Source: Microbacterium sp. BK668
GTDB lineage: Bacteria; Actinomycetota; Actinomycetes; Actinomycetales; Microbacteriaceae
Direction of reading: 5' to 3'
Length of the DNA: 64,000 nucleotides
Assembly: GCF_004362195.1 (NCBI RefSeq)
Contig: NZ_SNWG01000001.1
Location: 2,914,001-2,978,000, forward strand
Every line of letters starts with the position of its first letter. Positions within the stretch are counted from its first letter, which is position 1. A program made the position numbers and the translations under genes. Below, piece after piece: positions 1 to 64,000 of the stretch. The notes below the pieces were generated by a model. It was not told where the DNA came from. It did not search any database and saw only the letters and a list, made by a program, of their open reading frames with translations.

Positions 1-834
1 CAGATCACGATGGCCGAGGACATCGGCGTCGGCGGCCGCGCAGGCTACTACGACGGCGTCGGCGCGGCACGCGACGTCATCCAGAACCATCTCCTGCAGC
101 TCATGGCGCTCACCGCGATGGAGGAGCCGATCACGTTCGGCGCGGCCGACCTCCGCGCCGAGAAGGAGAAGGTCCTCGCGGCGGTGACCCTGCCGGAGGA
201 CCTGTCCCTGGCCGCCGCGCGGGGCCAGTACGCCGGCGGGTGGCAGGGCGGCCAGAAGGTGCTCGGCTTCCTCGAGGAGGAGGGCATGGCCGCCGACTCG
301 ACGACCGAGACCTACGCGGCCATCAAGCTCGAGGTCAACACGCGCCGCTGGGCCGGCGTGCCGTTCTACCTCCGTACCGGCAAGCGCCTGGGCCGGCGGG
401 TGACCGAGATCGCGGTCGTCTTCAAGCGTGCTCCGCAGCATCTCTTCTCGCGCAGCCAGACGTCGGAGCTCGGCCAGAACGCCCTGGTCATCCGCGTCCA
501 GCCCGACGAGGGCGTGACGCTGCGCTTCGGCTCGAAGGTGCCGGGAGCCGGCACGCAGGTGCGTGACGTGACGATGGACTTCGGCTACGGGCACGCCTTC
601 ACCGAGGCCAGCCCCGAGGCGTACGAGCGCCTCATCCTCGACGTCCTGCTCGGCGACCCGCCGCTGTTCCCGCGGCACGAGGAGGTCGAGCTCTCGTGGA
701 AGATCCTCGATCCCTTCGAGCGATTCTGGGCGACGCAGGGCGGCCCGCTCGACCAGTACGCGCCCGGCTCGTGGGGCCCCGCATCCGCGGACGAGCTCCT
801 CGCGCGCGACGGACGGACCTGGAGGCGGCCGTGA
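1..834 (+). CDS. zwf: Glucose-6-phosphate 1-dehydrogenase, C-terminal part
   Basis: Catalyses NADP-dependent oxidation of glucose-6-phosphate, the entry step of the oxidative pentose-phosphate pathway. The frame is open from the first base of the window, so the N-terminal half, with the Rossmann fold and catalytic His, lies outside. The visible 277 residues are the C-terminal domain: I recognise the TYAAIKLEVNTRRWAGVPFYLRTGKRL block that lines the active site and structural NADP site. The family is about 500 residues, so just over half is seen. The stop overlaps the GTG start of opcA (GTGA), so translation of the two is probably coupled. The identity of the family is clear. Confidence 0.95.
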   Translation, partial: QITMAEDIGVGGRAGYYDGVGAARDVIQNHLLQLMALTAMEEPITFGAADLRAEKEKVLAAVTLPEDLSLAAARGQYAGGWQGGQKVLGFLEEEGMAADSTTETYAAIKLEVNTRRWAGVPFYLRTGKRLGRRVTEIAVVFKRAPQHLFSRSQTSELGQNALVIRVQPDEGVTLRFGSKVPGAGTQVRDVTMDFGYGHAFTEASPEAYERLILDVLLGDPPLFPRHEEVELSWKILDPFERFWATQGGPLDQYAPGSWGPASADELLARDGRTWRRP

Positions 835-1778
835 TCATCGAACTCCCCGACACCAACGTCAGCAAGATCTCGCGGGCGCTCATCGACGTCCGCGAGGAGG
901 GCGGGGCGGTCGCCCTCGGCCGCGTCCTCACGCTCGTCATCGTCACGGGCCACGGCGCCGAGGAAGAGGCCATCGAGGCCGCGAACGACGCCTCGCGCGA
1001 GCACCCGATGCGCGTCATCGTGCTGATGGTCGGCAAGGACGGCGATCCCCGCCTCGACGCGCAGATCCGCGTGGGCGGCGACGCCGGCGCGAGCGAGGTC
1101 GTCGTGCTGCAGGCCTTCGGCGACGCCGCCTCGAACATCGAGAGCCTCGTGACCGGGCTCCTCCTGCCGGACGCCCCCGTCGTGGTCTGGTGGCCCGATT
1201 ATCCGCCGGAGATCCCGTCGGCCTCACCGCTCGGGCGCATCGCGCAGCGGCGGATCACGGATGCCTCGACCCGCCCGTACGACGCGCACCGCCTGTCGGC
1301 ACTCGGCGAGAACCACGAGCCCGGCGACACCGACCTCGCATGGACACGCCTCACGCACTGGCGCGAGCAGCTCGCGGCGGTGCTCGACCAGCCGCCGTAC
1401 GAGCCGATCACCGCGATCGAGGTGCGCGGCGCGAGCAGCTCCCCCTCGACGGCCCTGCTGGCGGCATGGCTGCGGCTCATGCTCGACGTCCCGGTCGACT
1501 GGCGCTACCTGCCGCCGGACGAGTGGCACGACGGCATCAAGTCGGTGCGCCTCGTCCGGGAGAGCGGCGACATCGTGCTCGAGCGCTCGAGCCCCGCGAT
1601 CGCGTGCCTCTATCAGCCCGGCCAGCCCGACCACGACCTGGTCCTCCCCCGCCGGACGCTGCGCGAATGCCTCGCGGAGGAGCTTCGACGGCTCGACCCC
1701 GACCTCCTGTATGGTCGAGTGATCACCGAGGGGTGGCAGCTGCTGGGGCCGCCCGAACCGACGGAGGCAAATGGCTGA
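831..1778 (+). CDS. opcA: Glucose-6-phosphate dehydrogenase assembly protein OpcA
   Basis: OpcA is needed for assembly or activation of G6PD in cyanobacteria and actinobacteria; this is family knowledge. The 315-residue product starts IIELPDTNVSKIS, the usual OpcA N-terminus, and contains the conserved WWPDYPPEIP segment near residue 123. I chose the GTG at 831 because it overlaps the zwf stop as GTGA and matches the family start; the reading frame is open further upstream, but only inside zwf. It sits between zwf and pgl, the normal actinobacterial order. Confidence 0.93.
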   Translation: MIIELPDTNVSKISRALIDVREEGGAVALGRVLTLVIVTGHGAEEEAIEAANDASREHPMRVIVLMVGKDGDPRLDAQIRVGGDAGASEVVVLQAFGDAASNIESLVTGLLLPDAPVVVWWPDYPPEIPSASPLGRIAQRRITDASTRPYDAHRLSALGENHEPGDTDLAWTRLTHWREQLAAVLDQPPYEPITAIEVRGASSSPSTALLAAWLRLMLDVPVDWRYLPPDEWHDGIKSVRLVRESGDIVLERSSPAIACLYQPGQPDHDLVLPRRTLRECLAEELRRLDPDLLYGRVITEGWQLLGPPEPTEANG

Positions 1779-2556
1779 GTTCTACACCGAGAAGCGCGTG
1801 GTGATCAGCCCCGATCCCGCGACTCTGGCTGACTCGGTGGCGGCGCGGTTCCTCAGCCGACTGGTCAAGATCACCTCCGACGGCCGCCCGGCGCACATCT
1901 CCCTGACCGGCGGCTCGATGGGCTCCGCGGTGCTCGCGGCCGCCGCACGCCATCCCAAGCTCGCGAAGGTCGACTGGTCGCTCGTCCACTTCTGGTGGAG
2001 CGACGAGCGGTTCGTCCCCCGTGATGATCCCGAGCGCAACGAGAAGCAGGCGCGCGACGCCCTGCTCGACGGTCTCGACATCCCCGCCGCCAACATCCAC
2101 GCCGCCGCCGCGAGCGACGAGACCCGAGATCTGGATGCCGCCGCCGCCGACTACGCGCGCGAGCTCGCCCGGTTCCGCCCGGAGGGGAGCGCCGACGCGT
2201 GGCCGTCGTTCGACATCTGCTTCCTCGGTGTCGGGCCGGACGCGCACATCGCCTCGCTCTTCCCCGACCGCGAGGAGATCCGCGTGACCGATCAGGCGGT
2301 GCTGCCGGTGCGGGACTCCCCCAAGCCCCCGCCGGACCGCGTGACGATGACCCGTCCGGTGATCAACTCCTCGCAGCGCGTGTGGCTCGTCCTGGCCGGC
2401 ACCGACAAGGCGTCGGCGCTCGGCCTCGCCCTCGCCGGCGCGAGCTACCAGAGCGTTCCCGCGGCCGGTGCCAAGGGCCGCCGCCGGACGATCTTCTTCG
2501 TCGACGAGGCCGCGGCGTCGCAGGTTCCGGTCGAGCTCATCACCGGCGAATACTGA
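1771..2556 (+). CDS. pgl: 6-phosphogluconolactonase
   Basis: Hydrolyses 6-phosphogluconolactone to 6-phosphogluconate, the second pentose-phosphate step. The 261-residue protein has the DevB/NagB-type sugar-phosphate isomerase fold: SLTGGSMG near residue 48, WSDERFVPRDDPERN near 76, and the FLGVGPDAHIASLFP block near 151 typical of DevB. The ATG start lies 8 bases inside opcA, giving a three-gene translationally linked unit with zwf. A perfect 16-bp hairpin follows the stop by 16 bases. Confidence 0.93.
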   Translation: MAEFYTEKRVVISPDPATLADSVAARFLSRLVKITSDGRPAHISLTGGSMGSAVLAAAARHPKLAKVDWSLVHFWWSDERFVPRDDPERNEKQARDALLDGLDIPAANIHAAAASDETRDLDAAAADYARELARFRPEGSADAWPSFDICFLGVGPDAHIASLFPDREEIRVTDQAVLPVRDSPKPPPDRVTMTRPVINSSQRVWLVLAGTDKASALGLALAGASYQSVPAAGAKGRRRTIFFVDEAAASQVPVELITGEY

Positions 2557-2572
2557 CGACGGCGCAGGCCGC

Positions 2573-2610
2573 ACGAAGAAGGACCGCGCCGGAGCGCGGT
2601 CCTTCTTCGT
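2573..2610. terminator. Bidirectional terminator between pgl and rbpA
   Basis: A perfect 16-bp inverted repeat (2573-2588 with 2595-2610, arm ACGAAGAAGGACCGCG, 6-base loop). It separates two convergent transcripts. Each arm ends in A/T-rich bases, so each strand gets a short U-rich 3' side (CCTTCTTCGT on the plus strand), which suits termination from both directions. Confidence 0.85.
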
Positions 2611-2638
2611 CGTATGGGTGTGCGGCGGCGGAGCGGAC

Positions 2639-2995
2639 TCAGTCCTCGCCGCGGCGCTCGCGCAGCTGCTGCAGCGCGTCGCCGAGCAGGGCCTCGGCCT
2701 CTTCCTCCGTGCGGCGCTCCTTCACGTACGCGAGGTGGGTCTTGTACGGCTCGGTCTTGGCCACCGCCGGCGGATTGTCCTTGTCGCGCCCGGCGGGAAG
2801 ACCCGAGTGCGGGGAGTCGATGACATCGGGGATCTCCTCCTCGGGGATCCCGGCGGCGAAGTACCGGACGGTCTCATTGCCGAGTGCGTCCCAGTACGAG
2901 ATCGCGACGCGCTCGGCGTGGAATCCGTGGTCCTGCTCGCCCATCGGGCCCGCGCCGACGCGCGTGCCGCGGATCGCGTTGCCTCCGGTGGCCAT
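2639..2995 (-). CDS. rbpA: RNA polymerase-binding protein RbpA
   Basis: RbpA binds RNA polymerase and the principal sigma factor and stabilises open complexes in actinobacteria. The 118-residue product has the hallmark central RVGAGP...ERVAISYWDALGNE segment with the following VRYFAAG strand, and the acidic helical sigma-interaction domain at the C-terminus (ERRTEEEAEALL). The ATG at 2995 shares its A with the secG stop (TGATG), so it is the distal gene of a tpiA-secG-rbpA run. Confidence 0.95.
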   Translation of the reverse strand: MATGGNAIRGTRVGAGPMGEQDHGFHAERVAISYWDALGNETVRYFAAGIPEEEIPDVIDSPHSGLPAGRDKDNPPAVAKTEPYKTHLAYVKERRTEEEAEALLGDALQQLRERRGED

Positions 2996-3243
2996 CAGAT
3001 CCCCTGGAACTTCGTGATCAGACCGAGAGCCACGATCGACACGAACCACGCGAGGGCCAGGATGATGGTGAACCGGTTGAGATTGCGCTCCGCCAGGCCC
3101 GACGAGCCGAGCGACGAGGTGAGGCCACCGCCGAACATGTCGGACAGGCCGCCGCCCCGACCCTTGTGGAGCAGGATGAGGAGGGTCAGCAGGAGACTCG
3201 TGATGCCGAGGAGCACCTGCAGGACGAACTCGAGGATCTGCAC
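2995..3243 (-). CDS. secG: Preprotein translocase subunit SecG
   Basis: Small membrane subunit of the SecYEG translocon. The 82-residue product has two hydrophobic helices (about residues 3-24 and 59-77) separated by the typical glycine-rich HKGRGGGLSDMFGG loop and the SGLAERNLNR segment before the second helix. The start is the GTG at 3243, which gives the normal SecG N-terminus (VQILEFVLQ); longer upstream reading would enter the hairpin repeats. Gene order pgk-tpiA-secG is common in actinobacteria. Confidence 0.94.
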   Translation of the reverse strand: MQILEFVLQVLLGITSLLLTLLILLHKGRGGGLSDMFGGGLTSSLGSSGLAERNLNRFTIILALAWFVSIVALGLITKFQGI

Positions 3244-3282
3244 AGTCGTGAAAGCCTTTCGCCGCGATCGACGGGGATCGCA

Positions 3283-3345
3283 CGAACATCGGAGCGCGAC
3301 CGGGGGTCGCACCGCGAACATCGGAGCGCGACCCTTCGGTCGCAC
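3283..3345 (-). repeat. Tandem duplicated hairpin between tpiA and secG
   Basis: A 19-bp direct repeat (3283-3301 and 3315-3333, period 32) carries the left arm of an 8-bp stem; the right arms are at 3305-3312 and 3338-3345. In the minus-strand transcript both copies fold as GUGCGACC...GGUCGCGC with one G-U pair, loops of 3 and 4 bases. They sit after tpiA and before secG, so they may set the ratio of glycolytic to secG-rbpA message by partial termination or by protecting 3' ends. This role is inference. Confidence 0.55.
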
Positions 3346-3368
3346 AAGGGACGAGTATACCGGGCGGG

Positions 3369-4178
3369 TCAGACTCCGACGTGCTTCTGATAGCGGATGA
3401 TCGCCGCGAACTCGTCCACGACGAGGCTCGCACCGCCCACCAGGGCACCGTCCACGTCGGGCTCCCGCATGAAGCTCGCGATGTTCCCGGACTTGACCGA
3501 TCCGCCGTACAGGATGCGGGTGCGCTCCGCCGCCTCCTGGCCGAGCCTCTCGGCCACCACGTGCCGGAGCTTCGCGCAGACGTCCTGGGCCTGCTCGGGC
3601 GTCGCCGCCTGCCCCGAGCCGATCGCCCAGACCGGCTCGTACGCCACGACGATCTCCGCATCCGCCTTCAGGTCCTTGAGCGCGACATCCAGCTGCCCGA
3701 CCGGCACGGCGCTCGCACCGAACTTCTCGAGATCCTCCGCCGTCTCGCCGACGCAGATGACCGGAACGAGCCCGTGGCGGAGGGCCGCCTGGGTCTTCGC
3801 GGCGACGACCTCGTCGGTCTCAGCGTGATACTGCCGGCGCTCGGAGTGCCCGATGATCACGTAGCGGCACTGCAGCTTCGAGAGGAAGGCGCCGGAGATC
3901 TCGCCCGTGTACGCGCCGGAATCCTGCGCCGAGAGGTCCTGGGCGCCGAGGCCGAAGGGGATCTTGTCAGCGTCGAGGAGGGTCTGCACGGTTCGCAGGT
4001 CGGTGTACGGCGGGAAGACCGCCACCTCGACGGAGCCGTCCTCGTGCTTGGCGTCCTTGAGGGTCCAGTGGAGCTTCTGGACGAACGCGACCGCCTGCAG
4101 GTGGTCGAGGTTCATCTTCCAATTGCCCGCGATGAGCGGGAGACGCGGCCGCTGAGCCGGTCGATCGGTCACTGCCAT
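3369..4178 (-). CDS. tpiA: Triosephosphate isomerase
   Basis: Interconverts dihydroxyacetone phosphate and glyceraldehyde-3-phosphate. The 269-residue TIM barrel shows GNWKMN (catalytic Lys) near residue 17, VIIGHSERR (catalytic His) near 113, AYEPVWAIGSG (catalytic Glu) near 188 and LYGGSVK for phosphate binding. The ATG lies 10 bases inside the end of pgk, so it is probably coupled to it in the gap-pgk-tpiA run. Confidence 0.97.
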   Translation of the reverse strand: MAVTDRPAQRPRLPLIAGNWKMNLDHLQAVAFVQKLHWTLKDAKHEDGSVEVAVFPPYTDLRTVQTLLDADKIPFGLGAQDLSAQDSGAYTGEISGAFLSKLQCRYVIIGHSERRQYHAETDEVVAAKTQAALRHGLVPVICVGETAEDLEKFGASAVPVGQLDVALKDLKADAEIVVAYEPVWAIGSGQAATPEQAQDVCAKLRHVVAERLGQEAAERTRILYGGSVKSGNIASFMREPDVDGALVGGASLVVDEFAAIIRYQKHVGV

Positions 4179-5383
4179 CCGAGGACCTCCAGTCCGGGGA
4201 GCTTCTTGCCCTCGAGGAATTCGAGGCTCGCGCCTCCGCCCGTCGAGATGTGCCCGAACTGGTCGTCCGAGAACCCGAGCTGGCGGACGGCTGCGGCGGA
4301 GTCGCCCCCGCCGACGACGCTGAGCCCGTCGACCTCGGTGAGGGCCTGCGCGATCGCCTTGGTGCCCGCCGCGAAGGGAGCCATCTCGAACACGCCCATG
4401 GGCCCGTTCCAGAAGACGGTCGTCGACGAGCGGATGGCGTCCGCGAACGCACCCGCGGTCTGCGGCCCGATGTCGAGTCCGAGGGCCTCGGGGCCCACCG
4501 GGGTGTCTTCGATCCTGTCGGCGTCCGTCTCGGCGCGTTCGGCGTCGGCGGAGAACGCCGCTGCGACCACGGTGTCGACGGGCAGGATGAGCTCGACGCC
4601 CTTCTCCTGCGCTGTCGACATGTACCCCTTGACCGTCTCGATCTGGTCCTCCTCGAGGAGGCTCTTGCCCACCTTGTAGCCCTGCGCCGCGAGGAAGGTG
4701 AACATCATCCCGCCGCCGACGAGGATCTTGTCGGCGCGAGGGAGCAGATGCGCGATGACGCCGAGCTTGTCGCTGACCTTCGATCCGCCCAGCACGACCG
4801 TGTACGGGCGCTCCGGGTTCTCGGTGAGGCGATCGAGGACGTCGACCTCCTTCTCGATGAGGTATCCGGCAGCCGACGGCAGAAGCTGGGCGAGGTCGTA
4901 CACGGATGCCTGTTTGCGGTGGACGACGCCGAAGCCGTCGGAGACGAGCACATCGCCGAGCTGAGCGAGCTCCTCAGCGAACGCACGCCGCGCCGCGTCA
5001 TCCTTCGCCGTCTCGCCCGGGTTGAAGCGGAGGTTCTCGATGACCGCGACGTCGCCGTCCTCCAGCGCCTGCACCGCCTCGCGGGCGGACTCGCCCACCG
5101 TGTCGCGGGCGAACGCGACGGGCTTGCCGAGGAGCTCGGAGAGCCGCTGGGCGACCGGTGCGAGGCTGTACGCAGGATCGGGGGCGCCGTCGGGACGGCC
5201 GAGGTGAGAGCACACGACGACGCGGGCGCCGTGATTGATGAGAGCGTTCAGCGTGGGGAGCGTGGCCCGCACACGGCCGTCGTCCGTGATGACCTCGCCC
5301 TGAAGAGGGACGTTGAGGTCAGCACGGACGATGACACGCTTGCCGGCCAGCGAACCCAGCGAATCGAGGGTGCGCAGAGCCAT
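4169..5383 (-). CDS. pgk: Phosphoglycerate kinase
   Basis: Transfers phosphate from 1,3-bisphosphoglycerate to ADP in lower glycolysis. The 404-residue protein has the N-terminal RADLNVPL substrate loop, CSHLGRPDG, the hinge segment VLGGSKVSDK and the C-terminal nucleotide site with GPMGVFE and VGGGDSAAA. It begins 6 bases after gap and overlaps tpiA. Length is normal for the family. Confidence 0.97.
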   Translation of the reverse strand: MALRTLDSLGSLAGKRVIVRADLNVPLQGEVITDDGRVRATLPTLNALINHGARVVVCSHLGRPDGAPDPAYSLAPVAQRLSELLGKPVAFARDTVGESAREAVQALEDGDVAVIENLRFNPGETAKDDAARRAFAEELAQLGDVLVSDGFGVVHRKQASVYDLAQLLPSAAGYLIEKEVDVLDRLTENPERPYTVVLGGSKVSDKLGVIAHLLPRADKILVGGGMMFTFLAAQGYKVGKSLLEEDQIETVKGYMSTAQEKGVELILPVDTVVAAAFSADAERAETDADRIEDTPVGPEALGLDIGPQTAGAFADAIRSSTTVFWNGPMGVFEMAPFAAGTKAIAQALTEVDGLSVVGGGDSAAAVRQLGFSDDQFGHISTGGGASLEFLEGKKLPGLEVLGWQ

Positions 5384-5389
5384 GATCGA

Positions 5390-6442
<1,053 letters not shown>

Positions 6443-6459
6443 TCAGACGAGTGGACAAC

Positions 6460-6490
6460 GGCGTCCCGGCGGGGCGCCCGCCGGGACGCC
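6460..6490 (-). terminator. Terminator after sodA
   Basis: A perfect 14-bp GC-rich stem (6460-6473 with 6477-6490) with a 3-base loop lies 7 bases beyond the sodA stop and upstream of gap. There is no U-tract, as is usual for actinobacterial hairpins, so termination strength is uncertain. Confidence 0.75.
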
Positions 6491-6497
6491 GCACTTG

Positions 6498-7124
6498 CTA
6501 TGACAGTACCAGCAGGCCCGTCGTCTTCTCGCGGGCGGCCGCGAAGCGCTCCTGCACGTTCTGCCAGTTCGCGATGTTCCAGACGGCCTTGACGTAGTCG
6601 GCCTTGACGTTGAGGTAGTCGAGGTAGAAGGCGTGCTCCCACATGTCGAGCTGGAAGACCGGGACGGTGCCCTGCGCCGTGTTCGACTGCTGGTCGAACA
6701 GCTGCTGGATGATCAGCTGCCGGCCGATCGGATCCCAGCTCAGGACAGCCCAGCCCGACCCCTGGATGCCGGTCGCCGCGGCGGTGAAGTGCGCCTGGAA
6801 CTCCTCGAATCCGCCGAAGAACTCGTCGATCGCCGCCGCGAGCTCGCCCTCGGGCTGTCCGCCTCCGTCCGGCGAGAGGTTCGTCCAGAAGATGGAGTGG
6901 TTCACGTGGCCGCCAAGGTTGAACGCGAGGTCCTTCTCGAGCTTGTTGACGTTCGCGAGGTTGCCGCTCTCCCGCGCCTCGGCCAGCTGCTCCAGCGCGG
7001 TGTTCGCGCCTGCCACATAGGTCGCATGGTGCTTGTCGTGGTGCAGCTGCATGATCTTGCCGCTGATGTGCGGCTCCAGCGCGGCGTAGTCGTAGGGGAG
7101 GTCGGGCAGCGTGTACTTCGCCAT
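6498..7124 (-). CDS. sodA: Superoxide dismutase, Mn/Fe type
   Basis: Converts superoxide to peroxide and oxygen. The 208-residue protein carries the metal ligands of the Mn/Fe family: His28 in LHHDKHH, His76 in NHSIF, Asp160 and His164 in DMWEHAF. Metal preference cannot be read from these. No signal peptide is visible. I chose the ATG at 7124 because it gives the standard [16 protein letters not shown] start and is preceded by a purine-rich AGGAAGAAGAG. It is transcribed alone, followed by a strong hairpin. Confidence 0.96.
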
Positions 7125-7286
7125 GGTCTCTTCTTCCTGTCGGCGCTGCGCCAGGGGATCCCCGGCGTCCAGCGAGGGTGACGAGTTCATCCTAGTGAGG
7201 GGCAACGCACCGCCAGAGGGGTTGCTTCCCCGCGCGACAGCCGGGTAGACGCGCGTCACCGCGGCCGTTCGGGTCGAGGCATCCAT

Positions 7287-7374
7287 CCGCGATCCGTCCG
7301 CGATCCGTGCGCGATCAGCCTGCGATCCGTGCGCGATCAGCCCGCGTTCGATCTGCGTTCGGTCTGCGTTCAGT
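7287..7374. repeat. 11-bp degenerate tandem repeat over the whiA stop
   Basis: Eight consecutive 11-base units run from 7287 to 7374. The first two are identical (CCGCGATCCGT), the third and fifth are identical (GCGCGATCAGC), and the last three drift to CTGCGTTC. The array covers the whiA stop codon at 7370-7372 and extends into the region between whiA and sodA. An 11-base period puts each unit on the same face of the helix. Confidence 0.8.
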
Positions 7375-8347
7375 CTGCGGCGCCGGCGGGGACCGCCGAC
7401 TCTGTGCCGGGCAGGCCCTCGGCCTCCGCCTTCTTGTCGGCCATGGCGAGGAGGCGCCGGATGCGGCCGGCCACAGCATCCTTCGTGAGAGGAGGATCGG
7501 CGTGGTGGCCGAGCTCGTCGAGGCTCGCGTCCCGGTGCGCGAGACGCAGGTCGCCGGCCTGCTTGAGGTGATCGGGCACGTCGTCTCCGAGGATCTCCAG
7601 GGCCCGCTCCACCCGAGCGCACGCGGCGACCGCGGCCTGCGCCGAACGACGGAGGTTGGCGTCGTCGAAGTTGACCAGGCGGTTCACGCCGGCGCGGACC
7701 TCGCGCCGCTGGCGCAGCTGGTCCCATTCGGCGGCGGCGCGGACGGCGCCCATGGCGGCCAATGCCTGGCGGATCGCCTCGGCCTCCCGCACGACGACAC
7801 GGGGGACGCCGCGGACCTCGCGGGCCTTCGCCGCGATTCCCAGACGGTGCGCAGCGCCGACGAGCGCCATCGCCGCTTCGCCGGACGGGCAGGAGATCTC
7901 CAGGGCGGCGGAGCGACCGGGCTCGCTCAGCGAGCCCGAGGCGAGGAAGGCGCCGCGCCACACGGCGGCGAGGTCGGGTCGGGCGCCCGTCGTGAGCTTG
8001 TTCGGCAGGCCCCGCACCGGACGACGGCGCTGGTCGAGGAGGCCCGTCTGCCGGGCCAGGGTCTCGCCCCCTTCGATGACGCGCACGGCGTAATGGCTGC
8101 CGCCTCGCCCTCCGGAGCCCTGCACGTGCACGAGCTCGGGACGCACGCCGTAGATCTCGACGAGATCGCGCGCGACGCGACGGGCGAGGACGTCGGAGTC
8201 GAGCTCCGCCTCGACAGCGACGCGGTTGGCGATGGAGTGCAGACCGCCCGAGAAGCGCAGCAGCGACGTGAGCTCAGCGACGCGCGCCGTGGGCCTCGGG
8301 TCGCGGACGGCGGTCAGCTCGGCTTTGACGTCGGCGGTCAGCGACAC
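7370..8347 (-). CDS. whiA: DNA-binding protein WhiA
   Basis: WhiA is a LAGLIDADG-derived transcription factor with a C-terminal helix-turn-helix; in streptomycetes it controls sporulation septation, and it is also conserved in non-sporulating actinobacteria. The 325-residue product starts [10 protein letters not shown] and has the GAFLASGSL core near residue 122 and the C-terminal [19 protein letters not shown]...[22 protein letters not shown] region expected for the DNA-binding part. It lies 40 bases after rapZ. Confidence 0.95.
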
Positions 8348-8387
8348 GGGACTCCTCGCGATAGGGCTTCGGGAACGAGGGTCTAGC

Positions 8388-9272
8388 CTACTCGCGGCCC
8401 AGGTCGCGGTGCTTGACCCGGACGGTCACACCGGGCACTTGGGCGAGCCGGGCGGCGAGCTCCTTCGCCATGACGACGGAGCGGTGCTTGCCTCCCGTGC
8501 AGCCGATCGCGACGACCGAATGCCGCTTGTTCTCTCGCTGGTAGCCCTCCAGCACGGGGGCCAGCGCAGAGGCGTACGCCTCGAGGAACTCCCGCGCCCC
8601 CTCCTGCCCGAGCACGTACTCGCGCACGGCGTCGTCCTCCCCCGTGAACGGGCGCAGGCTCTCGTCCCAGAACGGGTTCGGCAGGAAGCGCATGTCGGCC
8701 ACGATGTCGGCGTCCGGCGGCAGACCGTACTTGAATCCGAAGCTCTGGATCGTGACGGCGTGCTTGGCCTGACCCTCCTGCGCGAAGAGGTCGACGATCT
8801 GAGTCGCGAGCTGGTGGATGTTGTAGCCCGACGTGTCGACGATCATGTCGGCCCCCTCCCGCACCGGAGCGAGGGCGTCGCGCTCGCGCCGGATCCCGTC
8901 GAGGATCGTCCCGTCGCTCTGCAGCGGGTGCGGCCGGCGCACCGACTCGAAGCGGCGCACGAGCACGTCGTCCGAGGCATCCAGGAACAGCACGCGCAGG
9001 TGCTGCTTGGCGTCGCGCAGCGCGCGCGTGACCTCGGGAAGCTCGCGGAAGAGGTCGCGCCCGCGCACGTCGACGACGACCGCGACACGCGGCAGGGCGC
9101 CGCCGGCGAGGCCGGAGAGGTCGAGCAGGGGTTTGAGCATCTGCGGAGGCAGATTGTCGACGACGTACCAGCCGAGATCCTCCAGGGCGTCGGCCGCCGT
9201 CGAGCGGCCGGCGCCGGACATGCCCGTGACGATCAGGACCTCGCCGGCGTCCTGCGGCTCCTCCTGCGTCAT
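8388..9272 (-). CDS. rapZ: RNase adapter protein RapZ / nucleotide-binding YvcJ family
   Basis: P-loop protein of the RapZ/YvcJ family. In E. coli RapZ controls decay of the GlmZ small RNA; the role in actinobacteria is not settled. The 294-residue protein shows a Walker [10 protein letters not shown] near residue 17, DNLPPQ shortly after, and the C-terminal CTGGKHRSV motif near residue 253 with the VKHRDLGRE end. It stands between uvrC and whiA, the usual neighbourhood, but the yvcK gene often found between rapZ and whiA is not there. Confidence 0.93.
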
Positions 9273-9340
9273 GACCCACCCCCGTCGTCCGGATCAGCCT
9301 ACCGACTCCGCACCGGGCGATTCGCCGCTCGCAGCGCGCG

Positions 9341-11335
9341 TCAGGACTCGCCGAGGTGCGCGTGGATGGATGCCGCGAGCTTCGGGCCGACTCCAGGCAG
9401 CTCTTCGATCTGCTCCGTCGTGGCGCGCTTGAGCGCCGCGACGGAGCCGAAGTGCCGCAGCAGGGCGCGGATCCTCGCCTCGCCCAGGCCGGGTATCTCG
9501 GCGAGGACGCTCTGGATGTCGCTACGCCGGCGCTTGCGCTGATGCGTGATGGCGAAGCGGTGCGCTTCGTCGCGCAGGCGCTGCAGGAGATACAGCGCCT
9601 CGCTCGTGCGCGGAAGGATCACGGGGAAGTCCTCCCCCGGCAGCCACACCTCTTCCAGCCGCTTGGCGATGCCGCACAGCGCGATCTCCTCATGGCCGGC
9701 GTCGCGCAGGGCGCGCGCGGCCGCCTCGACCTGGGGCTTGCCGCCGTCGACGACGAGCAGCTGAGGGCGGTAGGCGAAGCGCGGCCGGCGCCGTTCGGTC
9801 ACGACGACCTCGTCATCCGCCGCAGCCTGCGAAGGGCCGCCGGGCGCGGCATCCTCCGTCCCCGCCTCGCGCAGCGCATCGTCTGCGGCATCGTCTGCGG
9901 GGTCGTCTGCGGGGTCGTCCTGAGCGTCGTCGCCACGGTCGACGTAGGCAAGGCGCCGCGTCAGCACCTGATAGAGCGAGTCGGTGTCGTCGGTGGTCTC
10001 CTCGACCTTGAACGAGCGGTACTGGTCCTTGCGGGGCAGGCCGTCCTCGAAGACGACCATCGAGGCGACGACGTTCGTGCCGCCGAGATGCGACACGTCG
10101 AAGCACTCGATGCGAAGCGGCGCCTCGGCGAGGTCGAGCGCCTCCTGCAGATCGGTGAGGGCCTGGGTGCGCGCGACGTAGTCGCTCGTGCGCCGTGTCT
10201 TGTGGAGCATGAGCGCCTGCTGCGCGTTGAGCGTCGCGGTCTTGAGAAGCTCGGCCTTGCGACCCCGCTGGGCGACCTGGATCGAGACGTTGCGCCCGCG
10301 GCGCCCGCGCAGCCACTCCTCGAGCTCGGCGGCGTCTTCGGGAAGGACGGGCACGAGCACCTGCTTCGGGATGTCCGCCTCGACCGCCGCGCCGTAAGTG
10401 CGCTGCAGCACTTGATCGACGAGCTCGGCGCCCGTGATGTCGAGCTCCTTCTCGATCGTCGTCGCGCGCACGCCGCGGACGCGCCCGCCGCGGATGACGA
10501 AGTGCTGCACGGTGGCGGCGAGCTCATCCTCCGCGATGCCGAAGAGGTCGGCGTCGGTGTCCTCCGACAGCACGAGGGCGCTCTTGTTGAGCACGGCGTC
10601 GATCGCCTGCAGCTTGTCGCGGTACACCGCGGCGGACTCGTAGTCCATCGCGGCGGATGCCTCGCGCATGCGCACCGTCAGCTCACGGGTGAAGCGCTGG
10701 TCGCCCCCGGACATGAAGGCGATGAAGTCCTCGACGATCGCACGATGCTCCTCGACGGTGACCTTCATCGAGCACGGTCCGCCGCACCGTCCGATCTGCC
10801 CCGGGAAACACGGCCGCCCCGTCGCCATCGCCTTCTTGTACGACGAGTCGCTGCAGGTGCGGATCGGGAAGACCTTGATCATCAGGTCGATCGTGTCGTG
10901 CACGGCCCACACCTTCGGGTAGGGGCCGAAGTACTTCGCCCCCTTGATGCGGCGGTTGCGGGTCACGATTACGCGCGGCGCCTCGTCCGCGAGAGTGATG
11001 GCCATGAAGGGATACGACTTGTCGTCGCGGTACCGGACGTTGAAGGGCGGATCGAACTCCTTGATCCACTGATACTCCAGCTGCAGGGAGTCAACGTCTG
11101 TCGCGACGACGGTCCATTCGACGGATGCCGCGGTCATCACCATGCGGCGGGTGCGCTCGTGGAGAGTGTGCAGCGGGGCGAAGTAGTTCGACAGCCGCGC
11201 GCGCAGATTCTTCGCCTTGCCGACGTAGAGCACGCGCCCGTCGGCGTCGCGGAAGCGGTACACACCCGGATTGGTGGGGATCTCGCCGGGTCTGGGCTTG
11301 TAGGCGACCGTCGGCGTGCGGGTGGTGGCGCCCAT
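9341..11335 (-). CDS. uvrC: Excinuclease ABC subunit C
   Basis: Makes both incisions in nucleotide excision repair. The 664-residue protein has the N-terminal GIY-YIG domain ([20 protein letters not shown]), the UVR motif near residue 210-240, the RNase H-like endonuclease region ([21 protein letters not shown]) and C-terminal helix-hairpin-helix repeats ending in LPGVGPKLA. An acidic low-complexity insert of roughly 45 residues with a DDPA repeat interrupts the nuclease region between LAYVDRG and RPRFAYRPQ. The ATG at 11335 starts 5 bases after uvrA. Confidence 0.96.
9876..9923. repeat. 12-bp tandem repeat inside uvrC
   Basis: Four consecutive 12-base units (GCATCGTCTGCG twice, then GGGTCGTCTGCG, then GGGTCGTCCTGA) keep the uvrC frame and encode a tetrapeptide repeat of the DDPA/DDAA type on the minus strand. 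The array is the core of the acidic insert and is a likely site of length change by slippage. Confidence 0.85.
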
Positions 11336-11340
11336 CCCGC

Positions 11341-14283
11341 TCAGCCGGCCTTGCGCGCGACCGTCTCGTCGGCCGACGTCAGGCCGAGCACCTCGGCGAG
11401 GAACGCCCCCGTGTGGCTGCCCTCCACGCGCGCGACGGTCTCGGGCGTTCCGGTCGCGATGATCTCGCCGCCGCCGGACCCGCCCTCGGGTCCGAGATCG
11501 ATGACCCAGTCCGCCGACTTGATGACGTCGAGGTTGTGCTCGATGACGATGACCGTGTTGCCCTTGTCGACGAGCCCGTTCAGGACCTCGAGGAGGCGCC
11601 GGACGTCTTCGAAGTGCAGACCGGTGGTCGGCTCGTCGAGCACGTAGATGGAGCGGCCGTTCGACCGGCGCTGCAGCTCGGTCGCGAGCTTGACGCGCTG
11701 CGCCTCGCCGCCCGACAGGGTCGTCGCCGACTGCCCGAGCCGGACGTAGCCGAGCCCGACGTCGACGAGCGTCTGAAGGTAGCGGTGGATCGCCTGGATC
11801 GGCTCGAAGAAGACCGCCGCCTCGGCGATCGGCATCTCGAGCACCTCCGCGATGTTCTTGCCCTTGTAGTGCACGGCGAGCGTGTCGCGGTTGTACCGCT
11901 TGCCGTGGCACACCTCGCAGTCGACGTACACGTCGGGGAGGAAGTTCATCTCGATCTTGATCGTGCCGTCGCCCGAGCACGCCTCGCAGCGGCCGCCCTT
12001 GACGTTGAAGCTGAAGCGTCCGGGCTGGTAGCCGCGCACCTTCGCCTCGGGAGTCTCGCTGAAGAGCGTGCGGATGCGGTCGAAGACGCCCGTGTACGTC
12101 GCCGGGTTCGAGCGCGGCGTGCGCCCGATCGGCCCCTGATCGACGTGCACGACCTTGTCGAGGTCGTCGGTGCCCGTGACGCGGGTGTGCTTGCCGGCGA
12201 CGCGGCGCGCGCCGTTGAGCCGCGCGGCGAGCACCTCGTAGAGGATGTCGTTGACGAGGGAGGACTTGCCCGACCCGCTCACGCCGGTGACGGCGGTGAG
12301 CACGCCGAGCGGGAAGTCGACCGTGACGTTCTTGAGGTTGTTCTCCCGCGCGCCGACCACCGAGATCCTGCGGTTCTTGTCGATCTTGCGGCGCTTGTTC
12401 GGCGTCGGGATCTCGCGGCGACCCGTGAGGTAGTCGGCCGTGATCGACCCGCGGTCCTCGAGCAGGGAGGCGAGAGGTCCGGAGTGCACGACCTCTCCCC
12501 CGTCGACGCCGGCGCGGGGTCCGATGTCGACGACCCAGTCGGCCGCGTGGATGGTCTCCTCGTCATGCTCGACGACGATCAGCGTGTTGCCCAGATCGCG
12601 CAGCTTCACGAGCGTCTCGATGAGGCGGCGGTTGTCCCGCTGGTGCAGGCCGATCGACGGCTCGTCGAGGACGTAGAGCACTCCGGTCAGGCCCGAGCCG
12701 ATCTGGGTCGCCAGCCGGATGCGCTGCGCCTCGCCGCCCGAGAGCGATCCCGCCGAGCGGCTGAGGTTGAGGTAGTTGAGGCCCACCTGGATCAGGAAGT
12801 CGAGGCGCAGACGGATCTCACGGAGCACCTGCGCCGCGATCATCGCCTCGCGCTGCGTGAGCTCGAGCTGCGCGAAGAACCGCTGCGCGTCGGCGAGGCT
12901 CAGGCGCGAGGCATCCGCGATCGAATGCCCGTGCACGAGCACCGCCAGCACCTCCGGCTTGAGGCGATCCCCGTTGCACACCGCACACGGGACCTCGCGG
13001 AGATAGTCGGCCCACCGCTGGCGCTGCGTGTCGGACTCGGCCTGGGCGTACTGCCGCTCGATGTAGGGCACGACGCCCTCGAAGCCCGAGGAGTAGCGCA
13101 TCTCGCGCCCGTACCGGTTCTTCCAGCGGACGGTGACCTTGTAGTTCTCGCCGCGCAGAACGGCTTCCTGGACCGCCTGGGGCAGCCTCTTCCACGGCGT
13201 GTCGAGCGAGAAGCCGAGGTCGGCGGCGAGTCCCTCGAGGAGCCGCTCGTAGTACTGGAAGAGTCCCTTGCCCTGCGTCGTCCACGGGATGAGCACGCCT
13301 TCGCGGATGGAGAGGTCCTCGTCGCCGAGCATGAGGTCGACGTCGACCGACATGCGCGTTCCGAGGCCCGAGCAGGTGGGACAGGCGCCGAATGGGGCGT
13401 TGAACGAGAACGTCCGCGGCTCTATCTCGGTCAGCTGAAGAGGGTGGCCGTTCGGGCACGCGAGCTTCTCGGAGAAGTTCTGCCACGCGGCATCGCCCTC
13501 CTCGTCGACGAAGTTCACCTGCATGATGCCGCCGGCCAGGCCCAAGGCCGTCTCGACGGAGTCGGTGACGCGGCCGAGGATGTCGTCGCTGGCGACGAGG
13601 CGGTCGACCACCACCGCGATGTCGTGCTTGTAGCTCTTCTTCAGCACCGGCGGCTCGGCGAGCTGGATGAGCTCGCCGTCGACGATCCCGCGGGCGTAGC
13701 CCTTCGCACCGAGCTCCCGGAAGAGGTCGACGAACTCGCCCTTCTTCTGGGTCACGACCGGCGCGACGATCTGGTACCGGGTGCGCTCGGGAAGCTCCAG
13801 AAGCTGATCCGCGATCTGCTGCACGGTCTGACGCCGGATGATCTCGCCGCACTCGGGGCAGTGCGGCACGCCGATGCGCGCCCACAGCAGGCGCATGTAG
13901 TCGTGGATCTCGGTGATCGTGCCGACCGTCGATCGGGGGTTGCGGTTGGTCGACTTCTGGTCGATTGAGACGGCGGGGCTCAGGCCCTCGATGAAGTCGA
14001 CGTCGGGACGGTCGACCTGGCCGAGGAACTGGCGTGCGTACGCACTGAGCGACTCGACATACCGGCGCTGGCCCTCGGCGAAGATCGTGTCGAAGGCGAG
14101 ACTGGACTTGCCGGAGCCGGACAGGCCGGTGAAGACGACGAGCGAGTCGCGAGGGATGTCGAGGTCGACGTCCTTGAGGTTGTGCACGCGCGCTCCGCGC
14201 ACGCTCAACTGCCCGGTGGAGCCGGACTTCACGGCCGGGTTCGGGCTGCTGTTTGCGGGCGCGACGACAGGGACGATGGGCAC
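11341..14283 (-). CDS. uvrA: Excinuclease ABC subunit A
   Basis: Damage-sensing ATPase of nucleotide excision repair. The 980-residue protein holds two ABC modules: Walker [10 protein letters not shown] near residue 55 and GVSGSGKSS near 673, signatures LSGGEAQRI and LSGGEAQRV, Walker [10 protein letters not shown] and VLDEPTTGL. The second zinc module (CEACSGDG...CEVCHGKRY) is complete; the first has CPNGH in place of one Cys pair, a form I know from other actinobacteria. Start is GTG. About 20 residues before the conserved [11 protein letters not shown] are extra and low in complexity. Confidence 0.97.
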
Positions 14284-14356
14284 CCGACAAGTCTAGGCGG
14301 GCCCTCCGACACCGGGTTCGCGCGGAGTTCGCCGCTCGCGAAGGCCGGACGGGAAT

Positions 14357-14396
14357 GACGGATGCCGCGGGGCGCAGCGGCCCCGCGGCATCCGTC
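14357..14396 (-). terminator. Terminator after the 5'-nucleotidase gene, built from two inverted GGATGCC copies
   Basis: A perfect 16-bp stem (14357-14372 with 14381-14396, 8-base loop) that continues for four more pairs with one G-U. The arms read GACGGATGCCGCGGGG and its complement, so each arm carries one copy of the window-wide GGATGCC motif. It lies 13 bases past the stop of the minus-strand 5'-nucleotidase gene and upstream of uvrA. Confidence 0.85.
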
Positions 14397-14409
14397 GTTC
14401 AGCACGTCG

Positions 14410-16800
14410 TCAAAGCACCAGGACGGGCACGCGCGGCGCCTGGGAGGGCTTGACGTCGTCGTTGCCGCCGTACGAAGCCCACAGAAGGTGGAGGCCCTTC
14501 TGGAGGCGAGGCAGCTTGACCTTGACGAGACCGTTGTCGTCGGCGTCCAGGGTCACCGTCGCGATGAGCGTCGACCGGTCGTAGATCTTCACCTCACCGG
14601 TGGGCACAGCGCCGCCCTCGGTGCTGACGCGCACCGTGTACTGGACAGCGCCGTTGCCGCGCACCAGCAGCTTGTTCGGCCAGGCCAGCGTCGTGCTGTC
14701 GGCCTTGTCGATGGCGAGCGGCACAGCGATCGACGTGCCCGTCGTCGGCCCCGTGAGGGTGAGCTCGACGCTGCCGCCGAGCGGCACGTCGGCGGGAAGC
14801 GGGACGGAGACCTTCGCCTGGCCGTAGTCGTCGTACGCGCGCGTGCCGACGGTGTTGTCGACCGGGAAGGTGCCGAGCACCTGGTCGCCGAGCGTGACTT
14901 CGAGCTCGGTGTCCTTCAGGTCACCCGGGCCCGTCATCGCCCAGGAGCTGACATCGAACGCGACGGTGCCGGCCGGGTCGTATGCCGCGGGGGCACCGTC
15001 CGGGAACTCGACGCTGACGGCGCGCTGCGAGTAGTCGACGGGAAGCGGGGCCTCCTGAGCGAACTCCTCCATGTAGTCCACCATCGCCGCCAGGTCGACC
15101 TTGCCGGTGTCGCGCTTGCTCGTTCCGTTCGCGAACTCACGGAAGTTGTCGCCGCCGCCCGCGAGGAACGAGTTGGCGGTGACGGAGTAGGTCGCAGCGA
15201 GGTCGATGGGCTCGCCGTGCAGCCACATCCCGGTCACGGTGCCTTCCGCCTCGTCGTACGTCAGACCGGCCTCGTTCTCCTGCGTCGCGGGGTTGTCGAG
15301 GCGTACCTCCGTCACGATCTCCTGCGTGTAGGTGTATTCGAAGCCCTCCGACGTGCCCAGCCGCAGGTAAGGGCGCGAGCCGGGTCCGTTGTACGCGTCG
15401 CGCTGCCACTGCTGTTCGAGCACCGTCTTGATCTGCGCACCCGTGAGACGCATGTTCACGAGGGTGTTCGCGAACGGCTGCACGACGGCCGCCTGCCGGT
15501 ACGTCAGCTCGCGCGTGCCGTCCGCGAGGGCTGTACCGGTCATGTCCTGGCGCATGCCGCCGGGGTTCATGAAGGCGATCTGCGCGGCCCCGGACTCCGG
15601 CTGCTCGGTGGCCCACTGCTGCACCTCGGCGACGAGGTTCCCCAGAGTGGATTCGCCTCCGCGATTCTCCGTCGTGCCGTCGGCGAGCTTCGCGCGGTAG
15701 AAGGGACCGGCCATCGTGCCGAGCTTCACCTTGCCGAGCTCTTCGGCCGCGGTGAAGGCGGCGGCCACGATCGCCGCCACGTCCTCGTCGGGATCGCCGG
15801 GCTGCGTCGCGATGGGGAGGATGGTCTGGGTGACGGCCTGGACGACGCCGGTCGCACCGTCCACCCGGAAGATCAGCTGATTGAGGTTGGTGCCGTACTG
15901 CCCGGCCGACACGACCGGACGCTTCGTGACCGCGCGCCCCTCGTCGACCCAGTCCTGCACCGTGTACGAGCAGTTGTAGGCGAGGTGGGTGTGTCCCGAC
16001 ACGATCGCGTCTACGTCGGACGAGACGCCGCTGACGATCTCGCCCCATGCGGTGCCCGGCGCCGCGCCCGCAGTGCAGTCGACGGTCGGAGATCCCTCGT
16101 GCACCAGCATGACGACGAGATCTGCGCCGGCAGCCTCGAGCGCCGCCGCTTCGGCATTGACGGACTCGACGATGCCGCGGACCTCGAGGTCGGCGATCCC
16201 GGTCGGGCTCACCAGCGCCGGGAGGTCTTCCGTGACCGCGCCCACGAATCCGACCTGGACGTCGCCGAACTCCTTGATCCACGAGGCCGGGACGGCGTCG
16301 TCGCCGGTCGCACGCATCTTGAGGTTCGACGCGATGTACTCCCAGGTCGCGCCGCCCCAGGGGTTGTCGACCGGGTCGTAGGGAGCCATCACCCGGTTCA
16401 CCAGGTCGTCGTAGCCCTGATCGAGCTCGTGGTTGCCGACCGCCGACACTTCGAGACCGGCGGCGTTGAGCGCGTCGATCGTGGGCTTGTCGTCCTGGAT
16501 GAACGACTCGAAGGTCGAGGCCCCGATCAGGTCTCCCGCGGCCGCGAAGACGGTGTTGGGGTTCGCGGCCCGCAGGCTGTCGACGACACCCGCCATCTTC
16601 GCCGCGCCGGCTTCGACGCCGTTGGCGCCGATGCGCCCGTGGAAGTCGTTCGTCGCCAGGATCTGGACGTCGATCGTCGCCGCGTGGGCGGGCGGCGCGG
16701 CGATCAGGCCGGCGCCGAGGGCGATCGCGGCCGCCGCGGCGCTTGTGGCGAGCCGTCGGCGGTTCCGGGTGCTGTGTTCTGGATGCGACCGCATAGGCAT
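14410..16800 (-). CDS. Secreted bifunctional metallophosphatase/5'-nucleotidase
   Basis: Extracytoplasmic enzyme of the UshA/5'-nucleotidase family, expected to release phosphate and nucleosides from nucleotides. The 796-residue product has a Sec signal peptide (RNRRRL, hydrophobic Ala-rich core, cleavage near AHA-A), the metallophosphatase motifs ATNDFHGR, AAGDLIG and GNHELDQG, the C-terminal substrate domain with SFLAGGGDNF, and a final Ig-like domain (YDRSTLIATVTLDADDNG). I chose the ATG at 16800 because an AGAGGA lies six bases upstream; ATGs at 16806 and 16794 are alternatives. No cell-wall sorting signal is visible, so it may be released. Confidence 0.9.
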   Translation of the reverse strand: MPMRSHPEHSTRNRRRLATSAAAAAIALGAGLIAAPPAHAATIDVQILATNDFHGRIGANGVEAGAAKMAGVVDSLRAANPNTVFAAAGDLIGASTFESFIQDDKPTIDALNAAGLEVSAVGNHELDQGYDDLVNRVMAPYDPVDNPWGGATWEYIASNLKMRATGDDAVPASWIKEFGDVQVGFVGAVTEDLPALVSPTGIADLEVRGIVESVNAEAAALEAAGADLVVMLVHEGSPTVDCTAGAAPGTAWGEIVSGVSSDVDAIVSGHTHLAYNCSYTVQDWVDEGRAVTKRPVVSAGQYGTNLNQLIFRVDGATGVVQAVTQTILPIATQPGDPDEDVAAIVAAAFTAAEELGKVKLGTMAGPFYRAKLADGTTENRGGESTLGNLVAEVQQWATEQPESGAAQIAFMNPGGMRQDMTGTALADGTRELTYRQAAVVQPFANTLVNMRLTGAQIKTVLEQQWQRDAYNGPGSRPYLRLGTSEGFEYTYTQEIVTEVRLDNPATQENEAGLTYDEAEGTVTGMWLHGEPIDLAATYSVTANSFLAGGGDNFREFANGTSKRDTGKVDLAAMVDYMEEFAQEAPLPVDYSQRAVSVEFPDGAPAAYDPAGTVAFDVSSWAMTGPGDLKDTELEVTLGDQVLGTFPVDNTVGTRAYDDYGQAKVSVPLPADVPLGGSVELTLTGPTTGTSIAVPLAIDKADSTTLAWPNKLLVRGNGAVQYTVRVSTEGGAVPTGEVKIYDRSTLIATVTLDADDNGLVKVKLPRLQKGLHLLWASYGGNDDVKPSQAPRVPVLVL

Positions 16801-16998
16801 GTGCATTCCTCTTCTGTCGGGTGGACGCTCCGCGGCACAGCGGCGCCTTCGCCTGCCGAGCCTCGCAGCGAGCCTAGGAAATCGCTGGGAGGTTGCATAG
16901 GGGATGAGAGGAAGTTCACGAAATCGTTGCGGGGCCGACACGCCGCGTGTCTGCGCTGACACGCCGCACCGCACTCCGCGGAACTCCGTCGCAACGCC

Positions 16999-17038
16999 GA
17001 GGTCCGGCCGAGCTCCGGCCGAGGTCCGGCCGAGGTCG
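16999..17038. repeat. 11-bp tandem repeat upstream of the 5'-nucleotidase gene
   Basis: Three full units (GAGGTCCGGCC, GAGCTCCGGCC, GAGGTCCGGCC) and seven bases of a fourth, flanked by the inverted 6-mers GCAACG (16991-16996) and CGTTGC (17037-17042). It lies in the 252-base gap between ohrR and the 5'-nucleotidase gene, just beyond the ohrR stop. Possible protein-binding array; nothing else in that gap is recognisable. Confidence 0.65.
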
Positions 17039-17052
17039 TTGCAGGCGCCGCC

Positions 17053-17508
17053 TCAGGAGACGCGGCGCACGGCTGCTGTCCGTCCACCGGCGAACGGAGC
17101 GAGCCCGTCGCGCAGTTCGGCGAGCTGCGAGGCATCCATTCCGGTGCGCTCCATGATCTGACGCGGCACGTCGAGGGCGAGCGCGCGCAGCTCCCGGCCG
17201 GCTGCGGTAAGTCCGATCTCGAGGACGCGCTCGTCGCCCGCTCGGCGCGCGCGGGTGACGCGCCCCTGCGCCTCGAGGCGCTTGACGAGCGGCGAGAGGG
17301 TCGCAGCCTCCATCGCGAGCTCGTCCGCCAGGTCGCCGAGAGAGCGCGGAGAGTCCTCCCACAGCGCGAGCATCACCAAATACTGCGGATGCGTGAGCCC
17401 CAGCGGCTCGAGCACCGGGCGGTACAACGCGACGACGTTTCGCGCCGCGGTCACGAGGGCGAAGCAGAGCTGGTTCTCGAGCTTGAGAAGGTCGTCGGAC
17501 GTGGACAC
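17053..17508 (-). CDS. ohrR: OhrR-type MarR family redox-sensing repressor
   Basis: MarR-family winged-helix regulator. The 151-residue sequence aligns closely with OhrR from memory: KLENQLCFAL with the reactive Cys15, YRPVLEPLGLTHPQYLVMLALWE, and the wing region SPLVKRLEAQGRVTR. OhrR proteins are inactivated when organic peroxides oxidise this Cys. The usual target ohr is not in the window; the divergent neighbour is a small zinc-ribbon gene. A -10-like TAGAAT (17520-17515) sits 7 bases before the ATG, so the message may be leaderless. An AT-rich palindrome lies just upstream. Confidence 0.85.
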   Translation of the reverse strand: MSTSDDLLKLENQLCFALVTAARNVVALYRPVLEPLGLTHPQYLVMLALWEDSPRSLGDLADELAMEAATLSPLVKRLEAQGRVTRARRAGDERVLEIGLTAAGRELRALALDVPRQIMERTGMDASQLAELRDGLAPFAGGRTAAVRRVS

Positions 17509-17533
17509 GACTCGATTCTAGCCGCACGAATCT

Positions 17534-17545
17534 TTAGTACACTAA
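17534..17545. promoter_or_regulatory. Palindrome in the ohrR/small-gene divergent promoter, probable MarR operator
   Basis: TTAGT-AC-ACTAA, extendable to CTTTAGT/ACTAAGG with one mismatch. It is strikingly A/T-rich for this genome. It covers a -10-like TACACT (17538-17543) for the plus-strand gene, whose GTG follows at 17551, and falls at the -35 position for the minus-strand ohrR. Such placement would let OhrR repress both genes. Binding is inferred, not shown. Confidence 0.6.
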
Positions 17546-17550
17546 GGAAG

Positions 17551-17805
17551 GTGATCGAGAACGCACCCTCCTCCCCCAGCCGCCCGCCGCTGCGTCAACG
17601 CGTCCGCGAGGCAGGCGGGTGGTACGCGTGGTTCAACTCCCGGCTCATCCGCCTCGCCGGCCCGGCGGCCGTCGGCCCCTACGAGACCACTCCGCCCCCG
17701 TCGGTGAAGGAGCGCGCTGAGCGCGCCTGTCCGCTGTGCGGTGCGCCGATGTCGGAGCACACCTTCGACCGCAGCGGCCCCAAGCCGCTGATGCACTGCC
17801 CCTGA
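17551..17805 (+). CDS. Small hypothetical protein with C-terminal zinc-ribbon-like cysteines
   Basis: An 84-residue product starting at GTG 17551. The N-terminal part is basic with a short WYAWFNSRLIRLAGP segment; the C-terminus has CPLCGAPMSEH...MHCP, which could hold a zinc ion. I do not recognise the family. It is divergent from ohrR and its start sits directly after the palindrome, with the -10-like TACACT placing transcription at or next to the GTG. This suggests control by OhrR. The adjacent AAGGAAG is too close to the start codon to be a good ribosome site. Confidence 0.6.
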   Translation: MIENAPSSPSRPPLRQRVREAGGWYAWFNSRLIRLAGPAAVGPYETTPPPSVKERAERACPLCGAPMSEHTFDRSGPKPLMHCP

Positions 17806-17850
17806 TCGCAGGCCCTCAGACCCGGGCCGGTCCCCGTCTTCGCGGTCGGC

Positions 17851-19932
17851 TCAGGCGTGCCCGGCCCGCTCCATCGCCCGCAGCTCCTTCTTGAGGTCCT
17901 GGACCTCGTCGCGGAGGCGGGCGGCGAGCTCGAACTTGAGCTCTCCCGCGGCCGCGAGCATCTGGTCGGACAGGTCGGCGATCGTCGCCTCGAGCTGCTC
18001 CGCTCCCTCGGCGGCCAGACCCTCGCGGCGGAGCTGCGGGGTCGGGGCCTTGCCCTTGCCCGACTTCGTCTTGGCGGCCGCCTTCCCACGCATCATGCGA
18101 TCGGTGTCGGACGCCTCGCGCGCCAGCACCTCCGTGATGTCGGCGATGCGCTTGCGCAAGGGCTGCGGATCGATGCCGTTCGCCAGGTTGTAGGCGATCT
18201 GCTTGTCGCGACGGCGCTCGGTCTCGTCGATCGCGTTGCGCATCGAGTCGGTGACGCTGTCGGCGTACATGTGCACCTCGCCCGAGACGTTGCGCGCGGC
18301 GCGGCCGATCGTCTGAATGAGTGAGGTCCCCGAACGGAGGAAGCCCTCCTTGTCGGCGTCGAGGATCGACACGAGCGACACTTCGGGGAGGTCGAGCCCC
18401 TCACGCAGGAGGTTGATGCCCACGAGCACGTCGTAGACTCCCGCGCGCAGCTCGGTGAGGAGCTCGACGCGGCGCAGCGTGTCGACGTCGGAGTGCAGAT
18501 AGCGCACGCGCACGCCGTGCTCGCCGAGGAAGTCGGTCAGCTCCTCGGCCATCTTCTTCGTCAGCGTCGTCACGAGCACGCGTTCGTCGCGCTCGGAGCG
18601 CACGCGGATCTCTTCGAGCAGATCGTCGATCTGACCCTTCGACGGCTTGACGATGATCTTCGGATCGACCAGGCCCGTGGGGCGGATGATCTGCTCGACG
18701 ACGCCGTCGGCGATGCCCATCTCGTAGCGGCCGGGCGTGGCCGAGAGGTAGACCGTCTGGCCGACTCGCTCCTTGAACTCGTCCCACCGCAGCGGTCGGT
18801 TGTCGAGCGCGCTGGGCAGCCGGAATCCGTGGTCGACGAGCGTGCGCTTGCGCGAGGCATCCCCCTCGTACATCGCCCCGATCTGCGGCACGGTGACGTG
18901 CGACTCATCGATGACCATGAGGAAGTCGTCGGGGAAGAAGTCGAGCAGCGTGTGCGGCGGCTCACCCGGCATGCGGCCGTCGAGATGACGGGAGTAGTTC
19001 TCGATCCCCGAGCAGAAGCCGAGCTGCTGCAGCATCTCGAGGTCGAACGTCGTGCGCATGCGCAGCCGCTGCGCCTCGAGGAGCTTGTTCTGTCCCTCGA
19101 GCTCCTTGAGGCGCTCCTCGAGCTCGTGCTCGATCGTTCCGATCGCGCGCTGGACGGTCTCGGTGCCTGCGGCGTAGTGCGTCGCCGGGAAGATCGGCAC
19201 GGAGTCCATGCGCTGCACGACGTCTCCGGTGAGCGGATGCAGCATGTACAGCGCTTCGATCTCGTCGCCGAACATCTCGATGCGGATGGCGTACTCCTCG
19301 TACACCGGGATGATCTCGATCGTGTCGCCCCGCACGCGGAAGTTGCCGCGCGAGAAGTCCACATCGTTGCGGTTGTACTGCATCGCGATGAACTTGCGGA
19401 TGAGGGCGTCGCGGTCGTAGCGCTCCCCGACCTGCAGCGCGACCATCGCGCGCAGGTACTCCTCGGGCGAGCCCAGGCCGTAGATGCACGAGACGGTGCT
19501 CACGACGATGACGTCGCGCCGGCTCAGCAGCGAATTGGTCGTCGAATGGCGCAGGCGCTCGACCTCGGCGTTGATCGACGAGTCCTTCTCGATGAAGGTG
19601 TCTGTCTGCGGGACGTATGCCTCGGGCTGGTAGTAGTCGTAGTAGCTGACGAAGTACTCCACCGCGTTGTTGGGCATGAGGTCGCGGAACTCGTTGGCGA
19701 GCTGCGCCGCGAGCGTCTTGTTGTGCGCGAGCACGAGCGTCGGGCGCTGGACGGCCTCGACGAGCCACGCCGTGGTGGCCGACTTCCCGGTGCCGGTCGC
19801 GCCCAGCAGCACGACGTCGGTCTCGCCGGCGTTGATGCGGGCGGCGAGCTCGGCGATCGCCTGCGGCTGATCGCCGCTCGGGGCGTACTCGCTGATGACC
19901 TCGAAGGGGCGCACGGAACGTGTCGTCTGCAC
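17851..19932 (-). CDS. uvrB: Excinuclease ABC subunit B
   Basis: Helicase-like subunit that verifies damage and loads UvrC. The 693-residue protein has Walker [11 protein letters not shown] near residue 44, the beta-hairpin region ([12 protein letters not shown]), DESHVT, the helicase motif TIGRAARN and the C-terminal UVR domain that binds UvrC. Start is GTG at 19932; the nearby ATG at 19936 is out of frame. All three uvr genes lie within 11 kb here. Confidence 0.97.
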
Positions 19933-20043
19933 CCATCCAGGTTAGGCGGGCCCTCCGACACCGCGGGCGGCGTTCGCGGGCGGCGGAGGCGGCGCGAGCG
20001 CGATCCCTCGATGCCGCACACCGCTCCGGGGCATCGCGCACGC

Positions 20044-20607
20044 TCAGTCGCCGCCATCACCTCCGCCGTCGTCGCCCCATCCACCCCCGTCTTCCCATAG
20101 ATCGGCGTCGAGGATCCACGACCACCCGCTCGCCCCCGACGCTCGCGTGAGATCGTGAGACGGAACCCAGATCGGCGGTGTCCCCGGATCGGCGATCCAG
20201 GTCCGCGCCGCCGACCCGAGTTCGGATCGGTCGTGACGGACATGCCAGGAGATCGTGGTGCTGGTCATGAACAGATGGATGACGGCCGACGCCACCTTGA
20301 CCATGAGCAGAGTGAGCATCGGATCGACGGCGACTCGCGGGTCGTCCTCGACCCGGCGACCACTCTCGGCGTAGCGGAAGCGGATCGCTCGACGAAGGAG
20401 ACGGCTCAGCACGGCGCATTCATCCGGATCCCGCTCGTCGCCGTCTTCCAGGAATGGGGCGAACGCCTCGAGCAGCTGGCGCCTCCGGTACCACGGCAGC
20501 CGCCTCATCACGTGGAGGTTGCCGGCGTCCACGACGCCCTCGGGAAGCTCGAGCACGAGATCTATGTATCGCGCGATCCGTTCCGGTTCAGAAGCCGCGC
20601 CCCCCAT
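20044..20607 (-). CDS. Hypothetical protein, divergent member of the Gly/Asp-tailed paralogue family
   Basis: A 187-residue protein of unknown function. I place the start at ATG 20607 because AGGAGGT lies five bases upstream; the frame continues a few codons further. Residues 10-55 (RIARYIDLVLELPEGVV...RRLPWYRRRQLLEAF) match the conserved helical domain of the proteins at 20730-21365 and 26331-27068. A hydrophobic stretch follows (LTLLMVKVASAVIHLFM), then a region with several Trp and a short WEDGGGWGDDGGGDGGD tail. It is the most divergent of the three. The gene lies between uvrB and its nearest paralogue. Confidence 0.75.
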   Translation of the reverse strand: MGGAASEPERIARYIDLVLELPEGVVDAGNLHVMRRLPWYRRRQLLEAFAPFLEDGDERDPDECAVLSRLLRRAIRFRYAESGRRVEDDPRVAVDPMLTLLMVKVASAVIHLFMTSTTISWHVRHDRSELGSAARTWIADPGTPPIWVPSHDLTRASGASGWSWILDADLWEDGGGWGDDGGGDGGD

Positions 20608-20729
20608 GTCGCACCTCCTCACGCCGGCGCCAGAGTACAGCGCGAGGAGGCGTGCCGACAGGCAGACCGACGGCGGTCGGCCAACCCCATGGCGGGGCTC
20701 ATCCTGACGAGCGCCCGCCCCTCATCCCG

Positions 20730-21365
20730 TCAGGCGAAGCCGCCGCCGCCGTCGAAGCCTCCGCCGAAGCCGCCGGCGTCGAACCCGCCGTCGAACCCGC
20801 CGCCTCCGTCGAACCCTCCGGCTCCCGCGGCGTCGAGCCCGGCCGAGCCGGGGTCGACCATGTCGCCGATCCATGCCGGCTCGTCGGCGAGCATGAGCGA
20901 GCCCGCGCCGAAGAGGAAGTAGCTGTTCACGGACTGCGCGAACAGGAAGTTCGTCGCCACCACCGTCATGACGCCGGTATCGCGCAGCAGGCCGCGCGGG
21001 TCGACGCCGTCGCGAGGGTCGTGCGGCGCGATCGCGGCCGGCGCGAGCACCGAGGGGGACGAGGCATCCGTCGCCGCCCTCTCACGCTCCGCGCGGCGCT
21101 CCTCCGCCCGTCGGAGGAGTTTCGCCAGGACGCTCGGGTCATCCGAGGCGGCATCCCGCTCGGCATCCGACAGGAAGGGCCGGAGCCGCTCGAACATCGC
21201 GCGACGCTGCTCGGCGGGCAGGTCGCGGAACGCCGAGGCGTGCGCGCTCTCGATGACGCTCGCGGGCAGCGTGTTGAGCAGGTAGATGTAGCGCGCGATG
21301 CGCTCTTCGTCGTCGACGGCCGCATACGGCGTCTTGCGACGCCGGAACCGAGAGAGAAAGCCCAT
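20730..21365 (-). CDS. Hypothetical protein, Gly/Phe-tailed paralogue family
   Basis: A 211-residue protein of unknown function. It opens with MGFLSRFRR, followed by an about 45-residue helical domain (RIARYIYLLNTLPASVIESAHASAFRDLPAEQRRAMFERLRPFL), a variable Ala/Arg-rich linker, one moderately hydrophobic segment (VMTVVATNFLFAQSVNSYFLF) and a C-terminal low-complexity tail of GGFDGGGGF repeats. GGAGG lies seven bases before the ATG. The same architecture occurs in the protein at 26331-27068. The Gly-rich tail and hydrophobic segment suggest a membrane-associated scaffold, which is only a guess. Confidence 0.8.
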   Translation of the reverse strand: MGFLSRFRRRKTPYAAVDDEERIARYIYLLNTLPASVIESAHASAFRDLPAEQRRAMFERLRPFLSDAERDAASDDPSVLAKLLRRAEERRAERERAATDASSPSVLAPAAIAPHDPRDGVDPRGLLRDTGVMTVVATNFLFAQSVNSYFLFGAGSLMLADEPAWIGDMVDPGSAGLDAAGAGGFDGGGGFDGGFDAGGFGGGFDGGGGFA

Positions 21366-21472
21366 CCCGCGCCTCCCGTTCCTGTGCGATCAGGGTATCC
21401 CACGACGACCCCGCCGGGCCCGGTGCACCGCCGACCGCCGACGCTGCGGCTCCCGGGGCCGGTGGCGGCCGC

Positions 21473-22093
21473 TCAGCGGGCGGCCCGCTCCGCGATGAGC
21501 TCGGGGAGCCGCTCCCACAGGTCGTCCGCCTGGCGCAGCGTGTCGTCGATCGAGCCCGACGTGTCGATCACGACGTCCGCCACGGCCAGGCGCGCGTCGT
21601 CGGGCACCTGGGAGGCGATCCGGGCTGCGGCATCCTGCTCGGTCAGGCCGCGCAGCGCGACGAGACGGTCGGCTCGGACGCCGGCGGGCGCGTGCGCGAC
21701 GACGATGAGGTCCCACGGATCGTCCACCCTTGCCTCGACGAGGAGGGGCACGTCGTAGACGACCACCGCGTCCGGATCGGCCGCGAACGCGGCGGCGAAC
21801 CGGCGCGCCGACTCGAGGCGGACTGCCGGGTGGACGATCGCGTTGAGCCGCTTCACAGCGGCCTCGTCGCCGAAGACGAGGCCGCCGAGGGCCGCGCGGT
21901 CGAGCGATCCGTCCGGACGGATCACGGATGCCCCGAACTCCGCGGCGATGTCGTGCAGCACGGACGACCCCGGCTGCTGCACCTCGCGCACGATCCGGTC
22001 GGCGTCGACCACGACGGCTCCGTGCTCGGCCAGCCGGCGCGCGATCGTGGACTTGCCGGAGGCGATGCCGCCGGTGAGCGCTGCGAGAGGCAT
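21473..22093 (-). CDS. coaE: Dephospho-CoA kinase
   Basis: Last step of coenzyme A synthesis, phosphorylating the 3'-OH of dephospho-CoA. The 206-residue P-loop kinase has ALTGGIASGKST at its N-terminus, the DADRIVREV segment and the conserved VVVYDVPLLVEA near residue 105. The ATG at 22093 gives the standard start. In many actinobacteria coaE follows rpsA and precedes uvrB; here uvrB is still close but rpsA lies about 9 kb away. Confidence 0.93.
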   Translation of the reverse strand: MPLAALTGGIASGKSTIARRLAEHGAVVVDADRIVREVQQPGSSVLHDIAAEFGASVIRPDGSLDRAALGGLVFGDEAAVKRLNAIVHPAVRLESARRFAAAFAADPDAVVVYDVPLLVEARVDDPWDLIVVAHAPAGVRADRLVALRGLTEQDAAARIASQVPDDARLAVADVVIDTSGSIDDTLRQADDLWERLPELIAERAAR

Positions 22094-22690
22094 GTCAACG
22101 AGGATGCCACGTCCGCTGCAACCCGAGACGATCCGCCGGTCGGAGCGGCGGTCGCCGCGAGCGAGGGAGATCTGCTCCAACGCAAAGGGCCGCTTAGGCA
22201 ACGCTTGAGCATCCCCTGAGGGTCGCTTCTTAACGTTTTCTCATGACCGGCGACCTGCCTGACCTCCTCCCCGAGGGGACTTCTCACATGAAGTCGGGGA
22301 TGTCGTGAGCCTGCCGTCGGATCAGCCCCGCATCCCTGCGATCTTGGGAATCGCGGGATCGGTCGGCCTCTCGTCCCTCGCCCGGCATGAGCTCGCGTCT
22401 CGCGTGGGGGGCGCGGCGCGAGTCTCCGGCCGACTGCTCGGGTGAACCCGTGACCCGAGCAGTCGGGAGGCAGGTCGGCGGCGCTCTGGGGGAGGGCGCC
22501 GCCGATCTGCTTCCCGGTGTACGAGGGCGGATCCGCCCGCGCGGGGTCCTGGCGACGAGCAGCGGGCGCACGCTCCTGCCGCGTCGCGGAAGTGGGTGAG
22601 GCCATGCCTGGGGAGGCATTCACGCGCGTCTTCTGGGATATCATCACCGATACCCATAACCGGGTCGAGTCTGACACCTGGAGGCGACGA
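22094..22690. other. 597-base structured intergenic region upstream of the response regulator
   Basis: No convincing gene is present. It holds several strong inverted repeats: a perfect 13-bp stem 22430-22442/22454-22466 (loop 11), a 15-bp stem with one G-U 22470-22484/22496-22510 (loop 11), the perfect 14-bp palindrome GGGCGGATCCGCCC at 22525-22538, and a smaller GACTTC/GAAGTC hairpin near 22280-22300. An A/T-rich patch (CTTAACGTTTTCTCATGA, about 22229-22246) may hold a promoter. It could be a long 5' leader, an RNA element or a small RNA gene; I could not match it to a riboswitch class. Confidence 0.55.
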
Positions 22691-23464
22691 GTGGCTGGTC
22701 CGAACGTCGCTGTGATCATCGAGGACGATGCGGACATTCGAGGGCTCATCAGCGAGATCCTCGAGCAGGCCGGCTTCACGGTCCATGCGGCCGGGACCGG
22801 AGCCGAGGGCATCGCGCTCGTCGAGCAGCACGATCCTGCCATCACGACCCTCGACATCAGCATGCCCGGCATGGACGGCTTCGAGACGGCCAAGCGCATC
22901 CGCGCCATCAGCGCGACGTACATCATCATGCTGACGGCGCGCGCCGACGAGATCGACACCCTGCAAGGACTGCAGTCCGGCGCCGACGACTACATCACGA
23001 AGCCCTTCCGCCCGCGCGAGCTGAGGGCCCGCGTCGAGGCGATGATGCGCCGGCCGCGCGTCATCGCGTCCGACCTCCGCGAGGACCCTGCTCCGGATAC
23101 GGATCCGACGGATCCGGATGCCTCGGCGGCGGACGCCGGCTGGATGACCCACCGCGGTCTGCGCGTTCATCCCGAGATGCATCTCGCGGAGGCGGACGGC
23201 ACCCATCTCGACCTGACCCGCAGCGAGTTCGACATCCTCACAGACCTCATGGGCGCGGGCAGACGCGTCGTGAGCAAGAGCGACCTCGCCCTCATGCTGC
23301 GCGGGGAGCGCTACGTCGGCGGCTCCGACTTCGTGAGCGAGCACGACGTGCGCGCCATCGAGGTGCACGTCGCCAATCTCCGTCGGAAGCTCGGCGAATC
23401 GGCGACCCGCCCGCGCTGGATCGAGACGGTCCGCGGCGTGGGCTACCGCATGACCGCGCGATGA
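22691..23464 (+). CDS. OmpR-family response regulator
   Basis: Two-component transcription factor of 257 residues. The receiver domain has the acidic pair at residues 11-12, the phosphoacceptor Asp55 in TTLDISMPGMDG and Lys104 in TKPFRPRE; the C-terminal winged helix has LDLTRSEFDIL and the VHVANLRRKLGE recognition helix, ending in VRGVGYRM. I chose GTG 22691 because GGAGG lies six bases upstream; the frame is open further 5'. It runs tail-to-tail into the gene at 23465 with no base between stops. The likely partner kinase is at 24628-26265 on the other strand. Confidence 0.92.
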   Translation: MAGPNVAVIIEDDADIRGLISEILEQAGFTVHAAGTGAEGIALVEQHDPAITTLDISMPGMDGFETAKRIRAISATYIIMLTARADEIDTLQGLQSGADDYITKPFRPRELRARVEAMMRRPRVIASDLREDPAPDTDPTDPDASAADAGWMTHRGLRVHPEMHLAEADGTHLDLTRSEFDILTDLMGAGRRVVSKSDLALMLRGERYVGGSDFVSEHDVRAIEVHVANLRRKLGESATRPRWIETVRGVGYRMTAR

Positions 23465-24631
23465 TCACCCCGTCCCGGCGACGACGACCGACGCATCGGG
23501 ACTCGAGGCCGACACGAAGGCCGCGTCGTCGGCCGCGCGCCGCAGGGCCTGCACGTCGTACCCGAACGACTCGGTCAGCGACACGCCGACGCCGATGACG
23601 GGTGTCGGCGTGTCCGGCCGCGCGGTGTAGTCGTCCACGATGCGCCGATGGATGCGGCTGGCCGTCCGGCGGGCGCTCCCCGCCGTCGACGGCTGGAAGG
23701 CCACGAGCATCGTCGTCGGCCCTCCCTCGCCCACGAGCGCGAATCCCGGAGCGTACTTGCGGATGCCCGTCCGCCACTCCTCCGCGACCTCCGCCTGGAC
23801 CTCGGCGCCGAACGCCGTGCGGATCTGTGGGAGGTCGTCCATGCGGAGCGCGACGAGGGCGACGAGTTCGCGGTTGGCGCGAGCCCGGGACATCGCGGCG
23901 GCCAGGACGCGGTCGAAGGCGGCCGCGCCGAGGATGTCGCCGGACGAGGCGAGGGACGCGGGCTCGCCGGCGGGCCGGCCGGTCAGCTCCTCGGCGCGCA
24001 GGATCGATCCCGTCATCATGGCGACGATGGTGAGCACCGTGGTGAGGATCGCCGTCGCCAGGTGGCCGAAGTACGTCTCGAAGAACTCGCTGTCGGGCCC
24101 GAGCGTCGCGAACACGATCGCGCGCGCCGAGTAGTAGGTCGCGGTGACCGTGAGGACCGCGGTGAGCCCGAGCGAGACGACGCTGCCGCCCAGGCGGCCC
24201 CGGCGGGTCTCGACGGCGCCGCAGACGGCGAAGCCCGCGACGGACAGGAAGGTCACCACGGCGCCCGCCCAGTCCCCTCCGCCCGGTCCCTCCAGCAGGA
24301 CCGCGACCACCGTTCCGAGGCACGCGGCGAGGAGGACTCCCAGGCTCCAGTCCAGCCGTGCGCTGTTGAATGCGCGGCATCCCAGCCAGAGGAACCCGAT
24401 CGTGGCGACGAGCGCGGCGTTTCCGAAGCCGATCGCGATCCAGGCCTGGCCGTCCGACGAGATCGCCCACACGAGGTAGCACACGACGGTGAGGATGCCG
24501 GAGAGGAAGGCGAGCGACCAGATGCGCCCGGCCCCCGTGTCGCGCCTCAGGAGCGTCTCGAGGAGGAACAGGACGCCGCACGTGACGACGACGGTCGCTG
24601 CGAGAAGGGTCGTGGCGAACAGGCTGGTCAT
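23465..24631 (-). CDS. Integral membrane protein with degenerate GGDEF domain
   Basis: A 388-residue protein with seven or so hydrophobic segments in the first 220 residues and a soluble C-terminal domain (about 240-385) that follows the pattern of a diguanylate cyclase domain: AFDRVLAAAMSRARANRELVALVALRMDDL, then VGEGGPTTMLVAF at the place of the GGDEF signature, then GVGVSLTE and ALRRAADDA. The signature is lost (GGPTT), so it is probably not a cyclase. Its ATG overlaps the stop of the sensor kinase gene (ATGA), so both are made together. A role as a non-catalytic nucleotide or kinase partner is inference. Confidence 0.75.
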   Translation of the reverse strand: MTSLFATTLLAATVVVTCGVLFLLETLLRRDTGAGRIWSLAFLSGILTVVCYLVWAISSDGQAWIAIGFGNAALVATIGFLWLGCRAFNSARLDWSLGVLLAACLGTVVAVLLEGPGGGDWAGAVVTFLSVAGFAVCGAVETRRGRLGGSVVSLGLTAVLTVTATYYSARAIVFATLGPDSEFFETYFGHLATAILTTVLTIVAMMTGSILRAEELTGRPAGEPASLASSGDILGAAAFDRVLAAAMSRARANRELVALVALRMDDLPQIRTAFGAEVQAEVAEEWRTGIRKYAPGFALVGEGGPTTMLVAFQPSTAGSARRTASRIHRRIVDDYTARPDTPTPVIGVGVSLTESFGYDVQALRRAADDAAFVSASSPDASVVVAGTG

Positions 24632-26265
24632 CCGGCATCCTCATTCCCATTGGAGGCGGGAAGCCGCACGACGAACGTGCTCCCCTTCTCCGGCGTGCTC
24701 TGCACGGTGATCTCGCCCCCGTGCGCGCGAGCGATGTCACGACTGATCGCCAGCCCCAGGCCGCTCCCGTGGATCGTCGTGTTGCGCACCGCATCCGACC
24801 GGAAGAAACGCTCGAACAGGCGCGGAAGCTCCTGGGGCGGGATGCCGGGGCCGTCGTCGCGCACGACGATCCAGACGTGGGCGTCATCCTGCGTCGTGCC
24901 CACCGCGATGTGGCCGTCTTCCCGTCCGTATTTGATGGCGTTCGAGAGGAGATTGTCGACCACCTGGCGGATGCGATGCGGGTCGGCGAACGCGACTCCC
25001 TCTTCGATGCCCGAGCTGTCGATCGTGATGCGCCGCTCCGCGGCGCGGGGCTCGGCCGCCTCGATCGCCGCCTGGACCACCGCAGCGAGGTCGGTGCGGA
25101 CGCGGTCGATCGAGAGGTCGATGCCGCGCCGAGACACCGCGGAGGCGCTGAGGATGTCGGCGACGAGCGAGAGCAGCCGCTCCGCGTTGCGCTGGGCGAC
25201 CTCGAGATTCCGGCGCGCGGACGAGGGAAGCTCCTCGTTTTCGAGCGCGAGCTCGACGTACCCCGTGATCGACGTGAGCGGCGTGCGCAGCTCGTGCGAG
25301 ACGGAGGCGACGAGGTCTTCCCGTGCGCGGAGGGCCAGCTCCTCGGCCGTCACGTCCCGCGTCACGACGATGGTGCCGACGGGGTCGAGATCGGTGTCGA
25401 AGACGCGGCGCGCGGTCGAGCGCTGCGCTCGGCGTCGATCGTCGCCGGGCCTTCCGTACCAGACGAGCTCATCCTCGAAGAGCTCGCCCCGTCGCGCGCG
25501 CGCGAGCGGAAGCCGCTCCTCGGGAAGCGGTGTGATCCCGTCCGCCTCGTAAGCGGTCCGCGCGCGCTCGGATGCCCGCTGCATGCGCGCGTTCGCCTCG
25601 TTGGTGACGACGAGGGAGCCGTCGTCGCGGATGCGGACGACGCCGAAGTCGACGGCATCCAGGACGTCCGTGATGAGGTCCTCCTGGCGGCGCGCACGCT
25701 CGACCGATTGGCGCAGCTGCTGCGACTGCCGCTCGAGGAGCAGGCGGTGCGCGGAGGCCCTGCGGGCCGAGAGATGGGATGTCGCGGCCACGGCCGCCAT
25801 CGCGAGGGGCAGGAGAACGACGGACGGCGTGAGTGACAGCATCGGCTCGCTGGCCACGATCGTCCAGTAGCTCACCGAGATCAGGCCGCTGGCGACCCCC
25901 ACGCCGGCGGCACCCATCCCTGCGCCGAACCACATGGCGGGGAACACCCACAGGACCTCGAGACCCGTCTCCGGGCTGGCCGCCGCGAGCAGCCCGATCA
26001 CGGCCACATCCACGGCGGGGACGAGCATCGTCAGCAGCGCCGGGAGGCGGTTCCACGGCACGAGCATGGCGGCGCCCGTCGTGAAGAACGCGAGCAGGGT
26101 CCCCATCGCGAAGGAGGTCGCGTGCTCGACCACGCCGGTCACGACGATCAGCAGCACTCCGAGCAGCACGACTCCGCCGAAGAGGAGCTGGTTGAGGAGG
26201 ACCGTCCGCTCCAGCGTGCGCTCGAAGCCGCCCCCGCGAGCGGGGGTGGGCGTCGCCGAGGCCAT
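24628..26265 (-). CDS. Membrane sensor histidine kinase
   Basis: A 545-residue kinase. Roughly six hydrophobic segments occupy residues 25-165, then a coiled region, a PAS-like domain (about 195-310, VLDAVDFGVVRIRDDG), HisKA with the phosphoacceptor His324 in SVSHELRTPLTS, and a HATPase domain with N-box DNLLSNAIKYG, DDGPGIPP and GSGLGLAI. The membrane part has almost no external loop, suggesting a signal sensed in or at the membrane. It is co-transcribed with the degenerate GGDEF gene; the OmpR-type regulator at 22691 is the nearest partner but is encoded convergently. Confidence 0.93.
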   Translation of the reverse strand: MASATPTPARGGGFERTLERTVLLNQLLFGGVVLLGVLLIVVTGVVEHATSFAMGTLLAFFTTGAAMLVPWNRLPALLTMLVPAVDVAVIGLLAAASPETGLEVLWVFPAMWFGAGMGAAGVGVASGLISVSYWTIVASEPMLSLTPSVVLLPLAMAAVAATSHLSARRASAHRLLLERQSQQLRQSVERARRQEDLITDVLDAVDFGVVRIRDDGSLVVTNEANARMQRASERARTAYEADGITPLPEERLPLARARRGELFEDELVWYGRPGDDRRRAQRSTARRVFDTDLDPVGTIVVTRDVTAEELALRAREDLVASVSHELRTPLTSITGYVELALENEELPSSARRNLEVAQRNAERLLSLVADILSASAVSRRGIDLSIDRVRTDLAAVVQAAIEAAEPRAAERRITIDSSGIEEGVAFADPHRIRQVVDNLLSNAIKYGREDGHIAVGTTQDDAHVWIVVRDDGPGIPPQELPRLFERFFRSDAVRNTTIHGSGLGLAISRDIARAHGGEITVQSTPEKGSTFVVRLPASNGNEDAG

Positions 26266-26330
26266 GCCTCGACGCTAGCGTCAAGTTCGCGAGGGTGGCG
26301 GGATCCCCCGCGCGAGCCGGACTCTCCGGG

Positions 26331-27068
26331 TCAGAACCCGAAGTCGCCGCCGCCGAAGTCGCCGAAGCCTCCCCCGTCGCCGCCCCACCCCGACCCCGAG
26401 TCCCCGAAGGCCGAGCTGTCGGCGGCCGCGTCCGCTCCCGGATCGCCGGCCGCGTCGCCGCCCGAGGCATCCGCCGACCCGTCCTGGTAGCCGGAGTCGT
26501 ACGCGAACGACGGGGCGAGGAACGAGCTCACGAGGGCGGATCCGATGACGTACCCCGCCACGGTGCCCAGGAGCGAGCCGCCGACCATCGAGCCGAAGGA
26601 CGGGCCCTGGCGCCCCGGACCGGCCTGCGGTCCGAGCGTGCGCTCCATGAACCCCGGGTTCATGTACTCGGCGCGTGTCGCCGCGCGAGCGAGGGACTGC
26701 GGGTCGCTGGCCCGAGGCTGCTCGTAGGCCGGGAGGCCCGCCTTCAGGTCGGCGAGCACCTGCTGGCGCTGGGCCGGCGAGAGCTTGGCGAAGGCCTCGG
26801 CGTGCACCTGCTCGATCGTCTGGGGCGGAGCCGTGCGCAACAGGTAGCGGTACCGCTCGATCGCGACCTCGTCGTCGCTCCGGGGAGGCTGCATTCCTGG
26901 CTGCGGTCCTCCGGGCTGCGGTCCGGCCGGCTGCGGTCCGGACCCCGGCCGGCCCGGGGGCGGATACGCCGGCTGCCCGTACGAGGGCTGGCCGTAGGTG
27001 TTCTGCGGAACAGGCGGCGCCTGCCGGTCGGTGTTGCCGGTGCCGAACAGGCGGTCCAGGAATCCCAT
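26331..27068 (-). CDS. Hypothetical protein, Gly/Phe-tailed paralogue family with Pro-rich N-terminus
   Basis: A 245-residue protein of unknown function. It begins MGFLDRLFG like its relative at 20730-21365, followed by a Pro/Gln/Gly-rich linker of about 40 residues, the shared helical domain (IERYRYLLRTAPPQTIEQVHAEAFAKLSPAQRQQV), a glycine-zipper-like segment (GSMVGGSLLGTVAGYVIGSAL) that could enter a membrane, and an Asp/Gly/Phe tail ending GGGDFGF. I chose the second of two adjacent ATGs (27068), five bases after GGAGG. Such proteins are sometimes labelled cation-transporting ATPase in databases, without support in the sequence. Confidence 0.8.
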   Translation of the reverse strand: MGFLDRLFGTGNTDRQAPPVPQNTYGQPSYGQPAYPPPGRPGSGPQPAGPQPGGPQPGMQPPRSDDEVAIERYRYLLRTAPPQTIEQVHAEAFAKLSPAQRQQVLADLKAGLPAYEQPRASDPQSLARAATRAEYMNPGFMERTLGPQAGPGRQGPSFGSMVGGSLLGTVAGYVIGSALVSSFLAPSFAYDSGYQDGSADASGGDAAGDPGADAAADSSAFGDSGSGWGGDGGGFGDFGGGDFGF

Positions 27069-27142
27069 CATGTCCTCCAGGGTCTGCGGGACCCTCACGC
27101 TATAGCCCGGGCCTTTGAGGCGGCTGTGATGCGTGCGCCCGC

Positions 27143-27700
27143 TCATCCGCGGAGGGCGACGGCCTCGCTGACCCACCGGGCGTGGGTGTCCCACGGCTCT
27201 ACTCCGCCGCGGACGGTGTCGATGTGCCGCCGTAGCGGGTCGGACAGGGCGAACCACTCCGTCGAGCCGAAACGCTCATCGGCGAACTGCGCGTGCCGGT
27301 GCTGCTCGAGGCGCCGGTCGCCGCGCTCGAGCGCGAGCAGGTCGTCGTGCCAGATGGCCGAGAAGCGCCGGCGAGGATTCGCCGTCGTGCCGATCTTGAC
27401 GCGCTCGGCGTACCGCAGGTAGTAGACGACATCGATCCGCGGCGGCGGAAGCTCGCCGTCGACGAGCTCGCCGTGCCGCCACTCGCAGATCGCGCACAGC
27501 CACCCGGACGGGTAGCGGATGCCGAGCCTCGAGCCGCAGAGACGGCAGGGCGACGGCAGGGGCTCGGCGACGCCGTCCCGCGATGCGGTCCAGTCCGCCG
27601 CGACGGTCAGGTGCAGTTCGCACAGCGGCAGCGGGCTGCCCGCGGGGACCGGCCCGCGGCATCCGTCGCCGATCACGCAGCCGTCGGGGAAGTCGTCCAC
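27143..27700 (-). CDS. GIY-YIG-like (T5orf172-type) nuclease-fold protein with zinc-finger N-terminus
   Basis: A 185-residue protein. The N-terminal half has Cys-rich motifs (GCVIGDGCRG...CELH and CRLCG...CAICEW) that look like two treble-clef or ribbon zinc sites. The C-terminal half has VVYYLRYAERVKIGTTANPRRRFSAIW, the form of a GIY-YIG superfamily core in which YYLR and KIGTT stand for the two motif strands, followed by EQHRHAQFADERFGSTEWF. This resembles T5orf172/Meiotically up-regulated type domains. The GTG start has a weak ribosome site and lies 20 bases after the ABC permease gene. Confidence 0.65.
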   Translation of the reverse strand: MDDFPDGCVIGDGCRGPVPAGSPLPLCELHLTVAADWTASRDGVAEPLPSPCRLCGSRLGIRYPSGWLCAICEWRHGELVDGELPPPRIDVVYYLRYAERVKIGTTANPRRRFSAIWHDDLLALERGDRRLEQHRHAQFADERFGSTEWFALSDPLRRHIDTVRGGVEPWDTHARWVSEAVALRG

Positions 27701-27720
27701 GCGAGCACGGTATCCCCGGC

Positions 27721-28602
27721 CTACGACAGCACGTCGGCGGAGAGGAAGCGCCACGCGGCGAGCGCCCCGGCGACGACGATCCACGCCGCCTGCAGGACGG
27801 CGTTGTCGACGAAGGAGTCCCACGAGACCGGGGAACGCAGCAGGTCGCCGTAGCCCAGCCAGCGGTCGGTGAACAGGAACGGGTGGATCGCCGAGAGCTG
27901 CGGGATCTGCCCGACGATCTGGGCTGCCACGGCGAGGATCGCCGTCGCCGCCATCGCGCCGACGGGCGCCGTCGTGAGCGTCGACAGGAACACGCCGATG
28001 GCGGCGAGGCCGAGCATCGACACCGAGACGTAGGCCACGACCGCGAGGCAGCGCAGCAGGCCTTCGGCGAGCGGCACCTGCGCACCGGAGAGGAGGGTGA
28101 CCGGCCCTGCGCCGAACACGACACCGCCCACCAGCACTCCGACAGCCACCACGGTGAAGCTCGCCGCGATGCAGAAGGCGGCGGCAACCACGTACTTCAC
28201 GACGAGCAGGGCGAGACGACCGGAGGGCGCGATCAGCAGGTAGCGGAGCGTGCCGAGGCTCGCCTCGCCCGCGATCGCGTCGCCGGCGGCGACACTCACG
28301 GTCAGCGGGAGGAACAGCGGCAGCGCCACCGTGACGGCGGCGAGACCGACGAAGACGCCGTTGTCCGTTATCTGGTCGAGGAACGGCGGGCCGCTGCCCG
28401 GGTCGGCGCCCCCCGCGATGCGCACCGCGACGGTGAGCAGGATCGGGATCAGCGCGAGCGCCGCGAGCATCGCCCACGTGCGCCAGCGCCGGAAGAGGGT
28501 CGCGGTCTCGCCGGCGAGGAGCCCGAGGACGCCACTGGGCCGGGCCGCCGATGCCCGGCGACCCGCGTCCTCGATCGTCGCCGGCAGGTCACGCGACGAC
28601 AT
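27721..28602 (-). CDS. ABC-2 type transporter permease
   Basis: A 293-residue membrane protein with about six hydrophobic segments and a hydrophilic N-terminal tail. The pattern, including the GDAIAGEASLGTLRYLL loop, is that of ABC-2 permeases (compare NatB- or drug-exporter-type subunits). Its start lies 14 bases inside the ATPase gene at 28589-29530. The substrate is unknown; the upstream LolA-like gene suggests a link to lipid or lipoprotein handling. Confidence 0.85.
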   Translation of the reverse strand: MSSRDLPATIEDAGRRASAARPSGVLGLLAGETATLFRRWRTWAMLAALALIPILLTVAVRIAGGADPGSGPPFLDQITDNGVFVGLAAVTVALPLFLPLTVSVAAGDAIAGEASLGTLRYLLIAPSGRLALLVVKYVVAAAFCIAASFTVVAVGVLVGGVVFGAGPVTLLSGAQVPLAEGLLRCLAVVAYVSVSMLGLAAIGVFLSTLTTAPVGAMAATAILAVAAQIVGQIPQLSAIHPFLFTDRWLGYGDLLRSPVSWDSFVDNAVLQAAWIVVAGALAAWRFLSADVLS

Positions 28603-29530
28603 CGAAGCCCTGCCCGGTCAGCTCGACGAAGCGGTCTTCGAGGCTCGTCCGTTCGACGACGAACCCCTGCACGCGCACGTCCGCGCCCACGAGTGCGGCC
28701 ACGAGGCGCTCGGGAGCGGGGGCACCCGCACGCAGGACTCCGACGAGGGTCGCGGACCCGGCATCCGTCGCCAGGACTCCCGCCTCGGCGAGCACCCGTT
28801 GCGCGAGGGCGATGTCGGGCGTCTGGACGGTGAGGCGCCCCGAGCCGTCGCCGCGGCGCAGGTCGTCGAGGGTCCCCGAGGCCACGAGCCGGCCGGCGCT
28901 CATGACGCCGACGTGCGTGCACACCTGCTCGACCTCGGCGAGGAGGTGACTGGAGACGAAGACGGTCGTGCCGTCCGCGGCGAGCGACCGGATGAGCGAC
29001 CGCACCTCTCGGGTCCCCTGCGGGTCGAGGCCGTTCGTCGGCTCGTCGAGGACGAGCAGCTCGCGCGGGGCGAGCAGGGCGTTCGCGATGCCCAGCCGCT
29101 GCTTCATCCCGAGCGAGTACGCGCGGAGCCTCTTGCCGCCGGCGGCGGTCAGGCCCACGCGCTCGAGAGCGGCCGCGACGCGCCGGGGCCGGTCGGACGC
29201 GCTCGTGTGGCGCGCCGCCGCGTCGAAGCGCATCAGATTCTGCGTCCCGGTGAGGAACGGCGCGAAGGCCGGCCCCTCGACGAGGGCCCCCACCCGCGGC
29301 AGGACGCGCTGGAGCGAGTGCGGGATGCCGGCACCGAGGACCTCGGCTTCTCCCGCGCTCGCACGGACCAGCCCGAGCAGCATCCGGATCGTCGTCGTCT
29401 TGCCCGATCCGTTCGGACCCAGAAAGCCGAACACGGCTCCGCGCGGCACCTCCAGCGCCAGGTCGTCCACCGCGATCTGCGCGCCGAAGCGCTTCGTGAG
29501 ACCGGACGTCCGGATCGCGAGGTCGGTCAC
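28589..29530 (-). CDS. ABC transporter ATP-binding protein
   Basis: A 313-residue ATPase subunit: Walker A GPNGSGKTT near residue 38, signature YSLGMKQRLG, Walker B LLVLDEPTNGLDP and the switch His in FVSSHLL. The C-terminal extension with a beta-rich domain is usual for exporters of the NatA/drug-resistance type. It starts 5 bases after the LolA-like gene and overlaps the permease gene, forming a three-gene transport operon. Confidence 0.92.
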   Translation of the reverse strand: MTDLAIRTSGLTKRFGAQIAVDDLALEVPRGAVFGFLGPNGSGKTTTIRMLLGLVRASAGEAEVLGAGIPHSLQRVLPRVGALVEGPAFAPFLTGTQNLMRFDAAARHTSASDRPRRVAAALERVGLTAAGGKRLRAYSLGMKQRLGIANALLAPRELLVLDEPTNGLDPQGTREVRSLIRSLAADGTTVFVSSHLLAEVEQVCTHVGVMSAGRLVASGTLDDLRRGDGSGRLTVQTPDIALAQRVLAEAGVLATDAGSATLVGVLRAGAPAPERLVAALVGADVRVQGFVVERTSLEDRFVELTGQGFDVVA

Positions 29531-29535
29531 GCCGC

Positions 29536-30735
29536 TCAGCCGTCGCCGGCTGCGACGTCGACCAGGCGCTGGGCGGGTACGGCGCCCGCGAGGACCCGCC
29601 CGTCATCGGCGAAGAGGACGCTCACGAGTGCCGTCTCGAGCACGCGTCCGCCGTCGACCTGGCGGGTCATCCGCTGGAGCAGATCGTCGGCCGAGGCGTC
29701 GCCGGTCGCCGGCCCCGTTGCGCGGGATCCGTCCGCCGGCAGCTCCACGACGGCGCTCCAGCCCTCGCCGTGCACGACCGGCCGATCCTCCTCGCTCATC
29801 GGCGCGGTGGCGGCGTGGTCCTGGGCCCACTGATCGAGCTGATCGCCCGTCGGGAGGGGCAGATCCTTCTCGACGACCGAGTAGCCCTCGGCCGGCGCGA
29901 AGGCGAGGGTCGACGCATCCGGCGCCTGGAACGAGATGTCCGTGAAACCCACGCGGAAGGCGGGCTGGTCGTCGCCGCGCCCGGTGACGGACGCCGACAG
30001 CGCCATGCCCGTCTCGCCGTCGATCGCGAAGACGAGACGGCCGACCAGGGTGTCATCGGTCCGCGGCTCAAGGATGAGCTCGTACGCGTCGCGACCGGCC
30101 ACTCGCCCGTCGGTGCCCACCGAGACCCGGGTGGAGTCGTCGAGGCGGTCGAGCGCCTGCTCCAGGACCTGCTCGGGAGTCGGAAGCGCGGCGTCTGCGC
30201 CGGTGGCGGCATCCCGCTGCGCCTTCGCCTCTTCCAGCGCGTCTCGCAGCGCCTCCCGGTCGCCGGTGACGGCGAAGCGCGTGGCGGTCCCGGTCTCGGA
30301 GTCGACGAACCAGCCGGCGCCCGCAGCGCCGTCGATATACACGTTGCGCTCGGCCAGCCGGTCGAGAACCTGCAGGCGTGCCCGATCGCCGTCGAGGTAC
30401 ACGTGCGCCGTGTGGGACCCGACGAGCAGGTCGAGCGCGTCGGCCGGGCCTGCGCCGCCGGAACCGTCGCCGGACCGGTCCTCCTCCCCGAGGATCCCGC
30501 CGAGGTCGGGCAGACCGAGTTCGGAGGTCTGCTCTATCGTCCCCGACAGGGCGTCCACGTCGCTCGAGTGCGCCAGGGTCAGCAGCTCCTCCGGGGTCAG
30601 GTCCGGAAGGTCGACCGTGGCGTTCGCGGAGAGCGGGACGGCTACGGCGGCCACCACGGCGATGCCCGCCAGGGCCGCTCCTGCAACGGGGAGGAGCCGG
30701 CGTGCAGACCGGCCGCGCGACGGTGCGGAAGGCAT
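29536..30735 (-). CDS. LolA/RseB-fold secreted or membrane-anchored protein
   Basis: A 399-residue protein with one N-terminal hydrophobic segment (RRLLPVAGAALAGIAVVAAVAVPLSANA) serving as signal peptide or anchor. The rest is soluble and follows the pattern of LolA/RseB-type or DUF2092 proteins of actinobacteria: PDLTPEELLTLAHSSDVDALSGTIEQTSELGLPDL near the start and the GRDAYELILEPR and FAIDGETGMALSASV strands later. It precedes an ABC-2 transporter by 5 bases. By fold analogy it may bind a lipophilic ligand outside the membrane and hand it to or receive it from the transporter; this is inference. Confidence 0.75.
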   Translation of the reverse strand: MPSAPSRGRSARRLLPVAGAALAGIAVVAAVAVPLSANATVDLPDLTPEELLTLAHSSDVDALSGTIEQTSELGLPDLGGILGEEDRSGDGSGGAGPADALDLLVGSHTAHVYLDGDRARLQVLDRLAERNVYIDGAAGAGWFVDSETGTATRFAVTGDREALRDALEEAKAQRDAATGADAALPTPEQVLEQALDRLDDSTRVSVGTDGRVAGRDAYELILEPRTDDTLVGRLVFAIDGETGMALSASVTGRGDDQPAFRVGFTDISFQAPDASTLAFAPAEGYSVVEKDLPLPTGDQLDQWAQDHAATAPMSEEDRPVVHGEGWSAVVELPADGSRATGPATGDASADDLLQRMTRQVDGGRVLETALVSVLFADDGRVLAGAVPAQRLVDVAAGDG

Positions 30736-30798
30736 GCTCTCAGGGTACGTCGAGCGCGGGGCCCGGGCGACGGCGTCGAGCGAACGCTCAGGAACGCG

Positions 30799-30830
30799 AG
30801 AGGGCCGCCACCCGGAGGTGACGGCCCTCT
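30799..30830 (-). terminator. Terminator after rpsA
   Basis: A 14-bp stem (30799-30812 with 30817-30830, 4-base loop) lying 28 bases past the rpsA stop. The single imperfect pair is a G-U on the minus-strand RNA and a C-A mismatch on the plus strand, which indicates that it evolved for the rpsA transcript. No U-tract follows. Confidence 0.75.
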
Positions 30831-30858
30831 GCGATCGCGTCAGGCGATCAGTGCTGGA

Positions 30859-32307
30859 TCAGCGACCCGAGAGCTTCTCGCGGAGAGCCGCGAGAGCCTC
30901 GTCGTCCGCGAGCGTGCCCGCGGGGCCGCTGTCGGACGAGAACGACGACGGGGCGTCGGCGATCGGGTTGGCAGCCTCGGCCTCGGCGGCCTTGGCGACG
31001 GCGGCCTTGTGAGCCTCCCAGCGGCCCTGGGCCGCGGCGTACTCCTGCTCCCACTTCTCGCGCTGCTCGTCGAAGCCCTCGAGCCAGGCACCCGACTCGG
31101 GGTCGAAGCCCTCGGGGTACTTGTACTCGCCGCGCTCGTCGTACTCGGTGACCATGCCGTAGAGGGCCGGGTCGAACTCGGTGCCGAACGGGTCGACGGA
31201 CTCGTTCGCCTGCTTGAGCGAGAGCGAGATGCGGCGACGCTCGAGGTCGATGTCGATGATCTTGACGAAGACCTCTTCGCCGACCGACACGACCTGCTCG
31301 GCGAGCTCGACGTGCTTGCCCGAGAGCTCCGAGATGTGCACGAGGCCCTCGATGCCGTCGGCGACCCGGACGAACGCGCCGAAGGGAACGAGCTTGGTGA
31401 CCTTGCCCGGAGCGATCTGCCCGATCGCGTGGGTGCGGGCGAAGACCTGCCACGGGTCCTCCTGCGTCGCCTTGAGCGACAGCGAGACGCGCTCGCGGTC
31501 GAGGTCGACCTCGAGGATCTCGACGGTGACCTCCTGGCCCACCTCGACGACCTCGGAGGCGTGCTCGATGTGCTTCCAGGAGAGCTCGGAGACGTGCACC
31601 AGGCCGTCGACGCCGCCGAGGTCGACGAACGCACCGAAGTTGACGATCGACGAGACGGTGCCCTTGCGGACCTGGCCCTTGTGCAGGTTGTTGAGGAACG
31701 TGGTACGCGACTCGGACTGCGTCTGCTCGAGCAGGGCGCGGCGCGAGAGCACGACGTTGTTGCGGTTCTTGTCGAGCTCGAGGATCTTCGCCTCGATCTC
31801 CTGGCCGAGGTACGGCGTCAGGTCGCGCACGCGGCGAAGCTCGATGAGCGAGGCCGGGAGGAAGCCGCGGAGGCCGATGTCGACGATGAGGCCGCCCTTG
31901 ACGACCTCGATGACCGAACCGGTCACGACGCCGTCGTTCTCCTTGATCTTCTCCACGTCGCCCCACGCGCGCTCGTACTGCGCACGCTTCTTCGACAGGA
32001 TGAGGCGGCCTTCCTTGTCCTCCTTCTGGAGAACCAGCGCCTCGACCTCGTCGCCGACCTTCACGACCTCGTTGGGGTCGACGTCGTGCTTGATGGAGAG
32101 CTCGCGCGAGGGGATGACGCCCTCGGTCTTGAAGCCGACGTCGAGGAGGACCTCGTCGCGGTCGACCTTCACGACGGTGCCTTCGATGAGGTCTCCGTCG
32201 TTGAAGGACTTGATGGTCTTCTCGACCGCGGCCAGGAAGTCCTCAGCAGATCCGATGTCGTTGATGGCGACCTGCTTGGTGGCCGGGGCGGTCGTTGCGA
32301 TAGTCAT
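30859..32307 (-). CDS. rpsA: 30S ribosomal protein S1
   Basis: RNA-binding ribosomal protein that helps load mRNA. The 482-residue protein has four S1 domains (about 37-107, 122-190, 207-277 and 294-363), for example GTVVKVDRDEVLLDVGFKTEG and GTVSSIVNFGAFVDLGGVDGLVHVSEL, and a charged Trp/Glu-rich C-terminal tail, as expected for high-G+C Gram-positives. The 225-base gap upstream holds an extended -10-like TGATACCCT (TACCCT at 32480-32475), which would give a leader of about 160 bases. Confidence 0.97.
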   Translation of the reverse strand: MTIATTAPATKQVAINDIGSAEDFLAAVEKTIKSFNDGDLIEGTVVKVDRDEVLLDVGFKTEGVIPSRELSIKHDVDPNEVVKVGDEVEALVLQKEDKEGRLILSKKRAQYERAWGDVEKIKENDGVVTGSVIEVVKGGLIVDIGLRGFLPASLIELRRVRDLTPYLGQEIEAKILELDKNRNNVVLSRRALLEQTQSESRTTFLNNLHKGQVRKGTVSSIVNFGAFVDLGGVDGLVHVSELSWKHIEHASEVVEVGQEVTVEILEVDLDRERVSLSLKATQEDPWQVFARTHAIGQIAPGKVTKLVPFGAFVRVADGIEGLVHISELSGKHVELAEQVVSVGEEVFVKIIDIDLERRRISLSLKQANESVDPFGTEFDPALYGMVTEYDERGEYKYPEGFDPESGAWLEGFDEQREKWEQEYAAAQGRWEAHKAAVAKAAEAEAANPIADAPSSFSSDSGPAGTLADDEALAALREKLSGR

Positions 32308-32532
32308 GTAGTGGGTTGTCCTTGTTGGTTATGGTTCTCGGGCCGCGGTTCCGGCAGCCGTACGCACGGAGGCGAGCGGATGCCACGAGCCGAAGCGAAG
32401 CGGATTGTGGTCTTGCGAGGTCACTTGACGCAAGGCGTGCAGGCGTGACGGGATCGCCACACGAGTGACGCTCCAGGGTATCAGAACGCGCAGCCCGCCC
32501 GCGATGTTCCTCGGGCACGTAGGCTCTGCACC
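32308..32532. promoter_or_regulatory. Divergent promoter and leader region of rpsA and the PH-domain gene
   Basis: No gene is seen here. An extended -10-like TGATACCCT on the minus strand (TACCCT 32480-32475) would start rpsA transcription near 32468 and leave a leader of about 160 bases with short inverted CGAAGC/GCTTCG repeats near 32390. Long leaders are common for S1 genes, which are often autoregulated; that role is inference. Confidence 0.4.
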
Positions 32533-33015
32533 GTGACCTCTCCTGTCCCCCCGGTGCGCATCGTGACCCCTCGCGGACGCCTGATCGCCCTTGCCGTCGT
32601 GTGCGTCGTCATCGCCGTGCTGGGCGTGATCGTCTACCTCGTCAACCCGCAGGAGCCGCTCAACATCATCCTGGCCGGCGCCGCCGTGGGCGTCTTCGGC
32701 ATCGGCGGCGGCGTCTCGCTCGTCGGGCAGTTCCGGCGGAGCACGGTGCTGGAGGCGGACGACGAAGGGATCCGCATCGAGCGGAAGGTCTCCGTGCCGT
32801 GGTCGGCCATCGACCGGATCGGCACGACCCAGACAGCGGTCGGGATCCGGTTCCGGGACCCGAAGGCGGTGACGGATGCCGCGCCCGGCGTGTACACGCT
32901 GGACGGCCTCAAGGCGAACCGGGCGGCGACCGGATGGGATCTGACGTTCGCGGAGCGTCTGCTCGGGCGGCCGCCGCGCGAGGTGGCCGCCGCACTGCGC
33001 GCGCGACAGCGCTGA
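32533..33015 (+). CDS. Small membrane protein with bacterial PH-like domain
   Basis: A 160-residue protein starting with GTG. Two hydrophobic helices (about residues 15-37 and 43-66) are followed by a cytoplasmic-looking domain with STVLEADDEGIRIERKVSVPWSAIDRIGTTQTAVGIRF, the usual pattern of bacterial PH/YdbT-like domains. Function is unknown. It is divergent from rpsA. Confidence 0.75.
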   Translation: MTSPVPPVRIVTPRGRLIALAVVCVVIAVLGVIVYLVNPQEPLNIILAGAAVGVFGIGGGVSLVGQFRRSTVLEADDEGIRIERKVSVPWSAIDRIGTTQTAVGIRFRDPKAVTDAAPGVYTLDGLKANRAATGWDLTFAERLLGRPPREVAAALRARQR

Positions 33016-33021
33016 CGCTCC

Positions 33022-33039
33022 GCGCGCGAGATCGCGCGC
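33022..33039. terminator. Short GC palindrome between convergent genes
   Basis: GCGCGCGA/TCGCGCGC gives an 8-bp arm around two bases, so in RNA a 7-bp stem with a 4-base loop. It is framed by a direct repeat of GCGCTGACGCTC (33009-33020 and 33036-33047). Its position between the PH-domain gene and the convergent dehydrogenase gene fits a weak terminator. Confidence 0.4.
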
Positions 33040-33058
33040 TGACGCTCCTCGCGCCGGG

Positions 33059-34108
33059 TCAGGGGCGCAGCAGCACCTTGATCGCGCGTCGCTCGTCCAT
33101 CGCCGCATAGGCTTCCGCGGCCTCCGCGAGCGGCAGCTCGAGGTCGAAGACCCGGCCCGGCTGGATGGCGCCCGAGCGGACGTCGGGGAGCAGCTCCTCG
33201 ATGTAGCCGCGGACGGGCGCGACTCCCCCGTTGACGCCGACGTTCCGGTTGAACATGGGCCGGATCGGAAGCTCGGGGCCTCCGTTGGGAACGCCCACGT
33301 ATCCGACCATCCCGCCAGGGCGGGTGGACCGCAGCGCCTGATCCATCGACTCCTTCGTGCCGACGCACTCCAGCACGCGGTCGGCGCCGATGCCGCCGGT
33401 CAGCTCCTGCACGCGGGCGATGCCCTCGTCGCCGCGCTCCTCGACGATGTGCGTCGCGCCGAACTCGCGCGCGAGCGCCTGGCGCGCCGCGTGCCGCGAC
33501 ATGGCGATGATGGTCGTCGCACCGAGCCTCTTCGCCGCGATGACGGCGCAGAGGCCCACGGCGCCGTCGCCCACCACCGCGACCGCATCGCCGGGGCCGA
33601 CCCCCGCTGAGACCGCGGCGTGGTGACCCGTGCCCATGACGTCGCTCAGCGTCAGGAGGCCGGGGATCTCGTCGGCTCCGACCGGCCCGGGGACGACCGC
33701 GAGCGTCCCGTCGGCGAGCGGGACCCGGACGCGCTCGCCCTGGCCGCCGTCGGCGAATCCGCCCAATCGGTCGTCGCTTCCCCACCAGCCGCCCGCGAGG
33801 CACGACGTGCTGACGCCGTTGCGACAGTTCGCGCACGTGCCGTCGCAGACGTAGAACGGCGCGATGACGAAGTCGCCGGGCCGGACGCTATGCACCTCGG
33901 GGCCGACCTCTTCGACGACACCGACGAACTCGTGGCCGATGCGGTGCGGTTCGCGGGTGGGCGTGACACCCCGATACGGCCAGAGGTCGGAGCCGCAGAC
34001 GCACGCGGCGACCACGCGCACCACGGCGTCGCCGCCCGTCGAGAGGACGGGGTCGGGAACCTCTTCGACGCGGATGTCGCGGGGGGCGTGGATGACGGTG
34101 GCCAGCAT
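33059..34108 (-). CDS. Zinc-dependent alcohol dehydrogenase family protein
   Basis: A 349-residue medium-chain dehydrogenase. Catalytic zinc residues are visible in CVCGSDLW (Cys) and RIGHEFVG (His-Glu); the structural zinc lobe is CDGTCANCRNGVSTSC, with one extra residue in the first gap. The NAD(P) Rossmann motif is VVGDGAVGLCAV near residue 180. Substrate is unknown. It stands 20 bases after the NAD(P)H-binding protein gene and may be co-transcribed with it. Confidence 0.9.
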   Translation of the reverse strand: MLATVIHAPRDIRVEEVPDPVLSTGGDAVVRVVAACVCGSDLWPYRGVTPTREPHRIGHEFVGVVEEVGPEVHSVRPGDFVIAPFYVCDGTCANCRNGVSTSCLAGGWWGSDDRLGGFADGGQGERVRVPLADGTLAVVPGPVGADEIPGLLTLSDVMGTGHHAAVSAGVGPGDAVAVVGDGAVGLCAVIAAKRLGATTIIAMSRHAARQALAREFGATHIVEERGDEGIARVQELTGGIGADRVLECVGTKESMDQALRSTRPGGMVGYVGVPNGGPELPIRPMFNRNVGVNGGVAPVRGYIEELLPDVRSGAIQPGRVFDLELPLAEAAEAYAAMDERRAIKVLLRP

Positions 34109-34128
34109 GCTTCGAGCCTAGAGGCGGT

Positions 34129-34788
34129 TCAGGATGCCGCGGAGCGGACGGCCTCTCCGATCGGAACGTCCCCGTTGCCGAACCGGAGTGTGCGCCCGAT
34201 CGTCGATGCCGGATCGTCGAGGACGGCTGCGATGACCGCCGCGACGTCGGCGCGGGTGACGGAGTCCTCGCCCTTCCCCGGGTCGAGGGCTATCCGACCG
34301 GTCGGCGGGTCGAGCGTCAGCGCGCCCGGCCCGAGGATCGTCCAGTCCAGCCCGCTCGCGCGCAGATGCTCGTCCGCGGCGATTTTGGCGTCGGCATACG
34401 GGAAGAAGGAGCTGTCATCGGGGACACCGTGCTCCGGGGTCGAGCCGGCCCACGACACCATGACGTACCGCCGCACGTCGGCGGCCACGGCCGCATCGAT
34501 GGAGCGGATAGCCGCGTCGCGGTCGACGGCGTACGTCCGTTCGGGATCTCCGCCGCCTGCGCCGGCGGACCAGACGACCGCATCGTTGCCCGCCACGAGG
34601 TTGGTCAGCTGGTCGAGGTCGAACCGCTCGATGTCGGCGAGGAGGAACTGCGCTCCCGTGTCGAGCACGTCCTGCTGATGTTCGGGGTTGCGGATGACGC
34701 CGGTGACGGTGTCGCCGCGCTCCGCGAGGATCCGCTCGAGGAGGAGTGCCACCTTGCCGTGTCCGCCGATGATGAGGATGCGCGCCAT
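34129..34788 (-). CDS. NAD(P)H-binding, NmrA-like SDR protein
   Basis: A 219-residue atypical short-chain dehydrogenase. The N-terminal ARILIIGGHGKVALLLER is a GxxGxxG-type dinucleotide site; FFPYADAKIAADEHLRASGLDWTILGPGAL is the typical YxxxK region of the NAD(P)H-binding family. Members act as redox sensors or epimerase-like enzymes; no specific substrate can be named. It precedes the alcohol dehydrogenase gene on the same strand. Confidence 0.85.
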   Translation of the reverse strand: MARILIIGGHGKVALLLERILAERGDTVTGVIRNPEHQQDVLDTGAQFLLADIERFDLDQLTNLVAGNDAVVWSAGAGGGDPERTYAVDRDAAIRSIDAAVAADVRRYVMVSWAGSTPEHGVPDDSSFFPYADAKIAADEHLRASGLDWTILGPGALTLDPPTGRIALDPGKGEDSVTRADVAAVIAAVLDDPASTIGRTLRFGNGDVPIGEAVRSAAS

Positions 34789-34907
34789 GCGATGTCCCTT
34801 CCGTCCCGGTCAGCCTAGGCACCGCCTCCGACGCACGGGCGGGGGTTGCGCGGGCGCGCCGTGCCGCCTAAGCCGCACGCGACGCCGTCACTTGCCACGA
34901 TGGACGC

Positions 34908-35204
34908 ATGTGGATCGGATGGATCGAGTTCGACGTCCTTTTCGGCGACGTGCACTCCCTCAAGGAGAAGCGCAGCATCGTCCGACCGCTCGTCGCCGAG
35001 CTGCGGCGGCGCACCGAGGGATCCGTGGCGGAAGTCGGTCTGCAGGATCTGCACCGCCGGACCTCGATCGGCGTCGCCGTGGTGTCAGGAGACCCGGCGC
35101 ACGTTCGGCACATCCTCGATCACGCGGAGTCGATCGTGCTCGAGCACCCCGAGTTCACCCTGCTCGCCGCCCACCGGCGGCTGTCGTCGAGCGAGGACGA
35201 CTGA
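34908..35204 (+). CDS. DUF503 (YlxP-like) family protein
   Basis: A 98-residue protein with the DUF503 pattern: WIGWIEFDVLFGDVHSLKEKRSIVRPLV followed by a ferredoxin-like second half (SIGVAVVSGDPAHVRHILDHAE). YlxP proteins are usually encoded near infB and rbfA; this copy stands alone, convergent with a tetR gene. Function is unknown. Confidence 0.8.
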   Translation: MWIGWIEFDVLFGDVHSLKEKRSIVRPLVAELRRRTEGSVAEVGLQDLHRRTSIGVAVVSGDPAHVRHILDHAESIVLEHPEFTLLAAHRRLSSSEDD

Positions 35205-35217
35205 TCCCGTCGCAGCC

Positions 35218-35742
35218 TCAGCGTCCGAGACCCCGCTGGATCGTGCGCAGCCCGAACTCGAACGCCTCGTCGATATCGCCGCCCATGCGGAACGCCCGCG
35301 CAAGCTCCATCTGGACGAAGCCCGTCGCCCAGGCGGTGACGACTCGCGCCGCGTCCAGCGCGTCCTCCTCCCCTACGACCCCGGCCGCGGCGCGCACGAT
35401 CGTCGCGCCGGCGCGGTCGAGGGCCGTCTGGGGTGCCGTGGCGGAGAACATCAGCCGGAACCCCTCGGGCCGCTCCCGCGCGAAGTCCCGGTAGATGCGG
35501 GCGAGGCTCTCCAGCGAGCCGTCGGATGCCTCGAGCCGATCCGTCAGAGCGTCGACCGTCGAGGCGGCCACGGCGGACACGAGCGCGTCGCGATCCCGCA
35601 CGCGCTTGTAGAGCGACGGCGCGCGGACCCCCACGCGATCGGCCACGCGCTGCATCGTGAGGCCCGCCGCGCCCGCCTCTTCGAGCAGGTCGCGGCCGGC
35701 GGCGACGATCTCCGCGTACGAGGTGCGGTCGGGTGTCGGCAT
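35218..35742 (-). CDS. TetR/AcrR family transcriptional regulator
   Basis: A 174-residue repressor-type regulator. The N-terminal helix-turn-helix is clear (LTMQRVADRVGVRAPSLYKRVRDRDALVSAV), with a TetR C-terminal ligand domain (FARERPEGFRLMFSATAP). GAGGAG lies five bases before the ATG. It is divergent from the metallo-hydrolase gene, and the shared 86-base gap holds two copies of a 21-bp inverted repeat over both promoters, so it very likely represses itself and the hydrolase. Confidence 0.9.
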   Translation of the reverse strand: MPTPDRTSYAEIVAAGRDLLEEAGAAGLTMQRVADRVGVRAPSLYKRVRDRDALVSAVAASTVDALTDRLEASDGSLESLARIYRDFARERPEGFRLMFSATAPQTALDRAGATIVRAAAGVVGEEDALDAARVVTAWATGFVQMELARAFRMGGDIDEAFEFGLRTIQRGLGR

Positions 35743-35753
35743 CCGGTCTCCTC

Positions 35754-35796
35754 ATGGCTATTGACAGTAGCCATCATAGCTATATATCGTAGCCAT
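35754..35796. promoter_or_regulatory. Divergent promoters with two tandem TetR operators
   Basis: Two 21-bp sites of the form ATGGCTA-N7-TAGCCAT: a perfect copy at 35754-35774 and one with a single mismatch (ATAGCTA) at 35776-35796, centres 22 bp apart. The plus-strand promoter is TTGACA (35761-35766) with TATATC (35783-35788), spacing 16; the minus-strand promoter is TTGTCA (35801-35796) with TATGAT (35778-35773), spacing 17. Site 1 covers the plus-strand -35, site 2 covers its -10 and the minus-strand spacer, so binding would block both directions. Confidence 0.8.
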
Positions 35797-35828
35797 GACA
35801 ACCCCGACCCGTCCGGAGGCTCCCCGTC

Positions 35829-36539
35829 ATGAAGCTCGCGCCGCACCTGCACCGCATCGGCAACGACATCGTCGCCGCATACCTCATCGTCGCCGACGAC
35901 GGCATCACGGTGATCGACGCCGGGCTGCCCGGCCACGCGAAAGACCTGGAGCGGGAGCTCGCAGACCTCGGCCGCACGCCCGCCGACATCCGCGGCCTCG
36001 TACTGACGCACGGCGACAGCGACCACATCGGCTTCGCGGAGAGCCTGCGCCGCGAGCACGGTGTGCCGGTGTACGTGCACGCCGCCGACGCCCACCGTGC
36101 CCGCACGGGCGAGAAGCCGAAGGTCGCCACGGGACCCATGCGACTCGGGCCGACGATCGGATTCTTCTGGTACGCCCTGCGCAAGCGCGCGGTGCCGACG
36201 AGGTACGTGACCGAGGTGACCGAGGTGCACGACGGCGACGTGCTCGACCTCCCCGGCGCTCCCGCGATCATCGGCATGCCGGGTCACTCGCCGGGCAGCA
36301 TCGCGGTGCACTCGCCCCTGGCGGACGCCGTGTTCGTCGGGGACGCGCTCACGACACGCCACGTGCTGACGGGACGGCCGGGGCCTCAGCCGGCGCCGTT
36401 CACGGACGACCCGGCCGCGGCCTCCGCGTCGCTGGATCGACTGGCCGGCCTCCGGGCGTCGTGGGTGCTCCCCGGACACGGAGCCCCCTGGCGCGGCTCG
36501 CCCGCCGACGTCGCGGCAGCGGTGCGGGCGGCGGCCTGA
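35829..36539 (+). CDS. MBL-fold metallo-hydrolase
   Basis: A 236-residue metallo-beta-lactamase-fold hydrolase. The metal motif is LTHGDSDHIGF, in which the second His of HxHxDH is Asp, a variant known in this family; later metal residues are in GMPGHSPGS, VGDALT and LPGHGAPW. Two-metal hydrolysis of an ester or lactone is likely, but the substrate is unknown. The ATG follows GGAGG by nine bases. Expression is probably controlled by the divergent TetR protein. Its last codons are part of a 49-bp tandem repeat. Confidence 0.88.
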   Translation: MKLAPHLHRIGNDIVAAYLIVADDGITVIDAGLPGHAKDLERELADLGRTPADIRGLVLTHGDSDHIGFAESLRREHGVPVYVHAADAHRARTGEKPKVATGPMRLGPTIGFFWYALRKRAVPTRYVTEVTEVHDGDVLDLPGAPAIIGMPGHSPGSIAVHSPLADAVFVGDALTTRHVLTGRPGPQPAPFTDDPAAASASLDRLAGLRASWVLPGHGAPWRGSPADVAAAVRAAA

Positions 36540-36640
36540 CGGTCCGACGCCGGGTGGCGAGGCGGCGGCCGTGCGGGCGGCGGCCTGACGACCCGACGCC
36601 GGGTGGCGAGGCGGCGGCCGTGCGGGCGGGGCTGCCTGAC
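36522..36640. repeat. 49-bp tandem repeat spanning the end of the metallo-hydrolase gene
   Basis: Unit 1 (36522-36570) and unit 2 (36571-36619) differ only in GGTCC versus GACCC; a third, decayed unit begins at 36620 and fades after about 20 bases. Each unit starts with GTGCGGGCGG and contains a TGA, so the original stop codon lies in unit 1 and the later copies are non-coding. It looks like a duplication of the 3' end of the gene. Confidence 0.85.
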
Positions 36641-36657
36641 TGCCGGTCCCGGAGCGG

Positions 36658-37755
36658 CTAGGCGGCCGCCGCCGGAGCGCGATGCGCGGCGATGGCGCGC
36701 ACGGCGTCGCGCCCGGCGCGATTGGCGCCCACGGTCGACTGCGACGGGCCGTAGCCGATCAGGAAGAGCCGCGGCTCATCCAGGGCGCGGCGGTCCGCCA
36801 CGCGGATCCCGCCGTGCGCCGTGCGCAGGCGCAGCGGTGCGAGATGGTCGATCGCGGCGCGGAATCCGGTCGCCCACAGGATGACGTCCGCCGGCTCGAA
36901 CGAGCCGTCCGGCATCCGCACGCCGTCCTCCTCGATCGAGGTGAACATGGGATGCCGCGTGAGGACGCCGCGCTCGCGCGCAGCACGCGCCCAGGGAGTC
37001 CAGTGCATGCCCGTGACCGAGATGACGCTGCCGGGCGGCAGTCCCTCCCGCACGCGAGCCTCGACCCCGGCGATCGCGGCCACCCGTGCCGGGATGTCGA
37101 ACTCGTCGTCGATCCACTGCGGCTCGCGCCGCGTCACCCACACGGTGTCGCCCACCCGCGAGATCTCGTCGAGAAGCTGCAGCGCAGACACTCCGGCGCC
37201 CACGATGACGACCCGCTTGCCGGCGAACTCGTCGGCCGATGCGTAGTCGGCGACATGGAGCTGTAGCCCGCGGAAGCGGTGCCGGCCGGGATAGTGCGGC
37301 CAGAAGGGGCGGGTCCAGGTGCCCGTCGCGTTGATCACGTGACGAGCCGCCCACGTGCCGCGATCGGTCTGGACCAGCAGCCGTCCCCCCGGGTCGTCGT
37401 CCTCCCGGCGCACCGCTCGCACCTCCACCGGGCGCTGCACGCCGAGGCCGTAGCGCTCCTCGTAGTCGGCGAAGTAGGCGGGCAGGATGTCGCGGCTCGG
37501 CGCCGCCGGGTCGGCCGGCGGGACGGGGAAGCCGGGCAGCTCGTGGATGCCGTTCACGGTCCCCATCCGCAGCGACGCCCACCGATGCTGCCAGGCGCCG
37601 CCCGGCCGCTCGTTCGCGTCCAGCACCACGAAGGTGCCGTCGCCGGGTGCGGCATCGCCCGTGGGAAGGAAGCCGCGTCGCCGCAGGTGATAGCCCGCCG
37701 ACAGCCCCGCCTGGCCGGCGCCGATCACGACGACATCGACGGGCTGCGGGTCCAC
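36658..37755 (-). CDS. Flavin-containing monooxygenase-like NAD(P)/FAD oxidoreductase
   Basis: A 365-residue flavoprotein with two dinucleotide sites: VVIGAGQAGLSAGYHL at the N-terminus for FAD and VVIVGAGVSALQLLDEI near residue 180 for NADPH. The ATGF-type segment LWATGFRAAIDHL and the C-terminal LFLIGYGPSQSTVGANRAGRDA are typical of FMO or CzcO-like proteins. The substrate is unknown. The GTG at 37755 is the best start before the first Gly motif, though no clear ribosome site precedes it. It lies 76 bases after a tetR gene on the same strand. Confidence 0.82.
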   Translation of the reverse strand: MDPQPVDVVVIGAGQAGLSAGYHLRRRGFLPTGDAAPGDGTFVVLDANERPGGAWQHRWASLRMGTVNGIHELPGFPVPPADPAAPSRDILPAYFADYEERYGLGVQRPVEVRAVRREDDDPGGRLLVQTDRGTWAARHVINATGTWTRPFWPHYPGRHRFRGLQLHVADYASADEFAGKRVVIVGAGVSALQLLDEISRVGDTVWVTRREPQWIDDEFDIPARVAAIAGVEARVREGLPPGSVISVTGMHWTPWARAARERGVLTRHPMFTSIEEDGVRMPDGSFEPADVILWATGFRAAIDHLAPLRLRTAHGGIRVADRRALDEPRLFLIGYGPSQSTVGANRAGRDAVRAIAAHRAPAAAA

Positions 37756-37831
37756 GTCACCGGGAACACCGTCGCGAGGAGGGCTATTCCTCAGCCGCCC
37801 GCGCCGGGCGAAGGCGGGGTGCGAGAAGCGC

Positions 37832-38443
37832 TCAGCCCGTGATCGGCGTCGTCGATGAGGTGCGCAGTCCCTCGGTGAGGAACCCCAGCACCGCGCGGGC
37901 GGCGTCTTCGGGACCCACCCCGTCCAGCAGATCGTCCGTCGAGAGCATCGCGACGCCGTGCACCGCGGCGAAGGCGATGAGCGCGAGCTGCGCGGCGTCG
38001 CCCTCTCGCGCCTCACCCGCGGCCTGGCCCGCCTCGACGAGAGCGATGAGCCCGCTCATGCCGGCATGGCTCGCCTCGGCGAGCTCGGCGCTTGCTTCGG
38101 GGTGGTGCTTGGCGGTGTACATGACGCCGAGGATCCCGGGGTGGGCGACAGCGAAGGAGATGTACGCCTGCCCGGCCGCCTCGAGACGGCCCGCGAAGGT
38201 CTCCTCCGCATCGGCGGACTCCTCCAGCGCTGCGTTCAGTCGCGCGAATCCCTCGACAGCCAGCGCATCCAGCAGCGCCTGGCGATCGCGGAAATGCCGC
38301 GCCGAGGCGCCGTGGCTCACTTCGAGGTCGCGCGCGATGCTGCGGAGGGAGAGGCCCTCCACGCCGCCCGAATCGACGACATCCCATGCGCGCTCGAGCA
38401 GCGCACTGCGGAGGTTGCCATGGTGATACGAGCGCTCCGGCAT
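37832..38443 (-). CDS. TetR/AcrR family regulator with WHG-type C-terminus
   Basis: A 203-residue regulator: YHHGNLRSALLERAW at the start and helix-turn-helix LSLRSIARDLEVSHGASARHFRDRQALLDAL, a form often paired with TetR WHG C-terminal domains (VAHPGILGVMY). A -10-like TAGGCT (38455-38450) lies 6 bases before the ATG, so the message may be leaderless. It is divergent from an SDR gene, and the gap carries a 33-bp inverted repeat that should be its operator. Confidence 0.9.
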   Translation of the reverse strand: MPERSYHHGNLRSALLERAWDVVDSGGVEGLSLRSIARDLEVSHGASARHFRDRQALLDALAVEGFARLNAALEESADAEETFAGRLEAAGQAYISFAVAHPGILGVMYTAKHHPEASAELAEASHAGMSGLIALVEAGQAAGEAREGDAAQLALIAFAAVHGVAMLSTDDLLDGVGPEDAARAVLGFLTEGLRTSSTTPITG

Positions 38444-38462
38444 GCAGACAGCCTATCCCGAA

Positions 38463-38495
38463 GTAGACATTGACAACAATGCTGTCAGTGTCTAC
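38463..38495. promoter_or_regulatory. TetR operator overlapping the SDR promoter
   Basis: Inverted repeat with 13-bp arms and one mismatch: GTAGACATTGACA (38463-38475), 7-base spacer, TGTCAGTGTCTAC (38483-38495). Within it lie a consensus -35 TTGACA (38470-38475) and, after 17 bases, a -10 TACATT (38493-38498) for the plus strand. Transcription would start at about 38504-38506, that is at the SDR start codon. A bound repressor would cover the whole promoter. Confidence 0.8.
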
Positions 38496-38505
38496 ATTGG
38501 GTCCC

Positions 38506-39291
38506 ATGACCATGACGTACCGCGGAACCACCGCTCTCATCACGGGCGCGAGCTCCGGCCTCGGCGAGGAGTTCGCACGGCAGTTCGCCGCGCGCGGCGC
38601 CGATGTCGTGCTCGTCGCCCGCCGCGAGGACCGGCTGCGCGAACTCGCTTCGCGGCTGGAAGCCGACCACCGCATCACCGCGACCCCCGTCGCCGTCGAC
38701 CTCAACGCGCCCGGCGCGACCGCGACGATCCGCGCAACGCTCGAAGAGCGAGGCATCCGACTGCACACCCTCGTCAACAACGCCGGGTTCGGCATGAAAG
38801 GCGCCTTCATCGACGCCGACCCCGCGCGGATCGCCGAGATGGTGCAGGTGAACGTCGCGTCGGTCGTCGCGCTGACGCGCGAGTTCCTTCCCGACCTCGT
38901 GGCCGCGGGTGACGGCGCGCTGGTCAGCATCGCCAGCACGGGCGCCTACCAGCCGTGCCCCAATATGGCCGTCTACGGCGCGACGAAGGCGTTCGTCCTG
39001 AGCTTCACCGAGGCGCTCGCGTACGAGACGCGCGGGTCGGGGCTGTCGGTGCTGACCGTGAGCCCCGGTGCCACGCGCACCGAGTTCTTCGACGTCGTGG
39101 GCGGCGAGGACGCCGCGGTCGGTCGCTATCAGACGACCGAACAGGTCGTCACGCGCACCCTCAAGGAGCTCGACCGCCGCAGCACTCCCCCGAGCTTCGT
39201 CGGCGGGCGGTCCAACGCGGTCGTCGCGAAACTGGTGGGGTGGATGCCTCGGCGAGCGAGCCTCGCCCTGTCGGGGCGCGTGCTCCGCTGA
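38506..39291 (+). CDS. Short-chain dehydrogenase/reductase
   Basis: A classical SDR of about 261 residues: cofactor motif TALITGASSGLGEEFA, NNAG, catalytic Ser in SIASTGAYQP and YGATK with Tyr and Lys. Arg in the VARRED segment suggests NADP(H) preference, an inference from family rules. Two ATGs (38506 and 38512) are possible; the -10 at 38493-38498 would start the RNA at or within a base or two of 38506, which favours a leaderless message from that codon. Its stop directly abuts the stop of the convergent permease gene. Confidence 0.9.
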   Translation: MTMTYRGTTALITGASSGLGEEFARQFAARGADVVLVARREDRLRELASRLEADHRITATPVAVDLNAPGATATIRATLEERGIRLHTLVNNAGFGMKGAFIDADPARIAEMVQVNVASVVALTREFLPDLVAAGDGALVSIASTGAYQPCPNMAVYGATKAFVLSFTEALAYETRGSGLSVLTVSPGATRTEFFDVVGGEDAAVGRYQTTEQVVTRTLKELDRRSTPPSFVGGRSNAVVAKLVGWMPRRASLALSGRVLR

Positions 39292-40728
39292 CTACGCCTC
39301 CTCCCCCGCCTCCTCGCGGGCCTCGGCGACGGGGTCGCCTAGCACGCTGTGATGCCGTCCCCACAGCAGATAGAAGGCCATGACGACGGCGAGCCACAGG
39401 AGGAACCAGAGGTAGGTGGTCCACGGCAGTCCCGAGAGGATGTACGCGCACGCGATCACCGAGAGGATCGGCACGACCGGGTATCCCGGCACGCGGAATC
39501 CCCGCGGCAGATCGGGTCGGGTCCTCCGGAGGACGATGACGCCGATCGACACGACGATGAACGCGATCAGGGTGCCGAGCGACACGAGGTCCCACAGATT
39601 CGACAGCGGCACGAGGCCCGCGAGCAGGGCCACGGCGATCGCGACGACGACAGTGGTGAACTCGGGCGTGTGCGTCTTGGGGTTCACCCGCGCGAAGGAC
39701 CGGGGCAGGAGTCCGTCGCGCCCGATGGTGAAGAGGATGCGCGTCTGGCCGAAGAGCGTCACGAGAGTCACGGAGAAGATCGATACGACGGCACCCGCCG
39801 CCAGGACGGTCGCGGGCCACGCTGCGCCGACGACGTCCTGCAGGATCACGGCGAGGCCGGCGTCCTGCTGCGCGGGGTCTGAGAAATCCTGCCAGGGCTG
39901 GGTGCCCAGTGCCGCGACGGCGACGAAGAGGTAGACCCCCACCACGATCGCGAGGGCGAGGAGGATGGCGCGCGGGAGGGCGCGCTGCGGGTCGCGGACC
40001 TCGTCTCCCGCCGTCGAGACGGCGTCGAGCCCGATGAAGGTGAAGAAGATGGTGCCGGCGGCGGCCGTGACCCCCGCCGCCCCCGCCGGGGCGAAGTCGG
40101 CGAAGCTGTCGGTGCTGAAGGCGGTGAAGGCGATCGCGCCGAACATCACGAGCACTCCGAGCTTGATCAGCACCATCACCACGTTGACGACCGCGGACTC
40201 GCGCGTTCCCCGGATGAGCAGGACGGCGCACAGGCTCACGAGCACGACGGCGGGGAGGTTCAGGATGCCGCCCTCCCCGGGGGCGGCGCTCAGCTCGGGC
40301 GGGACGCTCCACCCGAAGAGATCCTCGAGCAGCAGATTGAGGTATCCGCTCCAGCCGGAGGCGACGGCGGCCGTCGACACGCCGTACTCGAGCACGAGGC
40401 ACGCCGCGACCCCGATCGCCACGATCTCGCCCATGGTCGCGTAGGCGTACGAGTAGGTCGACCCCGAGACCGGCACGGCCGAGGCGAGCTCGGCGTAGCA
40501 GACGGCCGACAGCCCGGCGGCGAGCCCCGCGAGCAGGAACGACAGGATGACGGCGGGACCGGCCAGCGGCACCGCCTCGTGCATCACGAAGAAGATGCCC
40601 GTCCCGACGGTGGCGCCGACGCCGAGCATGGCGAGCTGGAAGGTGCCCAGGCGCCGTTGCAGCCCGCCCGGATGCTCGGCCGGCGGGACGATCGGCTTGC
40701 GTCGCAGCATCTGCCGGCGAAGGCTCAC
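39292..40728 (-). CDS. APC superfamily amino acid permease
   Basis: A 478-residue transporter with about twelve hydrophobic helices. The first shows GVGATVGTGIFFVMHEAVPLAGPAVILSFLLAG, the substrate-binding GxG(V/T)GIF motif of amino acid permeases, and ATMGEIVA follows in helix three. It is encoded 42 bases after mmuM on the same strand, so S-methylmethionine, homocysteine or methionine are possible substrates by context only; the sequence resembles the cationic amino acid (YfnA-like) branch as well. Confidence 0.9.
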   Translation of the reverse strand: MSLRRQMLRRKPIVPPAEHPGGLQRRLGTFQLAMLGVGATVGTGIFFVMHEAVPLAGPAVILSFLLAGLAAGLSAVCYAELASAVPVSGSTYSYAYATMGEIVAIGVAACLVLEYGVSTAAVASGWSGYLNLLLEDLFGWSVPPELSAAPGEGGILNLPAVVLVSLCAVLLIRGTRESAVVNVVMVLIKLGVLVMFGAIAFTAFSTDSFADFAPAGAAGVTAAAGTIFFTFIGLDAVSTAGDEVRDPQRALPRAILLALAIVVGVYLFVAVAALGTQPWQDFSDPAQQDAGLAVILQDVVGAAWPATVLAAGAVVSIFSVTLVTLFGQTRILFTIGRDGLLPRSFARVNPKTHTPEFTTVVVAIAVALLAGLVPLSNLWDLVSLGTLIAFIVVSIGVIVLRRTRPDLPRGFRVPGYPVVPILSVIACAYILSGLPWTTYLWFLLWLAVVMAFYLLWGRHHSVLGDPVAEAREEAGEEA

Positions 40729-40770
40729 GGACGCCCCTTCCTCGCGTGCTGGTCAGCGTAGGACGACGGC

Positions 40771-41691
40771 TCAGTCGTGTCGACTCGGCGCGCCCGCCGC
40801 GACGGTCTCGGCCACGCGGTGGATCTCGGCGGGGCCGACGCGGCAGCAGCCGCCGACGAGCCGGGCACCGCCTGCGAGCCACCCGTCCACGTGCTCGGCC
40901 AGGTGCGCACCGCGCCCCGACCATGAGCGGTCTTCGGCATTCCACGTCTCGCCGCTGTTCGGGTAGGCGACCAGCGGCTTGTCGGTGACGGTGCGTGCGA
41001 GCGCGAGGGCGCCCGCGACATCGTCGGCGTCGCAGCAGTTGACGCCGATGGCGAGGATCTCCTCCGTGGCGTCGGCGATGGCGAAGGCGTCGGCGAGGCT
41101 CTCCCCCGTCCGCAGCGACGTTCCGGAGACGGTGACGCTGAGCCACGCCGGAACCCCCAGCCCCGGAAGCTCGGCGGCGAGCGCCTCGACCTCGGAGAGC
41201 GACGGGATCGTCTCGATGGCGAGCAGGTCCGGACCCGCCGCGGCGAGCGCGCGCAGCCGCGGTCGATGCCAGGCGCGCAGCTGCGCCGTCGAGAGCCCGT
41301 AGTCGCCCGTGTACTCGCTGCCGTCCGCGAGGGTCGCCCCGTAGGGCCCGACGGATGCCGCTACCCAGGCGTCGTGGTCGTGACCGGTGTCGGTGCGCGC
41401 GCGTCGGGCCAGCGCCACGCTGCGCATGAGCAGCAGATCGACCGCCGGTGCGTCCAGTCCCGCGTCCTCCAGGGCCTCGTAGCTGACCTGGTACGAGGCC
41501 GTGATCGCGACGCGCGCTCCCGCACGGAAGAAGGCCTCGTGCGCCGCGCGGATCTCCGCCGGTCGATCGAGCAGGAGCTGAGCGGACCACAGCGACGAGG
41601 AGAGGTCGTTGCCGCGCTCCTCGAGGAGCGTGCCCAGACCGCCGTCGAGGACGACAGGACCCCGGGCCAGCGCGGCGGGGAGGCTCGACAT
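40771..41691 (-). CDS. mmuM: Homocysteine S-methyltransferase
   Basis: Transfers a methyl group from S-methylmethionine (or SAM) to homocysteine, giving methionine. The 306-residue barrel has VVLDGGLGTLLEERG at the N-terminus and the zinc-binding cysteines in GVNCCDAD and LVGGCCRVGP. No ribosome site is visible; a -10-like TAGACT (41703-41698) lies six bases before the ATG, so the transcript may be leaderless. It pairs with the downstream permease, as in mmuPM operons. Confidence 0.93.
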   Translation of the reverse strand: MSSLPAALARGPVVLDGGLGTLLEERGNDLSSSLWSAQLLLDRPAEIRAAHEAFFRAGARVAITASYQVSYEALEDAGLDAPAVDLLLMRSVALARRARTDTGHDHDAWVAASVGPYGATLADGSEYTGDYGLSTAQLRAWHRPRLRALAAAGPDLLAIETIPSLSEVEALAAELPGLGVPAWLSVTVSGTSLRTGESLADAFAIADATEEILAIGVNCCDADDVAGALALARTVTDKPLVAYPNSGETWNAEDRSWSGRGAHLAEHVDGWLAGGARLVGGCCRVGPAEIHRVAETVAAGAPSRHD

Positions 41692-41734
41692 CGCGTCAGT
41701 CTAAGTCGCTTCGGCTGACCGGGCCGGCGGAGCG

Positions 41735-42169
41735 TCACACGAGGTCGCCGTCCAGATACCACCAGCGGTCGCTCTGGAACACGAACCGGCTCGTCTCGTG
41801 CAGCACGCCCGTCGTCCCGCCGTCTCGCCAGGACGCGCGGAACTCGACTCTCCCTCGTCGGTCGCCCTCGCGTCCCGCGTCGGTCGCCACGATGGCGAGC
41901 CCCGTCCACCGCAGGCGTGGATCGAGGTCGACGGAGTCCGGTCGTGTTCCGGGATGCCACGTCGCGACCAGGTGGCGGTCGTCACCCACGACGAAGGCTG
42001 TGTAGCGCGAGCGCATGAGGCGCTCGGCCGTCGCGGCCGGCTCTCCGCGGAGTACCGGGGCACAGCATCCGTCGAAGCGCGCTCCGCTTCCGCACGGGCA
42101 GGGGTCGCCGTGAGCCACGACCGGGAAGCCGTCGCTGCGGGGGCGTCCGCCCGCGCGCCCGAAGGACAT
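41735..42169 (-). CDS. YchJ family (UPF0225) SEC-C zinc protein
   Basis: A 144-residue protein. DPCPCGSGARFDGCCAP is the SEC-C-like zinc motif, followed by the YchJ segment AERLMRSRYTAFVVGDDRHLVATWHP and an NTF2-like C-terminal half with VEFRASWRDGG. Function is not established. The ATG at 42169 shares a base with the stop of the upstream DksA/TraR-like gene, so the two zinc proteins are translationally coupled. Confidence 0.9.
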   Translation of the reverse strand: MSFGRAGGRPRSDGFPVVAHGDPCPCGSGARFDGCCAPVLRGEPAATAERLMRSRYTAFVVGDDRHLVATWHPGTRPDSVDLDPRLRWTGLAIVATDAGREGDRRGRVEFRASWRDGGTTGVLHETSRFVFQSDRWWYLDGDLV

Positions 42170-42522
42170 CAGCGACCCGCCTTCGATGCGCACTCGACGC
42201 AGCGGGTCGCCGTCGGCCGGACCTCGAGGCGCGCGTCCGGGATTAGCCCTCCGCAGTCGACGCAGACCCCGTAAGCCGCCGCACCGACCCGGGCGAGCGC
42301 CGCGTCGATGTCGGCGAGCTCGGCCAGCGCGGCCGACCGCAGGCCCGACAGGCGCGACCACTCGCCGGACAGCGTCGCGCCTTCGGGATCGTGCTCGTCG
42401 TCGGCCGACTCGCGGCCCCGGTCGGCCCGGAGCTCGTCGAGCTCGGCGTCGAGGAGCTCGAGGCGCGCGCGAGCGCCGTCGCGCTCCTCACGCAGGAGCT
42501 CGGCCGGTTCCGTCACGGCCAC
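42169..42522 (-). CDS. DksA/TraR family zinc-finger protein
   Basis: A 117-residue protein with an N-terminal coiled coil (residues 5-40, RERDGARARLELLDAELDEL) and a C-terminal four-Cys zinc finger (YGVCVDCGG...RCVECASK). DksA binds the RNA polymerase secondary channel in proteobacteria; actinobacterial relatives are small and mostly uncharacterised. The tip Asp-x-x-Asp of true DksA cannot be placed with confidence. Confidence 0.85.
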   Translation of the reverse strand: MAVTEPAELLREERDGARARLELLDAELDELRADRGRESADDEHDPEGATLSGEWSRLSGLRSAALAELADIDAALARVGAAAYGVCVDCGGLIPDARLEVRPTATRCVECASKAGR

Positions 42523-42613
42523 CCAGCCTAGGCGGGCGCGAAGACATCGGCGTGGGCGGTCGCGATAGCTCTACAGAGAGCAGCGGCGGGCGCCCAGGCG
42601 AGTGGGACGACGG

Positions 42614-42659
42614 CGCCCGCCGGCTCGACCGGACCGATGATCCGTCGCGCCGGCGGGCG
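42614..42659 (-). terminator. Terminator after the SRPBCC gene
   Basis: A perfect 10-bp stem CGCCCGCCGG (42614-42623) with CCGGCGGGCG (42650-42659), extended by one inner pair, with a 24-base loop that contains a small CGGA/TCCG hairpin. It lies 24 bases past the SRPBCC stop. No U-tract follows. Confidence 0.6.
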
Positions 42660-42683
42660 ATGGTGCCGTCAGGGGTGGTGCCG

Positions 42684-43469
42684 TTACGGAGTGGTGCCTG
42701 TCGTCCGGTCCTGCGTGTACAGCGGGTCGTCCGCCGTGCGGGTCGTCGCATCGACGACCCCCGGCTCGGTGAGCTCGGTGTCGGTCACCTCGGCGGGCGC
42801 GACGAAGTCCGGCGATCCGGTGGCGGGTGTCAGCGTGACATCCTCCGTGTCGCCGGAGTCCTTCTTCGCGGCCGCCGATGCGGCCACACCGGCGGCCGTC
42901 GCGGCGGCGGCGGCCAGTCCCACGCCGGCGGCAACCTTTCCGGAGATACCGGCCTTGCCGCTGTCGCCGCGGGACTCGGCGGCGGCCGCGATCCCGGGAT
43001 CCTGCGTGCCGGTGTCGGTGCCGACCGATCCGCGCCAGGCGCCCGTCGCGTAGCCCTCGGACTCGATGAACTCTTTGAACCGCTCGAGGTCGCCCTCCGC
43101 GCGGTTCTCCACGACGTTCAGCTTGTCGCCGATCTTCTCCACGATGCCCTCGGGCTCGTACTCGAGGACGAGGTGCACCTGGGTCTGCCCGCCGCCGACA
43201 TCCTCGAAGGTCACCGAGCCGGAGTTCGTCGCGCCCTCGGTCGCTGCCCACGACACCTTCTTGTCGGGCACCTGCTCCAGGATCGTCGCGTCCCACTGGC
43301 GCTTCACGCCGGCGATCTCCGCGACCCAGTGGAGGTTCTTGTCATCCACCTGCGTGACGGACTTGATGCCGCTCATGAAGTGCGGGAACTCCTCGAACTG
43401 GGTCCATTGGTTGTATGCGACGCTGAGCGGGACGTTGACGAGGATCCTCTTCTCCACCTTCGTGCTCAT
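42684..43469 (-). CDS. SRPBCC family (cyclase/START-like) protein with Ala-rich tail
   Basis: A 261-residue protein. Residues 1-150 follow the polyketide cyclase/coenzyme Q-binding SRPBCC pattern (VNVPLSVAYNQWTQFEEFPHFMSGIKSV; LEYEPEGIVEKIGDKLNV), a fold with a hydrophobic cavity. An Ala/Gly-rich stretch follows (AAGVGLAAAAATAAGVAASAAAKK), possibly a membrane or low-complexity segment, then an acidic Thr-rich tail. Proteins of this type are often stress-linked in actinobacteria; no ligand can be named. It is divergent from a FUSC gene. Confidence 0.8.
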   Translation of the reverse strand: MSTKVEKRILVNVPLSVAYNQWTQFEEFPHFMSGIKSVTQVDDKNLHWVAEIAGVKRQWDATILEQVPDKKVSWAATEGATNSGSVTFEDVGGGQTQVHLVLEYEPEGIVEKIGDKLNVVENRAEGDLERFKEFIESEGYATGAWRGSVGTDTGTQDPGIAAAAESRGDSGKAGISGKVAAGVGLAAAAATAAGVAASAAAKKDSGDTEDVTLTPATGSPDFVAPAEVTDTELTEPGVVDATTRTADDPLYTQDRTTGTTP

Positions 43470-43623
43470 CGCGTTACCTTCTTCCAGGGTGTGTCTGTGC
43501 TGTCCGGTGTTCGCGTGCGGGTCACCGCACGTCCCATCGACGCTATGCAGGACAGGACCGGACCGTTACCCCCTTGCATTTGCCGCGGAGGCCGATAAGG
43601 ATGCCTCGGCCTAGCGTGGACGT

Positions 43624-44685
43624 ATGCGCATGCCCGCCACGATCCGCGCGCCGCGCCGCGCGCCGCTCCTGCAGGTGGTCAAGTCCGCCGTCGCGACGTC
43701 GGCGGCGTGGCTCGTCGCCGGCTTCCTCATTCCGGGGCCGCCGCCCGTCTTCGCCGCGATCGCGGCGCTGCTCGTCGTGCAGCCGAGCCTCAACCAGTCG
43801 CTGACGCGGGCGATCGAGCGCAGCGTCGGGGTCATCGCCGGCGTGCTCATCGCGTCGGTGCTCAGCATCCTGCTCGGCACCTCGACGTGGGTCATCCTCC
43901 TGACGACGGCGGTCGCCCTGCTTCTCGCGTGGGCGCTGCGGATGACGCCGGGCACGGCGAACCAGGTCGCGATCAGCGGGATCCTCGTCCTCGCCCTCGG
44001 CACGGCGACCCCGTCGTACGCCGTCGACCGGATCCTCGAGACGCTCATCGGCGCGGTCATCGGAATCATCGTCAATCTCGCGATCGTGCCGCCCGTCGCC
44101 GTCGCCCCCGCTCACGCCGCCGTCGACGAGCTGGGCGACGCCCTCGCCGACGCGCTCGACCGCCTCGGCGGAGCGCTGGAGTCGCCCCGGACGCCGTCGG
44201 AGCTCGCCCGGCTGCTCGACGACGCGCGCGCGGTCCGGCCGAAGCTCGAAGCGGCGGAAGACGCCATCGCCGCCGGCAGCGAGTCGCTGACGCTCAATCC
44301 GCGGAGCCGCCGGCACCGTGACGAGCTGGATGCCCTGACCGACCTGCTGGAGACCTTCCGGCCCATCGTCACGCAGATGATCGGTATGACCCGCGCCTGC
44401 AGCGAGCGCTACGACCCGACGATCGACGAGGAGCCCTCCGTCCCGGCGATCGCGGATCAGCTGCACCGCGCAGCACACGACGTGCGCCTGCAGCTGCGGC
44501 GCGCCGAGCCCCCGCAGACCGTCGCCCAGCGGTCGGCGGACGAGCCGGCGGCGCTGACCTCGCAGCTCACGGTGGCCCGGCCCTCCTCCACGCACTGGAT
44601 CCTCGTGGGCTCGCTCCTGGAGGACCTGCGCCGCATCCACGAGACGCTGACCGAGTCCGGCGCTACCGGTCGACCTCGACCGTGA
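43624..44685 (+). CDS. FUSC family (aromatic acid exporter-like) membrane protein
   Basis: A 353-residue protein with about six hydrophobic helices in the first 165 residues (including PPPVFAAIAALLVVQPSLNQSLTRAIERSVGVIAGVL, the FUSC signature region) and a helical cytoplasmic C-terminal domain. Family members are proposed exporters of fusaric or aromatic acids, or transport modules without fixed substrate. Its 3' end overlaps the convergent lipoprotein gene by 23 bases. Confidence 0.85.
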   Translation: MRMPATIRAPRRAPLLQVVKSAVATSAAWLVAGFLIPGPPPVFAAIAALLVVQPSLNQSLTRAIERSVGVIAGVLIASVLSILLGTSTWVILLTTAVALLLAWALRMTPGTANQVAISGILVLALGTATPSYAVDRILETLIGAVIGIIVNLAIVPPVAVAPAHAAVDELGDALADALDRLGGALESPRTPSELARLLDDARAVRPKLEAAEDAIAAGSESLTLNPRSRRHRDELDALTDLLETFRPIVTQMIGMTRACSERYDPTIDEEPSVPAIADQLHRAAHDVRLQLRRAEPPQTVAQRSADEPAALTSQLTVARPSSTHWILVGSLLEDLRRIHETLTESGATGRPRP

Positions 44686-45037
44686 ACGTGACGTTCTGGA
44701 TCCCGCCGTCGGAGTTCTTCAGCACGACGGTCGTCGTCCCCTCTGCGAGCCCTTTGACTCCCGGGTTGTAGAGAGCGCCGCCGTCCTCGCGCCCGGGCAC
44801 GAACTCCGCGACGTCGGGATCGGCGACCTCGCCGGTGTAGCTGTCGACCGCGAGCGACCCCGTGTCGATGTCGAGCACCTGTCCGACGGCGAGCTGCACC
44901 GTCTGCCCCTGCAGATCGTCCGCTTCCATCACGACCGGCTCGATGACCGGCGCCGCCGGCTGCGCGCACCCCGTGAGCCCGAGGGCGACGAGGGCCAGCG
45001 CGAGCGATACGGCTCCCCGCGCATTTGTCCGCCTCAC
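44663..45037 (-). CDS. Small lipoprotein, downstream of the nonulosonate operon
   Basis: A 124-residue protein with a type II signal (RRTNARGAVSLALALVALGLTGC, lipobox LTGC), so it is anchored outside the cell. The mature part is beta-rich, with TVQLAVGQVLDIDTGS and a repeated strand pattern that recalls Ig-like or chagasin-type inhibitor folds; neither can be confirmed. GTG 45037 gives a proper signal peptide, though the ribosome site is weak. It lies 32 bases after the glycosyltransferase-like gene and may belong to that operon. Confidence 0.7.
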   Translation of the reverse strand: MRRTNARGAVSLALALVALGLTGCAQPAAPVIEPVVMEADDLQGQTVQLAVGQVLDIDTGSLAVDSYTGEVADPDVAEFVPGREDGGALYNPGVKGLAEGTTTVVLKNSDGGIQNVTFTVEVDR

Positions 45038-45069
45038 GCGCTCAGCATGGCACTGCGCGGTGCTCGGGT

Positions 45070-46428
45070 CTACGCCGCGCGCGACAGGCGCATGCTCCGC
45101 CGCGCGGCGGCCCGCGTTCGCTGCAGCGCCCGCACGGCGCCGCGCACGGGCATCCCGATCGCTCCCGCGACGGCGCCGCCGACCGTCCGGTCGCGGTCGC
45201 CCAGCACGAGCTTGCGCTCCCACGCGTCGCGGAGCGCCCCGCCGGTCCGCCGCAGCGGGGGCTTGGCGGCCAGGCGACCCTCCCGGCGGCGCGCGATGAG
45301 AGCCGACAGGAGCACGGCCACGTCGTCGTCGGCGGCATCGTGGAAGTAGTTGTCGCGCAGCCACGCGGGCGACGGATGCCGGAACCGCCGCGCAACGACA
45401 TCCTCCTCGCCTCCGTACAGCCCGCTGCCCTGGAAGACCTCGTTGATGAGCCGGGCGGAGACGCCGAACGTGTCGAGCGCGATGACGGGGATGCCCCGGG
45501 CAACCGCCTCGATCGCGGCGGTCGAGCTGACGGTGACGAGCCCCTCGGCGGAGTCGAGGGCCGTCGCCATGGGCGCCGTCGAGAAGACGAGGTTCGCCGG
45601 ACGGGGACCGAGCGACGCCACGAGGTCGGTCAGGGGGTCGGCTTCGGCGTGCGTCTGATGCTCGCCGGCGCTCGCGCGGAGCTTCAGCACGACGCGGCGC
45701 GACGGGTCGGCGCGCGCTGCACGGACGAGGAGCTCGGCGAGCCGCCGGCGGTCGGCGCGATCGCGCGGGACGATCGCCTGCGCGGCGAAGACGAGGTCGG
45801 TGCAGGTCCGCGCGCGCCCTGCCGCCGTCGTCGCACCCGGGACAGGCGGATCGGCGAGGACAGGACGATCCGGCCCGAAACCTCCTGCCTCCGGCCGATC
45901 GCCTGTCCTGGCCGGCGAGCGCGCCGCGAACGGGAGCCGCGTGAGCGCGAACCGCTGCGAGAGGCCGCGCGATCGGGCGAGGGCGGCGAACTCGCGCACC
46001 TCACGCCGCGAATGGAGCACGAACAGGTCGCACTGGGTGCGGTAGACGAGCGACTTCCGCGTCGCCGGGACCGAGATCCCGGGAAGCCCCGACACGAGCA
46101 CCGGCCGCGGTGCGAGACCCGCCACGAGCCGTGCGACCACCCGCACGAGCGGCCCCCTGGCCGCGATCAGGACCGCGTCGGGAGGCTGCCGGGCGAGGCG
46201 CGTCCCGAGTGCCGCGAAGGTCACCCTCATGACGCGCTCCAGCCCGGTTCCCGCGAGCGCCGCGCGCTGCTGCTGCTCGCTCACGACGACGGGCGTGTCG
46301 AGGACGAGGAGCTCGACCTCCCAGTCCTCGGGGTCGAGGGCCGCCAGGAGCGCCGCGGCCCACTTGACGTACGAATCCGTGTCGGCGATGCCGACCACCC
46401 GGAGCCGCCGCTGCGGCGTGGCCGTCAC
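45070..46428 (-). CDS. Putative glycosyltransferase of the nonulosonate operon (DUF6716-like)
   Basis: A 452-residue protein. The N-terminus RLRVVGIADTDSYVKWAAALLAAL and the C-terminal VSSTAAIEAVARGIPVIALDTFG are typical of GT-B enzymes of capsule and teichoic-acid type, in which the SST loop binds the nucleotide-sugar phosphate. I recall actinobacterial relatives annotated as DUF6716 putative glycosyltransferases. The GTG start overlaps the neuB stop (GTGA), so it is made together with NeuB. A role in adding or branching nonulosonate-containing polymers is inferred from context. Confidence 0.75.
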   Translation of the reverse strand: MTATPQRRLRVVGIADTDSYVKWAAALLAALDPEDWEVELLVLDTPVVVSEQQQRAALAGTGLERVMRVTFAALGTRLARQPPDAVLIAARGPLVRVVARLVAGLAPRPVLVSGLPGISVPATRKSLVYRTQCDLFVLHSRREVREFAALARSRGLSQRFALTRLPFAARSPARTGDRPEAGGFGPDRPVLADPPVPGATTAAGRARTCTDLVFAAQAIVPRDRADRRRLAELLVRAARADPSRRVVLKLRASAGEHQTHAEADPLTDLVASLGPRPANLVFSTAPMATALDSAEGLVTVSSTAAIEAVARGIPVIALDTFGVSARLINEVFQGSGLYGGEEDVVARRFRHPSPAWLRDNYFHDAADDDVAVLLSALIARRREGRLAAKPPLRRTGGALRDAWERKLVLGDRDRTVGGAVAGAIGMPVRGAVRALQRTRAAARRSMRLSRAA

Positions 46429-47297
46429 GCCGGTACGCGCCGCAGCTTCGCCATGGGTGCGAGCTCGCCGGGGAACACGCGCTTGACGCCGTCGCCGAGC
46501 GCCGCTTCGATGACGCGGATGTCGCGCACGAGATGCTGCAGCCCGGTCGGCTCGAGCGACGCGGCGTGGTCGGAGCCCCACATCGTGCGGTCCAGCGTGA
46601 TGTGACGCTCGATCGCGACGGCACCGAGCGCGACCGCCGCGAGCGAGATCTGCAGCCCGCGCTCGTGGCCGGAGTAGCCCACGGGCACACCGGGGTAGCG
46701 CTCCCGGAGCACCGGGATGACGCGGAGGTTCGCCTCCTCGGGCTCCATCGGGTACGTCGATGTGGCGTGCATCAGCACGAGCCGGTCGGTGCCGAGCACG
46801 TCGATCGCCCGATCGATCTGCTCGATAGTCGACATCCCGGTCGACAGGATGACGGGCTTCCCGGTCTCGCGGAGCGCCTCGAGCAGCTCGACGTCGGTGA
46901 CGGAGGCGGAGGCGACCTTGTGGGCGACGACGCCGAGGTCTTCGAGGAAGGCGACGCTCGGCGCGTCCCACGGGGACGCGAACCACTCCAGGCCGCGGAG
47001 GAGCGCATGGTCGGAGATCTCGATGTACTCGTCCCGGCCGAACTCCACGCGCCGGCGGTAGTCGAGGTACGACATGGTGCCCCACGGCGTCTCGCGCGGA
47101 AGATCGCGCATGTGCTCGGGCGTCGCGAGCTCCGGGGTGCGCTTCTGGAACTTGACCGCGTCGGCGCCCGCGTCGGCCGCGAGGTCGATGAGCCGCTTCG
47201 CGAGCTCGACGTCTCCGTTGTGGTTCAGGCCGATCTCGGCGATGACGTAGGCGGGGCGGCCGCCTCCGATGACGCGCGTTCCGATCGTGACGGTCAC
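46425..47297 (-). CDS. neuB: N-acetylneuraminate synthase family protein without SAF domain
   Basis: Condenses phosphoenolpyruvate with a six-carbon sugar to give a nine-carbon 2-keto acid. The 290-residue barrel shows AEIGLNHNGDVELAK, KFQKRTPE, VILSTGM, GYSGHERG and ERHITLDRTMWGSDHAASL, all typical of NeuB/SpsE. Classical enzymes have about 345 residues with a C-terminal SAF (antifreeze-like) domain; here the protein ends at the linker (VFPGELAPMAKLRRVPA). The next gene starts in the GTGA overlap, so this is not a frameshift. AGGAG lies six bases before the GTG start. Whether the acceptor is ManNAc, mannose or a phosphate ester is open. Confidence 0.88.
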   Translation of the reverse strand: MTVTIGTRVIGGGRPAYVIAEIGLNHNGDVELAKRLIDLAADAGADAVKFQKRTPELATPEHMRDLPRETPWGTMSYLDYRRRVEFGRDEYIEISDHALLRGLEWFASPWDAPSVAFLEDLGVVAHKVASASVTDVELLEALRETGKPVILSTGMSTIEQIDRAIDVLGTDRLVLMHATSTYPMEPEEANLRVIPVLRERYPGVPVGYSGHERGLQISLAAVALGAVAIERHITLDRTMWGSDHAASLEPTGLQHLVRDIRVIEAALGDGVKRVFPGELAPMAKLRRVPA

Positions 47298-48484
47298 CGT
47301 GCGCTCCTGTTCTCTTCGTGGACGGGGGATGCCGTGCGCGCTGCGAGCACGCGGTCGGCGAGCGCGCGGACGGCCCCGTCGCCGCCGGGCCGGTCGACGA
47401 CGGCGCGTGCGGCCGCCAGGACGAGGGGGTGGGAGCCGGGCACAGCGACGGGCCAGCCGACGAGCTCGAGGCACGCGAGGTCGTTGACGTCGTTGGCGAG
47501 GTAGGCGATGCGCGAGAGGGGGACCGCCGCGGCATCCGCCCATGCACGCAGCGCGTCCGCCTTGTCGTCGACGCCCTGGAGCACCTCGACCCGGAGCTTG
47601 CGGGCGCGGGCGCCGACCACCGGATTCGTCTCGGTCGAGAGGATGAGCACCGGGACGCCCGCCCTTCGCAGGAGCGAGACGCCCATGCCGTCGGCGCGGC
47701 TGACCCGCACGGATTCGCGGCCCTCGTCGTCGACCGCGACGGTGTCGTCGGTGTGGACGCCGTCGAAGTCCGTCACGACGACGTCGACGTCGATCGGCTC
47801 GGGCGCGTCGATGAGCGGGGCGAGCGCCTGCGCCTGCTCGAGCTCCGCCACGGTGTCGATCTCGATCGCCGTGCGCTCGGGCACCTCGACGATCCCGATC
47901 CGGCCGAAGAAGCGGTGAGCGGATGCCGCGAACCCGGCGGCGTCGACCACGTAGAACGCGCCCGTCTCGAGGTGGTGGGGATCGCGGTCCTGGCGGCGCG
48001 GGCGGTGCGCCGCGTCGTGGTTGATCGCAACGGCCTCGAACGCGGCATCCCGAGCCCACAGGAAGCCGTACGTCTCCACGGCCGCGAAGACGCAGTCGAA
48101 GCGGTCGGAGCGTACGAGGCGCACGGCTTCGGCCAGGGCGGGGGTGTGGATGAATGGCGAGGTCGCCTGCAGGAAGGCGACGGCCGAGACGTCGACGCCC
48201 CGCTCGGCGAGGACGCCGAGGGCGTGCAGCACCGCGCTCTCGGAGCTCGCCGTGTCGCCGGCCATGTCGGCGGGCCGGTCGACGACCTCCGCGCCCCACT
48301 CGCGGGCGACCGCGGCGATCTCGGCGTCATCGGTCGAGACGACGATCCGGTCGACGGCTCCGCTCCGGCGGGCGGCGGCGATGGCGCGGGCGACGAGCGG
48401 CACTCCCCCGACGCGGCGGAGGTTCTTGCGCGGCACGCCCTTCGACCCGCCGCGGGCCGGGATGATCGCGACCACCTCGCTCAC
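47294..48484 (-). CDS. neuA: CMP-nonulosonate synthetase fused to a KdsC-like HAD phosphatase
   Basis: A 396-residue bifunctional protein. Residues 1-225 are an acylneuraminate cytidylyltransferase (VAIIPARGGSKGVPRKNLRRVGG, FLQATSPF, ETGAFYVV); residues 233-390 are a HAD domain of the KdsC/8-phosphatase type with nucleophile Asp239-x-Asp241 in VVTDFDGVHTDD, motif II Ser/Thr in LILSTETNP, and NDVNDLACLELVG. The first domain activates the sugar acid with CTP; the second may remove the phosphate from a 9-phosphate precursor. Both junctions with neighbours are GTGA overlaps. Animal CMP-sialate synthetases also carry a HAD-like tail. Confidence 0.88.
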   Translation of the reverse strand: MSEVVAIIPARGGSKGVPRKNLRRVGGVPLVARAIAAARRSGAVDRIVVSTDDAEIAAVAREWGAEVVDRPADMAGDTASSESAVLHALGVLAERGVDVSAVAFLQATSPFIHTPALAEAVRLVRSDRFDCVFAAVETYGFLWARDAAFEAVAINHDAAHRPRRQDRDPHHLETGAFYVVDAAGFAASAHRFFGRIGIVEVPERTAIEIDTVAELEQAQALAPLIDAPEPIDVDVVVTDFDGVHTDDTVAVDDEGRESVRVSRADGMGVSLLRRAGVPVLILSTETNPVVGARARKLRVEVLQGVDDKADALRAWADAAAVPLSRIAYLANDVNDLACLELVGWPVAVPGSHPLVLAAARAVVDRPGGDGAVRALADRVLAARTASPVHEENRSAR

Positions 48485-49386
48485 GACGCCACCTCGCTCG
48501 TGCGCACAGGTCTCGTGCGGATCGTGAACCGTGCGCCGTGCAGCACGAGCGGGAGCGTCGTGGCGGTGCTCGACGGGAGGGTGAAGATCTCGAGCGGCCC
48601 GCGGGCGCCGGCCAGCACGAGCTCGGCGGGGAGACCGGCCGCCCAAACGGTGACAGCGGCGATCTCGTTGACGGCGTCGAGCTGTGCCTTCGGCTCGCGA
48701 CGGTGCGGCAGATATGTGACGGGACCGGATGCCGCGACCCCGGCCACCCAGCGCAGGTAGTCGCCGAGCGCCATCCGCCCGTCGACGGGCCGGGCGCTGC
48801 CCATGAGCACGCGCGGTCCGGGGCCGGAGCCCTTCGGCGCGCCGGCCCGCGTCCATTCGAAGCGGTGGTTCCGGACGGCGACGCCTCGACGCGCGAGCGC
48901 TTCGCGCTCGGCGATGTCGAAGGCCGTGAACAGCGTGACACGCCGTGCGGCGGCGATCCGGAGCGTGCGCTCGAGGGCGAACGGCGCGAGCGTCCGAGTC
49001 ATCCGCCCCTCCTCCACACCCGGGCGCGCGTACGGTCCCGTCCCGACGAGCGCCCGGGCGAACGGCAGCGTGTTCGCGCCGTCGTCGAGGAAGGTGAGCC
49101 GCCGGGGGCGGAGCGCCGTGAGCGCCAGGCGGAACTGTCCCGAGAAGCCGTCGCCGATGAGCCAGTGGTCGTGCTGGGCGAGGAGCTTCCACGGGATGCC
49201 GAGATACGGCTCCATCGCACCGAACAGCGCGCCGCGCGCGACGAGCTCGTCGGCGGTCTCCGACATCCGGGTCGTGAGGCGGCCCGCGATCGGAACCGCG
49301 CGGTCGTGTGCCGACGCCCATTCGGCCGCGCCGATCAGCTGGAGGGGTGACTCCACCCAGGCCAGCACCGTGTCGCGACTGCTCAT
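48481..49386 (-). CDS. Polysialyltransferase-like glycosyltransferase
   Basis: A 301-residue protein, first gene of the nonulosonate operon. The start SRDTVLAWVESPLQLIGAAEWA is typical of bacterial polysialyltransferase/GT52-like proteins, and Asp101-Asp102-Gly103 in TFLDDGANT matches the D/E-D/E-G motif shared by bacterial sialyltransferases. Instead of the usual His-Pro motif I see PHRRE at 227-231; an SST loop follows at 272-274. GGGAG precedes the ATG by about four bases. It probably transfers the CMP-activated sugar made by the next gene. Confidence 0.78.
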   Translation of the reverse strand: MSSRDTVLAWVESPLQLIGAAEWASAHDRAVPIAGRLTTRMSETADELVARGALFGAMEPYLGIPWKLLAQHDHWLIGDGFSGQFRLALTALRPRRLTFLDDGANTLPFARALVGTGPYARPGVEEGRMTRTLAPFALERTLRIAAARRVTLFTAFDIAEREALARRGVAVRNHRFEWTRAGAPKGSGPGPRVLMGSARPVDGRMALGDYLRWVAGVAASGPVTYLPHRREPKAQLDAVNEIAAVTVWAAGLPAELVLAGARGPLEIFTLPSSTATTLPLVLHGARFTIRTRPVRTSEVAS

Positions 49387-49581
49387 CTGTCTCCCGGTCG
49401 TCGGTTGCGCGCAACCGTCCGATCCACGCTCATGGCCTCGGGTGACCGGGGATCGCACAGGAGGCGACGCCGCGACGGACGACGGATGAACGGTCGGTGC
49501 GGCGCGGTTCGGTGCCCACGACGCCGGCCGGTGCTGTGGATAAGTGCGGCGACCCTCAGGCGCCGTGGTTACGGTGGTCGC

Positions 49582-50106
49582 GTGAAGTTCCGCCTCGTCA
49601 CGTCGGTCGCAGCGTTCGCGCTCGCGGTCGCCGTGGCGACGGGGTGCTCGCCTCAGCCGGCTCCCGAGCCGACGCCGGCCTTCACGTCGGAGGAGGAGGC
49701 GTTCGCCGCGGCCGAGGCCACCTACCGCGCGTACGTCGACGCCCTCAACCAGGTGGATCTCAGCGATCCGGAGACGTTCGAGCCCGTCTACGCCTGGACG
49801 ACCGGCGAGGCGAACGCCGGCGAGCGCAGGTCACTCAGTCGCATGCACGCGGACGGCTGGGTCGTGTCAGGCGAGACCAAAATCACTGCCATCACGCAGA
49901 AGGAGTACAACCCTGATCCGCCCGAGGTTGCTCTCGCGGTGTGCACGGACGTGAGCGGAGTCGACGTACGCGACGCCAGCGGTGCGTCGCAAGTAGGTGC
50001 AGATCGCCCAGCCATTCAGTCAGCAGTCGTTGCCCTCGATCGAGCAGAGGGCTCTTCGACCGGCTTCCTGATCTCTAAGGTCGAAGGGTCCGACGCTCCT
50101 TGCTAA
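49582..50106 (+). CDS. Lipoprotein with conserved Ala/Glu-rich helical start
   Basis: A 174-residue protein with a lipoprotein signal (KFRLVTSVAAFALAVAVATGC, lipobox VATGC) and a mature part beginning TSEEEAFAAAEATYRAYVDALNQVDLSDPETFEPVYAWTTGEA, a pattern common in hypothetical lipoproteins of Microbacteriaceae with an NTF2-like look. The GTG start lies nine bases after GGTGG. Codon use shifts at about 49870: the 3' part has more A/T-ending codons than the 5' part. It overlaps the next gene. Confidence 0.75.
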   Translation: MKFRLVTSVAAFALAVAVATGCSPQPAPEPTPAFTSEEEAFAAAEATYRAYVDALNQVDLSDPETFEPVYAWTTGEANAGERRSLSRMHADGWVVSGETKITAITQKEYNPDPPEVALAVCTDVSGVDVRDASGASQVGADRPAIQSAVVALDRAEGSSTGFLISKVEGSDAPC

Positions 50107-50879
50107 TCGGCACACTCGCCTTGGTGCTCCTGCTGACGGGTGCGCCCACAAGTGGCGGGAACTGCTATAGCGACAGTGCCTGGACGGGTCAATGCTCCGT
50201 CGCGAATTCCGGGTCGCAGGTCGACATCGGCGCCTCCACCGGGAGCAGCGGCTCGTCCGGTGGGTCGGGTGGCCAGAACGTCAACTCTCGCGATCGTCCA
50301 TCCCGGCCTTCCACCCCGCCCGGGCCGGTGGACCCCGCCGTCGACGACGGCTGCGACAGCCCGCTGTGCCGGCCGATCTACTCGGTCGTCGGCCTTCCCG
50401 ACGTCACGATCGACGACCTGGCCTCTTTCCGCCCGGCCGCGCCGTCGCTGACCGGCGAGCCCGAGGGCTTCGGCGTCGTCGGCATGCCGGCCAACGTGGT
50501 CGCCGCGGCATCCGAGCAGCTCATCCCCGGGACGCTCCTGGGCTGGGACGTGACCGTCCGCTTCCGTCCGGCGGGGTTCGTGTTCGAGTACGGCGACGGC
50601 TCGACCCAGCGGACCGCCTCGGGCGGCGCCTCGTGGGCGCAGCTCGGCCAGGCGCAGTTCACGCCGACGTCGACGAGCCACGTCTACCGGGAGCGCGGCA
50701 CCTACCCCGTGAATGTCACCGTGCAGTACTCGGCCGCGGTCGATTTCGGCACCGGCTGGCGCCCCGTGCCGGGATTCGTCTCGTCGACGACCGGCGGGTA
50801 CGACGTCCGCGTCGTGGAGGTGCGGACCGCCCTCGTCGAGCGGACGTGCCTCGAGAACCCGGGCGGTCCCGGCTGCTGA
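50100..50879 (+). CDS. Secreted protein with PKD-like domain
   Basis: A 259-residue protein with an N-terminal hydrophobic segment (LIGTLALVLLLTGAP), a Ser/Gly-rich linker, Cys pairs (CYSDSAWTGQC and CDSPLC), and a C-terminal PKD-like fold ending in YGDGS...HVYRERGTYPVNVTVQY. It is probably surface-exposed or secreted. The TTG at 50100 overlaps the stop of the lipoprotein gene and has no clear ribosome site, so coupling is likely; a GTG at 50124 is the alternative. Function is unknown. Confidence 0.65.
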   Translation: MLIGTLALVLLLTGAPTSGGNCYSDSAWTGQCSVANSGSQVDIGASTGSSGSSGGSGGQNVNSRDRPSRPSTPPGPVDPAVDDGCDSPLCRPIYSVVGLPDVTIDDLASFRPAAPSLTGEPEGFGVVGMPANVVAAASEQLIPGTLLGWDVTVRFRPAGFVFEYGDGSTQRTASGGASWAQLGQAQFTPTSTSHVYRERGTYPVNVTVQYSAAVDFGTGWRPVPGFVSSTTGGYDVRVVEVRTALVERTCLENPGGPGC

Positions 50880-50922
50880 GCCTCGTCCGAGGCGCGTCGC
50901 ACCGGCGTGGCAGGATGAGCGC

Positions 50923-51849
50923 ATGCCCGACCGGCTCATGCTCCTCGACAGCGCATCCCTGTACTTCCGCGCCTTCTACGGGGTCCCCGACAGCGTCAAG
51001 GCGCCCGACGGCACCCCCGTCAACGCGGTGCGGGGCTTCCTCGACATCATCACGAAACTCGTGACGACCTACCGTCCGACCCACCTCGTCGCGTGCTGGG
51101 ACGACGACTGGCGCCCGCAGTGGCGTGTCGACCTCATCCCCTCGTACAAGACTCACCGGGTCGCCGAGGTCATCGACGCCGGACCCGACATCGAGGTCGT
51201 CCCCGATCCGCTCGAGGCGCAGGTCCCGATCATCCGCGAGACGCTCGCGGCCGTGGGCATCCCGATCGTCGGCGCGACCGAGCACGAGGCCGACGACGTC
51301 ATCGGCACGCTCGCCACGACGGCCTCCCTCCCGGTCGACATCGTGACGGGCGATCGCGACCTCTTCCAGCTCGTCGACGACGCGCGCGACGTCCGCGTCG
51401 TGTATACGGCGCGCGGCATGAGCAACCTCGAGGTGATCACCGACGAGGTCGTCGTCCGCAAGTACGGCGTGCTCCCGAGCCAGTACGCCGACTTCGCCAC
51501 GATGCGCGGCGACTCCTCCGACGGCCTTCCCGGCGTCGCGGGGATCGGCGAGAAGTCCGCCGCGACCCTTCTCGCAGCGCACGGCGACCTCGCCGGCATC
51601 ATCGCGGCGGCCGAGGCCGGACAGGGCATGTCCGCCGGCGTCGCGGCCAAGATCACGACAGCCCTCCCCTACCTCGCCGTCGCACCGACGGTCGTGGAGG
51701 TCGTGCGCGACCTCGACCTTCCCGATGTCGACTCGCGGCTGCGTCCCCTCGACGAGCGGAGGAAGGCGCATGCCGCGGCCCTCGCGGAGCGCTGGGGCAT
51801 CGGATCCGCGATGACGCGCATCGTCGAGGCGCTCGCGACTACGGCGTGA
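50923..51849 (+). CDS. 5'-3' exonuclease (FEN/PolA N-terminal type)
   Basis: A 308-residue stand-alone flap nuclease, related to the N-terminal domain of DNA polymerase I. Metal-binding acidic residues are in LMLLDSASLYFRAFYG, EHEADDVIG and VTGDRDLFQL; DSSDGLPGVAGIGEKSAATLL is the helix-three-turn motif. Many actinobacteria have such a protein besides PolA, acting in primer or flap removal. AGGA precedes the ATG. It overlaps the convergent gene by 11 bases. Confidence 0.92.
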   Translation: MPDRLMLLDSASLYFRAFYGVPDSVKAPDGTPVNAVRGFLDIITKLVTTYRPTHLVACWDDDWRPQWRVDLIPSYKTHRVAEVIDAGPDIEVVPDPLEAQVPIIRETLAAVGIPIVGATEHEADDVIGTLATTASLPVDIVTGDRDLFQLVDDARDVRVVYTARGMSNLEVITDEVVVRKYGVLPSQYADFATMRGDSSDGLPGVAGIGEKSAATLLAAHGDLAGIIAAAEAGQGMSAGVAAKITTALPYLAVAPTVVEVVRDLDLPDVDSRLRPLDERRKAHAAALAERWGIGSAMTRIVEALATTA

Positions 51850-52351
51850 CGCGAGCCGGCAGGCCGGTCGTGATGGCCCTGCGGGCCCACGCGTAGTGGT
51901 TGCCGCCGCACTCGAGGCAGAACTCCCCGAGATGGGAGCCACGCGTCCAGGGGTAGGCCTCGGCGTCGAAGAGCTCCTCGTCGGAGTGGGTCCGCAGCAG
52001 CCGCTGCAGCCCCGCGTGCGAGAGATCGAGGCGGTACTCGATGTCGCTGAGAGTCGCGTGCTGATACCTCTCGTGCAGCACGGCGTTGAGGGCGTCCAGC
52101 TCGCGCCAGGTGTAGCCGTCGGCGGGAAGCGCCGGAGAGCCGCCGATCATCCCCTCCTCGTACCACCCCTCCAGCAGCAGGTGCCAGGCGAGGAGGTGAG
52201 CGAGCACGTCCCGCACGTTCCGGTCCCGGGCATCGCCGGCGAACTCCTCGTCGATCCGGCCGTCGGCCCGCACCCGCTCGACGAGCTCCCTCAGCTGCGC
52301 GAACTCCTCGTCGTTACGCCGGATGAGAGCATCCCGCTGCTCGGTCGCCAT
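51839..52351 (-). CDS. ClbS/DfsB-like (DUF1706) four-helix bundle protein
   Basis: A 170-residue protein resembling the ClbS/DfsB/DUF1706 family: DEEFAQLRELVERV, RNVRDVLAHLLAWHLLLEGWYEEG with the HLLAWH helix, and YTWRELDALNAVLHERYQ. Family members are DinB-like bundles; ClbS protects against colibactin, but most relatives have no known role. I prefer ATG 52351; a GTG at 52387 would add 12 residues. Confidence 0.8.
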   Translation of the reverse strand: MATEQRDALIRRNDEEFAQLRELVERVRADGRIDEEFAGDARDRNVRDVLAHLLAWHLLLEGWYEEGMIGGSPALPADGYTWRELDALNAVLHERYQHATLSDIEYRLDLSHAGLQRLLRTHSDEELFDAEAYPWTRGSHLGEFCLECGGNHYAWARRAITTGLPARVTP

Positions 52352-52439
52352 CCCCGATCCCGCCTTTCGCCACGTCGCGTCGGACACCCCACGGTCCGTC
52401 GTTCACGATACGCTCGCGCGCCGACGAGCGCGGGCGGCC

Positions 52440-53441
52440 TCATCCCCCGCGGCGGAGGCCGGTCCACTCGCGCAGCCGCTCGAGCGGCCATGTCGTCACG
52501 ATGCGCTCCGCGGGGACGCCCAGGCGCTCGGCGCGCTCGGCCCCGTAATCGATGAGGGAGAGCTGACCCGGCGCGTGCGCGTCGGAGTCGATGGAGAAGA
52601 GGCATCCGAGTTCCAGCGCAAGGGCGATCATCTCGTCGGGCGGATCCTGCCGCTCGGGGCGCGAGTTGATCTCGACCGCGACCCCGTGCGCCGCGCAGGC
52701 CTCGAACACGGCCTTCGGATCGAACGTCGACTGCGGCCTGGTTCCGCGCGAACCCTCGACAAGCCGGCCCGTGACGTGCCCGAGCACGTCGACGCGCGGG
52801 TTCGACACCGCGGCGACGAGGCGCCGGGTCATCGGCGCCCTCTCCATGCGGAGCTTGGAGTGCGCCGACGCCACGACGACGTCGAGCTCGTCGAGCAGGT
52901 CGGGCTCCTGATCGAGCTCGCCCGCGTCGAGGATGTCGACCTCGATCCCCCACAGCAGGGTGAAGCCCTCACCGCTCTCGCCGGCCACGACGTCGCGCTG
53001 CGCCCGCAGGCGCTCCGGGGACAGGCCGTTCGCGACGCGCAGGCGCGGCGAGTGATCGGTCAGAGCGAGGTACTCATGACCGAGCGCGCGTCCGGCGGCG
53101 GCCATGAGCTCGATGGGCGTGAGCCCGTCGGACCACTCGCTGTGGCTGTGCAGGTCTCCTCGCAGGAGCTTCCGCAGCCCCGACTCGCGCTCCACTCCCG
53201 CTCGTTCGCGCAGGTCGACGAGGTAGCCGGGCACGCCGCCGTCGAGCGCCTCCTGGATGACCGCGAAGGTCGAGTCGCCGATGCCCTTCCGCCGGCGGAG
53301 GGACGCGGCATCCCGGAGCTCCTCGTCGCTCAAGCCGGCGATGGCGTCGGCCGCCGCGCGGAACGCCTTGGACTTGTAGCGGGAGGCCCGCTCCCGCTCC
53401 AGGAGCGTCGCGATCTCGGTGAGCGCTTCGAAGGGGTTCAC
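52440..53441 (-). CDS. PHP-domain phosphoesterase, PolX-like C-terminal type
   Basis: A 333-residue protein. Residues 5-75 form a helix-hairpin-helix region ([34 protein letters not shown]) like that of PolX; residues 90-325 are a PHP domain with metal ligands in [38 protein letters not shown] and [11 protein letters not shown]. It probably hydrolyses DNA or a small phosphoester. There is no polymerase palm. Start is GTG. Confidence 0.87.
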
Positions 53442-53475
53442 GGCGACCCCTGCCCGCGCCGGGCCGATCCCGCCG

Positions 53476-53970
53476 TCACGGCGCGGCGGCCAGTGCCGCG
53501 CGCTTGACCACGACGGGGGTGTCGGCGAGCCGGCGCAGCGCCCATCCGAAGAGGATCGAGAGGATGCCGACGGCCGCCGCGAACAGACAGACGCCGTACG
53601 CGACGACCGAGGTGTAGAGCGATGCGCGGAGGAAGGACGCCTGCATCACGGTGGCCCGCACCGGATCGTCCTGGTCGAGCTCGGCATACGTCTTGCCGCC
53701 CGAGGCCTCGAGGGCGTGCCGGTTGATCGTGTCCGCCTGGACGAAGGCGGTGAGGGGCCCGGTCACCTGCTGGCCCTGGAAGGCCACGGCGTCGTCGGGG
53801 ACCGTGATGTCCTCGGCGACGAGCTGGCTCGTGACGGCGATCCAGGCGACGATCCCGACGACGATCAGGAGGATGCCGCCGAGGATGCCGAGGATCCCGA
53901 CGGCCTTGACGAGGCCTACCTTCTTGGCGGGCGGCTCGATCGCGTCGGCGGTCGCGGCTGCATCGGTCAT
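53476..53970 (-). CDS. Two-helix membrane protein of unknown function
   Basis: A 164-residue protein with hydrophobic helices at about residues 22-46 and 117-142 and a soluble loop of 70 residues between them ([38 protein letters not shown]). Relatives in actinobacteria are often labelled LigA or aromatic-ring dioxygenase, which nothing in the sequence supports. GGAGG lies six bases before the ATG. Confidence 0.72.
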
Positions 53971-54095
53971 GTCGTCCTCCTCGGGGATAGGGCCCTCGAC
54001 GACACGCTAGCGGCGGCGGCGCGGACCCCGGAAGACCGGCGCACGCGTTCCCGGTGCGGCGGCGGCGCGCGACGGACCGGACGGCCGCGGCGGGT

Positions 54096-55157
54096 TCAGC
54101 CGGCGAGCGATCGCGTGACCGCGACCCACTCGTCGAGCTTCGAGGCCGCCCGGCCGTCGTCGACCGCCGCCGCCGCGTCGTCACGGGCCTCGGCGAGGCG
54201 CTCGAGGATCGGACGCTGGACCTGCGCGGCATCCCGGAAGAGGCGGTACGCCACGATTCCCGCCGCGGCGTTCAGGAGGACGATGTCGCGCACGGCGCCC
54301 TGGTCTCCCGCGAAGACGCGATGCACGACGGCGGCGTTGTGCGCGGGGTCGCCGCCGAGGAGGTCGTCGATCTCGGCGAGAGGGATGCCGAGATCGCGCG
54401 GGTCGAGGTCGTGCTCGTGGATGTCGCCGCGGCTGACCTCCCACAGGCGCGAGTGGCCCGTCGTGGTGAGCTCGTCCAGGCCGTCGTCGCCGCGGAAGAC
54501 CAGCGCGGTCGCGCCGCGGGTCTGGAAGACGCCCGTGATGAGCGGAACGCGGTCGAGGTGCGCCACCCCCACCGCGTTCGCCTCGGCGCGCGCCGGATTG
54601 CACAGCGGCCCCAGGAAGTTGAACACCGTGGGCACGCCCAGCTCCGCGCGCGTGGGTCCCGCGTGGCGGAAGCCGGGGTGGAAGGCCGATGCGAAGGCGA
54701 ACGTGATGCCGGCGCGGCCGAGCGTCTCGGCCACCGCGTCGGGCGAGAGCGTCAGGTCGATCCCGAGCGCGCTGAGCACGTCGCTCGACCCCGAGGCCGA
54801 GCTGGCCGCCCTGTTGCCGTGCTTGACGACGGGGACTCCGGATGCCGCGGCCACGACGGCCGCCATCGTCGAGACGTTCACCGTGCCGAAGCGGTCGCCG
54901 CCGGTCCCCACGATGTCGAGCACCGCGGCGTCGACGGGAAGCGGGAGCGCGGCCTCGAGGATGGCGTCGCGGAAGCCGACGATCTCGTCGACGGTCTCGC
55001 CCTTCGCGCGCAGCGCGACGAGGAATGCGCCCAGCTGCGACGGCGTGGCCTCGCCCCGCATGATCTTGCGCATCGCCCAGGTCGACTCCGACACGCTGAG
55101 GTCGCGCTGGTCGAGAAGCGCCGTCAAGATCTCCGGCCACGTGTACAGCTCCGCCAT
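54096..55157 (-). CDS. trpD: Anthranilate phosphoribosyltransferase
   Basis: Joins anthranilate to PRPP in tryptophan synthesis. The 353-residue protein has [17 protein letters not shown] (PRPP loop), [48 protein letters not shown] and DELTTTGHS, all canonical. The ATG at 55157 gives the family start ([14 protein letters not shown]). It stands alone, divergent from ctaE, an arrangement seen across actinobacteria. Confidence 0.95.
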
Positions 55158-55247
55158 GAGGCAGAAGCCTAGCCGGGAGCCGGCGACGCACCCGGCGGGC
55201 GTCATCGGCGTGCTCATATCGGCCGCACGGCGAATTCGAGGCGTTCT

Positions 55248-55263
55248 CTTAGGTGCACCTAAG
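55248..55263. promoter_or_regulatory. Perfect 16-bp palindrome upstream of ctaE-qcrCAB
   Basis: CTTAGGTGCACCTAAG, perfectly symmetrical, 60 bases before the ctaE start and 90 bases from the divergent trpD start. The TTAGG/CCTAA ends recall DtxR/IdeR iron boxes, but the arms are four bases apart and not nine, so it is a different site. I could not place a clear -10/-35 around it. A dimeric regulator of the bc1-aa3 genes is inferred. Confidence 0.65.
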
Positions 55264-55323
55264 TTCGATCGAGGCCAAAGAGATGCCTCTCAGTGGGATT
55301 CTCCCCCCTCGGAGTCAGCCATA

Positions 55324-55968
55324 ATGGGGAACGTGACGACCACGCAAGCGACCTATTCCCAGGCGATGCGGTCCGTCAAGCGGCCCGATCCGGTCGCCGT
55401 CGGAACCATCGTGTGGCTCGGCAGCGAGGTGATGTTCTTCGCGGGTCTCTTCGCGATCTACTTCACCCTCCGCAACACGTCTCCTGACCTGTGGGCCGAG
55501 CGCACTGTCCTGCTGAACATCCCGTATGCCACCGTGAACACGATCATCCTCGTGCTCTCGTCCGTGACCTGCCAGATGGGCGTGTTCGCGGCGGAGCGCT
55601 TCCAGTCCTACCGGACCGGCGGATTCTTCGACGTGCGCAAGTGGGGCATGGTCGAGTGGTTCTACCTGACCTTCATCATGGGCGCGATCTTCGTGTCCGG
55701 TCAGGTCTGGGAGTACGCGCAGCTGGTCGCCGAGGGCATGGCGATCAACACCGACTCCTACGCGTCGGCGTTCTATCTGACGACGGGCTTCCACGCCCTC
55801 CACGTCACCGGTGGACTCATCGCGTTCCTCCTCGTCATCGGGCGCGCCTACGCCGTGAAGAACTTCGGTCGCAAAGAGATGACGACCTCGATCGTCGTCT
55901 CGTACTACTGGCACTTCGTGGACGTCGTGTGGATCGCGCTGTTCCTCGTCATCTACTTCCTGAAATAG
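55324..55968 (+). CDS. ctaE: Cytochrome c oxidase subunit III
   Basis: Membrane subunit of the aa3-type terminal oxidase. The 214-residue protein has five hydrophobic helices; [22 protein letters not shown] carries the conserved Glu, and [19 protein letters not shown] and [19 protein letters not shown] are the subunit III signatures. ATG 55324 with GGAG nine bases upstream is preferred over GTG 55333. It leads the ctaE-qcrCAB operon, which makes the bc1-aa3 supercomplex of actinobacteria. Confidence 0.96.
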
Positions 55969-55987
55969 AGCGGAGCTGTACCCCGAC

Positions 55988-56788
55988 ATGGCACGAGTGA
56001 CCAAGCGCCGCTCCCCCGGACGCCGCAGCCCCTGGGCCGCGGCCGCCCTCATCGGCATCGGCCTGCTCCTGACCGGAGGCGCGTACGCCGGCGCCTCGGC
56101 CGCGATGGCCAGCACCGGCGACACCCAGGTGAAGTCCGCCCTCACGGTCGAAGACGGCAAGAAGCTGTTCCAGGCCAACTGCGCCACGTGCCACGGTCTC
56201 GACCTGCAGGGCACCGAGGCCGGCCCCTCGCTGTACGGCGTCGGCGAGCTCTCGGTGGAGTTCCAGGTCGCGACGGGCCGCATGCCGCTGGCGGCGCAGG
56301 CGCCCCAGGCCCCGCAGAAGCCCGTGCAGTTCACCGAGGACGAGATCCGCGCCATGGCCGCGTTCGTCCAGGAGATCGCGCCCGGTCCCTCCTACCCCTC
56401 CGAGGAGGTCCTCGACGGGCAGGGCGACGTCGCGCGCGGCGCGGAGCTCTTCCGCATCAACTGCGCGATGTGCCACAACGTCGCCGGCGCCGGCGGTGCG
56501 CTGACGGAGGGCAAGTACGCGCCCGCCCTGCACGAGACGAGCGCGCTGCACATGTACGCCGCGATGGTCACCGGCCCGCAGAACATGCCGGTCTTCAGCG
56601 ACCTGAACCTCACGACGGAGGACAAGCGCGACATCATCTCGTCGCTGCTGTTCCAGCAGGAGTCCGTGTCACCCGGCGGCTTCACGCTCGGGTCGCTCGG
56701 TCCGGTGTCGGAGGGCCTCTTCATCTGGATCTTCGGCATCGGCACGCTGATCGCGATCACCGTGTGGATCACCGCGAAGTCCAACTGA
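55988..56788 (+). CDS. qcrC: Cytochrome bc1 complex diheme cytochrome c subunit
   Basis: Carries electrons from the Rieske protein to the aa3 oxidase without a soluble cytochrome c. The 266-residue protein has a basic N-terminus with one hydrophobic anchor (LIGIGLLLTGGAYAG), two heme c sites (CATCH at 65-69 and CAMCH at 159-163) and a C-terminal transmembrane helix (LFIWIFGIGTLIAITVWI). It lies 19 bases after ctaE. Confidence 0.96.
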   Translation: MARVTKRRSPGRRSPWAAAALIGIGLLLTGGAYAGASAAMASTGDTQVKSALTVEDGKKLFQANCATCHGLDLQGTEAGPSLYGVGELSVEFQVATGRMPLAAQAPQAPQKPVQFTEDEIRAMAAFVQEIAPGPSYPSEEVLDGQGDVARGAELFRINCAMCHNVAGAGGALTEGKYAPALHETSALHMYAAMVTGPQNMPVFSDLNLTTEDKRDIISSLLFQQESVSPGGFTLGSLGPVSEGLFIWIFGIGTLIAITVWITAKSN

Positions 56789-56819
56789 CGTATCACTGAC
56801 GAGAGCACCAAGGAGAAGC

Positions 56820-57878
56820 ATGGCTCACGAGGACGACCCGCTCGAGCACGAGAGGGCTTCCTGGAAGCCCTCGTCGGGCCTCGCGGTCGCGGTCCCCGAC
56901 AGGGTGCAGACGCCGGAGCTGGCTCCGCACCGCGAGCGGATGACCGACAAGGACCCGGCCGCCATGAAGCGCGCCGTGCGCACGGTGTACACGCTGTTCT
57001 ATCTGTCGGTGGCCGCCAGCATCTGGGCGATCGCCGCCTACTTCCTGTTCCCGATCGAGGACGGCTCGCTGGTGAGCATCCGCGACAACAACCTCTTCGT
57101 CGGTCTCGGCATCGCGCTCGCGCTGCTGGCCATCGGCATCGCCGCGATCCACTGGACCAAGGCGATCATGTCCGACAAGGAGTTCATCGAGGTCCGGCAC
57201 GCCACGCGCGGCCGGGACTCGACGCGCGCCGCGGCCGTCAAGGCCTTCGAGGACGCCAACGAGGAGTCCGGCTTCGGTCGCCGGGCGATGATCCGCAACT
57301 CCCTCATCGCCGCCCTGGTCGCCTCCGTCCTCCCCGGCGTCACGCTCTTCCGCGGTCTCGCTCCGCAGAACGTCAACCCGGTCGAGGAGCTCAGCCACAC
57401 GATGTGGGAAGAGGGCATGCGCCTTGCGCGCGACCCCGAAGGCACCCCGATCCGCGCGTCGGAGGTCACCCTCGGCTCGGCGTTCCACGTCATCCCCGAG
57501 GCCCTCGCCGACCTCGACCACAGCGAGGGATACCTCGAGGCCAAGGCCAAGGCCATCGTCCTGCTCATGCGCCTCATGCCCGAGGACCTCCCGGCCGATC
57601 AGAACAAGCTCGAGTGGTCGTACGACGGGATCGTCGCCTACTCCAAGGTCTGCACGCACGTCGGGTGCCCCGTCGCGCTCTACGAGCAGCAGACCCACCA
57701 CCTGCTGTGCCCGTGCCACCAGTCGCAGTTCGACGTGTCGCGCAGCGCAGCAGTCATCTTCGGGCCGGCGGCTCGTCCGCTCCCGCAGCTGCCCATCACC
57801 GTCGACGATGAGGGCTACCTGGTCGCGCAGAGCGACTTCACCGAACCCGTCGGTCCGAGCTTCTGGGAGCGTCATTGA
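56820..57878 (+). CDS. qcrA: Cytochrome bc1 complex Rieske iron-sulfur subunit
   Basis: High-potential 2Fe-2S subunit. The 352-residue protein has three hydrophobic helices (about 57-80, 95-118 and 160-180), as in other actinobacteria, and a C-terminal Rieske domain with the ligands in CTHVGCPVALYEQ (from residue 278) and LLCPCHQSQFD; the two further Cys form the stabilising disulfide. AAGGAGAAGC precedes the ATG. Its stop overlaps the TTG start of qcrB. Confidence 0.96.
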   Translation: MAHEDDPLEHERASWKPSSGLAVAVPDRVQTPELAPHRERMTDKDPAAMKRAVRTVYTLFYLSVAASIWAIAAYFLFPIEDGSLVSIRDNNLFVGLGIALALLAIGIAAIHWTKAIMSDKEFIEVRHATRGRDSTRAAAVKAFEDANEESGFGRRAMIRNSLIAALVASVLPGVTLFRGLAPQNVNPVEELSHTMWEEGMRLARDPEGTPIRASEVTLGSAFHVIPEALADLDHSEGYLEAKAKAIVLLMRLMPEDLPADQNKLEWSYDGIVAYSKVCTHVGCPVALYEQQTHHLLCPCHQSQFDVSRSAAVIFGPAARPLPQLPITVDDEGYLVAQSDFTEPVGPSFWERH

Positions 57879-59716
57879 GTACCGGATCCCACCCCACGGA
57901 GAATGTGACGCTCGAGCCGGCGAGTGCGCCCGGCCCGACGCGTGACAAGCCGCTAGGCGGCCGATTCGTCGGCGCCACGGCGAACTACATCGACGAGCGC
58001 ACGAGCCTGTCCGGCTTCGTGAAGGAGCTCGGCCGCAAGGTCTTCCCCGACCACTGGTCGTTCATGCTCGGCGAGATCGCGATGTGGAGCTTCGTCGTCG
58101 TGCTCCTCACGGGAACGTTCCTGACGTTCTTCTTCCAGGCGTCGATGGTCCCGACCCACTACACCGGCGCCTACCTGCCGATGCGCGGCGTCGAGATGTC
58201 GGCGGCGCTGGACTCCACCCTGCGGCTGTCGTTCGACATCCGCGGCGGCCTGCTCGTCCGTCAGATCCACCACTGGGCCGCCCTGGCGTTCATCGCCGGC
58301 ATCGGCGTGCACATGCTCCGCGTGTTCTTCACGGGGGCGTTCCGCAAGCCGCGCGAGCTCAACTGGGTCATCGGCTTCGTCATGTTCATCCTGGCGATGG
58401 GCGAAGGCTTCACGGGCTACTCGCTCCCCGACGATCTGCTCTCCGGCAACGGCCTGCGCATCATCGACGGGATGATCAAGGGCATCCCGCTGATCGGCAC
58501 GTGGACGTCGTTCCTCCTCTTCGGCGGCGAGTTCCCGGGCAATCAGATCGTGGGACGCCTCTACACGCTGCACATCCTGCTGCTGCCGGCGATCCTCGTC
58601 GCGCTGCTCGTCGTGCACCTGATGCTCATGGTCATCAACAAGCACACGCAGTTCGCCGGGCCCGCCCGCACGAACAGCAACGTCGTGGGCTTCCCGATGA
58701 TGCCCGTGTACATGACGAAGATGGGCGGCTTCCTCTTCATCACGTTCGGCGTGCTGGTGCTCATCGCGTCGCTGTTCACGATCAACCCGATCTGGAACTA
58801 CGGCCCGTACGACCCCTCCCCCGTGTCGGCCGGCACCCAGCCCGACTGGTACATCGGCTTCGCCGACGGGATGCTGCGCCTCATCCCGCCTCATCTCGAG
58901 ACGTACTGGTTCGGCTTCACGTGGTCGTGGAACATCATCATCCCGATCACGATCCTCGGTCTGTTCATCGTCCTGGTGCTGCTCTACCCGTTCATCGAGG
59001 CCTGGGTGACCGGCGACAAGCGGGAGCACCACATCGCGCAGCGCCCCCGCAACGCGGCCACCCGCACCGCCATCGGCGCGGCCGGCGTCACGTTCTACGC
59101 GGTCATGTGGGCGGCGGCCTCGTCCGACATCATCGCCACGCACTTCAAGGTGACGATGGAAGGGGTGATCCACACCCTGCAGGCGTTCCTCATCCTCGGG
59201 CCGATCATCGCGTACTTCGTCACGAAGCGCATGTGCATCGCCCTGCAGAAGAAGGACCGCGAGATCCTGCTGCACGGCTACGAGTCGGGCCGCATCGTGC
59301 GCCTCCCCGGCGGCGAGTACATCGAAGTGCACCAGCCGGTCGACCAGTACGACCGCTGGAAGCTCGTCGACTACGACGCGTACGAGCCGCTCGTCGTGCG
59401 TCCGAACTCCCGCGGCCGCATCCCGTGGCACGAGAACCTGCGCGCCTCGATCTCGCGCTGGTTCTTCGAGGACCGTCTCACCCCGGTCACGCAAGCCGAG
59501 CTCGACGCCGCCTCGGCGCACCAGCACCACGAGCTCGAGCACATCGCCGAGGAGAAGGACGCCGAGCTCCAGGCTGCACACGAGCGCGCCGGCGTTCCCG
59601 ACGCACCGCACGTGCCCATCGACGACGGCCGCCACGGCGAGACGGCGAACCGTCCCTCGAACGTCATCATCCCCGAGGGGGACGACACGATCGGAAAGAA
59701 GCCGAAGAGCTCCTGA
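57875..59716 (+). CDS. qcrB: Cytochrome bc1 complex cytochrome b subunit
   Basis: Quinol-oxidising heme b subunit, target of Q-site inhibitors. The 613-residue protein has the heme-ligand helices (RQIHHWAALAFIAGIGVHMLRVFF and LYTLHILLLPAILVALLVVHLML) and the Qo-site region near GLRIIDGMIKGIPLIG and GPYDPSPVSAGTQPDWYIGF, followed by a long hydrophilic C-terminal tail of about 140 residues that is usual in actinobacteria. The TTG at 57875 overlaps the qcrA stop and has GGGAG five bases upstream; GTG 57905 is an alternative. Confidence 0.95.
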   Translation: MSTGSHPTENVTLEPASAPGPTRDKPLGGRFVGATANYIDERTSLSGFVKELGRKVFPDHWSFMLGEIAMWSFVVVLLTGTFLTFFFQASMVPTHYTGAYLPMRGVEMSAALDSTLRLSFDIRGGLLVRQIHHWAALAFIAGIGVHMLRVFFTGAFRKPRELNWVIGFVMFILAMGEGFTGYSLPDDLLSGNGLRIIDGMIKGIPLIGTWTSFLLFGGEFPGNQIVGRLYTLHILLLPAILVALLVVHLMLMVINKHTQFAGPARTNSNVVGFPMMPVYMTKMGGFLFITFGVLVLIASLFTINPIWNYGPYDPSPVSAGTQPDWYIGFADGMLRLIPPHLETYWFGFTWSWNIIIPITILGLFIVLVLLYPFIEAWVTGDKREHHIAQRPRNAATRTAIGAAGVTFYAVMWAAASSDIIATHFKVTMEGVIHTLQAFLILGPIIAYFVTKRMCIALQKKDREILLHGYESGRIVRLPGGEYIEVHQPVDQYDRWKLVDYDAYEPLVVRPNSRGRIPWHENLRASISRWFFEDRLTPVTQAELDAASAHQHHELEHIAEEKDAELQAAHERAGVPDAPHVPIDDGRHGETANRPSNVIIPEGDDTIGKKPKSS

Positions 59717-59731
59717 CGTCCGTATGAGACG

Positions 59732-59781
59732 ACGGATGCCTCGGCACACGGCCCTCGCGGGCCAGGTGCCGAGGCATCCGT
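59732..59781 (+). terminator. Terminator after qcrB, built from two inverted GGATGCC copies
   Basis: A perfect 16-bp stem (59732-59747 with 59766-59781; arm ACGGATGCCTCGGCAC) around an 18-base loop that itself forms a GGCCC/GGGCC hairpin. It starts 16 bases past the qcrB stop and ends the ctaE-qcrCAB transcript. Each arm holds one GGATGCC motif, as in the terminator at 14357-14396. Confidence 0.88.
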
Positions 59782-59885
59782 CGCTCCCGGTGCGAGCGGA
59801 CCGGCCGAGGCGAACGGCAGGAATCCGACGGCGGGCGGCTGTCTGCCGGCATCCCGCTCGCGGGTGCTGTCCTTAGCCTGAGGAC

Positions 59886-60305
59886 ATGTCTGAAGCCATC
59901 GACTTCTTCTCCGCGAAGCTCCGCCTCGAGACGGACGCGTCGGACGTCTACGAGGCGCAGAAGGCCGGCGAGCGCCTCGTCCTCGTGGACGTCCGGGGTG
60001 ACGAGGCGTGGACGCAGGGTCGCATCTCCGGCGCGATCCACATGCCGTACCGGCAGATCGCCGAGCGTGCCCCCGACGAGCTGTCCCGCAACGTACCGAT
60101 CGTCGTCTACTGCTGGAGTCCCGGCTGCAATGCCGCGACGAAGGGCGCCCTGGAGTTCGCGAAGCTCGGCTACAGCGTCCGCGAGATGATGGGCGGCTAC
60201 GAGTACTGGGTGCGCGAAGGACAGCCCACCGAGAACGACGACGGCCCCCTCCCCCGTGTCTTCGACGCCCAGGTCATGGTCATCCGCGAGCGGGTGAGAA
60301 GCTGA
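59886..60305 (+). CDS. Rhodanese-like sulfurtransferase
   Basis: A 139-residue single-domain rhodanese. VLVDVRGDEAWTQGRISGAIHMPY and the active-site loop YCWSPGCNAATKGALEF are visible; the catalytic Cys is followed by a bulky loop and a second Cys, which differs from the CRxG(R/T) of classical enzymes. The C-terminal GGYEYWVREG is typical. The substrate is unknown. It follows the qcrB terminator and is probably transcribed alone. Confidence 0.85.
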   Translation: MSEAIDFFSAKLRLETDASDVYEAQKAGERLVLVDVRGDEAWTQGRISGAIHMPYRQIAERAPDELSRNVPIVVYCWSPGCNAATKGALEFAKLGYSVREMMGGYEYWVREGQPTENDDGPLPRVFDAQVMVIRERVRS

Positions 60306-60320
60306 CACGCCCCGAGTCGC

Positions 60321-61142
60321 TCACGCAGACTCGCGGTTCCCGCCGTCGAGCGACTCGGTGAATCGGTCACGGGCCGCCCCATGGAAGACGGGCCGCACGG
60401 TCCACGCCGGATCGGGGACGACGTCCCCCACGACGGCCGTGACGTTGTCGCGGGACCCCGCGGTGAGCGCCAGCCCCACCACGGCCTCAGCGGCCGTCTG
60501 GGCGTCGCCCTGGGCGAGGAGCGCGACCAGCTCCTCGTCGGGCACATAGTCGCTCACGCCGTCGCTGCAGAGCAGCCAGCGGTCGCCGACGCGCACGGAC
60601 GGCTCCATGAGGGCGATCCGGTCGTCCTCTCCGCCGCGCAGCGACGCCGTGATGACGTTCCGCTGCGGGTGGAAGGCGGCGTCAGCGGGCCGGACGACGC
60701 CGCTGTCGACCAGCAGCTGGACGAACGAGTCGTCGCGGGTCTCTCGCGACATCGCGCCGTCGCGCAGGAGGTACGCGCGCGAGTCGCCCGTGTGAGCGAG
60801 CAGCAGCGTGCCGCCCGGGGCCACGAAAAGGCCGGTGAACGTCGTCGCCATGCCGTCGAGCGCGGGGTCTCGCTCGACGAGCGCCCGGAGGTCCCAGTTG
60901 GCGATGCGCAGCAGCGTCGCGAGCTGCTCGACCTCGATCGGCTCCCTCGCGCCCGCCATGAGCCGATGGACGAAGACGGACGACGCGATCTCTCCGCCCG
61001 GACCTCCCCCGACGCCGTCCGCCACCGCGGCAGCCCAGGCGGACGTGAACGCGGAATCCTGATTGACGGCGCGATGAGTACCGGCGTCCGACGCCGCTCC
61101 GGCGCGGAGCCCGAGAGCCGGTGCGATGATGGTCGCTCTCAG
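60321..61142 (-). CDS. PP2C-family serine/threonine phosphatase
   Basis: Metal-dependent protein phosphatase of about 270 residues. Motifs: SDAGTHRAVNQDSAF, AVADGVGGGPGG, LAHTGDSRAYLLRDG, LCSDGVSDYVPDEEL and SRDNVTAVVGDV. The start is unclear: no ATG, GTG or TTG lies in frame between the ctaF stop and the first conserved motif. A CTG at 61142 overlaps the ctaF stop as CTGA; the nearest in-frame GTG is about 40 codons further inside ctaF. No transmembrane segment is visible, so it should be cytoplasmic. Confidence 0.85.
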   Translation of the reverse strand: MRATIIAPALGLRAGAASDAGTHRAVNQDSAFTSAWAAAVADGVGGGPGGEIASSVFVHRLMAGAREPIEVEQLATLLRIANWDLRALVERDPALDGMATTFTGLFVAPGGTLLLAHTGDSRAYLLRDGAMSRETRDDSFVQLLVDSGVVRPADAAFHPQRNVITASLRGGEDDRIALMEPSVRVGDRWLLCSDGVSDYVPDEELVALLAQGDAQTAAEAVVGLALTAGSRDNVTAVVGDVVPDPAWTVRPVFHGAARDRFTESLDGGNRESA

Positions 61143-61576
61143 CGCGCGAAGTGGCCGCGGTAGTACTCGTACACCCAGCCCACGATCGCCACGACGAAGA
61201 CGCCCAGGCCGATCGGGAAGAGCCACACGCCGACGGCGAGCCCGAGGATGCCGAGCCCCGCCGAGAACGCGAGCACGATCGGCCACCAGGACCACGGACT
61301 GAACTCGCCGAGCTCGGGGTCGCCGTCGTCGATGTCCGCGGTCAGGATGTCTTCCGGCAGCTCGCCGCGCTGAGCACGGTGCACGCGTCCGATGTAGAAC
61401 GCGATGAGGGCGGCCATGAACGTCGTGAACAGCAGCGCGACGCTTCCGACCCACTCGATGCGGTTGTTCCACGCGGCGTTGTCGGCGTGGGCGATGATGC
61501 TCCACGCCGTGTAGACGATCGTCATCAGCAGGAAGAAGCCCGCGAGGAGCCACCAGAGCCCGGTGTTGGCGCGCAC
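61139..61576 (-). CDS. ctaF: Cytochrome c oxidase subunit IV, actinobacterial type
   Basis: Small accessory subunit of the aa3 oxidase found in actinobacteria. The 145-residue protein has four hydrophobic helices (about 7-27, 37-57, 89-105 and 112-132) with the loop ELPEDILTADIDDGDPELGEFSPWSWWPI, which is the usual subunit IV pattern. The GTG start lies one base after the ctaD stop, with GAGAGG nine bases upstream. Confidence 0.93.
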   Translation of the reverse strand: MRANTGLWWLLAGFFLLMTIVYTAWSIIAHADNAAWNNRIEWVGSVALLFTTFMAALIAFYIGRVHRAQRGELPEDILTADIDDGDPELGEFSPWSWWPIVLAFSAGLGILGLAVGVWLFPIGLGVFVVAIVGWVYEYYRGHFAR

Positions 61577-61577
61577 G

Positions 61578-63341
61578 TTACTTGACCTCTCCCTGTGCGG
61601 TGTCGACGACCGGGGCATCGGGTGCGTCCTTGGCGGGACCGACGCCGACGGGAATCCCCGCCTCGGGGTGGTTCAGGTCGAATGCCGGCCGCTCGCTGCG
61701 GATCCTCGGGATCGAGGTGAAGTTGTGCCGCGGGGGCGGGCAGCTCGTCGCCCACTCCAGCGACGCCCCGTAGCCCCACGGGTCGTTGACCGTGACCTTC
61801 GGCGCCTTGCGCGCCGTGATCCACACATTGAAGAGGAACGGGATCATCGACGCGCCGAGGATCATGGCGCCCACCGTCGAGACCTGGTTCTCCCACGTCC
61901 AGCCGTCCGCCTCGGAGTAGTCCGCGTAGCGACGCGCCATGCCGTCCACGCCGAGCCAGTGCTGGATGAGGAACGTCATGTGGAAGCCGATGAACAGCAT
62001 CCAGAAGTGCACGTAGCCGAGACGCTCGTTGAGCATCTTGCCGGTCCACTTCGGCCACCAGAAGTAGAAGCCGGAGAACATCGCGAAGACGACCGTGCCG
62101 AAGACGACGTAGTGGAAGTGCGCCACGACGAAGTACGAGTCCGAGAGGTGGAAGTCCAGCGGCGGCGAGGCGAGGATGATGCCGGTCAGTCCGCCGAACA
62201 CGAACGACACGAGGAACCCGAGGGCGAACACCATGGGGGTCTCGAACGTGACCGACCCCCGCCACATCGTGCCGATCCAGTTGAAGATCTTCACGCCCGT
62301 CGGCACCGCGATGAGCATCGTCGTGAGCGCGAAGAACGGCAGGAGCACGGCGCCCGTGACGTACATGTGGTGCGCCCACACCGCCACCGACAGGGCCGCG
62401 ATCGCGATCGTCGCGTACACGAGCGTCTTGTAGCCGAAGATGGGCTTCCGGCTGAACACCGGGAAGACCTCCGACACGATGCCGAAGAACGGCAGCGCGA
62501 TGATGTACACCTCCGGGTGCCCGAAGAACCAGAACAGGTGCTGCCACAGCAGGACGCCGCCGTTGGCGGGGTCGTAGATGTGCGCGCCCAGCACGCGGTC
62601 GGCGGCGGCCGCGAGGATCGCCGCGGCGAGCACCGGGAAGGCCATCAGGACCAGGATGCTGGTGATCAGCGTGTTCCACGAGAAGATCGGCATGCGCCAC
62701 ATCGTCATGCCCGGCGCGCGCATCGTGATGATGGTCGTGACGAAGTTCACCGCGCCGAGGATCGTCCCGAAACCGCTCATGCCGAGGCCGAGCATCCAGA
62801 GATTGCCGCCGAGACCCGGAGAGAAGCTCGCGTTCGCCAGCGGCTGGTACGCGAACCAGCCGAAGGCGGCGGCGCCCTGCGGCGTCAGGAAGCCGGCGAC
62901 GGCGATCGTGGAGCCGAAGAGGAAGAGCCAGAAGGCAAAGGCGTTGAGCCGCGGGAAGGCGACGTCGGGGGCGCCGATCTGCAGCGGCAGGATCGCGTTG
63001 GCGAACCCGGCGAAGAGGGGCGTCGCGAACATGAGCAGCATGATCGTGCCGTGCATCGTGAAGAGCTGGTTGTACTGCTCTTTCGTGGGCACGATCTGCA
63101 TGCCGGGCTCGAACAGCTCCGCGCGGATGATGAGCGCCATCACGCCGCCGAGCATGAAGAACAGCACGGAGGCGATCAGGTACAGGTAGCCGATCGTCTT
63201 GTGGTCGGTGGAGGTGATCCACTTGACGATGATGTTGCCCTTCTGCTCGACGCGCGAAGCGCTGAGCAGGGCGGCCTGGCGAGGCGGCATCGTGGAGGGA
63301 CGGCTCGGAGTCGTCTCCTGGAGTGGGAGCGTCGTGGCCAT
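61578..63341 (-). CDS. ctaD: Cytochrome c oxidase subunit I
   Basis: Catalytic subunit with heme a, heme a3 and CuB. The 587-residue protein has twelve hydrophobic helices, [11 protein letters not shown] (heme a His), [10 protein letters not shown] with the cross-linked His-Tyr pair, AHHMYVTG with the CuB His pair and [11 protein letters not shown] with the heme a3 and heme a ligands. The ATG at 63341 starts two bases after ctaC. The C-terminal [27 protein letters not shown] is the normal actinobacterial tail. Confidence 0.97.
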
Positions 63342-63343
63342 GA

Positions 63344-64000
63344 TCAGTCGTTGTCCTCGTCGTCGGTGGTGGTCTCGCCGGTGCCGGGCAGGTTGCCGAG
63401 ACGGTCGTACTCGTCGGTGATGCTGCCGGTCTGGCCCGCGTCGCGGAGGGAGTCGAGGTACTGCTCGTACTCGTCCTCGCTCACGACCTTGACGTTGAAG
63501 AGCATCGCCGAGTGGTACTCGCCGCACAGCTCGGCGCACTTGCCGGCGTAGGTGCCCTCGCGGGTCGGCGTGAACGACCAGTAGTTCTCACGCCCGATGT
63601 ACATGTCCTTCTTGTAGAGGAAGTCGATGATCCAGAAGGAGTGGATGACGTCGCGCGACTGGAGCTCGAGCTTCACCGACCTGTCGACCGGGAGGTAGAG
63701 CGTCGGCAGCGCGTCCTGGTCGACGTCGCCGTTCGCAGCCGGCTCGGCCTGCACGCCCATCGACCAGACGGCGTCGGAGCCGTCCTCATCCTCGCCGTTG
63801 TACTGGAAGTCCCATGCCCACTGCTTGCCGATCGCGGTGATCGTCACGTCGGGGTTCTCGGTCTGCGTCTCCAGGATCGCCTGATCCCGCGCCGTGAAGG
63901 CGAAGAAGCCGATGACGAGGATGAGCGGGACGATCGTGTAGAAGATCTCGATCGGCATGTTGTAGCGCAGCTGGACCGGAAGGCCGCTCTGGCCCTTGCG
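63344..64000 (-). CDS. ctaC: Cytochrome c oxidase subunit II, N-terminus beyond the window
   Basis: Binuclear CuA subunit that receives electrons from the bc1 complex. The frame is open to the last base of the window, so the signal region and first helix are missing. Visible are the end of the membrane domain ([20 protein letters not shown]), the aromatic patch [11 protein letters not shown] and the CuA site [12 protein letters not shown] with an upstream His in [15 protein letters not shown]. The acidic C-terminal tail ends TTTDDEDND. It leads the ctaC-ctaD-ctaF run. Confidence 0.95.

Follow-up and report, generated by a model that had tools for sequence, protein, structure and literature searches.

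A four-gene operon of Microbacterium sp. BK668 predicted to make CMP-Kdn from mannose-6-phosphate for a wall glycopolymer

How might a nonulosonic acid operon work in an organism that has no NeuC, the UDP-GlcNAc 2-epimerase? The window, a 64,000-nucleotide stretch of Microbacterium sp. BK668 (contig NZ_SNWG01000001.1, positions 2,914,001 to 2,978,000), raises this question. Its minus-strand operon, 49386-45070, was proposed in a sequence-only reading as four genes joined by three GTGA overlaps, and our check of frames and starts bore this out: g1, a NeuA-HAD fusion (g2), NeuB (g3) and a DUF6716 gene (g4) follow one another in that order. We consider it probable that the operon makes CMP-Kdn from mannose-6-phosphate and uses it for a teichulosonic-acid-type wall glycopolymer. 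The features are as follows.

48481..49386, minus strand: g1, ATG start, 301 aa; putative CMP-nonulosonate (Kdn) transferase, GT-B fold
48481..48484, minus strand: GTGA overlap of g1 and g2
47294..48484, minus strand: g2, GTG start, 396 aa; NeuA-HAD fusion
47810..48484, minus strand: N-terminal domain of g2, CMP-nonulosonate synthetase (NeuA type), from PF02348 (82.8 bits); the end at 47810 is our choice
47339..47788, minus strand: C-terminal HAD domain of g2, KdsC / Kdn-9-phosphate phosphatase group, from NCBIfam matches, PDB matches, residues and its position in the organism's own genome
47294..47297, minus strand: GTGA overlap of g2 and g3
46425..47297, minus strand: g3, GTG start, 290 aa; NeuB-family synthase without SAF domain, predicted Kdn-9-phosphate synthase
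46425..46428, minus strand: GTGA overlap of g3 and g4
45070..46428, minus strand: g4, GTG start, 452 aa; DUF6716 putative glycosyltransferase, GT-B fold

The start of g1 is the least certain of the four, with in-frame candidates at ATG 49386, GTG 49458 and GTG 49368. The overlaps had been taken to mean that the proteins are made in fixed ratio, which claims too much: such overlaps say nothing about stoichiometry, and they suggest translational coupling at most. They are also common in related loci. Counting plus-strand neighbours only in 80 named loci, we found NTGA overlaps between g1 and NeuA in 11 of 16 pairs, between NeuB and DUF6716 in 25 of 34, between a PF07388 gene and NeuA in 7 of 10, and between HAD and NeuB in 19 of 65 (HAD and NeuB are fused in 14 of these loci). 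The Streptomyces teichulosonic-acid cluster is PhoP-controlled. In the window, 32 PHO-box matches were found against 28.3 expected, a number reached in 26 of 100 shuffles; two of them, overlapping and with three mismatches each, lie upstream of g1 at 49476-49502.

The absence of NeuC, for which the sequence-only reading had suggested a genome search, was confirmed. The NeuC/WecB family PF02350 gave 0 matches in the organism's own genome, which is rated 100% complete, while the same profile matched in 11 of 14 control genomes. Neither NanE (PF04131) nor GlcNAc 2-epimerase (PF07221) was matched in that genome, and so ManNAc and ManNAc-6-phosphate have no evident source. The phosphomannose isomerase ManA is present; with three 2-epimerase families unmatched, mannose-6-phosphate is therefore the only evident NeuB substrate. 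Among 50 module-bearing genomes, hand-picked for spread from those behind the 80 named loci with this NeuB, PF02350 was absent in 24 (completeness not given) and present in 26, three Promicromonospora included.

The single NeuB copy of the genome is g3 (PF03102, 267 bits). No SAF domain was matched in it by the Pfam scan, and all 21 aligned NeuB proteins, the window's included, stop shortly after the barrel. In Neisseria NeuB, residues of the SAF domain touch the N-acetyl group. The best NCBIfam model of g3 is nevertheless N-acetylneuraminate synthase (261 bits; cut-off 400), as would be expected of a Neu5Ac operon whose NeuB uses ManNAc or ManNAc-6-phosphate from an unrecognised epimerase or from salvage, and a 9-phosphatase would be compatible with ManNAc-6-phosphate too. 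We regard such an operon as improbable, given the unmatched epimerase families in a genome rated complete, the missing SAF domain and the counterparts that we place, from excerpts of the literature, in a Streptomyces Kdn cluster. Excerpts on Serratia KDN capsule preparations describe Neu5Ac as also present, at ~1:20 (PMC9000132), and mixed products are therefore possible.

Could g4 itself stand in for NeuC? It matches PF20471, DUF6716 'Putative glycosyltransferase', with 422 bits, but its predicted fold is nearest to 2-epimerases, which prompted a test for a cryptic epimerase. The PF02350 profile did not match g4 and the hhalign probability was 5%, so that an epimerase in place of a glycosyltransferase is very improbable. 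A PDB profile search with g4 gave a best E of 0.019 (CalG4), and no paper on DUF6716 turned up in the literature collection searched.

In g2, Pfam, NCBIfam and PDB searches placed a CTP_transf_3 domain first and, behind it, a HAD that groups with KdsC and the Kdn-9-phosphate phosphatases. The PDB relatives of the first domain are NeuA / CMP-NeuAc synthetases (best E 7.3e-33). Those of the HAD are 3mmz (E 6.1e-50) and 3e81 (E 6e-20, 75.9 bits), the latter presumably the Bacteroides Kdn-9-phosphate phosphatase structure; 3ewi is also among the matches of g2. The HAD scored 90.8 bits with NF058599 (Kdn-9-phosphate phosphatase; cut-off 180) and 85.3 bits with the KdsC model, whereas the KdsC model scored higher in all four other HAD-bearing orthologues scanned. 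The HMMs do not separate Kdn-9-phosphate from KDO-8-phosphate phosphatase, and a literature search on the specificity of the former gave nothing.

The residues also bear on the earlier proposal that the HAD supplies the 9-phosphatase. For the counts, each locus contributed its single best piece; 16 of 115 loci gave none. The nucleophile Asp is kept in 94 of 96 aligned domains and the second Asp in 96 of 96. We take Glu56, Lys67 and Asp103 to be residues with roles in the Bacteroides enzyme: the positions equivalent to the first two are each conserved in 97 of 99 domains, and it is precisely there that 4hgq and 4hgr differ from 3e81 in the alignment, but the position of Asp103 holds Asn in 97 of 99. 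An intact HAD without adjoining NeuA occurs in two Microbacterium loci (L035 and L112), while eight of the 80 named loci lack the HAD, among them all six from Curtobacterium, where no close copy was found elsewhere. Gain of a 2-epimerase does not account for HAD loss (PF02350 in 4 of 8 HAD-less genomes and in 22 of 42 others). In locus L094 the NeuA frame is broken inside the match.

The same observations bear on whether the HAD is an oligomerisation platform only, as in vertebrate CMP-sialic acid synthetase, with dephosphorylation left to a housekeeping phosphatase or unneeded. That enzyme has the same NeuA-HAD architecture, and excerpts of PMC8636478 state that the mouse protein and its C-domain lack phosphatase activity in vitro. 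Together with the Asn and the HAD-less loci, this gives the platform some weight; we nonetheless think it unlikely, since the Asp pair and the Glu/Lys equivalents are so widely kept and since the HAD persists in two loci without adjoining NeuA. A phosphatase role is likely but unproven, because Asn replaces one Asp and because some loci have no HAD, and Kdn-9-phosphatase is a plausible assignment on sequence grounds. That part of the sequence-only reading stands on the catalytic residues and the loci whose HAD has no adjoining NeuA, and is weakened by the substitution and the losses.

Neither Pfam nor NCBIfam gave a match for g1. The label 'polysialyltransferase-like' comes from its predicted fold (GT-B, nearest to bacterial polysialyltransferase) and from motifs, and holds for the fold; a sequence-profile relation to PF07388 is not supported, since hhalign gave a probability of 2% against 14 PF07388-type neighbour genes. 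PF07388 matched none of 20 g1 members, of which four unrelated families match one each, and a PDB profile search with g1 returned nothing up to E 1.

The operon's gene set was found together in many actinobacterial genera. In 52 of the 80 named loci NeuA and HAD are fused with NeuB separate, and in 14 all three share one reading frame; the rest are eight HAD-less loci, two not joined in frame by our test and four incomplete. Of the 90 genomes whose DUF6716 match exceeds the cut-off, 81 also carry a strong NeuB no more than 20 kb away and six have no strong NeuB (a count by eye into which only strong NeuB matches of DUF6716 genomes entered; sub-cut-off DUF6716 matches, the only ones in three genomes, were left out). 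In Streptomyces and Streptosporangiaceae, too, there are loci that combine NeuA-HAD and NeuB with DUF6716 and g1-type genes. Ten of the 11 named Streptomyces loci have a PF07388-type gene and a GT2 gene divergent from DUF6716, NeuA-HAD, NeuB and g1; the eleventh is cut short. On our reading this GT2 + PF07388 pair may be a defining trait of the SCO4873-SCO4882 type of set. It was not called beside the window operon.

Within Microbacterium, 125 of 198 genomes match this NeuB, 119 with the close type and six with distant matches only (40-44% identity). Of 14 Microbacterium-labelled loci among L069-L083, five have g1, nine the pair and none both, with GT2 matches below 120 bits dropped from the gene orders and g1 and DUF6716 counts limited by 6-kb flanks; L102 and L112 have neither. 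We find it quite possible, though we would not favour it outright, that the core is an epimerase-free CMP-Kdn factory whose enzymes are being welded in evolution (NeuA-HAD here, NeuA-HAD-NeuB elsewhere) and which feeds g1, a new Kdn transferase family, and that Microbacterium swaps g1 cassette-wise with the GT2 + PF07388 pair upstream of it. If true, this exchange beside a constant CMP-Kdn engine would let Microbacterium switch the structure of its envelope polymer.

Excerpts of PMC13011467, which cites Ostash 2014, assign teichulosonic acid to the SCO4873-SCO4882 cluster, and excerpts of PMC7831098 report Kdn in the S. coelicolor polymer. An excerpted table for Planobispora (P. rosea) pairs locus-tag neighbours with SCO4877, SCO4878 (GT family 2), SCO4879, SCO4880 (sialic acid synthase) and SCO4882 (PMC8269224), and the P. 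rosea locus in our survey (L101) agrees with it, except that g1 lies outside the locus. Via this table we infer that the four genes of the operon correspond to SCO4879-SCO4882. Kdn is also reported, in an excerpt, from the wall of Promicromonospora citrea (PMC6801904); in other Promicromonospora species NeuA-HAD, NeuB and g1 occur in three of three loci and DUF6716 in two. Among titles and abstract openings, we found no report of Kdn in Microbacterium walls. The Kdn reading appears well supported by orthology. Part of the sequence-only interpretation is borne out, by the unmatched epimerases, by ManA and by the four presumed S. coelicolor counterparts; the fixed ratio is not.

In the proposed pathway, NeuB would form Kdn-9-phosphate by condensing mannose-6-phosphate and PEP. 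Its phosphate would be removed by the HAD domain to give Kdn, which the NeuA domain would convert to CMP-Kdn. The GT-B sialyltransferase-like g1 would then transfer Kdn and g4 would add the partner sugar, so that the two would build a Kdn-containing teichulosonic-acid-type cell-wall glycopolymer. The gene content, the three unmatched 2-epimerase families, ManA and the recurrence of the set in relatives are observed; what each enzyme acts on, how g1 and g4 share the work and what polymer results are, like the SCO correspondence, inferred. The Pfam scan recognised no polymerase or exporter gene in the operon. With two putative transferases, no such gene and no GT2 + PF07388 pair as in the larger clusters, CMP-Kdn might instead cap a glycolipid, lipoglycan or glycoprotein. 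We think this unlikely: counterparts of both transferases can be placed, through excerpted sources, in the S. coelicolor wall-polymer cluster, and LCP wall-ligase family proteins are present in the genome (four matches at three places).

From the Kdn reading one would expect envelope Kdn across a large part of Microbacterium (119/198 genomes examined have the close NeuB type). If true, actinobacterial 'sialic acid synthase' annotations would be linked to Kdn, NeuA-HAD-NeuB would be a naturally occurring fusion of three enzymes that makes CMP-Kdn, and g1 and DUF6716 would offer two glycosyltransferase families whose specificity could be tested.

How does the operon compare with known systems? 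It shares NeuB and NeuA enzymes with the canonical NeuB-NeuC-NeuA pathway but differs in a genome without a NeuC family match, a NeuB without SAF and an added HAD. Vertebrate CMP-sialic acid synthetase likewise has NeuA then HAD in a single protein (excerpts of PMC8636478; 3ewi), yet its mouse C-domain is described as lacking phosphatase activity, whereas the HAD of the present clade is also found without adjoining NeuA. Excerpts of PMC6200933 report that Prymnesium Kdn-9-phosphate synthase accepts only Man-6-P among seven sugars, and that Bacteroides thetaiotaomicron takes the same Man-6-P route to Kdn with a Kdn-9-phosphate synthase and phosphatase; here that route is predicted from genes, and the HAD differs in being fused to NeuA, in its 75.9 bits to 3e81 and in Asn at position 103. 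In the S. coelicolor SCO4873-SCO4882 cluster, judging by Streptomyces loci and the excerpted Planobispora table, NeuA-HAD, NeuB, DUF6716 and g1-type genes are grouped as they are here, although the operon has four genes only and lacks the divergent GT2, PF07388 and acyltransferase genes of the Streptomyces-like locus L051. Most likely, then, the operon is not a new kind of system but a compact form of a gene set already tied to Kdn-bearing Streptomyces walls.

The operon g1 to g4 is best read as making and using CMP-Kdn, a reading we regard as fairly likely, in which NeuB would take mannose-6-phosphate to Kdn-9-phosphate. Gene frames and overlaps read in the window confirmed the four-gene arrangement proposed in the sequence-only reading:

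49386 to 45070, minus strand: g1 to g4 operon, each gene start overlapping the preceding stop as GTGA
44663 to 45037, minus strand: small ORF, lipoprotein-like at its start, 32 nt beyond the end of g4

The small ORF could be a fifth gene of the operon. Pfam, NCBIfam and PDB searches revealed that g2 (396 aa) combines an N-terminal NeuA domain with a C-terminal HAD domain, and Pfam searches identified g3 (290 aa) as NeuB without a SAF domain and g4 (452 aa) as DUF6716, a putative glycosyltransferase. The putative CMP-Kdn transferase g1 (301 aa) matched no Pfam or NCBIfam model.

NeuC had been claimed to be missing, and the genome search agreed. In the own genome (3.73 Mb, 7 contigs, completeness rating 100%; the window is G000:C1:2914001-2978000), we found no match to PF02350 (NeuC, WecB), NanE or PF07221 (GlcNAc 2-epimerase), which had matches in 11, 8 and 2 of 14 control genomes, respectively. 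Judged by these families, the genome lacks a 2-epimerase. Phosphomannose isomerase was found. Among 50 genomes (completeness not given) behind named loci of the NeuB clade, PF02350 was absent from 24 and present in 26, which may use that protein for other polymers.

The HAD domain had been proposed as the 9-phosphatase. Compared with 3e81, which we take to be a Bacteroides phosphatase, g2 retains the positions of the presumed catalytic Asp pair, Glu56 and Lys67, but position 103 is Asn. Across 99 domains from 115 loci, the presumed nucleophile is Asp in 94 of the 96 covered domains and the second Asp is present in all 96; Glu56, Lys67 and Asn103 each occur in 97/99, and two Asp follow position 103 in every domain. 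For g2 the Kdn-9-P phosphatase HMM outscores the KdsC HMM, and in all four other HAD-bearing proteins scanned the order is reversed; the HMMs do not settle the substrate. A HAD without adjoining NeuA lies upstream of NeuB at L035:7701-8216 (genome G121, where NeuA-HAD and NeuB also occur at another locus) and L112:1767-2237 (M. barkeri). In Curtobacterium, HAD is absent from 6/6 loci, and no close copy turned up in the remainder of these genomes. The presumed catalytic residues favor the proposal, whereas Asn103, the divided HMMs and the loci lacking HAD (8/80 named loci) weigh against it. A mouse enzyme of NeuA-HAD architecture is reported to lack phosphatase activity (PMC8636478), and for Prymnesium other phosphatases are argued to be able to take over the job (PMC6200933). 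HAD is probably an active phosphatase whose job, by analogy with Prymnesium, other phosphatases could perform.

The nearest named relatives by NeuB are Microbacterium, mostly at 83-91% identity, with lower values for M. barkeri (79%) and M. indicum (73%). Within the genus, 125/198 genomes have a NeuB match, six of these having only a distant NeuB type. A second type, 34-45% identical to the window protein, accompanies the close type in a number of genus-survey genomes. DUF6716 scored above cut-off in 90/393 genomes of the class; a strong NeuB lies within 20 kb in 81 of these, on another contig in 3, and is lacking in 6. Counted inside 6-kb flanks, DUF6716 is present in 67/80 named loci and g1 in 43/80. 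NeuA and HAD are joined while NeuB stands apart in 52 of the 80, and all three share a single open frame in 14; apart from the loci missing HAD, 2 were not joined in frame by the test used and 4 are incomplete.

L099, L100, L101, L104-L108, L110, L115, L120, L121, L124, L136 (named): NeuA-HAD-NeuB in one open frame, no stop
L045, L046, L052, L053, L065, L066: the same, called ORFs of 651-696 aa
L088, L090-L094 (Curtobacterium), L087, L103: no HAD between NeuA and NeuB
L055:10469-12184: NeuA fused straight to NeuB without HAD
L061:1770-3416 (4.1-kb contig): NeuA fused straight to NeuB without HAD

The triple frame would place the steps from mannose-6-phosphate to CMP-Kdn within one predicted protein. 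At L044:8139-10373, g1-like and DUF6716-like matches share one frame, which the gene caller joins into one ORF, possibly a fused transferase pair. At L074, three successive DUF6716 matches follow NeuB, which are either copies of the gene or a single match broken into pieces.

Of 11 named Streptomyces loci, one is truncated; in the other 10, a PF07388-type (polysialyltransferase family) gene and a GT2 gene, families assigned from the Streptomyces-like locus L051, diverge from DUF6716, NeuA-HAD, NeuB and g1. A Planobispora rosea table pairs neighboring genes with SCO4877, SCO4878 (GT family 2), SCO4879, SCO4880 ('Sialic acid synthase') and SCO4882 (PMC8269224). Locus L101, from another P. rosea strain, contains the fused NeuA-HAD-NeuB together with DUF6716, GT2 and a PF07388-type gene; g1 lies beyond the locus. 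From locus order, table and L101 content, we therefore infer that g4 corresponds to SCO4879, g2/g3 to SCO4880/SCO4881 and g1 to SCO4882, by way of the P. rosea table rather than the S. coelicolor sequence. SCO4873-SCO4882 has been named a teichulosonic-acid cluster (PMC13011467, citing Ostash 2014), and the S. coelicolor polymer is described as containing galactose and Kdn (PMC7831098). A Kdn polymer is also described for Promicromonospora citrea (PMC6801904); three Promicromonospora loci from other species all carry NeuA-HAD, NeuB and g1, two carry DUF6716, and their genomes also contain PF02350 proteins. Unexpected features were the fusion of three enzymes, an apparently exchangeable transferase and two putative transferase families; g1 to g4 itself is a compact member of an already known actinobacterial gene set.
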